Under the pieces are notes generated by a model. That model ran no database searches, had not been told where the DNA came from, and saw only the letters and a list, made by a program, of their open reading frames with translations. This document shows positions 1-37,387 of a stretch of 37,387 nucleotides of DNA, piece by piece; within the stretch, counting starts at the first letter, position 1, and every line of letters begins with the position of its first letter. The translations under genes and the position numbers were made by a program. This DNA is from Spirochaetaceae bacterium (GTDB taxonomy: Bacteria; Spirochaetota; Spirochaetia; DSM-27196; PWMO01). Location: positions 1-37,387 of the forward strand of contig REDW01000058.1 in NCBI GenBank assembly GCA_007693325.1, written 5' to 3'.

Positions 1-195
1 GCCGGTGCGGTGCAGTGCGGTTTCTGCATGACCGGGATGGCAGTCGCCACCGAGGCGCTGCTGCGGCAGAACCCGGCGCCGGACGAGCATCAGATTCGCA
101 CGGCAATCTCGGGCAATCTGTGCCGCTGCACCGGTTACGCGATGATAGTCGACGGCATCAAACGCGCTGCAATCAAAGGATCCGGCCTATGGTAA
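1..195 (+). CDS. 2Fe-2S subunit of a xanthine dehydrogenase/CO dehydrogenase-type molybdenum hydroxylase (C-terminal part)
   Basis: The reading frame enters from the left edge, so only the C-terminal 64 residues are visible. They carry the second cluster-binding part of the XdhC/CoxS family: QCGFCMTGM near the edge and CRCTGY about 30 residues later, the four cysteines of the [2Fe-2S]-binding helical domain. In this family the subunit passes electrons from the molybdopterin subunit to the FAD subunit. Its stop codon overlaps the start of the FAD subunit (ATGGTAA), so the two are translationally coupled. The substrate (xanthine, nicotinate, CO or other) cannot be told because the molybdopterin subunit is outside the window. 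Confidence 0.9.
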   Translation, partial: AGAVQCGFCMTGMAVATEALLRQNPAPDEHQIRTAISGNLCRCTGYAMIVDGIKRAAIKGSGLW

Positions 196-1046
196 CGTTC
201 CATCGACCCGTAGATCTGGCTGAAGCGCTGCAGGTACGTGCAGAAACCGGAGCGATCCCGCTTGCCGGCGGGACCGATCTGCTGGTGCGCCACCGCAACT
301 GGGCCGGCACGCTTCCCCGGATCGACAAGCCGGTAGTCTACGTTGGCCATCTGCAGGAGTTGCGCCGTATAGACATTTCCGGAAACGGTTCGGGGCCGCA
401 GATGACCATCGGCGCTTCGGTGACCTACAGCGAACTGCTCGATCACCCAACCACGCCGCAACTGCTGCGGGATTCAATTATCGAGTTGGCAGCCCCCGGC
501 TTGCGCAACGTAGCCACGCTGGCCGGCAACATCTGCAACGCCTCACCGGCGGCAGATGCCGCCTGCGCCCTGTATGCGCTGGACGCCGAGGTGGAACTGG
601 CCGGCCCCTCGGGAAGACGCCGTCTACCGATTGCCGAGTTCATCACCGGCCCCGGCAGAACCGTACTCAACAACGATGAATTGGTGACCGCTATCCACCT
701 GCCACCGGATAACAGCACGGTCAAGTACTACAAGAAAGTGGGTACCCGTCGTGCAAACGCGCTTTCCAAGCTGTCGCTATGCGCCTGTGCGCGTATCGTT
801 GACCGTACGGTTACCGACATCGGCATCGCGGTCGGCGCGGTAGCCCCCACTATTGTGCGAGACCGGGACATCGAGCAGCATCTCCAGAACACGGCGACTG
901 AGCAGGTTGCACTGCGCATACCGCAGGCACTTCAACAGTACGCCGAGCTGATCCGCCCGATAGATGATCAGCGCTCAACCGCCGAATACCGCAAGCACAC
1001 CGCGCTGGCGTTGATCGAGCAGTTTCTGACGCACGAGCTGCACTGA
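189..1046 (+). CDS. FAD-binding subunit of a molybdenum hydroxylase (XdhB/CoxM-like)
   Basis: 285 residues, the usual length for the separate FAD subunit of xanthine dehydrogenase/CO dehydrogenase-type enzymes. The FAD-binding motif AGGTD is at residues 26-30 and the second flavin-contact motif GNICNASPAAD lies near residue 115. The C-terminal third resembles the CoxM C-terminal domain. The subunit takes electrons from the 2Fe-2S subunit and passes them to NAD+ or another acceptor. I place the start at the ATG at 189, which overlaps the upstream stop; the open frame runs further upstream, but that part is a shadow of the 2Fe-2S gene. The next gene, a short-chain dehydrogenase, begins 27 bp downstream and may be in the same operon. 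Confidence 0.9.
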   Translation: MVTFHRPVDLAEALQVRAETGAIPLAGGTDLLVRHRNWAGTLPRIDKPVVYVGHLQELRRIDISGNGSGPQMTIGASVTYSELLDHPTTPQLLRDSIIELAAPGLRNVATLAGNICNASPAADAACALYALDAEVELAGPSGRRRLPIAEFITGPGRTVLNNDELVTAIHLPPDNSTVKYYKKVGTRRANALSKLSLCACARIVDRTVTDIGIAVGAVAPTIVRDRDIEQHLQNTATEQVALRIPQALQQYAELIRPIDDQRSTAEYRKHTALALIEQFLTHELH

Positions 1047-1073
1047 CCAGCGTGGCGTGAAGGCGGTTGCCCC

Positions 1074-1910
1074 GTGTACGATTTTCGCAACAAGACCGCA
1101 ATCGTCACCGGTGCATCCAGCGGCATCGGTCGTGCTACCGCCGCGCTGCTGGCAGCGCGTGGCGCACGAGTAATTGCCGCAGCGCGTAACGCCGTCGAGC
1201 TCGAGAGCGCGGCAGAGCACGCGCGTGCCGCCGGCGGTATAGTGATAGCACAGCCCACGGATGTAACAGATCCGCAGCAGTGCAGCACCCTGGTGCAGTA
1301 CGCCGTAGACCGCTTTGGCGGTGTGGACATTCTGATCAATAACGCCGGCATCTCTATGCGGGCGCTGGTGCTCGATAGCGAGATGGCAGTACTGCGCCGT
1401 GTCATGGAGGTCAATTTCTGGGGAACGGTCAACTGCACCAAGGCAGCTCTTCCGTTGCTGCTGGCGTCAAGCGGCGGAGTACTGGTCGGCATCTCATCGG
1501 TCGCCGGCTTTCACGGTCTGCCGGCGCGCTCGGGCTATTCGGCATCCAAGTTTGCAATGCACGGTTTCCTTGAGAGCATTCGCATCGAACACCTCAACGA
1601 CAGGCTTCACGTACTGCTGGTTGCACCCGGTTTTACGCGCTCGAACATCCGCCGGCACGCGCTGACCGCTGACGGCTTAGAGCAGGCCGAAACACCCAGA
1701 GACGAGGCACGTCTTATGTCTGCCGAGCGCGTAGCCGCGCACGTTCTCAGCGCGATCTACTGGAAGAAACGCAATCGGCTCATCTCATTCGAAACACAGC
1801 TTGTGGCTCTGATGCAGCGCATTCTACCACATTGGGTAGACCGCGCCATCTACAACAGCATGCTGCGCGAACCCGGCTCGCCACTGCAGCTCAGAAGCAA
1901 GCCGGACTAG
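1074..1910 (+). CDS. Short-chain dehydrogenase/reductase (SDR)
   Basis: 278-residue classical SDR. The cofactor motif TGASSGIG spans residues 12-19, NNAG 89-92, a catalytic Ser lies in the GISSVAG stretch near 141, and YSASK puts Tyr155 and Lys159 in the active site. The C-terminal extension (after residue about 230) is hydrophobic and aromatic, as in DHRS7/DltE-like SDRs that sit at membranes. The start is a GTG with a purine-rich AAGGCGG stretch upstream. It follows the molybdenum hydroxylase genes closely, so co-transcription is likely, but the substrate is unknown. A role in the same catabolic pathway is inference only. Confidence 0.85.
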   Translation: MYDFRNKTAIVTGASSGIGRATAALLAARGARVIAAARNAVELESAAEHARAAGGIVIAQPTDVTDPQQCSTLVQYAVDRFGGVDILINNAGISMRALVLDSEMAVLRRVMEVNFWGTVNCTKAALPLLLASSGGVLVGISSVAGFHGLPARSGYSASKFAMHGFLESIRIEHLNDRLHVLLVAPGFTRSNIRRHALTADGLEQAETPRDEARLMSAERVAAHVLSAIYWKKRNRLISFETQLVALMQRILPHWVDRAIYNSMLREPGSPLQLRSKPD

Positions 1911-1980
1911 GCCGCGGCGCGGTCTGCACGGGTGCGCGCCCCGCTGCAGCGCGCAGTGCACAGCGTGACGCCTCTGCATC

Positions 1981-2021
1981 GTACTTGAAAAATGGAAGAC
2001 TGTCTTCCATTTTTCAAGTAC
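1981..2021. repeat. 41-bp near-perfect palindrome
   Basis: Two 20-bp arms (1981-2000 and 2002-2021) are exact reverse complements around a single T at 2001. Each arm has a run of five A or T about 8 bp from the centre, so on either strand a GGAAGAC/GTCTTCC stem would be followed by ATTTTT. It sits 70 bp after the SDR stop and 60 bp before the leuA promoter. It could be a bidirectional terminator, an operator for a dimeric protein, or a palindromic repeat element. The stem is weak in GC for a terminator, so I leave the role open. Confidence 0.85.
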
Positions 2022-2082
2022 AATACGCAGGCAGTTCCGATGTCGTGTCGCAAGAGCTCGACCAAATAGTCTGCCTGCACTG

Positions 2083-2111
2083 TTGACACATAGTGAGTGA
2101 ATCCGTATTCT
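2083..2111 (+). promoter_or_regulatory. leuA leader promoter
   Basis: A consensus -35 TTGACA (2083-2088) is followed after exactly 17 bp by TATTCT (2106-2111). Transcription would begin near 2118-2119, at or one base before the GTG of the leader peptide. Confidence 0.8.
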
Positions 2112-2119
2112 TTGGGCCA

Positions 2120-2224
2120 GTGAAGCGTTCAACGTTGTCCTGCAATACCATCCTTCTCGGTCTTCTACTCGCTCTACCCGAGGTCTCGGACCACGAAGGA
2201 CTGGATTGGCGCGGTCGGCGTTGA
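2120..2224 (+). CDS. leuL: leuA leader peptide (leucine attenuation peptide)
   Basis: A 34-codon frame from GTG to TGA lies between the leuA promoter and a strong terminator hairpin. Codons 11-19 read ILLGLLLAL: six of nine are leucine, using CTT, CTC, CTT, CTA, CTC, CTA, a mixture with rare CTA codons as expected for a leucine sensor. Eight of 34 codons are leucine overall. The leucine codons overlap one arm (2151-2162) that can pair with 2189-2200, while 2194-2201 can pair with 2267-2274 inside the terminator. That is the classic stall-and-switch layout. There is no ribosome binding site; the predicted transcript starts at about the GTG, so translation would be leaderless. Recognised from layout and codons, not from a family match. 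Confidence 0.75.
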   Translation: MKRSTLSCNTILLGLLLALPEVSDHEGLDWRGRR

Positions 2225-2252
2225 GCTGACGGCTCGCCAAGAGCAGGCGAAA

Positions 2253-2290
2253 GCCCGCTGCCGAAGGTCCTTCGGTAGCGGGCTTTTTTT
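2253..2290 (+). terminator. Attenuator (intrinsic terminator) in front of leuA
   Basis: Two 15-base arms (2253-2267 and 2269-2283) form a GC-rich stem with one G-T pair and a one-base centre, followed by seven T (2284-2290). It stands 28 bp after the leader peptide stop and 32 bp before leuA. The 5' flank at 2194-2201 (CGAAGGAC) is an exact complement of 2267-2274 (GTCCTTCG), so an antiterminator can form instead. Confidence 0.88.
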
Positions 2291-2321
2291 GTTGTGGCAG
2301 CAGAGATCAAGGAGGAGTAAG

Positions 2322-3983
2322 ATGCCAAAGTACACCCCGTTCAAGACCGTGGATTTGCCGGACCGTACATGGCCGGACAAGGTAATCGACAAAGCCCCGA
2401 TGTGGTGCAGTGTCGATTTGCGTGACGGCAACCAGGCACTCGCAGTGCCGATGGGCGTTAGAGAGAAGCTCGAGATGTTCGAACTGCTGGTTGAAGTCGG
2501 CTTCAAGGAGATCGAAGTTGGGTTTCCTTCGGCCTCGCAGATAGACTTCGACTTCGTGCGCAAGCTGGTTGACGAGGATCGCATACCCGATGACGTTTAC
2601 ATCCAGGTGCTGACCCAATCCCGTGAACCGCTGATCCGCCGCACGTTTGAGAGCGTCAGAGGCGCCAGGAACGTGATTATCCATCTCTACAACTCTACCT
2701 CTGCGCTACAGCGAAAGATCACCTTCAACCTCGGCAAGCAGGAAATAAAGCAGATCGCCGTAGACGGCGCCACGCTGGTCAAGTCGCTGGTGCCGACTCT
2801 GGAAGGCTCCAATGTACGCTTCGAATACTCCCCGGAGAGCTTCTCGGATACCGAAACCGACTACGCACTGGAGGTCTGCGAAGCAGTAATGGAGATCTGG
2901 GATCCGACACCGCAGAACAAGATCATCCTCAATCTTCCCGATACCGTCGAGTGGATCCCTGCTCACAAGCACGCAGACCAGATTGAGTGGTTCTGCCGCA
3001 ATATGAAGCGCCGCGACCTTGCGACAATAAGCCTGCACACCCACAATGACCGCGGGACCGGTGTGGCTGCGTGCGAAATGGGCATAATGGCCGGTGCCGA
3101 CCGCGTCGAGGGTACGCTGTTCGGTAACGGTGAGCGCACCGGAAACCTCGATATTGTCATTGTGGCGTGCAACCGAATAGCCGACGGCGTAGATCCCGGT
3201 CTCGACCTGCACAACGTCCCGCGCCTGCGCAGTATCTACGAGCGCTGCACGCGCATGAGCGTTCCTCCACGCCAGCCCTACGCCGGAGAACTGGTCTTTA
3301 CCGCTTTCTCGGGATCTCATCAGGATGCGATCAAGAAAGGCATGGATCGCCGCGATGACGACACCGCACCGGATGCAGCGTGGGAAGTACCGTATCTGCT
3401 GATAGACCCGCGCGATATCGGCCGCACCTACGAATCAATTGTGCGTATAAACAGCCAGAGCGGCAAGGGCGGCGTGGCGTATGTGATGTCGCGCGATTAC
3501 GGCTTTGAGATGCCCAAGTCGATGCATCCGGATATGGGAACGGTGGTCAATCGCATTGCCGACGAGCTCGGGCGCGAGCTGACCACCACCGAAATCTACG
3601 AAGTGTTCAACCGTGAGTTCCTGCAGATCAACAAGCCGCTGGAGGTACAACGGACGATATTCAACTATATGGAGAACGAGGAACGCAGCCTGAGCTGCCG
3701 GGCGACGGTACGCTACTCAGGTACCGACCACATTATCGAAGGTGTCGGCAACGGACCGATCAGCGCGTTTGTGCACGCGATGCAAGGGCAGAACTGGAGA
3801 ACCTTTCGACTGACCGATTTCCATGAGCACGCTATCGGGCAGGGCGCAGAGACCGAAGCGGTTGCCTACGTACAGATCGAATTGACCGATGGCCGCCGTT
3901 TCTGGGGCGCCGGAGTAGACACCAACATCGATCTGGCCGGCACCAAGGCGCTGGTCAGCGCCTACAACCGCGCACATCGCTGA
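2322..3983 (+). CDS. leuA: 2-isopropylmalate synthase (long LeuA2 type)
   Basis: 553 residues, matching the long form of isopropylmalate synthase, which condenses acetyl-CoA with 2-oxoisovalerate in the first committed step of leucine synthesis. The N-terminal TIM barrel has the RDGNQAL motif at 34-40, with the metal-binding Asp, and the HTHNDRGTG metal site near 239. The C-terminal third is the LeuA dimer/allosteric domain that binds leucine. The ATG at 2322 has an AAGGAGGAG ribosome binding site 8 bases upstream; the frame opens earlier at 2289, but that would start inside the terminator T-run. It stands alone, without leuB or leuCD. Expression is probably set by the attenuator and feedback by leucine. 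Confidence 0.95.
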   Translation: MPKYTPFKTVDLPDRTWPDKVIDKAPMWCSVDLRDGNQALAVPMGVREKLEMFELLVEVGFKEIEVGFPSASQIDFDFVRKLVDEDRIPDDVYIQVLTQSREPLIRRTFESVRGARNVIIHLYNSTSALQRKITFNLGKQEIKQIAVDGATLVKSLVPTLEGSNVRFEYSPESFSDTETDYALEVCEAVMEIWDPTPQNKIILNLPDTVEWIPAHKHADQIEWFCRNMKRRDLATISLHTHNDRGTGVAACEMGIMAGADRVEGTLFGNGERTGNLDIVIVACNRIADGVDPGLDLHNVPRLRSIYERCTRMSVPPRQPYAGELVFTAFSGSHQDAIKKGMDRRDDDTAPDAAWEVPYLLIDPRDIGRTYESIVRINSQSGKGGVAYVMSRDYGFEMPKSMHPDMGTVVNRIADELGRELTTTEIYEVFNREFLQINKPLEVQRTIFNYMENEERSLSCRATVRYSGTDHIIEGVGNGPISAFVHAMQGQNWRTFRLTDFHEHAIGQGAETEAVAYVQIELTDGRRFWGAGVDTNIDLAGTKALVSAYNRAHR

Positions 3984-3996
3984 AGCCCGCACACGC

Positions 3997-4043
3997 CCTG
4001 CCGCCGTTGCGCCCCGCGGAGCGTAGCGGCGCGCAACGGCAGG
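3997..4043 (+). terminator. GC-rich hairpin after leuA
   Basis: Arms 3997-4012 and 4031-4043 pair (CCTGCCG/TTGCGC with GCGCAACGGCAGG, three-base bulge), with an inner CCGC/GCGG stem. No T-run follows, so it may be a rho-independent-like pause or simply stabilise the leuA 3' end. Confidence 0.45.
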
Positions 4044-4086
4044 CGCCGCCCGGGCCAAAGTATTTGGCTCGCCCAACAAATTTTGC

Positions 4087-4116
4087 TTGACACTAAACTG
4101 TACGTCGTGCTATACC
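4087..4116 (+). promoter_or_regulatory. Promoter of the iron transport operon
   Basis: TTGACA (4087-4092), an 18-bp spacer, then TATACC (4111-4116). The expected start site falls near 4123, at the edge of a palindrome that may be an operator. Confidence 0.65.
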
Positions 4117-4122
4117 TTTGCT

Positions 4123-4138
4123 GATTACTATGGTAATC
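4123..4138. promoter_or_regulatory. Candidate DtxR-family operator
   Basis: GATTAC-TATG-GTAATC is a perfect 6+4+6 inverted repeat placed directly over the predicted transcription start of the iron transporter. A DtxR-type repressor is encoded as the fourth gene of the same operon, so autoregulation through this site is the simplest reading. The site is inferred from symmetry and position; it does not exactly match a published consensus I can recall. Confidence 0.5.
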
Positions 4139-4176
4139 TAATTCTGCGTATACCTGCACCTGCTGGAGGACCCGAT

Positions 4177-5193
4177 ATGCTTTCTATCTCTCGACGAATA
4201 GTATGCGTTGCGATACTCGCTTCGCTTACCGTCGCCGCGTTTGGCGCCGCAAGCGCCGAGGTCGAAGAAATAACACTCTACTCGGGACGCGGCGAATCGC
4301 TGGTTGACCCGCTGATTCGCCGATTTGAGAGCGAGTCCGGTATCCGTGTTCGTGTTCGGTACGCGGGAACAGCAGAACTGGCGGTTCTACTAGCCGAGGA
4401 GGGCGAACGCACGCCCGCCGACCTGTTCTGGGGCCAGGATGCCGGCGCTCTTGGATCGCTGGCTGCGGCGGGACTGCTGGCCGAATTGCCCGCGCAGCTT
4501 GTTGACGGCATCCCGGATATCTACGTCAGCACCACCGGTCAGTGGGTTGCAACCAGCGGACGCGCACGGGTGCTGGCCTACTCGCCGCAGCGAGTCTCCG
4601 CCGAAGAGCAGCCCGCAAGCGTCTTTGACCTGACCGAACCACGCTACCGTTCGCGGGTCGGATGGGCTCCCACCAACGGTTCGTTTCAAGCCTTCGTCAC
4701 CGCCATGCGCGTGGCATACGGCGAAGAGCTGACCTTGCAGTGGCTGCGCGATATGCGCGCCAATGACACTCAGGTCTACCGTAACAATACCGCGCTGGTA
4801 GAAGCGATTGCCGCCGGAGAAATAGACTTTACCATCACCAATAACTACTACCTGCTGCGCTTCCTGGCAAACGAGCCGGACTATCCGGTCCAGCAGCGCT
4901 TCTTCGATGACCGTGATATCGGCAATCTGGTCAACGTCGCGAGCGTTGGCGTATTGCGATCGAGCAACCGTTTTGATGCAGCGGTGCAGTTTGTGGAATT
5001 CCTGCTCTCGCCGGAGGCACAGCAATACTTCACCGACACGGTCAATGAGTATCCGGTTATCGCCGAGGTGCCGCCAAACGCCGCACTGGAGAGCTTTCAG
5101 CGGCTGCTCTCGGCCAGTCCGCGTATCGACCTCGATTCGCTGGAGGACCTGCAGGGAACACTCGAGCTGCTGCGGCAATCCGGCGCGCTGTAG
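4177..5193 (+). CDS. Iron(III) ABC transporter, periplasmic binding protein (FbpA/FutA-like)
   Basis: 338-residue extracytoplasmic binding protein of the iron(III)/thiamine family. A Sec signal peptide ends at AAFGAASA (residue about 27). The mature part starts with EEITLYSGRGE, the usual first strand of FbpA-type proteins. Adjacent tyrosines 224-225 in NNYYLLR match the ferric-ion tyrosine pair of FbpA. The ATG at 4177 has GGAGG 7 bases upstream; the frame is open from 4087, but that lies in the promoter. Downstream are the fused permease, the ATPase and a metal-dependent repressor, all pointing to iron as substrate. Thiamine or 2-aminoethylphosphonate binding is the alternative within the family, less likely given the Tyr pair. 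Confidence 0.85.
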   Translation: MLSISRRIVCVAILASLTVAAFGAASAEVEEITLYSGRGESLVDPLIRRFESESGIRVRVRYAGTAELAVLLAEEGERTPADLFWGQDAGALGSLAAAGLLAELPAQLVDGIPDIYVSTTGQWVATSGRARVLAYSPQRVSAEEQPASVFDLTEPRYRSRVGWAPTNGSFQAFVTAMRVAYGEELTLQWLRDMRANDTQVYRNNTALVEAIAAGEIDFTITNNYYLLRFLANEPDYPVQQRFFDDRDIGNLVNVASVGVLRSSNRFDAAVQFVEFLLSPEAQQYFTDTVNEYPVIAEVPPNAALESFQRLLSASPRIDLDSLEDLQGTLELLRQSGAL

Positions 5194-5222
5194 TTGCGCT
5201 AGTATTGAGGTTGTAACAGTAC

Positions 5223-6833
5223 GTGAGCCAAACGCTTCCGCAATCAACGCCGGCGCCGCAAGCTGCTCTATCGGCTCGACGCGCACCGCCGCCGTGGTAT
5301 CTTCTGATTGCCCCGGCTGCGGTTGCGGTTTCTATGCTGCTGCCACTGGCCTACCTGGTAATACGAGCAGCCGAGGCAGACCCTGAGCAACTGGCGTCAC
5401 TGATCTTCCGCACCCGCAATCTGGTGCTGCTGCGCAACACCGTGCTGCTTACCATCGGTGTTGTTGCGGCCACCACCGTGGTGGCGGTGCCGTTAGCCTG
5501 GCTGGTTGTGCGCACCGACATCCCCGCACGACGCGCAATAACCCTGTTGAGCGTGCTGCCACTGTCGGTTCCGGGCTACGTAATGGCGTTCGCATTGCTG
5601 GGACTGGGCGGCAACTATGGATTCATGGCGCGGGTATTCAATATCTCGATCCCGCGGCCGTCGGGCTACTGGGGCGCACTGGTAGCTCTGTCCCTCTACT
5701 GCTTTCCCTACGTGTTCCTCAACGTCCGCGCGTCTCTTTCGGGGCTCGACGCCAGCCTGGAAGAGAGCGCGCGCAGCATGGGCCACGGACCGGCGCGCGT
5801 AGTACTGCGCGTAATTCTGCCGCACCTCAGGCCGGCGCTGTTCGCCGGCTGGCTGATTGTTGCCATCTACGTCCTGGGAGACTTTGGAGCAATTGCGCTT
5901 ATGCGCTACGAGGTTTTCAGCTACGCGATCTACTCCCAGTACGCGGGGGCTTTTGACCGGGTCTACGCGGCGTGGCTTTCGCTGATGCTGCTGGCACTGG
6001 CTCTGATTCCGGTTGTCATGGAGGGGCGCCTGCTGGCCCGCGCCCGCTTCGCGCGCACGGGAACCGGCGTTGCCCGCCGCATCCGCAGAACCGCGCTGGG
6101 AGTGTGGCGTTTGCCGGCGCTGCTGTTTGCGGCCCTGGCGTTTGCCGCGTCTATCGGGCTGCCGTTCGGCATGCTCGGCTACTGGTTGAGCCTGAGTTCG
6201 CCGTGGGCAGAGCTGCCACGGGTTGGGCGCGCGTTCCTGTTCTCCGCCGGCGCCGCGGCGCCGGCGGCACTGGCCGCGGTCTTCATTGCCGTACCGCTTG
6301 CCTATCTGCGCGTGCGTTACCCCTCAGCGCTGTCACGAGCCACCGAGCGCATCGTCTATGTAGGTTACGCTCTGCCACCGCTGGCGCTGGCGCTGGCGAT
6401 GGTGTTCTTCTCACTGCGTGCCGCGCGTCCACTCTACCAGAGCCTTCCCCTGCTGGTAGCGGCCTACGTGATAAGCTTCCTGGCGCTGGCAACCGGCCCG
6501 ATCCGTGCCGCGCTGCTGCAGGCACCGCGACGGCTGGAGGAGGCCGCTCGGTCGCTCGGTCTCTCACCGCTTGCCGCTTTCACGCGCACGGTAGTACCGT
6601 TACTGCGGCGTGGGATGCTGGCATCGATGGTGCTGGTATTTGTGATTGCGATGAAGGAGCTGCCGATCACCTTCCTGCTGGCTCCGACCGGCTACACAAC
6701 CCTGTCGGTTGCCGTATTCAGCCGTACCTCGGAGGCTTTGCTGGCCGAGGCCGCTCCGTACGCAGCGGCGATCGTGCTGTTTTCGAGTCTGTTTGTCGGT
6801 CTGCTGTTGCGCTACGAAGGGCGAGGAGAGTGA
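5223..6833 (+). CDS. Iron(III) ABC transporter permease, fused two-domain type (FbpB-like)
   Basis: 536 residues with two tandem permease halves, about twelve membrane segments. Each half has the cytoplasmic EAA loop that docks with the ATPase: EESARSMGHG starting near residue 180 and EEAARSLGLS near residue 439. This duplicated form is normal for FbpB/HitB iron permeases. The start is GTG at 5223, 29 bp after the binding protein stop, with a modest GAGG upstream. It is followed 4 bp later by the ATPase gene. It would carry ferric iron delivered by the binding protein across the inner membrane. Confidence 0.88.
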   Translation: MSQTLPQSTPAPQAALSARRAPPPWYLLIAPAAVAVSMLLPLAYLVIRAAEADPEQLASLIFRTRNLVLLRNTVLLTIGVVAATTVVAVPLAWLVVRTDIPARRAITLLSVLPLSVPGYVMAFALLGLGGNYGFMARVFNISIPRPSGYWGALVALSLYCFPYVFLNVRASLSGLDASLEESARSMGHGPARVVLRVILPHLRPALFAGWLIVAIYVLGDFGAIALMRYEVFSYAIYSQYAGAFDRVYAAWLSLMLLALALIPVVMEGRLLARARFARTGTGVARRIRRTALGVWRLPALLFAALAFAASIGLPFGMLGYWLSLSSPWAELPRVGRAFLFSAGAAAPAALAAVFIAVPLAYLRVRYPSALSRATERIVYVGYALPPLALALAMVFFSLRAARPLYQSLPLLVAAYVISFLALATGPIRAALLQAPRRLEEAARSLGLSPLAAFTRTVVPLLRRGMLASMVLVFVIAMKELPITFLLAPTGYTTLSVAVFSRTSEALLAEAAPYAAAIVLFSSLFVGLLLRYEGRGE

Positions 6834-6837
6834 AACC

Positions 6838-7902
6838 GTGCACGTACTAGAGGTAAAACTGGTCACCAAACGATTCAACGATCACGGCCGGCCTGCGGTT
6901 GATGCGGTAAGCTTCCGCGTCGAGCCCGGCGAGATCTTCGGCTTGCTCGGCCCCAGTGGCTGTGGCAAGACCACCACGTTGCGCATCATTGCCGGATTTG
7001 AGCGCCCCGATGGGGGAATTGTTGCTATTCGTGGGCGCAACGTCACCGGCCTGCCACCAGAGAAGCGTAAAGTCGGCTTTGTATTCCAGGACTACGCGTT
7101 ATTCCCGCATCTATCGGTAATCCGCAACGTGATGTTTGCGATGCGCTCGGTTGGTGCGGCGCAGCGCGAACAGTACGCCCGAGCGTTTCTGTGCATGGTT
7201 GGGCTGACCGATGTCGATCATCGCATGCCCGACCAGCTTTCCGGCGGCCAGCAGCAGCGCGTCGCGCTGGCCAGAGCGCTCGCCGCACAGCCGCAGCTTC
7301 TGCTGATGGATGAACCGTTCTCCAACCTGGATGCCGGCCTGCGCGACGTCACCCGACGCGAGGTCCGCTCGCTACTCAAGGCACAGGGGCTCAACGCGAT
7401 ACTGGTCACCCACGATCAGGAGGAGGCGTTGTCGTTCTGTGACCGCCTGGCGGTCATGAACCAGGGGCGCATTGAACAGGTGGGAACCCCCGAAGAAGTC
7501 TATCACCATCCGGGAACGCCCTTCGTTGCCCAGTTCCTCGGCCGCGCCAACCTTCTGTCCGGCACCGCCAACGGCGACTCCGCCCACACCGAGCTCGGAG
7601 AAATTGCCATCCGCCCGTGCGTCAGCGGCCAGGTTCTGCTGTCGTTGCGGCCGGAGCACCTGAGCCTGGTTGCCACGGACAGAGCAGAGGGTTCCGGCGA
7701 GATAACCGCGCGTGAATTCCGTGGTCACGATGTGACATATAGGGTACAATACGCGGGAAAGGCGTATATTGCGCACACCGAGTATACGCACTCCTTTTTC
7801 CCCGGCCAGCTGGTGCATCTGGTACCGCGTGAGCCAGCGGTGGTGTTGCGCAACACATCGGCGCCGCTACAGACGGAGGAAACCGATAGTGACCAAAACT
7901 GA
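6838..7902 (+). CDS. Iron(III) ABC transporter ATPase (FbpC-like)
   Basis: 354-residue ABC ATPase. Walker A GPSGCGKTT is at 38-46, the Q-loop is in VFQDYALFPH, the signature LSGGQQQR begins at 134, and Walker B LLLMDEP follows near 155 with an H-loop VTHDQEEA. The C-terminal 110 residues form a TOBE-type regulatory domain (SLRPEHL). I take GTG 6838, 4 bp after the permease stop with GAGGAGAG upstream; the frame opens earlier inside the permease gene. It powers import together with the two preceding genes. Its last codons overlap the start of the repressor gene. Confidence 0.88.
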   Translation: MHVLEVKLVTKRFNDHGRPAVDAVSFRVEPGEIFGLLGPSGCGKTTTLRIIAGFERPDGGIVAIRGRNVTGLPPEKRKVGFVFQDYALFPHLSVIRNVMFAMRSVGAAQREQYARAFLCMVGLTDVDHRMPDQLSGGQQQRVALARALAAQPQLLLMDEPFSNLDAGLRDVTRREVRSLLKAQGLNAILVTHDQEEALSFCDRLAVMNQGRIEQVGTPEEVYHHPGTPFVAQFLGRANLLSGTANGDSAHTELGEIAIRPCVSGQVLLSLRPEHLSLVATDRAEGSGEITAREFRGHDVTYRVQYAGKAYIAHTEYTHSFFPGQLVHLVPREPAVVLRNTSAPLQTEETDSDQN

Positions 7903-8386
7903 AGAACTCACTGAAAGCATGGAGATGTATCTCAAGACGATCTACCTGATTGAGCAACGCAAACGCGCGGCGCGCGTCACGGATATTGCGCACGAACTTG
8001 GCGTCATCGCCTCGTCGGTGACCGGTGCGCTGCGCAGTCTCTCCAAGCGCGGCCTGATCAACTACACCCCCTACGACATTATCACCCTGACGCCCGAAGG
8101 AGTGGAAGTTGCCCAGCAAATCATGAAGAGGTACGCTGCGCTGCGCGACTTCTTTGTCAAAGTGCTCGGCGTTGAGGAGTCGATTGCCGAAACGGAAGCG
8201 TGCCAGATGGAGCACCGCATATCCGAAGTGGTTTTTGACCGGCTGCTGCATTTTGTGCAGTATTACGAAAACTGCCCGTACGACAAAGTGCACTGGAACG
8301 AAGAGGTCGGCTACTTCTGCAACCGTGATGACCAGGAGTGCAGCTACTGCGTTCAGGTACTCAAAGCACCCGATCTCATACGATGA
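7889..8386 (+). CDS. DtxR-family metal-dependent transcriptional repressor, iron-type
   Basis: 165 residues. An N-terminal winged helix (RVTDIAHELGVIASSVTGAL) is followed by the DtxR dimerisation domain. The metal ligands can be read: Met13 in SMEMYL, and Cys105, Glu108, His109 in ACQMEHR, corresponding to the Met/Cys/Glu/His set of DtxR/IdeR rather than the Asp/Glu set of MntR. This predicts a response to Fe2+. No SH3-like third domain is present. Instead a short tail holds further cysteines (NCPYD, YFCNRD, CSYC), possibly an extra metal site. The GTG start overlaps the ATPase stop and has GGAGG upstream. Encoded in the operon it probably controls. Confidence 0.85.
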   Translation: MTKTEELTESMEMYLKTIYLIEQRKRAARVTDIAHELGVIASSVTGALRSLSKRGLINYTPYDIITLTPEGVEVAQQIMKRYAALRDFFVKVLGVEESIAETEACQMEHRISEVVFDRLLHFVQYYENCPYDKVHWNEEVGYFCNRDDQECSYCVQVLKAPDLIR

Positions 8387-9111
8387 TTCACAGCGATGAT
8401 ACGCGAAAGCGTATCGGGTGGCTGTCGCAATTTGTGACCGAAGACCGCCTGAAAACCATGCGCGCCGTCTTGGCCAATCGCACGCGCTTCATAACGGTTG
8501 TACTCGAGGACATCTATCAACCGCATAATGCCAGCGCCGTACTGCGCACCTGCGACTGTTTCGGCGTACAGGACGTGCACATCATCGAGAACCGCAACAG
8601 TTACCGCATAAACCCCGATGTCGAGCTCGGCACGGCGCAATGGCTGAGTCTGCAGCGCTATTCTCAGCACGCCAACAACACTCCCGCAACCCTGCAGAGT
8701 TTGCAATCCAGCGGCTACCGCGTGGTGGCCACCACGCCACACGGCGATACGCTCTCGCTCGATGATTTCGACGTGACCGAACAGCCGAGTGCAATCGTCT
8801 TTGGAACCGAACTCGAGGGGCTCTCCGATGATGCGCTTTGCCACGCGGATGTGCGGCTGCGCGTGCCGATGTACGGCTTTGCCGAAAGCTTCAATATATC
8901 GGTATCGGCGGCAATCGTTCTGAATCGTCTCTGCAGTGATCTACGCCGCTCCACTGTGTCCTGGCAGCTGAGTCCTCAGCAACAACAGCAGCTTCTGCTG
9001 ACCTGGCTGCGGCGCAGCATCAAGAAGAGCGACGCGCTCGAGCGTGAATACGAGCGTGAATACGAGACAGCGCTGCAGTCCCGCAGTGCGCGTTGGGCTA
9101 CGACAGAGTAG
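8383..9111 (+). CDS. tRNA/rRNA 2'-O-methyltransferase, SpoU/TrmH family
   Basis: 242 residues with the three SPOUT motifs: NASAVLRT (residues 49-56, catalytic Arg), VFGTELEGL (139-147) and FNISVSAAIVL (about 170-180), which together form the knotted SAM-binding fold. Length and motif wording fit TrmH, which methylates the ribose of G18 in tRNA. The start ATG overlaps the repressor stop (ATGA), so it is translated with the iron operon, although a functional link is not obvious. Near the C-terminus a 12-bp tandem duplication gives EYEREYE. It ends 14 bp inside the 3' end of the convergent dehydrogenase gene. Confidence 0.85.
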   Translation: MIHSDDTRKRIGWLSQFVTEDRLKTMRAVLANRTRFITVVLEDIYQPHNASAVLRTCDCFGVQDVHIIENRNSYRINPDVELGTAQWLSLQRYSQHANNTPATLQSLQSSGYRVVATTPHGDTLSLDDFDVTEQPSAIVFGTELEGLSDDALCHADVRLRVPMYGFAESFNISVSAAIVLNRLCSDLRRSTVSWQLSPQQQQQLLLTWLRRSIKKSDALEREYEREYETALQSRSARWATTE

Positions 9112-10177
9112 CCCAGACTTCGTTCTTGTTCCTGACTCGGCGCACCACTTCGCTGGTGAACTCGTCCGTCTTGGCACCGCCACCGAGGTCAGCTGTCCGA
9201 AACCCGTCAAACACGGCCTCCAGGGTTGCTTCGTAGATCGAACGGCTGATGCGCTTTGCCCGGGAGTCCTCCAGGTATGAGAGCAAACCCGCGGCGGCCA
9301 GAATCATAGCCATCGGATTGGCAACGTTGCGCCCCTGCAGCGATGGAGCGGTACCGTGCGGCGCCTCGGCCATCACGCAGCCCACCACTCCGCCGGGCTC
9401 GATCGATATCACCATCGATTCGGCCCCGGCTATTGAACCAAACATCTGCAGCACCATGTCCGACAGCAGGTCACCGTCGCGGTTGAGCGACGGTATGACC
9501 AGCGGATCACCGGAGGTTGCCAGCAACAGCGCGAAGGTGGCGTCGATCAGCTGCGGTTCGTAGCGCACGTCGGGGAAGCGCTGCGCGGCTGCATCGAGCT
9601 CCTCCTTGAACATGCCTTCGTAGATCGGACTGACGGTGAACTTGGGACCGCCGAATACCTTGGAGCCGGTCTTGCGTGCGTGCAAAAAGGCGTACTCCGC
9701 CACCGAACGGCAGACCTTGCGTGAGATCTTCTCGGTGCGGTAGGCGTATTCTTCTACCGTACCGGCGGCATTTTCGCGCCATTCTTTGGCGCCGTAGGCG
9801 TCATCGCGCGCCATTCGGACCACGCTGATCGGCGCGTAGACGCCGGCAATCGGCCTTACTCCCGGGATGCGGCGTCCGGTGCGCAGAATCACATCGGCGT
9901 TGATCTCTTCTCGCAGAATGCGATTGGGACTGCCTACGTCATCGCGGCCGTCAGGAGTGATAGTGGCGGCCTTGAGTGCCAGCCTGTGCTCGCGCATTGC
10001 CGCACCGGCCTCGTATACCACCCGGTTCTGGCTGCGGCGGCGGTTCTGCAGACTGAGGTCGAAGCGCAGCAGTTCCAGCTCCAGCCCTGCGACCTCCGGC
10101 TCAAGAACCCGAAGTGCCTGTTGCAGCAGCTCCTGCCCGGTCTGGTCTCCCTCGAGCACAACGATGGATGGTTTCAT
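9098..10177 (-). CDS. Isocitrate/isopropylmalate dehydrogenase family protein
   Basis: 359 residues of the beta-decarboxylating dehydrogenase family. The start IVVLEGDQTGQELL corresponds to the usual GDGIGPE turn. The metal/substrate segment NRDGDLLSDM and the nucleotide-binding EAPHGTAPSLQGRNVANP are present near residues 240 and 275-290. These enzymes oxidise 2-hydroxy-3-carboxylic acids with NAD(P)+. Several usual residues are changed, so I cannot choose between isocitrate, isopropylmalate or a related substrate. leuA lies 5 kb away, but no leuCD is near. The ATG at 10177 has an AGGGGGCAGG stretch upstream. It overlaps convergently with the methyltransferase gene by 14 bp. Confidence 0.8.
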   Translation of the reverse strand: MKPSIVVLEGDQTGQELLQQALRVLEPEVAGLELELLRFDLSLQNRRRSQNRVVYEAGAAMREHRLALKAATITPDGRDDVGSPNRILREEINADVILRTGRRIPGVRPIAGVYAPISVVRMARDDAYGAKEWRENAAGTVEEYAYRTEKISRKVCRSVAEYAFLHARKTGSKVFGGPKFTVSPIYEGMFKEELDAAAQRFPDVRYEPQLIDATFALLLATSGDPLVIPSLNRDGDLLSDMVLQMFGSIAGAESMVISIEPGGVVGCVMAEAPHGTAPSLQGRNVANPMAMILAAAGLLSYLEDSRAKRISRSIYEATLEAVFDGFRTADLGGGAKTDEFTSEVVRRVRNKNEVWATLS

Positions 10178-10245
10178 ACTGCCTGCCCCCTACTCCAGCC
10201 TGCGCGTACCATAGCACAGCGCCAGCACGAAGAAGAAGCCCCGAC

Positions 10246-10274
10246 TTGTCTTTTCAGCGCCGGGAGTATAGGGT
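10246..10274 (+). promoter_or_regulatory. Promoter of the membrane/winged-helix gene
   Basis: TTGTCT (10246-10251), 17-bp spacer, TAGGGT (10269-10274). The GTG start codon lies only 9 bases after the -10 box. Confidence 0.5.
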
Positions 10275-10283
10275 GATGGTACG

Positions 10284-10718
10284 GTGCGCAAGCAAAAGGG
10301 CGACAAAGCAGTCGAAGAACTGGTGTCCGGACTCTCCATGACCGCGGTGTTCGGCGGGGTGTACCTGGTGACCGGAAGCAACATCTGGCTGCTGGTTGGC
10401 GTGTTTGCCGGCATAATTCCTGCAATTGGCGGGGCAGGAAAACTTCTGGCGCGACGCTACAACGCCGAGCTGCCACGGCCCCAGGACGAGCGAGCGCGTG
10501 TGGAACGGCAAATCCTGCGCAGCGCCCAGCAGCACCACGGGCGCGTGACACCAACCCGAATTGCGGTTGATGCCAACTGCTCGATAGACCAGGCGCAGCA
10601 GATCCTCGATGACCTCACTACCAAGGGTTTCTGCACGCTTGAGATCACCGAAAACGGCCGCATCGAGTATCAGTTCAGCGATCTGCTACCGGAGAACCGC
10701 AGTCCCGAAGCTACATGA
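10284..10718 (+). CDS. Two-membrane-segment protein with C-terminal winged-helix domain
   Basis: 144 residues of unknown function. Residues about 18-55 form two hydrophobic helices separated by a short turn (VYLVTGSNIWLLVGVFAG and following). After a basic linker, residues 75-135 look like a winged helix (RILRSAQQHHGRVTPTRIA, then a DLTTKGF recognition-type helix and a strand EYQF). This is the shape of a membrane-tethered DNA-binding or protein-binding module. The GTG start follows a promoter by 9 bases with no clear ribosome binding site. It overlaps the convergent diadenylate cyclase gene by 8 bp. I do not recognise a named family. Confidence 0.7.
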   Translation: MRKQKGDKAVEELVSGLSMTAVFGGVYLVTGSNIWLLVGVFAGIIPAIGGAGKLLARRYNAELPRPQDERARVERQILRSAQQHHGRVTPTRIAVDANCSIDQAQQILDDLTTKGFCTLEITENGRIEYQFSDLLPENRSPEAT

Positions 10719-12036
10719 AGATGATCCGCCGTCCGTTGTGGAAGATGCTGATCTTGCGCGTGGATTCCGAAACCGCTATCGAGATGGCGTCGGTTACCGA
10801 AGTAATGCCCAACGCGGCCGCGTGCCGTGCGCCCAGGCCGGATTGATGCTCATCGGCTTCCGGTTGCCCGATCAGAAAGGTGCCGCCGGACTCCAGCACG
10901 CCATCACCGCGCACGATGAAGGCTCCGTCGATCCTGGCGTACTCCTTGATGGTCTCTTCCAGCGACGGATCGAGGATGCTGCGTTCGATCTCGTCGTACC
11001 CGTAAAACGGATTCATGATGAGCTGACGTGTGTAGCCGCGGACGTTCTCAAAATCGCCGAGCACAAACAGTGTCCCTACCGCGGTTCCTTCACGCCCTTC
11101 GGCTGCGAGCTCACCGGCAATCTGCAGCGCTCGTGTCAGCACGTGTTCGGTGACATCGGTTGAGACCCGTCCCGACTGCAGTTCCATTGGAAAGTCAAAC
11201 TCGTTGCCGATGTGTGTCAATCGGATTGAATCCAGATGTCCGGATTCCGGAACGCCGAATACATTGACAATGGTATCGTCGCGTTGAATTCTTCCCAGCG
11301 ACAACAGAAACAGTAGTGCAAACTGCACGTTGGTGGAGCGGCGGATACCCTTGAACGGGATTGTGATGATCTCGAGCCGCTGCCGCAAATCTGCAGAAAA
11401 CCTGGATTCCGTATTGGTCAGTACAATTGTATCACTGTCACCTACCAGCTCGACGATGAACTCGGGGTCATCGATTGCATCGGCGTGCAGCACAATCTTG
11501 GCGCTCGGCAATTCCTCGGCAATCGACCGTGCACGCCCAAACGCCAGGCGCGAGATATCTGTTTCGCGGCCACCGTAGTAGCGGTTGGAGATCCGCGTGT
11601 CATCGGCAAAGCGACTCAGCACCTGTTCGGCATTCTCGGCATCTACAATCTGCTGATAGCGCGAACCTTCGCGCAACTGAGCTGCTACCTCACCCAGAAT
11701 ACGCAGGTGATCAATTCTGCCGCCTACAAGCAGGATCACCAGATGCACCGGATCCTCGGAGTCTGCATCCCAGGCAATCCCGTGTCTGGAAATGCCGAGC
11801 GCCAGCACGCTCTCGCCGGCATGGTCTAGTACGGCGTGCGGCAGAGCCACGCCTCCGCCCACGCACGATGAGACCGATGCCTCGCGCTCAAAAACACGCC
11901 TGGTGACCTCGTCGCGGTCAAGAGCCGGCTGATCGTTGCAGACCAGCTCGATAAGCGATGTCAGAGCCGCATCACGATCGGTTTCGGGATCAAGAAATCG
12001 AATACGCGCAGTAGACAGATGGCTATGAAGACTCAA
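10711..12036 (-). CDS. PTS EIIA (type 2)-diadenylate cyclase fusion protein
   Basis: 441 residues. Residues about 15-150 match the fructose/mannitol-type PTS EIIA domain, with the phospho-acceptor His67 in GVALPHAV. Residues about 170-300 form a Rossmann-like middle part that resembles the pyruvate kinase C-terminal-like domain seen in archaeal diadenylate cyclases (moderate confidence). Residues about 350-441 are a DisA_N/DAC domain: DGAFIVRGDG (Asp370-Gly371-Ala372) and GARHAAALGI, then SVTDAISIAVS. The family synthesises c-di-AMP from two ATP. The canonical RHR is RHA here (404-406). The start is TTG at 12036 with GAGGAG 7 bases upstream; the frame opens earlier but has no such site. Confidence 0.8.
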   Translation of the reverse strand: MSLHSHLSTARIRFLDPETDRDAALTSLIELVCNDQPALDRDEVTRRVFEREASVSSCVGGGVALPHAVLDHAGESVLALGISRHGIAWDADSEDPVHLVILLVGGRIDHLRILGEVAAQLREGSRYQQIVDAENAEQVLSRFADDTRISNRYYGGRETDISRLAFGRARSIAEELPSAKIVLHADAIDDPEFIVELVGDSDTIVLTNTESRFSADLRQRLEIITIPFKGIRRSTNVQFALLFLLSLGRIQRDDTIVNVFGVPESGHLDSIRLTHIGNEFDFPMELQSGRVSTDVTEHVLTRALQIAGELAAEGREGTAVGTLFVLGDFENVRGYTRQLIMNPFYGYDEIERSILDPSLEETIKEYARIDGAFIVRGDGVLESGGTFLIGQPEADEHQSGLGARHAAALGITSVTDAISIAVSESTRKISIFHNGRRIIFM

Positions 12037-12054
12037 CTGATTGCTCCTCGTGAT

Positions 12055-12083
12055 ATAATGCAGGATTTCTGCCCGCACCGCAA
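12055..12083 (-). promoter_or_regulatory. Promoter of the EIIA-diadenylate cyclase gene
   Basis: On the minus strand TTGCGG (12083-12078), 17-bp spacer, CATTAT (12060-12055). The ribosome binding site GAGGAG follows within the predicted transcript. Confidence 0.5.
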
Positions 12084-12149
12084 CATTTGCTGTCTCAGCG
12101 GCGCACACAACCGCTGGGGCACACCCCTGCCGCAACCCCGCTGCGCGCC

Positions 12150-12178
12150 TTGTCTAAACCGGGCAAACCTCGTAGAAT
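12150..12178 (+). promoter_or_regulatory. Promoter of the sphingolipid operon
   Basis: TTGTCT (12150-12155), exactly 17 bp, TAGAAT (12173-12178). The ATG at 12190 is 11 bases after the -10 box, leaving a 5' leader of only about 3-5 bases and no Shine-Dalgarno. Confidence 0.6.
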
Positions 12179-12189
12179 TGCGGCTAATT

Positions 12190-13065
12190 ATGCACCCATG
12201 GCTACAGGACGCAACCGCCTACATAACCGGGGGCTCAAGTGGCATTGGACTGGCTATTGCCCACGAACTGCGCCGCCACGGCGCCTCGCTGGTTCTCATT
12301 GCGCGCAACCGCCAGCGGCTCGACGAGGCGCAGCGGGAGCTGCTGACAACCACAGCGCCGGTATCGCGCAGAGCGCCGGACAGCCGGCAACCGATGGTCG
12401 ACATAGTCGTGGCGGATGTCACCGACTCACGGCAACTGCAACAGACGCTGAGGGAGGCGGTAGCACGAATCAGCCCACCGGATATTCTGGTCAACTGCGC
12501 CGGCATGGCACACCCGGGCTACTTCGAGCAGCTGGACCTCCACGTCCTCCATCAGACGATGCAGGTGAATCTCTACGGGGCATGGAGCGCAACTCAGACT
12601 CTATTGCCGTACCTGCGCCAGCGCGGCGGTCGGATTGTCAATGTTGCGTCGCTGGCCGGCCTTATCGGCAGCTTCGGATACAGCGCCTACGCTGCCTCCA
12701 AGTTTGCGCTGGTCGGCTTCTCTGAGGCTCTGCGCAACGAGCTCAAACCCGACGGTGTTTCTGTGTCGCTACTCTGTCCAAGCGACACCGATACGCCGCA
12801 ACTGCACCAGGAGAACCGGATCAAGCCACACGAAACGGCCGCGCTGTCGGGTAACGGCCCCACGCTGCAAGCCGGGCAGGTAGCCCGGGACTTTCTGCGG
12901 GGGTTGCGGCGGCGTCGCTTTCTCATCATAGCAGGACGGTCGGCACGCATGGTATACTTGATCAAACGTCTGGCACCGTCAATTCTGTACAGACTCATGG
13001 ACGGCGTTGTGGCAAAGAGTCGTCGCCGCGCGCAGACACACACAGCACTCATAGGGGAGCAATGA
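12190..13065 (+). CDS. 3-ketodihydrosphingosine reductase (eukaryote-like KDSR/TSC10-type SDR)
   Basis: 291-residue SDR. TGGSSGIG is at 13-20, VNCAGMA in the fourth strand, and Tyr167/Lys171 in YAASK. After the active site it reads PSDTDTP (197-203) and ENRIKPHET (about 208-216). As I recall them, human KDSR has PPDTDTP and ENRTKPLET at the same place, which is not shared by ordinary SDRs. The C-terminal 60 residues are basic and hydrophobic, consistent with membrane association as in TSC10/KDSR. The enzyme reduces 3-ketosphinganine to sphinganine with NADPH. The start ATG follows the promoter at 11 bases; the open frame extends upstream to 12019 through the promoter. The serine palmitoyltransferase gene follows without a gap. 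Confidence 0.8.
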   Translation: MHPWLQDATAYITGGSSGIGLAIAHELRRHGASLVLIARNRQRLDEAQRELLTTTAPVSRRAPDSRQPMVDIVVADVTDSRQLQQTLREAVARISPPDILVNCAGMAHPGYFEQLDLHVLHQTMQVNLYGAWSATQTLLPYLRQRGGRIVNVASLAGLIGSFGYSAYAASKFALVGFSEALRNELKPDGVSVSLLCPSDTDTPQLHQENRIKPHETAALSGNGPTLQAGQVARDFLRGLRRRRFLIIAGRSARMVYLIKRLAPSILYRLMDGVVAKSRRRAQTHTALIGEQ

Positions 13066-14292
13066 ATGAACACCATCACCACCACTACGACACGCGGCGA
13101 TCTGTTTCAGAAATGTCACGAATTCACCGAGGCCACAGAGGCTCGTAGTCAGGGGCTCTATCCCTATTTCCGGCCCATCGAAGGCTTCTGCGGGGCCCGA
13201 ATTATTTCCGAAGGTCGCGAACTGATCATGGCCGGCTCAAACAACTATCTGGGGCTCTCGCTTGATCCACGCGTCCGCGAAGCTGCCATAGATGCCATCA
13301 AAGTCTACGGCGCCAGCTGCTCGGGTTCGCGCTTCATGAACGGCACGCTCAAGCTGCACGAAGAGCTTGAACAGCGCCTGGCCGCGTTTGTCGGCAAACC
13401 GGCCGCTCTGTGCTTCACAACCGGCTATCAGACCAACCTCGGCGCCATATCGGCGCTGGTCGGCCGTGGTGAGCACATCATAACCGACAAGCTCAACCAC
13501 GCTTCGATCATGGACGGAATATTCATGGCGCTGGGCATGACGCGCCAAATCCAGGTTCACCGCTACAAGCACAATAACATCGAGCAGCTCGAGCAGATTC
13601 TGGAGTCCCTGCCGGCCGACGAGCCCAAGCTGCTGGTAACCGACGGGGTGTTCAGCATGGAAGGCGACATCGCCAAGCTGCCGCAGATACGTGAGCTGGC
13701 AGACCGCTACGGAGTGCGGGTATACCTCGACGAGGCGCACGCTATTGGAGTGACCGGCGCAACCGGCCGCGGAACCGTCGAGCACCACGGCGGTGCAGCG
13801 ATGGCCGACCTGGTCATGTGCACCTTCTCCAAATCGTTTGGATCAATCGGCGGCTTTGTTGCCGGAGATGAGGCCGTGGTGGACTTCATCAAGCACTTTG
13901 CGCGGCCACTGATCTTTAGTGCCAGCATGCCGCCGTCAAACCTGGCTGCGGTAATGAAATCGCTTGAGATTATCGAAAACGAGCCGGAGCGCGTCAGCCG
14001 GCTGCAGCAGATAGCCGCCAGGATGCGCCGCGGCTTCACAGAGCTGGGATTTGATATCGGGACTTCCGAGACTGCGGTCATTCCACTGATAATCGGTGAC
14101 AATCAGAAGACCTTTCTGTTCTGGAAGTACCTCTACGAGAACGGCGTCTACGTCAACCCGGTAGTCAGCCCGGCGGTTCCTCCAAATCGAGCCCTGATCC
14201 GTACCTCGTACATGGCTATTCACGAGGATTCAGATCTCGATCGGGTACTGGAGGTCTCGGCTGCAGGCGGCAAGGCGGCCGGCATTCTCTAA
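13066..14292 (+). CDS. spt: Serine palmitoyltransferase (alpha-oxoamine synthase family)
   Basis: 408 residues. PLP-dependent enzyme joining L-serine and an acyl-CoA (or acyl-ACP) to give 3-ketosphinganine, the first step of sphingolipid synthesis. The motif LYPYFRPIEG near residue 30, SNNYLGL, SRFMNGTLKLHEELE, DEAHAIG (Asp222, His225) and the PLP lysine 256 in TFSKSFGS follow the wording of bacterial SPT (Bacteroides, Sphingobacterium) much more closely than AONS or KBL. PVVSPAVPP near the C-terminus is also SPT-like. The ATG directly follows the reductase stop (TGAATG), with GGGGAG 6 bases before. A threonine run follows the start. It ends 4 bp from the convergent oxidoreductase gene. Confidence 0.85.
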   Translation: MNTITTTTTRGDLFQKCHEFTEATEARSQGLYPYFRPIEGFCGARIISEGRELIMAGSNNYLGLSLDPRVREAAIDAIKVYGASCSGSRFMNGTLKLHEELEQRLAAFVGKPAALCFTTGYQTNLGAISALVGRGEHIITDKLNHASIMDGIFMALGMTRQIQVHRYKHNNIEQLEQILESLPADEPKLLVTDGVFSMEGDIAKLPQIRELADRYGVRVYLDEAHAIGVTGATGRGTVEHHGGAAMADLVMCTFSKSFGSIGGFVAGDEAVVDFIKHFARPLIFSASMPPSNLAAVMKSLEIIENEPERVSRLQQIAARMRRGFTELGFDIGTSETAVIPLIIGDNQKTFLFWKYLYENGVYVNPVVSPAVPPNRALIRTSYMAIHEDSDLDRVLEVSAAGGKAAGIL

Positions 14293-14296
14293 AGCC

Positions 14297-15277
14297 CTAT
14301 AGCGTTACCACTATCTTGCCGCGAACACGCCGGGTCTCGCTGAGGCTGTGCGCTTCGGCGAGGTTGCGCAGTCCGTTGACCACGGTGGTGTGTACCTTAA
14401 GGGTTCCGTCCGCCAGCAGACCGGCTATCTGTTCCAGCTGACGTTGATTGGGTTTTACCAGAATTTTCTTCACCCGCGTAGGTGAGTTCAGCCCCGCCTT
14501 GCTATCACCGGTCACCAGCGTAACGAGCGTGCCGCTGCGGGACAGCTTCTTGAGCGAGAGTGCGCGCGTCTCGCCGCCAACAGTGTCGATAACCGCCTTC
14601 ACGTCCTCGATGCGAGTCCATGGATCATCTCCGCCGTAGGCGTAGACCTCGTCGCAACCGAGCGAACGGGCAAACTCATGATTGTGCGGGCTTGCGGTTC
14701 CGATGACGTAGGCGCCTTTCCACTTGGCCAACTGCACAGCCACATGGCCGACCCCGCCGGCGGCCGCGTGCACCAGAACCCGATCCCCGGACTTCACAGC
14801 GGCGCTGTCGAACAGCGCCTGCCACGCCGTCAACGCCACTAACGGCAGCGCAGCCGCTTCACGCAGGCTGATGCGGTCGGGCACTTTCACCAGCTGCGTG
14901 TCCGAAGCAACCACAAACTCGGCGTATCCACCGCCGCCGCCGGGAAAATTGACCATTCCCATCACCCGGTCACCGGGCTCAAACATGGTCACCCGGCGGC
15001 CCTGCTGCTCCACTGTGCCGGCGATGTCCCAACCAAGAATGAACGGCATACCGCCGACCTGCTGTGCAACCCCGGCACCGCCGCGTGTCTTCCAGTCAAC
15101 CGGGTTGATTCCAACCGCCGCAACACGTACAAGCACTTCTTCATGAGAAGGTTGCGGAACCGCAACGGTTTTCACACGCAGTACGTCGAGACCGCCAAAT
15201 TCTTCGATCACAACGGCCTGCATAGCAGTGGGCGTTGGATCTGTTTTGTTCCGGTTTTTCTTTCTGGAAGACAGCAT
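14297..15277 (-). CDS. MDR-family NAD(P)H-dependent oxidoreductase (quinone oxidoreductase/zinc-less alcohol dehydrogenase type)
   Basis: Up to 326 residues. The N-terminal GroES-like domain reads MQAVVIEEFGGLDVL and GINPVDWKTR; the Rossmann nucleotide-binding site is VLVHAAAGGVGHVAVQLAK near residue 165. Catalytic zinc residues are missing, so it belongs to the quinone/enone reductase group. Homologues usually begin at the internal Met (position 15223); the upstream 18 codons (MLSSRKKNRNK) are basic and neither start has a clear ribosome binding site. It converges on the sphingolipid operon with a 4-bp gap and may share its physiology, but nothing in the sequence shows its substrate. Confidence 0.8.
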   Translation of the reverse strand: MLSSRKKNRNKTDPTPTAMQAVVIEEFGGLDVLRVKTVAVPQPSHEEVLVRVAAVGINPVDWKTRGGAGVAQQVGGMPFILGWDIAGTVEQQGRRVTMFEPGDRVMGMVNFPGGGGGYAEFVVASDTQLVKVPDRISLREAAALPLVALTAWQALFDSAAVKSGDRVLVHAAAGGVGHVAVQLAKWKGAYVIGTASPHNHEFARSLGCDEVYAYGGDDPWTRIEDVKAVIDTVGGETRALSLKKLSRSGTLVTLVTGDSKAGLNSPTRVKKILVKPNQRQLEQIAGLLADGTLKVHTTVVNGLRNLAEAHSLSETRRVRGKIVVTL

Positions 15278-15325
15278 GATGCCACAACAGACTATAGCAG
15301 AGCGGCCGGGTTTGACAAGCGGGGC

Positions 15326-15940
15326 TCAGCGGTCGAGGTTACGCAGCGCCCAGCACACCCGCTGGATGATACCAACGGCCAGAGCGCCACTCATGACGCT
15401 AAGCAGCACCAGCGCGTGTTGTGGCATCAGCAGCACCAGAGCATAGATTGCGATGGTTTCACCGCCTTCAACCATTCCGCTCGGCATGCTGATCGAAGTC
15501 AGAATTGTGCGGTCGCGCAGCGCCAGAGCGCGCTTCTCGATCAGCGCCGACAGATAGAGCCATGAGGTTATGTTGATGTAGAACAGCGCCAACAGCAGCA
15601 GCACAACCAGCGACAGCCGGTGGTCGGATCGCTCTATTACCAGCGCAACCGGAATTGCGCTGTAGACTACCACGTCCAGCAGCAGGTCCAGGTAACCGCC
15701 CAGGTCGCTCTGACGCCCGGTCAACCGCGCCACACTGCCGTCCAGCCCGTCGATGACGCGATTAAGCAGCCACAACCCCAGCGCTAACGGGTACACGCCA
15801 ATTGCGGTGGCCGCGGCTGCAGCCAGCCCCACTATGGCCGCGGCCACGGTTATGGTTGTTGGCTGCAGCCTGCTGCCTATCAGGCGGGCTATCGGCATCG
15901 TCAAGCGCTCCTTGAGGAAACGCAAACGGTTATCGAGCAT
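15326..15940 (-). CDS. CDP-alcohol phosphatidyltransferase family membrane enzyme
   Basis: 204 residues, about six membrane segments. The family motif DGX2AR-X8-G-X3-D-X3-D is complete: DGSVAR, then Gly after 8 residues and the two Asp at spacing 4, near residues 65-90. These enzymes transfer a phospho-alcohol from a CDP-activated donor to an alcohol or diacylglycerol. The exact product (phosphatidylglycerol-phosphate, -inositol, -serine or a sphingolipid head group) cannot be read. It lies one gene away from serine palmitoyltransferase, so a head-group role in sphingolipids is possible. It shares the strand of the preceding oxidoreductase with a 48-bp gap. Confidence 0.8.
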   Translation of the reverse strand: MLDNRLRFLKERLTMPIARLIGSRLQPTTITVAAAIVGLAAAAATAIGVYPLALGLWLLNRVIDGLDGSVARLTGRQSDLGGYLDLLLDVVVYSAIPVALVIERSDHRLSLVVLLLLALFYINITSWLYLSALIEKRALALRDRTILTSISMPSGMVEGGETIAIYALVLLMPQHALVLLSVMSGALAVGIIQRVCWALRNLDR

Positions 15941-16012
15941 GCGTTACTCTACGAGCCGTCGCAGGCGGCGTCAACTAAGGCGTTAACTAAACAGCCAAAA
16001 AGCTGTGCAAAA

Positions 16013-16041
16013 TAGACAACAACAGGCGTTCGAGATAGTAT
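16013..16041 (+). promoter_or_regulatory. Putative msrB promoter
   Basis: TAGACA (16013-16018), 17-bp spacer, TAGTAT (16036-16041), followed by a normal leader with a GGAGG ribosome binding site. Confidence 0.45.
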
Positions 16042-16069
16042 ATTTGGGGCAGGTATTACGGAGGTTTGT

Positions 16070-16684
16070 ATGAACAGGCAATTGGGTCTGATTGCGAAAA
16101 CAGCGGCTGCTGCCGCACTGATTCTGGCCGGTGCGCTGTACGTCTTTGCATCCGGCCAAACCGAGGGTGACGCGATACCCGCGGCGCGCCAAACCGCAAC
16201 GGAAACCGCAACCGATGCAGAGGGCGGCTATCCGATCGAGCTGAGCGAATCCCAGTGGCGCGAGCGGCTGAGCGACTTCGAATACTACATCTTGCGCGAA
16301 AAGGGAACCGAACGCGCCTTCAGCGGCGAGTACGACGGCTTCTATGAGCCGGGGATCTACTATTCGCGTGCTACCGGACAGCCGCTGTTCAGCTCCGAGC
16401 ACAAGTACGACTCGCGTACCGGTTGGCCGAGCTTCTGGCAGCCGATCGATCCCGATGCGGTACTCTACAAGGACGATGACTCGCTGTGGATGCGCCGTAT
16501 CGAGGTTGTCGACAGTTCCAGCGGTTCTCACCTCGGCCACGTCTTTTCTGACGGGCCCCAACCCACCGGCAGGCGCTACTGTATCAACTCAGCCGCCCTG
16601 CTGTTTGTACCCGAGGGACAACAGCCGCCGCCGCTGGTGCAGGACTACCTCGCGCGCTTTGGCTCCAACGCCGAAACCGACTGA
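16070..16684 (+). CDS. msrB: Exported peptide-methionine (R)-S-oxide reductase
   Basis: 204 residues. Residues 1-28 are a Sec signal (basic start, then AAAAALILAGALYVFASG) followed by a polar linker; the MsrB domain starts near 55. The catalytic Cys171 is in RYCINSAAL, and KYDSRTGWPSF and GSHLGHVFSDGP are the other active-site stretches. The two CXXC zinc sites of classical MsrB are absent (GQPLF is preceded by SRAT rather than CXXC). It would repair oxidised methionine in envelope proteins. The ATG has GGAGG 7 bases upstream. It stands alone between two promoters. Confidence 0.9.
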   Translation: MNRQLGLIAKTAAAAALILAGALYVFASGQTEGDAIPAARQTATETATDAEGGYPIELSESQWRERLSDFEYYILREKGTERAFSGEYDGFYEPGIYYSRATGQPLFSSEHKYDSRTGWPSFWQPIDPDAVLYKDDDSLWMRRIEVVDSSSGSHLGHVFSDGPQPTGRRYCINSAALLFVPEGQQPPPLVQDYLARFGSNAETD

Positions 16685-16774
16685 TCACCGCTGTTCGGGC
16701 CTCAATTGCCTCCTCGACTATAGTACATTCGCTGCGGCGTTGATATATTTATACGTAGCGATGGAGGGGAACAG

Positions 16775-18613
16775 ATGAGAGTACAGTTTAACGCTGTCAG
16801 GCTGGTGCGTCTCGTGGCGGTAGCGGTTATCGGCGCAGTGGCGTTAGCGGCGTGCGGCGGCCGCGACGAATTGACCGAGGCCGAGGCGCTTACGCTGCGC
16901 GCCGAGCGCCGCGACGAAATACTGCAGGGAACCGTGGAACGCTTCGGCGGCAATGATTTTGCACCAGGGGTTGTAGGGGGAACCTGGACGGCTTCAATCA
17001 ATAACGATCCACGGACGTTCAACACCCTGACCGCACGTGACGGTGACAGCGCCACGGTCATCAACGGTCTATTCGACTATCTGGCAGACTACGACCCCTA
17101 CCGGCGTCAATGGAAGCCCAATCTGGCTTCATTTGAGATCGATGCCGACGAGGCTCGCGACGACATGCGGGTAGTGTTTACCCTGCGTGACGATATCTAC
17201 TGGACCACGCCGGGACAGTCGCGCCAGGATGGTGTCAAGGTGACCTCCGACGATGTCATCTACTGGTACAACGAGATCAACGGCGACCCCGAGCTGCAGC
17301 AGCCGGGCTACGCACAGCAGTTCATCGAATTGCCCGACGGTACGCGCGAGCGGATCCAGATCGAACGCATCGATGAGCGCCGCTTCGCATTTGTCTATCC
17401 GCGGGTTGTAGCCGAACCGATCCTGTCCAGCAATATGGTGTTTGGACCACGCCATATCTACCAACCGGCAAAGGAGGAAGGCGGCGTAGAGGGCGTCCTG
17501 AACCTGTTCAGCGTCGACACCGATGTCAGAACCATCCCGTCTCTCGGGCAGTACCATATCGTCGAGTACAATCCGGGCGTGCGGGTGGTGCTCAACCGCA
17601 ACCCCCACTACTGGAAGACCGATAGCGAAGGAACCTCGCTTCCCTACATTGAACGGCTGATCTACCGCGTTGTACCGGACCGCAACACCGAGTACTTGAT
17701 GTTTCGCGACGGAACCAAAGATTCGTACAGCCCGCGGCCGGAAGATCTCGAGGAGCTGATCAGCGCGCGCGAGCGCGACTACACCGTCTACAACGGCGGC
17801 GAATCGCTCGGCTCCTCGTTTATCACCTTCAACCAGAATCCGCAGAACATGAACCCGGTGGTCTACAGCTGGTTCATCCAGACCGAGTTTCGCCAGGCAA
17901 TGAGCAGCCTGCTCAACCGCGAGCGCATTGCCGCCCAGGTCTACCGCGGCCTGGCAAAACCTGCCGAGCACTTCTTTGCCACGGTAAACCCGATGTTCGA
18001 CCCGGATATCCGCCTCGAGTACACCTTCAACCCCGAACGCGCGGTGGAACTGCTGGAGTCAATCGGCATAACGCAGGCCGCGGACGGCCTGATGTACGAC
18101 GCCGACGGCAATCATATCGAGTTCACCATGAACGTGGGCGTAGAAAACGAGATCTGGGTCGACATTCTGAATATTTTTGCCGACGAGCTGGGTGAGGTTG
18201 GCATCACCGCGCGAATCAGGCCGATCGACTTCCAGAACCTTGTGGAACGGCTGACCTCGACCTACGACTGGGAGGTCATCGGTGTTGCGCTCGGCACCAA
18301 CTACTGGCCCTCCAGCGGCAGTAACGTCTGGCAGTCCAGCGGCAACTTCCATCTGTGGCATCCGCTGCAGGAGAGTCCGGCAACCGAGTGGGAGGCCCGC
18401 ATCGATTATCTCTACAACGAGGGCCGTTTCACTATCGATCCCGAACGCCGCAAAGAGATCTACGACGAGTACCAGAGAATTCTGCTTTCCGAACTGCCGG
18501 TGATGTATATTGTTCACCCGTTGGCTTTTCTGGCGGTCAGAGACCGATGGGACAATGTCTACTATGACACCCTCGGCGGATTTCAATCGGAGTACGTATT
18601 CCTGAAGCAATGA
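16775..18613 (+). CDS. Peptide-type ABC transporter substrate-binding lipoprotein (family 5)
   Basis: 612 residues. The signal ends in a lipobox LAAC with Cys27, so it is a lipoprotein held at the membrane. The body is an SBP_bac_5 fold (GGTWTASINNDPRTFNTL; typical FTLRDDIYW and DGVKVTSDDVIYW segments). This family takes oligopeptides, nickel or oligosaccharides; the ligand is unknown. The ATG at 16775 has GGAGGGG upstream. The stop overlaps the next permease start (ATGA), the first of four coupled junctions in a five-gene importer operon. Confidence 0.9.
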   Translation: MRVQFNAVRLVRLVAVAVIGAVALAACGGRDELTEAEALTLRAERRDEILQGTVERFGGNDFAPGVVGGTWTASINNDPRTFNTLTARDGDSATVINGLFDYLADYDPYRRQWKPNLASFEIDADEARDDMRVVFTLRDDIYWTTPGQSRQDGVKVTSDDVIYWYNEINGDPELQQPGYAQQFIELPDGTRERIQIERIDERRFAFVYPRVVAEPILSSNMVFGPRHIYQPAKEEGGVEGVLNLFSVDTDVRTIPSLGQYHIVEYNPGVRVVLNRNPHYWKTDSEGTSLPYIERLIYRVVPDRNTEYLMFRDGTKDSYSPRPEDLEELISARERDYTVYNGGESLGSSFITFNQNPQNMNPVVYSWFIQTEFRQAMSSLLNRERIAAQVYRGLAKPAEHFFATVNPMFDPDIRLEYTFNPERAVELLESIGITQAADGLMYDADGNHIEFTMNVGVENEIWVDILNIFADELGEVGITARIRPIDFQNLVERLTSTYDWEVIGVALGTNYWPSSGSNVWQSSGNFHLWHPLQESPATEWEARIDYLYNEGRFTIDPERRKEIYDEYQRILLSELPVMYIVHPLAFLAVRDRWDNVYYDTLGGFQSEYVFLKQ

Positions 18614-19698
18614 CGAGATTCAAGTACCGGGTTCGCCAGTACAGCGCGCAGTTGCTTGCACCCTACACCCGATTGCGGGCAAAACACCCGCTGTTTACAT
18701 TCATCATCGGCCGGATGGGTGCCATGGTCACGATGCTGTTTGTGCTCGGACTGGCGGTATTCTTCCTGATGTCTCTGACCCCGGGTGATATCGTAGACAA
18801 CTACGTACGCAGTCAGATGCTGATGACGCAGGATTTCCGCCAGGCCGACAACATCTACACCGAGGAGGCCATCGCCCAGATGCGCGCGCGGCTCGGACTG
18901 GACCAGCCGTTTTACGTGCAGTACGCCCGCTGGCTGCGTCAGGTGCTGGTGGAACGGGACCTCGGGCGCACGATGATTTCGCGTGCGCCGGTACTGTTCC
19001 TGATCCGTGACCGCATGATCAACTCGCTGATTCTGAATCTCATTTCGCTGTTCTTCCTGACCATCATCTCGTTTGCGCTCGGAATCTACTTCTCATCCAA
19101 GGTGGGCACCAGGGTGGATATCGTTGCCACCTTTGTTGCACTGTTTCTGCACGCCTTTCCGGGTATTCTGCTGCTGATTCTGCTGCAGCTGTTTGCCTCG
19201 GCCAGCGGACTGTTTCCGATAACCGCCTACCCGCCGTTCCCGTTTTCCGAGGATCCGGTCGGATTCAGCTTCAGCTACCTCTATCACATATTCCTGCCGC
19301 TGCTGGGCGCTTTCCTCGGCGGCATAGGCGGCACTATGCGAATGATCCGCGCAACCATGCTCGATCAGCTCGGCCAGCCCTACATCACCTCTATCCGCTC
19401 GCGCGGTGTCAGCGAACGGCGGATCTACTTCGCGCACGCGTTTCGCAATACGCTCAATCCCTACATCACCTCGAGCGCCAACCTGTTTGCCAGTCTTTTC
19501 TCAGGATCATTGATCCTGGAGATCATCTTCTCCTATCCGGGAATCGGCCGCCTGATGTACGAAGCGGTTCGTCAGGAGGATATCAACCTGGTGCTGACCA
19601 ACATTATGTTCATAAGCTTTTTGGTCCTGCTGGGTATGATCGTAGCCGACATCCTGCTGGCGATCGTTGATCCCAGAATACGGTACGGCAAGGCATGA
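18610..19698 (+). CDS. Peptide-type ABC transporter permease (OppB/DppB-like)
   Basis: 362 residues. A long basic N-terminus precedes the first membrane helix (near residue 35-55), followed by the periplasmic loop and five more helices. The FLMSLTPGDIV and QPFYVQYARWL stretches and the EAA-like loop ITSIRSRGVSERRI identify an OppB-type permease. The start overlaps the lipoprotein stop by 4 bp, and its stop overlaps the next permease. Confidence 0.9.
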   Translation: MTRFKYRVRQYSAQLLAPYTRLRAKHPLFTFIIGRMGAMVTMLFVLGLAVFFLMSLTPGDIVDNYVRSQMLMTQDFRQADNIYTEEAIAQMRARLGLDQPFYVQYARWLRQVLVERDLGRTMISRAPVLFLIRDRMINSLILNLISLFFLTIISFALGIYFSSKVGTRVDIVATFVALFLHAFPGILLLILLQLFASASGLFPITAYPPFPFSEDPVGFSFSYLYHIFLPLLGAFLGGIGGTMRMIRATMLDQLGQPYITSIRSRGVSERRIYFAHAFRNTLNPYITSSANLFASLFSGSLILEIIFSYPGIGRLMYEAVRQEDINLVLTNIMFISFLVLLGMIVADILLAIVDPRIRYGKA

Positions 19699-20798
19699 AG
19701 AGATTTTTCAAGAGCATCCGCAGACGACCGGTAGCGCTGGTTTCGGTGATCATCCTGCTGCTGCTGTACGGTTCAATGATTCTGGCTGAACTGCTCACGC
19801 CGTATACCCCCGGCACGGTCTTCCGCAACCACAACTACCATCCGCCGAACGTGCGCCTCTATTCGCCGGAGCTCGGCCTGCGGCCACAGATCCAGCGTCA
19901 CGTGCTGGTTGACGAAATCAACTGGCGCTACGCCCCAATCCGCGGCGACTACACACCAATCCGCTTTCTTGTCCGTGGGCCCCGCTACAAATTGTGGGGA
20001 GTGTTTGAAACCGACGTCCACCTCTTCGGTACCGACAAGCCCTACGCCGAGGACGGCCGCCGCTGGGCCGAAGGCGGACGCACCTACCCGGTCTTTCTGT
20101 TCGGGGCTGACCATCTGGGTCGAGACCTCTATACGCGGGTACTGCACGGCTCGCGAATCTCACTGACAATCGGGTTCATCGGTATCACCATATCGCTCAC
20201 GCTGGCCATCATCCTTGGAGGCCTCGCCGGCTACTACGGCGGTTCTCTCGACTGGTTGGTAATGCGCATCGCCGAGTTCTTCATCCTGATCCCCGGGCTC
20301 TACCTGATTCTGTTTCTGCGCTCGGTACTCTCGCGCGACATGGACTCGGGGCAGTCGTTCATCCTGATTACCGTGATTCTGTCGTTTGTCGGCTGGCCCG
20401 GCAGCGCAAGGCTGATCCGCGGCCTGGTTCACAGTATCAAGCGCGAGGACTTCATAACCGCCGCGCAACTTCAGGGCATTCCCGCGCTGGTGATCATCTT
20501 TCGCCAGATAATCCCGCAGATGGCCTCGATCCTGATCGTAAGTATCACCCTCGGCATCCCGGGATTCATCCTTGGCGAGACGGTGCTCTCGTATCTGGGT
20601 CTGGGTATCATCGATCCGGCGGTCAGCTGGGGGTCTCTGCTCAACCGCCAGATTGCATCGCTGGCAAACCTGCGCAACTACCCGTGGTTCATGTATCCCG
20701 GACTGTTCCTGCTGTTGACTACCCTGTCGTTTAACTTCCTGGGTGATCTGCTGCGCGATGTGCTCGATCCTTACTATCGGGAGAGGAAGATCCAGTGA
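19695..20798 (+). CDS. Peptide-type ABC transporter permease (OppC/DppC-like)
   Basis: 367 residues. The first helix (about 12-35) is followed by an unusually long periplasmic loop of roughly 110 residues before the conserved FGADHLGRDLYTRVLHGSRISL region; typical OppC proteins have a shorter one. The EAA-type loop TAAQLQGIPALVIIFRQIIP lies near residue 255. ATGA overlap at both ends shows tight coupling with the neighbouring permease and ATPase genes. The long loop may contact the binding protein or ligand. Confidence 0.9.
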   Translation: MKRFFKSIRRRPVALVSVIILLLLYGSMILAELLTPYTPGTVFRNHNYHPPNVRLYSPELGLRPQIQRHVLVDEINWRYAPIRGDYTPIRFLVRGPRYKLWGVFETDVHLFGTDKPYAEDGRRWAEGGRTYPVFLFGADHLGRDLYTRVLHGSRISLTIGFIGITISLTLAIILGGLAGYYGGSLDWLVMRIAEFFILIPGLYLILFLRSVLSRDMDSGQSFILITVILSFVGWPGSARLIRGLVHSIKREDFITAAQLQGIPALVIIFRQIIPQMASILIVSITLGIPGFILGETVLSYLGLGIIDPAVSWGSLLNRQIASLANLRNYPWFMYPGLFLLLTTLSFNFLGDLLRDVLDPYYRERKIQ

Positions 20799-21775
20799 CG
20801 TTGCTTGAGATAGATGATCTGCAGATCGATTTTGCCACATCCGCCGGGGCGCTGCACGCCGTGCGTGGGGCATCCGTCGATGTTGCGGAAGGCGAAATCA
20901 TCGGGATCGTGGGTGAAAGCGGCTCGGGCAAGAGCGTGACGGCGTCGTCTGTGATGCGCCTGCTGCCCGGCAACGGCGTCCACAGCGGGGGCGATATCCG
21001 CTACCGCGGACGTTCGGTGTTCTCGCTGTCACCAACCGAGCTGCGTTCTTATCGCGGCGCCGAGATAAGTATGATTTTCCAGGAACCGGGCAGGTCCTTT
21101 GACCCGATCTACTCGATTGGCAAGGCAATGGCCGAGACACTCAGAGTACGCAACCCGGAGATGAGCGATGAAGAGGTCGAACGCCGCTCGATAGAACTGC
21201 TGCAGGAAGTCAACATTCCACAGCCCGCCGAGCGCCTGGTCAACTTTCCGCACCAATTCTCGGGTGGGCTGCTGCAGCGCATCATGATTGCCCTGGCCCT
21301 GGCCTCCAATCCCAGGCTGCTTATAGCCGATGAGCCGACCACCGCGCTGGACGTGACCATACAAGCCGGTATCGTGGACCTGCTGCTCAGGCTGCGCCGC
21401 GAGCGCAACCTGGCGATCCTGTTCATCACCCACAATCTGGCACTGATTTCGCAGATTGCCGACCGGATTGCGGTAATGTACAGCGGTATGATCCTCGAGC
21501 ACGGTACCACGGCCGATGTTCTCAGAGCACCGCGCCATCCCTACAGCCGTGCACTGCTTGACTCGATGTTGAGCTTCGGCAAGCACTACAGCCGCGACCC
21601 GTTGCAGACCATCAAGGGTAGCGTTCCCGATCCCTACCGCCCCGAACCCGGCTGCCCGTTTGCTCCGCGCTGTCCGCTGGCGCACGCCGAATGCACCGCA
21701 GCGGTACCACCGCTGGTAGCTGAAGGCGAACCGGGACACGCCCACCGCTGCATCGTGGCGGGAGTAAAGGAGTAA
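20795..21775 (+). CDS. Peptide-type ABC transporter ATPase (OppD/DppD-like)
   Basis: 326 residues. Walker A GESGSGKSV is near residue 40, the signature FSGGLLQR is a variant of the usual SGGMRQR, and Walker B reads LLIADEPTTALD. The C-terminal oligo_HPY domain keeps the cysteine-rich GCPFAPRCPLAHAEC, known in the family to bind an iron-sulfur cluster. The GTG start overlaps the permease stop (GTGA). It pairs with the next gene to form the ATPase heterodimer. Confidence 0.9.
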   Translation: MTLLEIDDLQIDFATSAGALHAVRGASVDVAEGEIIGIVGESGSGKSVTASSVMRLLPGNGVHSGGDIRYRGRSVFSLSPTELRSYRGAEISMIFQEPGRSFDPIYSIGKAMAETLRVRNPEMSDEEVERRSIELLQEVNIPQPAERLVNFPHQFSGGLLQRIMIALALASNPRLLIADEPTTALDVTIQAGIVDLLLRLRRERNLAILFITHNLALISQIADRIAVMYSGMILEHGTTADVLRAPRHPYSRALLDSMLSFGKHYSRDPLQTIKGSVPDPYRPEPGCPFAPRCPLAHAECTAAVPPLVAEGEPGHAHRCIVAGVKE

Positions 21776-21778
21776 CAC

Positions 21779-22798
21779 GTGCTGGAGATCCGCAGCGTCT
21801 ACAAGCGGTTCAATCTCGAAGCCGGATTCTTTGCCCGCGAAAATCGCTATGTCTACGCGGTAAACGGCGTAAGTCTGAGCGTTGGTGACAACGAGATATA
21901 CGGGCTGGTTGGTGAATCCGGCTGCGGCAAGACTACAACCGCACGGTTAGCGGTGCGCATGTACCGCAGCGACAGCGGCTCAATCCGGTTTATTGACCGT
22001 GAAGGAGAGAGCTACAGCGTAGAGAGCCTGGATAGCCGCGGGCTGCATCTGCTGCGCAGCAAGATCCAATATGTCTTTCAGGATCCGGCGCGCTCGCTCA
22101 ATCCGCGCATGGATATCCTGGAAATCCTGACTGCCGGCTACCGCTACTCGCCCTTCTGGCCCGGTCCGAAAGAGGCGCGCCGGCAGGCGGAAGCAGTCAT
22201 GGTGGATGTGGGGCTTCAGCCGTCGGATCTCGAACGCCGCGCAGCCGACTTCTCAGGCGGCCAGCGCCAGCGAATCTCCATAGCGCGCGCACTGATGGCC
22301 AAGCCGGAACTGCTGATCTGTGACGAGGTTGTATCAGCGCTCGACGTATCAATCCAGGGCCAGATTTTGAATCTGCTGCTCAAGCTCAAGCAGGAATACA
22401 AACTCTCGATGCTCTTCATCGCGCACGACCTGGCGGTAGTTTCCTATGTCAGCGATCGGATCGGCGTGATGTACCGCGGGCTGATGATGGAAGAAGCGCC
22501 GTCTCAGGACCTGATTTCGCAGCGGCTGCATCCCTACACGCGGCATCTCTACGCGGCTATCCCACAGGTCGAGACCGGCCCGCGGACTCAGCGCTCTGTT
22601 CAGGCCAGGTTTGGCGAACTGCCCGATCCAACCCGGCCGCCGGCGGGCATCGACCCACGCGTCTACCAGCCTGACTCCCCGCTCAAGGAAGCAGATAGCG
22701 CGGCACAAACGATGGATGAGGTTTCCCCGGGACACCGGGTATCGCGCTACTTCAACGAAAACGCATCAGCTACAGCATTATCTTCTGGTCAGCGCTGA
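21779..22798 (+). CDS. Peptide-type ABC transporter ATPase (OppF/DppF-like)
   Basis: 339 residues. Walker A GESGCGKTT is near residue 45, the signature FSGGQRQR near 160, and Walker B LLICDEVVSALD. The C-terminal oligo_HPY region is present but lacks the usual cysteine cluster. An AAAGGAG ribosome binding site precedes the GTG start, 3 bp after the OppD stop. It ends the transporter operon and overlaps the convergent small membrane protein gene by 10 bp. Confidence 0.9.
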   Translation: MLEIRSVYKRFNLEAGFFARENRYVYAVNGVSLSVGDNEIYGLVGESGCGKTTTARLAVRMYRSDSGSIRFIDREGESYSVESLDSRGLHLLRSKIQYVFQDPARSLNPRMDILEILTAGYRYSPFWPGPKEARRQAEAVMVDVGLQPSDLERRAADFSGGQRQRISIARALMAKPELLICDEVVSALDVSIQGQILNLLLKLKQEYKLSMLFIAHDLAVVSYVSDRIGVMYRGLMMEEAPSQDLISQRLHPYTRHLYAAIPQVETGPRTQRSVQARFGELPDPTRPPAGIDPRVYQPDSPLKEADSAAQTMDEVSPGHRVSRYFNENASATALSSGQR

Positions 22799-23244
22799 TT
22801 GTGCGACCGTGATCGGCGAAAGCCTGCCGGGGCAGCAACAGCGATCAGCAGGAACAGCAATCCCAACCCGCCAAAGATCAGCGCCGCACCCCAGAGATCC
22901 ATAGTGGAATCGATGCGCGCGCTGGTGCCTCGGCCGGGAATCCACAGCACTTCGATCTCGCTTCCCGCAGCAACCGGACGGCTGCGCCACCCACGCGGAG
23001 AGGTTACCCGCTGTGAGACGCCGTGGGCATCTTCAAACTCCACCACCGCATAATAGAGCCGTCCGTCATCGGCAACAAACGGTGGAGATGCGCCCTCAAC
23101 AACACGATATCCCACCACGATCCCGCTGGTCGGCTGCGCGCGCAACACAAACAGAGCGGTAGTCGCCGCGTGGCCCGCGGCGATAAGAAACAAGGCAAGC
23201 GCAATCAGCAGAAACGCGCGCCTGAATGCCTGACGTAGTGTCAC
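22789..23244 (-). CDS. DUF3592-like membrane protein
   Basis: 151 residues with a hydrophobic helix at each end (about 10-32 and 120-142) around a periplasmic beta-rich domain (VVGYRVVEG, YYAVVEFEDAHGVSQRVTSP, SEIEVLWIPG). This is the shape of DUF3592 proteins, whose function is unknown. I choose GTG 23244 because AGGAGG stands just before it; the frame opens at a TTG at 23262 that includes the ribosome binding site. It overlaps the convergent transporter ATPase by 10 bp. Confidence 0.7.
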   Translation of the reverse strand: MTLRQAFRRAFLLIALALFLIAAGHAATTALFVLRAQPTSGIVVGYRVVEGASPPFVADDGRLYYAVVEFEDAHGVSQRVTSPRGWRSRPVAAGSEIEVLWIPGRGTSARIDSTMDLWGAALIFGGLGLLFLLIAVAAPAGFRRSRSHNQR

Positions 23245-23327
23245 ACTTCCTCCTGCCTGCAATATACTCGAGAAACGGGACGGGAAACAAACTTTACCCG
23301 CAGCTGTTCTAGTAGTATTTTGTGGTT

Positions 23328-23573
23328 ATGAAAGCAGCCGAAAACGCTACCACCAAGCACGCCATACTGGATCTGTTCGGGGCCAACTGTACCTCCTGCT
23401 CAATCGCAATTGAGCATCTGGGGCGCAAAATGGACGGCGTCACAGATATTGTTGTAGACCGCGGCAGCAGTACTATTCAGCTGGAGTACAACGGAGATCA
23501 GCAGGTGCTCGACAAGCTGTGCGATTTTGTGGCCCGCCTGGGCTACGAGGCGCGGGTAAAGACTACCGATTAG
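23328..23573 (+). CDS. Heavy-metal-associated (HMA) domain-like small protein
   Basis: 81 residues with a ferredoxin-like pattern: strand ILDLFGANC, the CTSC motif (Cys21, Cys24) and helix SIAIEHLGRKMDGV, then strand and helix ending in LGYEARV. This is the layout of CopZ/HMA metallochaperones, which bind Cu+ or similar through the two cysteines. The usual GM before the first Cys is missing. A GTG two codons upstream (23322) is an alternative start; neither has a clear ribosome binding site. It overlaps the convergent signalling gene by 4 bp. Confidence 0.7.
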   Translation: MKAAENATTKHAILDLFGANCTSCSIAIEHLGRKMDGVTDIVVDRGSSTIQLEYNGDQQVLDKLCDFVARLGYEARVKTTD

Positions 23574-24868
23574 CTGTTTGCGATCACGCGTTGATTGAGA
23601 CGCACGATGCGCTGTGCCAGTAACCGCGCCAGGAAAATGCCGTAGTGCGGGTTTTCTTTGATTGCGTTGACAAACGCCCGCTTGCTGATGGGAATCAACA
23701 CACTGCGCCCCTTGGAGACAACCGTTGCCGAGCGCCGATCGTTGAGCAGAAACGACATCTCGCCCAGAAACATATCCTGCGGCGTCAATACCGTTAGCTC
23801 GCAGCCTCCCGAGAGCACTGCCAGCCTGCCGGAGACAATGTAGTAGAGCGTGTTGGATTCCTCTCCCTCGCGGAACACCGCAGCGCCGTCGGGGATCACT
23901 GTCTCGTGCTGATCCTGAAAGATCTCCGGGACAATGTTACTGGCACTCTGCTGGTGGGCCATCTCAAATAGGACCTCATTGCCGCTATCGTTATAGTGCA
24001 CATTTTCCATGTAGTGGTTGGCCATTGTGATGCCATGTCCGTGAAGACCGAGGTTGACGTTGGCGCGGTCGCGTTTGAGATACGCACGCCAGTCAAACCC
24101 CTCGCCGTCATCACGGATAGTGAAGAAGGATCGCTCCGGCGTTATGCGGTAGGCAAAACGGACACGCTTGGCGCGAATGGCCGGATCGGACCGGTAGCGC
24201 GAACGGATCAGTTCGATTGCGTCGCCACCGGACTCAAGCCAGCGCGATTTCTCCTGGTAGCTGATGCCGCAGTTCCCGTGCTCAACGGCGTTCATCAGCA
24301 TTTCGAATATTCCGATGTGTACCCGCTCACGGGCGTCGCGGTCAACGTAGTTGGAATTGTAGAGGAAATTGGAAACGAGATTGGCGTAGGTTCGTACGTT
24401 GAAGGGATCGTTATCCATAATGAAATGTCCCGAAACCTCGCCGGTGAGATAGCTCTGTACATCGCGGTGAAACAGAATATGGCGGTTCTCGGTAATGATC
24501 TTCATGACCCGGAAGTAACTCGAGACAAATTCACCGCGAGGGATAACGCTTATGATCTGTGAGTTGGGCACCAGCGCTCCGAGACGCGGCTCGTCACGGC
24601 GCCGGTAGACCAGGATGATTGCGCCGTAATGCAGCCATGGATCCCCCTTGATGGTGTTGACCACCGTGTCGGTATCGATAGTCTCATCGGAGATGTTGAT
24701 CAATGCGATTTCGGGAAGCTCAAACTCGAAGTACTCCAGCGCTTCGCGACTGTTATCGAAGAACACCGGGCTCCAGTACTGCGAAAACCGCTGCGCTACC
24801 TGGGTTACTCTCTGGTTCAGCTCTGGATCTGAGCTGACTACCGGTATTCTGGTCATGTTACCCGCCAT
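23570..24868 (-). CDS. Three-domain signalling protein: receiver-like, HATPase (anti-sigma/serine-kinase type), cyclic-nucleotide-binding
   Basis: 432 residues. Residues 1-125 resemble a response-regulator receiver without a confident phospho-Asp pocket (IALINISDETIDTD). Residues about 140-300 contain a GHKL ATPase: the N-box in IFEMLMNAVEHGN, the G1-box IRDDGEGFDW and the G2-type LGLHGHGI. Residues about 315-425 form a cNMP-binding/Crp-type beta-roll (VFREGEESNTLYYIVSGRLAV, FLGEMSFLLNDRRSATVV). No DNA-binding helix-turn-helix follows. It probably integrates a small-nucleotide signal with a serine-kinase/anti-sigma output in the cytoplasm. A second Met at 24856 is a possible start. The output partner is unknown. 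Confidence 0.75.
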   Translation of the reverse strand: MAGNMTRIPVVSSDPELNQRVTQVAQRFSQYWSPVFFDNSREALEYFEFELPEIALINISDETIDTDTVVNTIKGDPWLHYGAIILVYRRRDEPRLGALVPNSQIISVIPRGEFVSSYFRVMKIITENRHILFHRDVQSYLTGEVSGHFIMDNDPFNVRTYANLVSNFLYNSNYVDRDARERVHIGIFEMLMNAVEHGNCGISYQEKSRWLESGGDAIELIRSRYRSDPAIRAKRVRFAYRITPERSFFTIRDDGEGFDWRAYLKRDRANVNLGLHGHGITMANHYMENVHYNDSGNEVLFEMAHQQSASNIVPEIFQDQHETVIPDGAAVFREGEESNTLYYIVSGRLAVLSGGCELTVLTPQDMFLGEMSFLLNDRRSATVVSKGRSVLIPISKRAFVNAIKENPHYGIFLARLLAQRIVRLNQRVIANS

Positions 24869-24944
24869 CTGCAGAAATCACGCTCTACTCTGCCTATAAC
24901 TATCGGCGGATCGAGACGTTCACTTTTGCATAAACACGCCTGGC

Positions 24945-24972
24945 TTGACACGTAGCCGCGTTGCACTATCAT
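24945..24972 (+). promoter_or_regulatory. Promoter of the SorC regulator-glpK operon
   Basis: TTGACA (24945-24950), 16-bp spacer, TATCAT (24967-24972). The regulator ATG is 7 bases after the -10 box, so the mRNA would start at or next to the A of ATG. Confidence 0.65.
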
Positions 24973-24979
24973 AAGGCCG

Positions 24980-25948
24980 ATGAGAGACTCAGATCACACT
25001 GTCCGCAGCGCGCTCGAGGTAGCCAAGCTTTATTACTACACCGGTCTGACCACTGAGCGCATCGCGCGCGAGCTCAAGATTTCGCGGCCCACGGTTTCGC
25101 GGCTGCTGACGTACGCCAAACAGAAGGGTCTCGTGGAAATCACGATCCACGACTACGAACAGGAGCTTGAACCTCTGTCACAGCACATCAAGCAGGCGTT
25201 CGGACTGCGCGCGGTGCACGTTGTCTCGGTTCCCGAAGTTCTCGGTGAAGTGCTGTGGCTCGAACGCGTTGCCAAGTTCACCGCCAACTACCTCAACGCG
25301 ATACTTGAGCCGGGAATGACAGTGGGGTTGGCCTGGGGCACTACCCTCAGCCAGATCAGCGAGCACCTGATCCCCAAAGACATCGGTAACCTGTCGCTGG
25401 TGCAGCTCAACGGTTCCGGGAACACCTACACGTTTGATAACAGCTACGCCGCACGAATACTGCAGAACTTTGCCGACAACTACAACGCGCGGGTCTACCT
25501 CTTTCCTGTGCCAACGTTCTTTGATTACGCCGAGACCAAGGAAGCGATGTGGCGCGAGCGCAGCATCAGGCGCATCGTGGAGATGCAGCAGCGGGCTGAC
25601 GTACTGCTCTACAGCATCGGGGCGGTTGACGCCGGTATCCCAAGTCACGTCTACAGCGGCGGATATCTCGAGGACCGCGACATGCAGCAGCTCAAGCGAG
25701 AATCGGTAGTTGGAGACATGGCCACCGTCTTCTACCGCGCTGACGGCAGCTACCAGGATATCTCGATTAACGCGCGTGCCAGCGGACCGCCACTCGAGCT
25801 CTACAGTTCGGTAACACAAGCAGTGTGTGTTGTTTCGGGTAAGGCAAAAGCGGAAGGCCTGCGCGCAGCACTGCAGGCCGGCTACGTGCAGACGCTGATT
25901 GTGGATGAGCCTACCGCCAGGCACCTGGCAGCACAGATCGGAGGATAA
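24980..25948 (+). CDS. SorC/DeoR-type sugar-binding transcriptional regulator
   Basis: 322 residues. The N-terminal helix-turn-helix ([21 protein letters not shown], residues about 23-43) is followed by the SorC effector domain, with [10 protein letters not shown] and LLYSIGAVD as conserved turns that bind a phosphorylated sugar. It is immediately followed by glycerol kinase, whose ribosome binding site lies in the regulator's last codons. It therefore likely controls its own operon, perhaps sensing glycerol-3-phosphate or a related triose/sugar phosphate (inference). The start appears leaderless. Confidence 0.88.
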
Positions 25949-25949
25949 C

Positions 25950-27455
25950 ATGAGTGAGAAACGCTACGTGTTGGCTTTTGACGCCGGAACAACCAGCAAC
26001 CGAGCCATTCTCTTCGATCACGCCGGATCGATAGCCGCAGTCGCTCAGCAGGAGTTTCCCCAAATCTATCCCAGACCGGGCTGGGTAGAGCACGATCCCA
26101 TGGATATATGGGCTACTCAGAGTGGCGTTGCGCGCCAGGTACTGGAGAAGTCCGGTGTTGATCCTCAGGAGGTGGCCGCCATTGGTATCACCAACCAGCG
26201 CGAGACTGCGGTTGTGTGGGACAAGCAGACCGGAAGACCGGTGTGCAACGCGATTGTCTGGCAGGACCGCCGTACCGCCGGAATCTGCGACCGGCTCAAG
26301 GATGCAGGCCTGACCGATTACGTCAAGCAGAACACCGGCCTGGTGATCGATGCCTACTTCTCGGGAACCAAGATCAAGTGGATTCTGGATAACGTCGAAG
26401 GCGTGCGCGCCAGAGCCGAGAGCGGTGAGGTCCTGTTTGGTACGGTTGACAGCTGGCTGATCTGGAACCTGACGCGCGGAGAAGCACACGTCACCGACTA
26501 CTCCAACGCGTCACGCACTATGATCTATAACATCAAAAACCTCGACTGGGACCATACGCTGCTGGCTGAACTGGGTATACCGCGTGTCATGCTGCCCCGT
26601 GTGATGCCGTCCAGTCAGGTGTACGGCACTACCCACCGCAACAGTTTCGGCGGCGCTCAGATTCCAATTGCCGGGGCAATCGGTGACCAGCAGGGCGCGC
26701 TGTTCGGCCAGGCGTGTTTTGAGCCCGGTATGGCCAAGAACACCTACGGCACCGGCAGCTTCGTGCTCATGAATACCGGCGCAGAACGGGTTGCCTCGCA
26801 GACCGGATTGTTGACAACCATAGCCTGGGGACGGGACAACTCGGTGGAGTACGCGCTGGAAGGCGCAATCTTTGTCACCGGCGCCGCGGTGCAGTGGCTG
26901 CGCGACGAAATGCACGTAATCAACGACGCCAGAGACACCGAATATTTTGCCGGCAAAGTTGAAGACACGCACGGTGTCTACATGGTACCGGCCTTCGCCG
27001 GGCTGGGCGCACCGTACTGGGATCAGTACGCTCGCGGTGCGATTGTGGGCCTGACACGCGGGGCGGGCATGAGCCACATCGTGCGTGCAACACTGGAATC
27101 AATTGCCTACCAGACACGCGACGTCATTGAATGCATGGAGAAGGACTCAGGCATCGAAACCAGAGAGCTCAGAGTTGACGGTGGCGCGTGCGCCAACAAC
27201 TTCCTGATGCAGTTTCAGGCCGACATACTGGGGATCCCGGCAATACGGCCCAGCATAATCGAGACCACCGCGCGCGGCTCGGCGTATCTGGCCGGACTGG
27301 CGGTTGATTTCTGGCAGGACAAATCGGACATCACCAGCAACTTTGAGATTGACACAGAGTTCCAGCCGAACATGAACAAAGAACGCCGCAACCAGCTGTA
27401 CGCCGGCTGGAAACGCGCGGTAGAGAAAGCGATGGCCTGGGAGATTCCCGAGTAG
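25950..27455 (+). CDS. glpK: Glycerol kinase
   Basis: 501 residues of the FGGY kinase family, typical glycerol kinase length. The phosphate loop [11 protein letters not shown] is at the N-terminus, [12 protein letters not shown] near 80, the glycerol-binding WQDRRT near 104, and the conserved [13 protein letters not shown] and [11 protein letters not shown] follow. [18 protein letters not shown] is the FGGY C-terminal signature. It phosphorylates glycerol to sn-glycerol-3-phosphate. ATG 25950 has CGGAGG overlapping the upstream stop. No glpF or glpD is next to it; the operon is regulator plus kinase. Confidence 0.95.
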
Positions 27456-27486
27456 CGCGTAACCCGCCGCGCGGCGGAAAACAGGA

Positions 27487-27510
27487 ACGCCTTCGGCTTG
27501 CCGAAGGCGT
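27487..27510. terminator. Hairpin between convergent glpK and rpsD
   Basis: Perfect 10-bp stem ACGCCTTCGG/CCGAAGGCGT with a CTTG loop. On the minus strand it is followed by a TCCTGTTTTCC tract, on the plus strand by CGGTTTCC. It probably ends both transcripts. Confidence 0.7.
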
Positions 27511-27534
27511 CGGTTTCCAGGCTGCAGCGCAGAT

Positions 27535-28149
27535 CTACTTGGAGTAGAACTCAACCACGAGCTGTTCTTCACCGATTGTCGGTATAACGTCTCTGGTGGG
27601 AAGAACGGTCACGGTTCCAACCATATCGTCGCGCGACAGCGAAAGCCACGGCGGCACCGGCCGCGATGCATTGTCGGCCAACAAGCGGCGTAACAAGTCT
27701 GTGGTTGATTTCTTGTCCTTGACCGAAATGGTATCCGAGGCGCGCACTACCGCTGACGGAATTGTCACCTTACGCCCGTTGAGCAGAATGTGCCCGTGGC
27801 CGACCAGCTGTCTGGACTGGGAGCGGCTGGCGGCCATCCCCAGGCGGTAAACGACGTTATCGAGCCTGCGTTCCAGCAGGATCAGCATGTTGTGCCCGGT
27901 GACTCCATCCATGCTCTTGGCTTTCTGGAACAGATTGCGAAACTGCCGTTCCGAAAGTCCGTAGGCAAACTTGATCTTCTGCTTTTCCTGCAGCTGACGG
28001 CCGTACTCGGTCTGTCGTACTCTGCCCTTCTTGGGCTCTCCGGGTCCGGTGGGTTTCTTCTTCAGAAGTCGATCATACTTAGGGTTGCCATAGATGTTGG
28101 CACCGAGTCTTCGAACAATCTTACCCCTGGCGGTGCTGTTCCTCGCCAT
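27535..28149 (-). CDS. rpsD: 30S ribosomal protein S4
   Basis: 204 residues, standard S4 length. N-terminal helical domain followed by the S4 RNA-binding domain (RRLDNVVYRLGMAASRSQSR, then the GHGHILLNGRKV strand pair near residues 115-130). The N-terminus lacks the zinc-binding cysteines seen in some S4 proteins (the C-minus form). AAGGAGT stands upstream of the ATG. It is isolated from the usual rpsM-rpsK-rpoA cluster, as occurs in several phyla. Its own promoter lies at the end of the preceding helicase gene. Confidence 0.96.
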   Translation of the reverse strand: MARNSTARGKIVRRLGANIYGNPKYDRLLKKKPTGPGEPKKGRVRQTEYGRQLQEKQKIKFAYGLSERQFRNLFQKAKSMDGVTGHNMLILLERRLDNVVYRLGMAASRSQSRQLVGHGHILLNGRKVTIPSAVVRASDTISVKDKKSTTDLLRRLLADNASRPVPPWLSLSRDDMVGTVTVLPTRDVIPTIGEEQLVVEFYSK

Positions 28150-28208
28150 TCAAACTACTCCTTATGTTGCCGGTAAATAGTACCGCAGAATAAACAGGTT
28201 GAACACCA

Positions 28209-28237
28209 ACACTATGCCAATTCTGCAAAAGTGTCAA
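28209..28237 (-). promoter_or_regulatory. rpsD promoter
   Basis: Minus strand TTGACA (28237-28232), 17-bp spacer, TAGTGT (28214-28209), giving a leader of about 55 bases. It overlaps the last codons of the helicase gene. Confidence 0.55.
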
Positions 28238-29922
28238 GATCCACCGCTGCTCCGGGAGCCCTTCTCAAACAGGCGGCGCAGCCCTCGCAACAATCCTCGT
28301 TTTCCGCGCGCTGCGGCACTTCCTTCGTCAACCGGCGGCTGTGACTGTGTGCTCGCTTTGTCCTCTGTTCCCCGGTTGCGGCCGCCCTGCGGGGAGCGGG
28401 CCTGCTTCTTCGGCTCACCGGACACCAGCGTGAAGTCTTCACCGTACTTGCGCCGATAGTGTTCCAGGCGTCTGGAAACCGGCTCGGATTTGGACGGTGA
28501 GCCGCTTGTGGTATCGGCCGGCTGCGTTGCCGCGCGCTGACCGCTGCTCTTTGCGGCAGGCTTTGGCTGCCGTCTATCGTGCCGCGGCTTGCGCTCGGGC
28601 TTCTCAGCAGACTTATGCTCTGCGGCAGCCGGCTGCTCGGCACCTTCGCGACCCGGCTTGCCCGAATGCCTGCGCGGTCTACGCCCGCCGCTACCCGATC
28701 CGGACTGGCGTCGCGGAGCGCGTGACGGGTGTGGTGCACCGCCTCGGGTTCGGTCATCGCGGCCAACAACGATCCGCGTACCTCTGCTCTTGTCTTCTAC
28801 CAGGTCCTGGTCGGCTACCGCGCGGCTTGGAATCTTCATGCCTATCAGTTCCTCGATAGCCTCCAGGCCAAAGACAAACCGTTCGCACGCCAGACTGACC
28901 GCGCGTCCCTGCTTTCCAGCACGCGCCGTGCGTCCGATGCGGTGCACGTAGTTCTCGGGGTCTTCGGGCAGATCGTAGTTGATTACCAGGTCCAGATCAT
29001 CAACGTGCAGACCGCGTGCCGCAACGTCGGTTGCAACCAGAATCCCAATCTGGCCGGCCTTCAGCTCATCTATCAGCCGTAAGCGCTGCCGCTGCGGCAG
29101 ATCACCGATGATGAAGCGACTCTTGTAGCCGTTGATCTCCAGCCGCCGCGAGATTTCTTCGCAGGCACGCTTGGTGTTGGCAAAGACCAACGCCGTTTCC
29201 GGTTTTTCGCGCTTCAGAACGCCTAGCAGGACCGACATCTTCTCGGCCAGCGAAACGTGATACAGCTCCTGTGTGACCGTGTCTACGGTCATCTGCTCGG
29301 GCGTCACTACTATCTCAACCGGCTCGGACATGAACTTCCACGCGATGTTCTGTACACGGGTGCTCAAGGTTGCGCTGAACAGCATCGTCATCCGCTCGCG
29401 CGCCGGCAGCCGGCGGAATATCTTCTGAATGTCGGGATAGAAGCCCATGTCGAACAGGCGGTCGGCCTCGTCAATAACCACAAACTGCACGTCCTGGAAT
29501 CCGAGCTTGCCGGAATCGACAAAATCCAGCAATCTGCCGGGTGTGGCTATCAGTATTTGGGCACCGCCCCTGACCGCGGCCTCCTGCTGGGCGTAGCCGA
29601 CACCGCCGTAGAAGCAGGCGGTTGTGAAGCGCAGATGCTTACCAAGCAGGCGCGCTTCGGTCTCGATCTGGACCGCCAGCTCGCGGGTCGGAGCCATGAT
29701 CAGCGCCCTGGCGCCGGCGTAGTCGGGCTTGAGTAGAAACTCAAATATTGGAATCAGGAACGCTGCGGTCTTGCCGGTGCCGGTCTGCGACTGGACCGTC
29801 ACGTCGGAGCCTTGCAGCGTGTGCGGCAGCGTCTTGGCCTGAACCTCGGTACAGTCGGTGAAGCCGGCCTCGTCGATTCCCTTCTGCACGTCCGGGTGAA
29901 GTCTAAATTCGTGGAATCTCAT
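28234..29922 (-). CDS. DEAD-box RNA helicase (RhlE-like)
   Basis: 562 residues. Motifs in order: Q-motif FTDCTEVQAKTLP, motif I SQTGTGKT, Ia PTRELA, II VIDEADR, III SAT, then the C-terminal helicase core with HRIGRTARAGKQG (VI). Residues about 380-562 are a low-complexity basic tail rich in Arg, Ser, Gly and Pro, likely for RNA contact. The enzyme unwinds or remodels RNA, for example in ribosome assembly or decay. I start at ATG 29922, 7 bases after a good -10 box; the frame opens 51 bases earlier, inside the promoter. Confidence 0.92.
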   Translation of the reverse strand: MRFHEFRLHPDVQKGIDEAGFTDCTEVQAKTLPHTLQGSDVTVQSQTGTGKTAAFLIPIFEFLLKPDYAGARALIMAPTRELAVQIETEARLLGKHLRFTTACFYGGVGYAQQEAAVRGGAQILIATPGRLLDFVDSGKLGFQDVQFVVIDEADRLFDMGFYPDIQKIFRRLPARERMTMLFSATLSTRVQNIAWKFMSEPVEIVVTPEQMTVDTVTQELYHVSLAEKMSVLLGVLKREKPETALVFANTKRACEEISRRLEINGYKSRFIIGDLPQRQRLRLIDELKAGQIGILVATDVAARGLHVDDLDLVINYDLPEDPENYVHRIGRTARAGKQGRAVSLACERFVFGLEAIEELIGMKIPSRAVADQDLVEDKSRGTRIVVGRDDRTRGGAPHPSRAPRRQSGSGSGGRRPRRHSGKPGREGAEQPAAAEHKSAEKPERKPRHDRRQPKPAAKSSGQRAATQPADTTSGSPSKSEPVSRRLEHYRRKYGEDFTLVSGEPKKQARSPQGGRNRGTEDKASTQSQPPVDEGSAAARGKRGLLRGLRRLFEKGSRSSGGS

Positions 29923-29929
29923 TGCGTAT

Positions 29930-29958
29930 AACATACTGTAGCGCAAAAAAAAAGACAA
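29930..29958 (-). promoter_or_regulatory. Helicase promoter with a T9 run in its spacer
   Basis: Minus strand TTGTCT (29958-29953), 17-bp spacer, TATGTT (29935-29930). A run of nine T (29953-29945) begins at the last base of the -35 box and fills half the spacer, so slippage would change the spacing. Confidence 0.6.
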
Positions 29959-30058
29959 CGGCCGGCGCGCCAATCAGAACCAGCGCCTCGGTCCCCGCCC
30001 TGACCAGATCAGTGGTTGAGCTGCTGTCTCGGCTGCGTGCGGCCGCGGCTGGTCGGTC

Positions 30059-30718
30059 TCAGCGGATCCGGCCGCTGGCGATCAGCGTATCGAGATCGAT
30101 CTCGGAGTACTCTTTGATGACCTGCGCAGCGTTTGGCAGCTGGTCGGCATCACCTACGCCCACGGCGTGCATTCCGGCGGCAAGTGCCGCCGCGATACCG
30201 CTTTCGGCGTCTTCAAACACAACACATTCGGCTGCGGGTGGCGAGCCAAGCCGCTCGGCGCACAGTTGGAAGATCTGCGGGTCGGGTTTGGTTCGCGTAA
30301 GATCGTTTCCAGTCACCACGGCATCGAACAACGTGTCGATCTCCAGCGCTTTCAATACTCGATCGGCGTTCTTGCTCGATGATCCCAGCGCGGTGCGCAG
30401 CCCGCGCGTACGTACCTGCTGCACAAACTCCACGGCTCCGGGATAAACATCGTCCTGACTGATATCATCGAGTAGAGTCTGGTAGTAGCGGTTCTTGCGA
30501 GCGGCAAACTCCTCTTTCTGCTGTTGGCTGAAATCGAGGCCATTGTGGTCCAGAATGATCTGCAGCGACTCCATCCTCGACACACCGCGCAGCTGGTGGT
30601 TGAGGGTATCATCGAACTTCCAGCCCTCCTCATCGGCCAGCTGCTTCCAGCCCAGAAAATGGTAGCGATCGGTGAAAACGATCACCCCATCCAGGTCAAA
30701 AATGAAGCTCGTAATCAT
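30059..30718 (-). CDS. HAD-family hydrolase, beta-phosphoglucomutase type
   Basis: 219 residues. The HAD motif DLDGVI places the nucleophile Asp8 and acid/base Asp10; the cap domain follows with RGVSRMESL, a beta-phosphoglucomutase hallmark, then GSSSKN (motif II), KPDP (motif III) and FEDAESGI (motif IV). It would interconvert beta-glucose-1-phosphate and glucose-6-phosphate or act on a similar sugar phosphate. The ATG overlaps the glutaminyl-tRNA synthetase stop (ATGA). Confidence 0.85.
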
Positions 30719-32454
30719 CGCTGGCCTCCTTCGGCGCGCTCGATCTTTGCCCAGCTGTCGCGCAATGACACCGCCCGGTTGAAAACCAGGTTGGCGGCGC
30801 TGCCGTCCTGCAGGTCAACACAGAAATATCCATGACGCAGGAACTGAAACGTTGTACCCACCGTTGCCTCGCGCAGCGACGGCTCTACTTTGCAACTCTG
30901 CATTATACGCAACGATTCGGGATTAAGGTAGGTCCGGTAGTCTACGCCCTCACGCTGTGCATCGTCCGACGGGTTTGCCACGCTGAACAGCCGGTCGTAC
31001 AAGCGCACTTCAGCCTCAACTGCGTGTGGCGCAGAGACCCAGTGCAGTGTCCCTTTGACCTTGCGGCCGTCCGGCGTTGATCCACCGCGGGACTGCGGGT
31101 CGTAGCTGCAGCGTAGCTCGATTACTTCTCCACTGGAGGGATCCTTGATGACCTCGTTGCAGGTGATGTAATAGCTGTGCTTCAGCCGCACCTCACGTCC
31201 CGGAGCCAGGCGGAAGAACTTCTTTGGCGGATCCTCGCGGAAGTCTTCGCGCTCGATATAGATCTCGCGCGAGAACGGCAGCGTGCGGTTACCCGCTGCG
31301 GGGTCTTCGGGGTTGTTCTGGGCTTCGATCTGCTCGACCTGCGCTTCGGGATAGTTCTCGATCACCACTTTCAGCGGATCGAGCACCGCCATCACGCGCG
31401 GTGCGCGCTTGTTGAGGTCTTCGCGCAGGTGAAACTCGAGCATCGCCAGGTCTATCTGGCTGTTGGTCTTTGAAACGCCTACTGCGCGGCAGAAACTGCG
31501 AATAGCCTCGGGCGTGTAGCCGCGCCGGCGCATACCGCAGATCGTCGGCATCCGCGGGTCATCCCACCCGGAGACGCGGCCCTCGCGCACCAGTTCCAGC
31601 AGCCGGCGCTTACTCATCACGGTGTAGCCCAGGTTCAAACGCGCAAACTCGATCTGTCGCGGCCGTTTGGGCGGCGTGGCTTCCAGCGCGTCCAGAAACC
31701 AGTCGTACAGCGGGCGGTGGTTCTCAAACTCCAGCGTGCAGATCGAATGGGTGATGCCTTCGATCCAGTCCGACTGACCGTGGGCCCAGTCGTAGGTCGG
31801 GTAGATGCACCAGCTGTCCCCGGTGTTGGGATGGTGCACGCGACGGATTCGATACATAATCGGATCGCGCAGGTTGATGTTGGCCGCCGCCATATCGATT
31901 CTGGCGCGCAGTACCCGGCTGCCGTCGGCAAACTCACCGTCACGCATGCGCCGCAACAGGTCAAGGTTCTCCGCGATCGGCCGCTCGCGATACGGACTAT
32001 CGGTTCCCGCCTGCGTAGGGGTACCGCGGGTCTCACGGATCTGGTCTGCGGAAAGCTCGTCAACGTACGCCAGGCCCTTGGCGGTCAGGCGCTCGGCAAA
32101 CTGGTACAGCTGTTCAAAATAATCCGAGGCGTAGTAGAGACGGTCTTCCCAGTCAAACCCCAGCCAGCGCACATCCTGCTGAATCGACTCGATGTATTCC
32201 AGTTCCTCTTTCTCCGGATTGGTGTCATCAAAACGCAGGTTGCACTTGCCGCCGTACTCTTCGGCAATGCCAAAGTTCAGCACAATCGACTTGGCGTGGC
32301 CAATATGCAGATAACCGTTGGGTTCCGGCGGAAAACGGGTGTGAACACGGCCCTGGTAGGTGCCGTTCTGGTTGTCGCTATCAATAATAGAACGAATGAA
32401 ATCGCTTGAACCCGATTCACGGGCCGGGCTGTCTTCAGCGGGTCTGGTATCCAT
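30715..32454 (-). CDS. glnS: Glutaminyl-tRNA synthetase
   Basis: 579 residues. Class I synthetase with HIGH at 50-53 ([12 protein letters not shown]) and the KMSKS-equivalent VMSKRR near 280. The C-terminal anticodon-binding beta-barrels are complete (HYSYY-type and SCKVEPSL stretches), typical of bacterial GlnRS. It charges tRNA-Gln with glutamine. I place the start at ATG 32454. The frame opens at a TTG (32496), but that TTG is the first base triplet of a -35 box. It forms an operon with the beta-phosphoglucomutase-type gene, joined by a 4-bp overlap. Confidence 0.94.
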
Positions 32455-32467
32455 AGTTATGGCACCG

Positions 32468-32496
32468 ACTATAGCTGGTTCAAAGGTCTTGTTCAA
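32468..32496 (-). promoter_or_regulatory. glnS promoter
   Basis: Minus strand TTGAAC (32496-32491), exactly 17 bp, TATAGT (32473-32468). The ATG at 32454 is 13 bases after the -10 box. Confidence 0.7.
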
Positions 32497-32550
32497 GCAG
32501 AGAAACCGGCGCCCACGCTGACCGCACGGCGCCGGCTCTCCACGGCAGGC

Positions 32551-33666
32551 TTACCCTAGCAGCGCTGAAAGCTCGGCGTACTCGAGCCCAAACGCTTCGG
32601 CTACCGCTTGATAGGTCAACTTGCCGGAGTAGGTGTTAACGCCGCGCGCCAGCGCGCTGTTGGTACGCACCGCCTCTTCGAAGCCGAGATTGGCCAGTTT
32701 CAGCCCGTACGGCAGCGTGACCGTGGTCAGCGCCTGGGTTGAGGTGCGCGAGACCGCTCCGGGCATGTTGGCAACGCAGTAGTGGACCACGTCATTGATA
32801 ACAAAGACCGGATCATCGTGTGTGGTTGCCCTGGTGGTTTCGATGCAGCCGCCCTGGTCAACCGCAACATCTACAATCACCGAGCCCTTCTTCATCATCT
32901 TGAGGTCCTCTTCAGTGATCAGGCGCGGAGCCTTGGCTCCGTGAATCAGCACTGCGCCCACAATCAGATCACTCTCATCCAGCGCGCGCTCGATGTTGGC
33001 ACGGTTGGAATAGAGTGTGTTGATCCGCCCACTGAAGATGTCATCCAGATAGCCGAGTCGGTCAATATTCACGTCCAGAACACTGACCTGTGCCCCTAAG
33101 CCCACCGCCATCTTGGCCGCGTTGGTACCGACAACTCCGCCGCCAAGAATCGTCACGCGACCTTTTTCCACGCTTGGAACACCGCCCAGCAGCACGCCGC
33201 GTCCACCCTGCGGCCGCTCGAGAAACCGCGCTCCCTCCTGGATACTCAGCCGTCCGGCAATCTCGCTCATAGGGCGCAGCAAAGGCAGCGTGTGATTATC
33301 CGGCTCAACGGTCTCGTAGGCCACGCCGCTCACGCGGCGCTTGATCATCTCTCTGGTGAGCGCCTCATCGGCTGCCAGGTGCAGATAGGTATAGATGATC
33401 TGCCCTTCGCGCATCAGATCGTACTCGGCTTTCTGAGGCTCCTTGACCTTGACGATCATATCGCTTTCCTCGAAGACCTCCGCGGCCGTATCACAGATAG
33501 TGGCACCAACCGCGCGATACTCATCATTCTCGTAGCCGGCACCAAGACCGCAATCTTTCTGCACCCGCACCGTATGCCCCGCGGCAATGTAGGCTTTGAC
33601 ACACGCCGGTGTGAGGCCCACGCGGTACTCGTGCTTCTTAATCTCCTTGACTGAACCAATTTGCAT
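32551..33666 (-). CDS. ald: Alanine dehydrogenase
   Basis: 371 residues, standard length. N-terminal catalytic part with KEIKKHEYRVGLTP, the active-site lysine 75 in VKEP and His96 in YTYLHLA. The Rossmann domain has VTILGGGVVGTNAAKMA near residue 170. It interconverts L-alanine and pyruvate with NAD+ and ammonia. ATG 33666 has AGGGGG 7 bases upstream. It lies 54 bp beyond the glnS promoter on the same strand and ends just before it, so the two are separate units. Confidence 0.95.
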   Translation of the reverse strand: MQIGSVKEIKKHEYRVGLTPACVKAYIAAGHTVRVQKDCGLGAGYENDEYRAVGATICDTAAEVFEESDMIVKVKEPQKAEYDLMREGQIIYTYLHLAADEALTREMIKRRVSGVAYETVEPDNHTLPLLRPMSEIAGRLSIQEGARFLERPQGGRGVLLGGVPSVEKGRVTILGGGVVGTNAAKMAVGLGAQVSVLDVNIDRLGYLDDIFSGRINTLYSNRANIERALDESDLIVGAVLIHGAKAPRLITEEDLKMMKKGSVIVDVAVDQGGCIETTRATTHDDPVFVINDVVHYCVANMPGAVSRTSTQALTTVTLPYGLKLANLGFEEAVRTNSALARGVNTYSGKLTYQAVAEAFGLEYAELSALLG

Positions 33667-33821
33667 AGCTTGCCCCCTGTATCCAACAGCAATAGTATGG
33701 ATATACTCAGGAAAACACGGTATTAGCTGCAGGTCAAACGTTTTTTTCTGTTATCCAGGTGATGAGCGGAACGATCCCCTGTTGCCGGTCAGTGCGGATA
33801 CGGGAGCGGCGACGCACAGGC

Positions 33822-34496
33822 TCAGTTGAACAGGTCTCGCACCGCGTCTCTCAGCTGCCCGAATCCGCTCTGCACGGCCGATTGGAGAGCCTTCCGAACA
33901 ACCTCTTCAGCGATCTGTTGTACGACGTCCTCCACCTGCTCTCTTCCATCGCCACGGCCTAGTCCGGTGAGCTCGATGGACGACATTTCGAATCGCTCCG
34001 ATCGCTCACCGCCTATCCGGGTATACAGATTGACGGTACCGGTCTCCATGAACAGCCGTTCAATTACCAACGTAGAATCCGACGATGTTCCGCGGGACGC
34101 TGCAGCGCGTATGGAGCTGTGGATCGTTGCCAGATTATTATCCGGCAGTTTCTGTTCCAGATACACAACGGGGCTCGATATTCGCATTTCCCTGACAACG
34201 ATCTCGTCGGACAGAATCGAACGCACGTCGAGCCTTATGAACAGGTTATCAATTTCCATTGCAGAGTCCTGCGCGTAACCCACAGGATTGGCTATCCGCA
34301 GGCCGCCGATGGTGCCTTCACCGGAAAATGGAGAAACGGAGACGCTGTCCACCGTCACCCGGGTGCCTGTCATCTCGGTGCCGATCCGCTCGATGCTGGA
34401 CTTGACGATGGAATCAAGCGACAACGTGAGAATCAGGAAACCCGCCACAAGCAGCACAACGAGTCCAATCGCGATAAACAGGAACGTCTTACCCAT
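33822..34496 (-). CDS. AsmA-like envelope protein
   Basis: 224 residues. One N-terminal membrane anchor (residues 5-27, FLFIAIGLVVLLVAGFLIL) and then an AsmA-type N-terminal domain (TRVTVDSVSVSPFSGEGTIGGLRIANP, followed by SILSDEIVVREMRISSPVVYLE). Full-length AsmA/YhdP/TamB proteins are much longer; this short form lacks the repeats. The family is tied to lipid transport or outer-membrane assembly in diderms. No strong ribosome binding site precedes the ATG; TATCTT stands 7 bases upstream, but its -35 is poor. It is the last clearly intact chromosomal gene before the decayed region. Confidence 0.65.
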   Translation of the reverse strand: MGKTFLFIAIGLVVLLVAGFLILTLSLDSIVKSSIERIGTEMTGTRVTVDSVSVSPFSGEGTIGGLRIANPVGYAQDSAMEIDNLFIRLDVRSILSDEIVVREMRISSPVVYLEQKLPDNNLATIHSSIRAAASRGTSSDSTLVIERLFMETGTVNLYTRIGGERSERFEMSSIELTGLGRGDGREQVEDVVQQIAEEVVRKALQSAVQSGFGQLRDAVRDLFN

Positions 34497-34629
34497 GGTG
34501 GTAAAGATACTGCTTATCCGGTCTGCCGGGAACCGGAATGGACGCCTTCCCCGAATAGATGCACAACGTTCCCTTCATCATGATCGAGGGGATGTACACC
34601 GGATCTCCGGAGACCGACTGCTGAAAGCC

Positions 34630-34731
34630 GGAGCGCGGTCCAACCTCGAACGATTGAGCAAGATCAAGTCGCGTTTTGATCCAAAGAATCTCTTCAGGAT
34701 GAACGCGAACATCCCTCCGGTTGCGAGTTAG
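34630..34731 (+). pseudogene. Remnant: C-terminal end of a FAD-linked (berberine bridge-type) oxidase
   Basis: The last 33 codons of a frame ending at 34731 read GARSNLERLSKIKSRF then DPKNLFRMNANIPP. This is the BBE motif that ends FAD-linked oxidases (usual wording YERLVAIKRKYDPDNLFRLNQNIPP). Nothing of the FAD-binding domain is found upstream; the 130 bp before (34497-34629) hold no recognisable gene. The piece is a dead end fragment. Confidence 0.6.
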
Positions 34732-34741
34732 CTCAGGGATA

Positions 34742-35032
34742 TCACCGCCCGGGTGGGTACACGGTGACCGATAACACTCCGTACATTTCCGTGATCACGT
34801 GGCGCAACGATGCGGCCGCGGTTCCGGAAATCAGCCCGATCCGTTTTCCGATTCGCTCTCGCGAAACGGTACGGATCTGATCTACGGCGATCTCGGCCGG
34901 ACGGCCATCGACGACCGCCTGCACCCGGCTTGGCCAGCCGGGGTGCAGGCGCGAGGTTATCGGGCAGACAACCACCGTCTTCAAAGCCGCGTTTCTGTCG
35001 TTGTCACTATAACGCTCAATCATCCAGCCCAT
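34742..35032 (-). pseudogene. MazF/PemK-type toxin lacking its N-terminus
   Basis: The frame encodes the last two thirds of a MazF-family RNase: SDNDRNAALKTVVVCPITS, then RVQAVVDGRPAEIAVDQ, IRTVSRERIGKR and ITEMYG, all typical. Intact MazF has about 30 more residues before this part, including the first strand and the RRP stretch near the active site. Here the frame begins at an ATG overlapping the mazE end, and the family sequence starts only a few codons later. That suggests a deletion of roughly 75-90 bp at the mazE-mazF junction. The toxin is probably inactive. Confidence 0.7.
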
Positions 35033-35273
35033 CTGCGGTTACAGCGTCCCAGAGGTCCCACTCGTCGGCTTCCGAAGTCTCGGCAGCCATCTGCGCGTAC
35101 GCTTCTGACCACTCCAGTTTTCCCGTCGAATGCCCGCTTCGACGGATGAGAATTCCCTCGCGCACCGGCTGCAATTCGAGGTTGTCACCTTCAGCGATGC
35201 GGCACAGCTCCAGCAATTGACGCGGAATACGGATCCCGCGCGAATTCCCCACCTTGACCAAGCGTGTCTTCAT
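35016..35273 (-). CDS. MazE-like antitoxin (AbrB/SpoVT swapped-hairpin family)
   Basis: 85 residues. The N-terminal half is an AbrB-type DNA-binding domain: MKTRLVKVGNSRGIRIPRQ, then ELCRIAEGDNLELQPV. The acidic C-terminal half (SEADEWDLWDAV) would wrap the toxin. GGTGG stands 5 bases before the ATG; the frame opens 186 bases earlier without support. It precedes a truncated MazF, so it may persist as an orphan DNA-binding protein. A TTGACA at 35309-35304 (minus) could be its -35, but no good -10 follows. Confidence 0.8.
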   Translation of the reverse strand: MKTRLVKVGNSRGIRIPRQLLELCRIAEGDNLELQPVREGILIRRSGHSTGKLEWSEAYAQMAAETSEADEWDLWDAVTADGLDD

Positions 35274-35696
35274 GTAACCACCGTGATCACGTACAGGCTG
35301 ACGTGTCAAGCGCTCATTCGTCACCTGGATCGTGCCGACCAACCTGGGACTCTCCTGCTCGGAGACCCGTGAAGCCACGCGCCTACTCCACCATGGCGCG
35401 TCTGTTCGCTGCTGCGCCTCCACAGCTGCGCCCATCGGCTCCTGCGGCTCGCTTACCAATGCCGTTTTCCGTGGGCGAGCAGTCTCTGATGGATCAGAGC
35501 GTTATTGCGTCAAGCAGAATACTCAGAATACCATGGAACTGCCGGACACGCCCTTTTGTCGGCAGCGCCGCGTGATACCCGTTATAATGGAGAGACGGCT
35601 GCAGGTGATGCACGGTCCTCACAGCATCCGTGGGCTCGTTGGCACCATTCGCATTATGCATCGAGCAGGAGCTCAATTCAGGAACGGAGGTTCGAT
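35274..35696. other. Intergenic stretch, no recognisable gene
   Basis: Between mazE and the GYD gene. I see no family signature in any frame. It contains a small inverted repeat CTCTGAT-GG-ATCAGAG (35484-35499) and a perfect -10 sequence TATAAT (35583-35588, plus strand) with no good -35, possibly serving the GYD gene 109 bp downstream. Confidence 0.5.
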
Positions 35697-35981
35697 ATGG
35701 CAACGTTTCTCATGTTTGGAAGGTACGACCAGCAGGCGGTGAAGGGAATAAGCGCCGCCCGCACCGATGAGGCGCACGGGATCATAACCAGGCTCGGCGG
35801 CTCGCTCAAGGCGGAATACGCCCTTCTGGGCGAGCACGACCTTGTTCTTGTGGTAGACCTGCCCGGGGCAGAAGAGGCTATGAAGGCGTCGCTTGGCCTG
35901 GCCAGGTTGACGGGGATCAGTTTCTCGACGGCACAGGCGCTGCCGATGTCCACGTTGGACAGGCTGGTCGCCGAGAAATAG
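35697..35981 (+). CDS. GYD-domain protein
   Basis: 94 residues, the size of single-domain GYD proteins (ferredoxin-like dimeric alpha/beta barrel family). FLMFGRYDQQAVKGIS at the start, an AARTDEAHGIITRLGGSL helix, and DLVLVVDLPGAEEAMKASLGL in the second half fit the family. Function is unknown. GGAGG lies 7 bases before ATG 35697; the frame opens earlier without support. It is the only clearly complete, well-initiated gene in the decayed segment. Confidence 0.75.
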   Translation: MATFLMFGRYDQQAVKGISAARTDEAHGIITRLGGSLKAEYALLGEHDLVLVVDLPGAEEAMKASLGLARLTGISFSTAQALPMSTLDRLVAEK

Positions 35982-35998
35982 ATCGCACAGCCGTGACA

Positions 35999-36118
35999 GG
36001 CTGTGCGAAGCGCGAAGGAGAGGCCGGGAGTTTGCTGCAGCCACGTCGCAGCCAGTCCAAGCAGGGCGAAGACAAGAATTAATCCCACGCCGGTCTGGAT
36101 TACAGGTGATACGGTCAT
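35999..36118 (-). pseudogene. Truncated membrane-protein start with strong ribosome binding site
   Basis: GAAGGAGG stands 6 bases before an ATG at 36118. The first 30 or so codons give a convincing membrane helix (TGVGLILVFALLGLAATWL), like the N-terminus of a conserved family of envelope proteins that start with a GLIFVYLLLSLI-type helix. After about residue 40 the frame runs antisense through the GYD gene and no longer looks like protein. I read it as a 5' remnant. Confidence 0.4.
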
Positions 36119-36156
36119 AAAACGCCTCCTTCGTGCTGTCCGCACGCAACTACGCG

Positions 36157-36294
36157 CTACACTTCCCGGCGCACCTCCACGTGCCGCGAGGAGACCCGAC
36201 CCTCCGGCTCGATACTGGCCCGGATACGGTACCAGCCTTCACGCTCTTCCAGTATCGTTAGCGCCTGGTTGTACTCAAGCGGGTCTGCCGTAGC
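36157..36294 (-). pseudogene. Possible SH3-like domain remnant
   Basis: A minus-strand frame ending at TAG 36157-36159 reads ALTILEEREGWYRIRAS and GRVSSRHVEV, resembling a bacterial SH3 repeat (VTVLEEREGWYRVR...GWVSS). No start or preceding domain is visible. Low confidence. Confidence 0.3.
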
Positions 36295-36342
36295 GAGATG
36301 TCGTACCGATAGGCCGGAATGCAGGTTGAGCCGGCACAGCCC

Positions 36343-36466
36343 GATTGGCTGCCGACTTGGAGGCCGCTATCCAGTTCGCCATCGTCCCCTTCGGTATCGA
36401 TAGTCTTCGTCCTGCCTCTTCCTGAGACAGGCCCTGCTTGTTGCCATCTTGACGGCTAGCAAGGTC
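36343..36466 (-). mobile_element. IS3-family OrfA remnant
   Basis: The frame reads GLSQEEAGRRLSIPKGTMAN followed by WIAASKSA, the helix-turn-helix of IS3-type OrfA transposases (usual wording EAARRLGIPQGTLANWLAAAK). No OrfB, terminal inverted repeats or target duplication is visible. It is a short fragment marking past insertion. Confidence 0.5.
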
Positions 36467-36554
36467 TCTGAGGCTCATCGTTTTTCGAGTATTCGAGTAC
36501 GAGATTCCACAAAGCACGAACTTCGTTCTGCTTCGCTTCGTCGACCGGTTTCAC
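36456..36554 (-). CDS. Short frame overlapping the nucleotidyltransferase stop (possible truncated partner)
   Basis: GTG 36554 overlaps the nucleotidyltransferase TGA (GTGA), the usual coupling for a partner gene. It encodes only 32 residues (KPVDEAKQNEVRALWNLVLE, then YSKNDEP) before a stop next to the IS3 remnant. A HEPN partner is the expectation for this layout, but no HEPN motif is seen. Probably truncated by the insertion. Confidence 0.35.
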   Translation of the reverse strand: MKPVDEAKQNEVRALWNLVLEYSKNDEPQRPC

Positions 36555-36889
36555 GCGATTTGCCTGCCCTCGGCGAGCACGTTCATGCCCAGGGGACCGT
36601 GTTTACTTTTCTGCCAGATCTCGGGCGTATAGACGATGGATCCAATTAGCTCATTGTAGGTTGTCAGGATCTGATAGTCCGTATCCGCCACGATGGCGCG
36701 GATATTCTTGAGTTCACCGTCGGCGATCACAAGTACGTCATAATCGGATTTGTCGCCATGGTCTCCGCGTGCGCGTGACCCAAACAGCCACACCTCTTGC
36801 AGGCGCTCCCCGAGCTTCGTGCGGAGCAAGTCAAGAAATGTCCGCAGAACGGGATCGTCAACCGGCAACAGCGTCGTAATACGCTCCAA
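36551..36889 (-). CDS. Minimal nucleotidyltransferase (MNT-type, Pol beta superfamily)
   Basis: 112 residues from TTG 36889, which has GGAGG 4 bases upstream; the frame opens at 36991 without support. The active site is complete: GSRARGDHGDKSDYDVLVI gives the GSxxxG...SDxD signature near residues 38-56, with the two metal-binding Asp. Such small enzymes are often the antitoxin half of HEPN-MNT modules, where they AMPylate the HEPN RNase. The expected HEPN gene is missing or truncated here. Confidence 0.75.
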   Translation of the reverse strand: MERITTLLPVDDPVLRTFLDLLRTKLGERLQEVWLFGSRARGDHGDKSDYDVLVIADGELKNIRAIVADTDYQILTTYNELIGSIVYTPEIWQKSKHGPLGMNVLAEGRQIA

Positions 36890-36957
36890 AGTGGCCTCCG
36901 GATAACCCAAGCTTGCGATATACCAATTCGGGAACGTCGTAAAGTGGAGGCAGAGCG

Positions 36958-37199
36958 ATAAAAACCTGGCAACTGAACTGCGCCAAGGCACGGTTCAGTG
37001 AGCTGGTGAACCGCTGCCTTGCGGAAGGTCCCCAGAGCGTAACCCGCCACGGTAAACCGGCGGTGGTTGTCGTCCCTGCGGACGAGTACGCCCGCATGAC
37101 TGGCCGGTCGGGCAGTCTGCGGGACTTTTTTCTTACCGCCCCTCGGGTCGAGCTGGACATCTCCCGGACGAGGGACCCGACCGCGAGGTGGACCTGTGA
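36958..37199 (+). pseudogene. Phd/YefM-type antitoxin with lost start codon and C-terminal frameshift
   Basis: The family sequence begins at 36958: KTWQLNCAKARFSELVNR, then HGKPAVVVVPADEYARMTG and GSLRDFFLTAPRVELD. At the place of the ATG, 8 bases after GGAGG, stands ATA; the next usable start, GTG 37006, removes 16 residues of the DNA-binding half. Near 37170-37182 a 1-base loss shifts the frame: the expected REVDL-stop is read in another frame and overlaps the VapC start (CTGTGA). In the antitoxin frame translation would continue to 37347 through vapC. Probably defective. Confidence 0.65.
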
Positions 37200-37387
37200 T
37201 CCTGCTCGACACCTGCGTCATCTCGGAGGCGATGCGCCCGGACCCGTCCCCACAGGTCATGGCCTGGCTGGATTCTATCCCGGAGAACCGCGTATTTCTG
37301 CCGGTTATCGTTCTGGGAGAGCTTCGAAAAGGCGTGGACAGGCTTGACCGCGGAACGCGGCGCGCGGCGCTTGATCTGTGGCTGGAG
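37196..37387 (+). CDS. VapC-family PIN-domain toxin (N-terminal part)
   Basis: GTG 37196 opens a frame to the window edge, 64 codons. It starts ILLDTCVISEAMRPD, carrying the first metal-binding Asp and a Glu of the PIN site, and later VLGELRKGVDRL with the second conserved Glu. VapC toxins cut tRNA or rRNA. It overlaps the shifted antitoxin end by 4 bp, the usual vapBC junction. The remaining acidic residues lie outside the window, so activity cannot be judged. Confidence 0.8.
   Translation, partial: MILLDTCVISEAMRPDPSPQVMAWLDSIPENRVFLPVIVLGELRKGVDRLDRGTRRAALDLWLE

Follow-up and report, generated by a model that had tools for sequence, protein, structure and literature searches.

A predicted eukaryote-type 3-ketodihydrosphingosine reductase encoded directly upstream of serine palmitoyltransferase in a spirochaete

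The window analysed here is a stretch of 37,387 nucleotides, one contig of the 3.47 Mb genome, in 150 contigs, of an uncultured spirochaete. At 12190-14292 it carries an SDR gene (product P0001) and a predicted serine palmitoyltransferase (SPT) gene (product P0002), and both reading frames are open throughout with no internal stops (Table 1). The first-pass annotation had described the two genes as joined by TGAATG, and the stop codon of the first is indeed followed directly by the start codon of the second. Its word "fused" does not fit, as these are two separate genes that abut. A scan for promoters and terminators around the pair gave nothing usefully above chance. Co-expression is supported by the conservation of the abutting or overlapping gene order in relatives, and we infer a single transcript for the two genes. 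The abutting stop and start codons suggest that translation of SPT would be coupled to that of the reductase.

Table 1 Features of the SDR-SPT gene pair in the window
Feature	Position	Strand	Basis or remark
Predicted KDSR/TSC10-type SDR gene (291 aa, P0001)	12190..13065	+	Placement in the eukaryote-type KDSR clade
NADP(H)-binding motif TGGSSGIG (residues 13-20)	12226..12249	+	All positions invariant or nearly so in 18 orthologues
Catalytic YxxxK (Y167-K171; with S154)	12688..12702	+	S154, Y167 and K171 invariant in 18 orthologues
KDSR signature PSDTDTPQLHQENRIKPHET (residues 197-216)	12778..12837	+	C-terminal profile and motif count
Shine-Dalgarno-like AGGGGAG for the SPT gene	13053..13059	+	Inside the end of the SDR gene, 6 nt before the SPT ATG
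TGA-ATG junction, 0 nt gap	13063..13068	+	TGA 13063-13065, ATG 13066-13068; mostly overlapping or near-zero gaps in relatives
Predicted serine palmitoyltransferase gene (408 aa, P0002)	13066..14292	+	Family match scores
PLP lysine codon (K256, TFSKSF)	13831..13833	+	Alignment

Conservation of the remaining neighbours is limited to the genus; they encode a minus-strand PIG3-like oxidoreductase, an EIIA-DAC protein and a CDP-alcohol phosphatidyltransferase. The EIIA-DAC gene (10711-12135, minus strand) adjoins the operon and runs against it. In its product a PTS EIIA_2 domain is joined to a DacZ_P/DAC diadenylate cyclase domain, and the protein may be a c-di-AMP cyclase that takes its input through the PTS domain. 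The CDP-alcohol phosphatidyltransferase (15326-15940, minus strand) lies near the SPT gene and could add a head group, although nothing ties it to sphingolipids.

The downstream protein, P0002, has its best PDB matches in Sphingobacterium SPT, at 398 bits. Sphingomonas-type SPT scored 264 bits and one entry named AONS/KBL 261, whereas entries named KBL only reached at most 240, BioF at most 220 and cysteate acyltransferase 218. The best family was NF047600, an NCBIfam equivalog model for SPT whose name, SerpalmtaseCFB, points to Bacteroidota SPTs; P0002 matched it with 488.5 bits, below the cut-off of 640, and models other than SPT gave at most 368. The closest solved relative is the SPT of Sphingobacterium multivorum (PDB 3a2b and 8guh), which has in common with P0002 the PLP site and an N-terminal GLYxYFRPI, the GLYPYFRPIEG of P0002 aligning with GLYAYFRPI. 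Other genes fill the KBL and BioF roles: elsewhere in the genome there is a distinct KBL, which scores 624 bits against a cut-off of 460, and also a BioF-like paralogue. A KBL or BioF identity of P0002 was ruled out by these separate genes together with the PDB scores and the family models. By its sequence, P0002 is predicted to be an SPT, its similarity to SPT exceeding that to KBL, BioF, ALAS or cysteate acyltransferase. The earlier reading of this gene from its SPT wording and a PLP Lys256, and as SPT and not AONS/KBL, is thus supported at the level of sequence.

The pair might instead make another sphingoid-like base, either the sulfonolipid base capnine, built on cysteate, or a 1-deoxy base built on alanine or glycine. 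The amino-acid substrate can vary among alpha-oxoamine synthases, sulfono and 1-deoxy bases prevail in the Black Sea's upper euxinic zone (PMC11334938), and the 3-ketocapnine reductases are KDSR-like (PMC11211663). Given the SPT-CFB model as the best family and the gap between 398 bits to SPT and 218 to the cysteate fatty acyltransferase, we regard a product other than the serine-derived base as unlikely.

The upstream protein, P0001, is a classical adh_short SDR with TGGSSGIG and the Ser-Tyr-Lys catalytic residues. For comparison we used a provisional human KDSR sequence, whose own best PDB match is TSC10. Against it, PSDTDTP (residues 197-203) and ENRIKPHET (208-216) of P0001 align with PPDTDTP and ENRTKPLET, a correspondence to human KDSR that the first-pass annotation had pointed out. 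Of 81 KDSR-like bacterial rows, 57 carry this motif, as does the provisional human KDSR, and none of 33 other SDRs has it; TSC10 retains only its ENRTKP part. With the provisional human sequence as query, P0001 reached 154 bits and its relatives 127-187; fungal TSC10 reached 104, the other SDR of the window 74 and E. coli FabG 56. P0001 is 34.5% identical to the human sequence over 281 aligned residues, as opposed to 26.0% to FabG.

Full-length searches are less selective. With P0001 as a single query against the PDB, many SDRs scored level with or above TSC10, and with the full profile of 18 spirochaete orthologues TSC10 ranked sixth. A C-terminal profile (96 columns, from about residue 190) had TSC10 (8jat) as its sole match, with an E-value of 2.6e-6 and the next at 0.56 among all 177,635 PDB sequences. 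In PDB searches, the discrimination of KDSR lies in the C-terminal third; full-length queries rank other SDRs equally or higher. The predicted fold of P0001 (pLDDT 93) is that of a classical SDR and matches many SDRs about equally. Among the structure matches listed, HSD17B13 and 11beta-HSD1 were best, with Z-scores of 31-33, and TSC10 does not appear among them, which carries no weight on KDSR membership.

A maximum-likelihood tree of 85 proteins separated human KDSR, TSC10 and every KDSR-like bacterial protein from all other SDRs (FabG, the best Bacteroidota SDRs and further SDRs of this genome) with support of 100/97 and in 200 of 200 bootstrap trees. The bacterial rows of this tree were gathered by searching with a KDSR-like sequence, its outgroup is a sample, and its eukaryotes are two, the provisional human sequence and TSC10 on a long branch. 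A larger quick tree agrees on this grouping. FabG groups with another SDR of the same genome (locus L192), outside the KDSR clade. Within the clade, the tree gives human KDSR and TSC10 no settled position. A second SDR of the window (1074-1910, plus strand; 283 bits to PRK06181, cut-off 215) falls with Bacteroidota SDRs, also outside the clade.

A generic or FabG-like reductase that adjoins SPT by chance would agree with the single-sequence PDB ranking, with the best NCBIfam model of P0001 being a generic SDR (200 bits, cut-off 215), and with the failure of structure comparison to single out KDSR. The tree, the C-terminal profile, the motif and the conserved operon oppose this reading and largely refute it, and we consider it very improbable indeed. 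FabG or a generic SDR as the identity of P0001 was ruled out by the tree and the C-terminal profile. P0001 is, on phylogenetic grounds, a KDSR/TSC10-type SDR, apart from FabG and from the other SDRs of its genome, as the first-pass annotation had proposed. It is alike to the eukaryotic KDSRs (human KDSR/FVT1, yeast and fungal TSC10) in its SDR clade, its Ser-Tyr-Lys residues, the PPDTDTP...ENxTKPxET region and the reaction expected after SPT. It differs from them in being bacterial, in the identity to the human enzyme given above, in being encoded directly upstream of SPT and in having no N-terminal transmembrane segment; helices at 250-289 lie in the C-terminal part of the predicted structure. 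Human KDSR is anchored in the membrane by an N-terminal segment and a hydrophobic C-terminal part, which are not known to be needed for the KDSR assignment.

To define how far the pair is conserved, we compared 81 spirochaete genomes, with presence of KDSR set at E < 1e-60. A KDSR of the P0001 type was found in 22 of them, all 22 of which also have SPT, and about 15 have SPT without it (Fisher p 2.5e-10, from hand-made counts uncorrected for kinship). In 18 of the 22 genomes, KDSR immediately precedes SPT in the same orientation. One further genome (G073, locus L109) has a copy cut by a contig end, and in three (G048, G074 and G058) the two genes lie on separate contigs. At least 10 spirochaete families have retained the pair, in many cases with a stop codon that overlaps the start codon after it; the gap is mostly -8 to +13 nt, some negative values depending on the chosen start codon. 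Outside the spirochaetes it occurs at seven loci, which belong to Chloroflexota (L076, L096, L098, L103, L116 and L127) and a deltaproteobacterium (L145). Across the 26 loci that carry both, divergence in KDSR is correlated with divergence in SPT (Mantel r 0.705, none of 2000 permutations as high). No other neighbour family was clearly conserved around the pair beyond the genus in the neighbourhood comparison. Cultured carriers presumably include Spirochaeta thermophila and Sediminispirochaeta smaragdinae. One genome (G001) has the pair twice (L161 and L162), and three loci (L072, L086 and L087) have two adjacent KDSR-like genes each.

KDSR-like genes are also found apart from SPT. Among 45 searched genomes, nearly all with an unlinked copy of such a gene, 18 had no SPT match at E <= 1e-60; an SPT-grade match (at least 47% identity) was present in only about 13, and several others matched at no more than the KBL/BioF level. 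Judged from this gene content, the KDSR clade is wider than sphingolipid synthesis. Membership of the clade alone thus leaves the substrate unfixed, since genes of the same clade sit in genomes without a recognisable SPT, whereas in this window the assignment is strong because the SDR is in an operon with SPT.

Several SPT-bearing spirochaetes have other arrangements. In genus g11, genome G015 has SPT without a canonical KDSR, and divergent KDSR-like SDRs at L061:251-1060 (minus strand) and L062:1495-2298 (plus strand), with FPSDVDTP and FPTDVDTP, are a possible replacement. Four loci of family f4, genus g5 (L016, L017, L018 and L019) come from SPT-bearing spirochaetes without KDSR, and by eye SPT lies there between a GNAT/Nudix-like gene and proline-biosynthesis-like genes. 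In G035, which is without a member of the KDSR clade, an SDR joined to a methyltransferase-like part is encoded upstream of SPT (L022:2924-4204, minus strand).

The genome was also searched for enzymes of N-acylation. The eukaryotic ceramide synthase family PF03798 had no match in it, nor in the control genomes, so this negative carries no weight. PF04339, which we take to be a ceramide-synthase marker, was found in genomes both with and without SPT and is uninformative. A GNAT-type protein of about 375-400 aa is encoded directly before KDSR in G067 (L171:7277-8404, plus strand) and before SPT in G068 (L178:8123-9322, plus strand), and its close homologues (E < 1e-75) occur only in SPT-bearing spirochaetes. 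It is a candidate N-acyltransferase in these two lineages; the genome of the window has only distant GNAT paralogues, at 26-28% identity. In G050, an 820-aa protein (L185:6156-8618, minus strand) combines an N-terminal acyltransferase-like part, with a weak FemAB_like match, and an SPT-like domain.

The family of both proteins, the gene order and its conservation in spirochaetes, Chloroflexota and a deltaproteobacterium were computed directly. We then propose a mechanistic model in which the operon is a two-gene sphingoid-base module. Going by its family, SPT would form 3-ketosphinganine by condensing a long-chain acyl thioester and L-serine. The KDSR-type SDR, given its family, its operon partner and the conserved substrate loop, would reduce the 3-keto group with NADPH to yield sphinganine, and this reduction would precede N-acylation as in eukaryotes. 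We consider this model likely.

The same two enzymes could also act in another order, with the KDSR-type SDR reducing 3-ketoceramide after N-acylation and thus taking the place of CerR, though as an SDR of another, unrelated kind. Whether 3-keto reduction or N-acylation comes first in bacteria is debated (PMC11087976; PMC11324152), and acylation followed by reduction has been proposed for Caulobacter (PMC11087976). The GNAT-type possible N-acyltransferase, whose gene immediately precedes KDSR in one relative and SPT in another, would suit that order. However, the free base is the substrate of eukaryotic KDSR, and P0001 shares a conserved substrate region with KDSR/TSC10. The Caulobacter pathway (Spt, bCerS and CerR) likewise combines SPT with 3-keto reduction, but its CerR is NDUFA9-like and periplasmic (PMC11087976), whereas P0001 is a classical SDR without an evident export signal, a difference set by description and in line with the earlier statement that the two reductases are of different types. 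Reduction after acylation therefore seems improbable to us, and we retain reduction of the free base as the preferred model.

The first-pass annotation had called the reductase unexpected. This stands for a KDSR-type enzyme in an operon with SPT; it does not stand for a bacterial KDSR as such, since these have been published. BT_0972 of Bacteroides thetaiotaomicron is described as the first bacterial KDSR shown, is NADPH-dependent and is not clustered with SPT (PMC9278070). Both it and P0001 are bacterial SDRs, but the P0001 gene abuts SPT. In 247 sampled Bacteroidota genomes, 15 match the P0001 type at E <= 1e-50 and one is clearly inside the clade (1e-105); because only this one has a clear member, the Bacteroides enzymes are probably in another branch. 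The 3-ketocapnine reductases of Alistipes have 21-24% similarity to Tsc10p, and their genes lie apart from that of the synthase (PMC11211663). As predicted for P0001, they and CapC are SDRs whose substrate is the 3-keto compound made by an alpha-oxoamine synthase; they differ in serving the sulfonolipid pathway and in being unclustered.

Bacterial KDSR-like sequences are already in domain databases. A eukaryote-type KDSR in a bacterial operon with SPT was not described in the literature searched, outside which many subscription papers and preprints lie. The conserved operon looks new relative to the papers searched, in which bacterial KDSRs are distant in sequence and unclustered. It is tempting to go further and regard a reduce-first KDSR-SPT operon as an old and widespread trait of Spirochaetota, Chloroflexota and some deltaproteobacteria, with eukaryotic KDSR descending from the bacterial clade; we hold this combined proposal to be possible yet rather doubtful.

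In the Black Sea, 38 phyla have SPT-like genes; bCerS or CerR is often missing from the neighbourhood, and replacement by other enzymes has been suggested (PMC11334938). For such lineages, the conserved KDSR-SPT operon is a concrete reductase candidate. It makes the order of reduction and acylation directly testable, including in cultured carriers, and bacterial relatives of human KDSR without the N-terminal membrane segment are now at hand. The KDSR clade also offers material on the origin of the eukaryotic pathway. Together, our results suggest that some bacteria may make sphinganine in the human order of steps, with a second enzyme of the human protein family.
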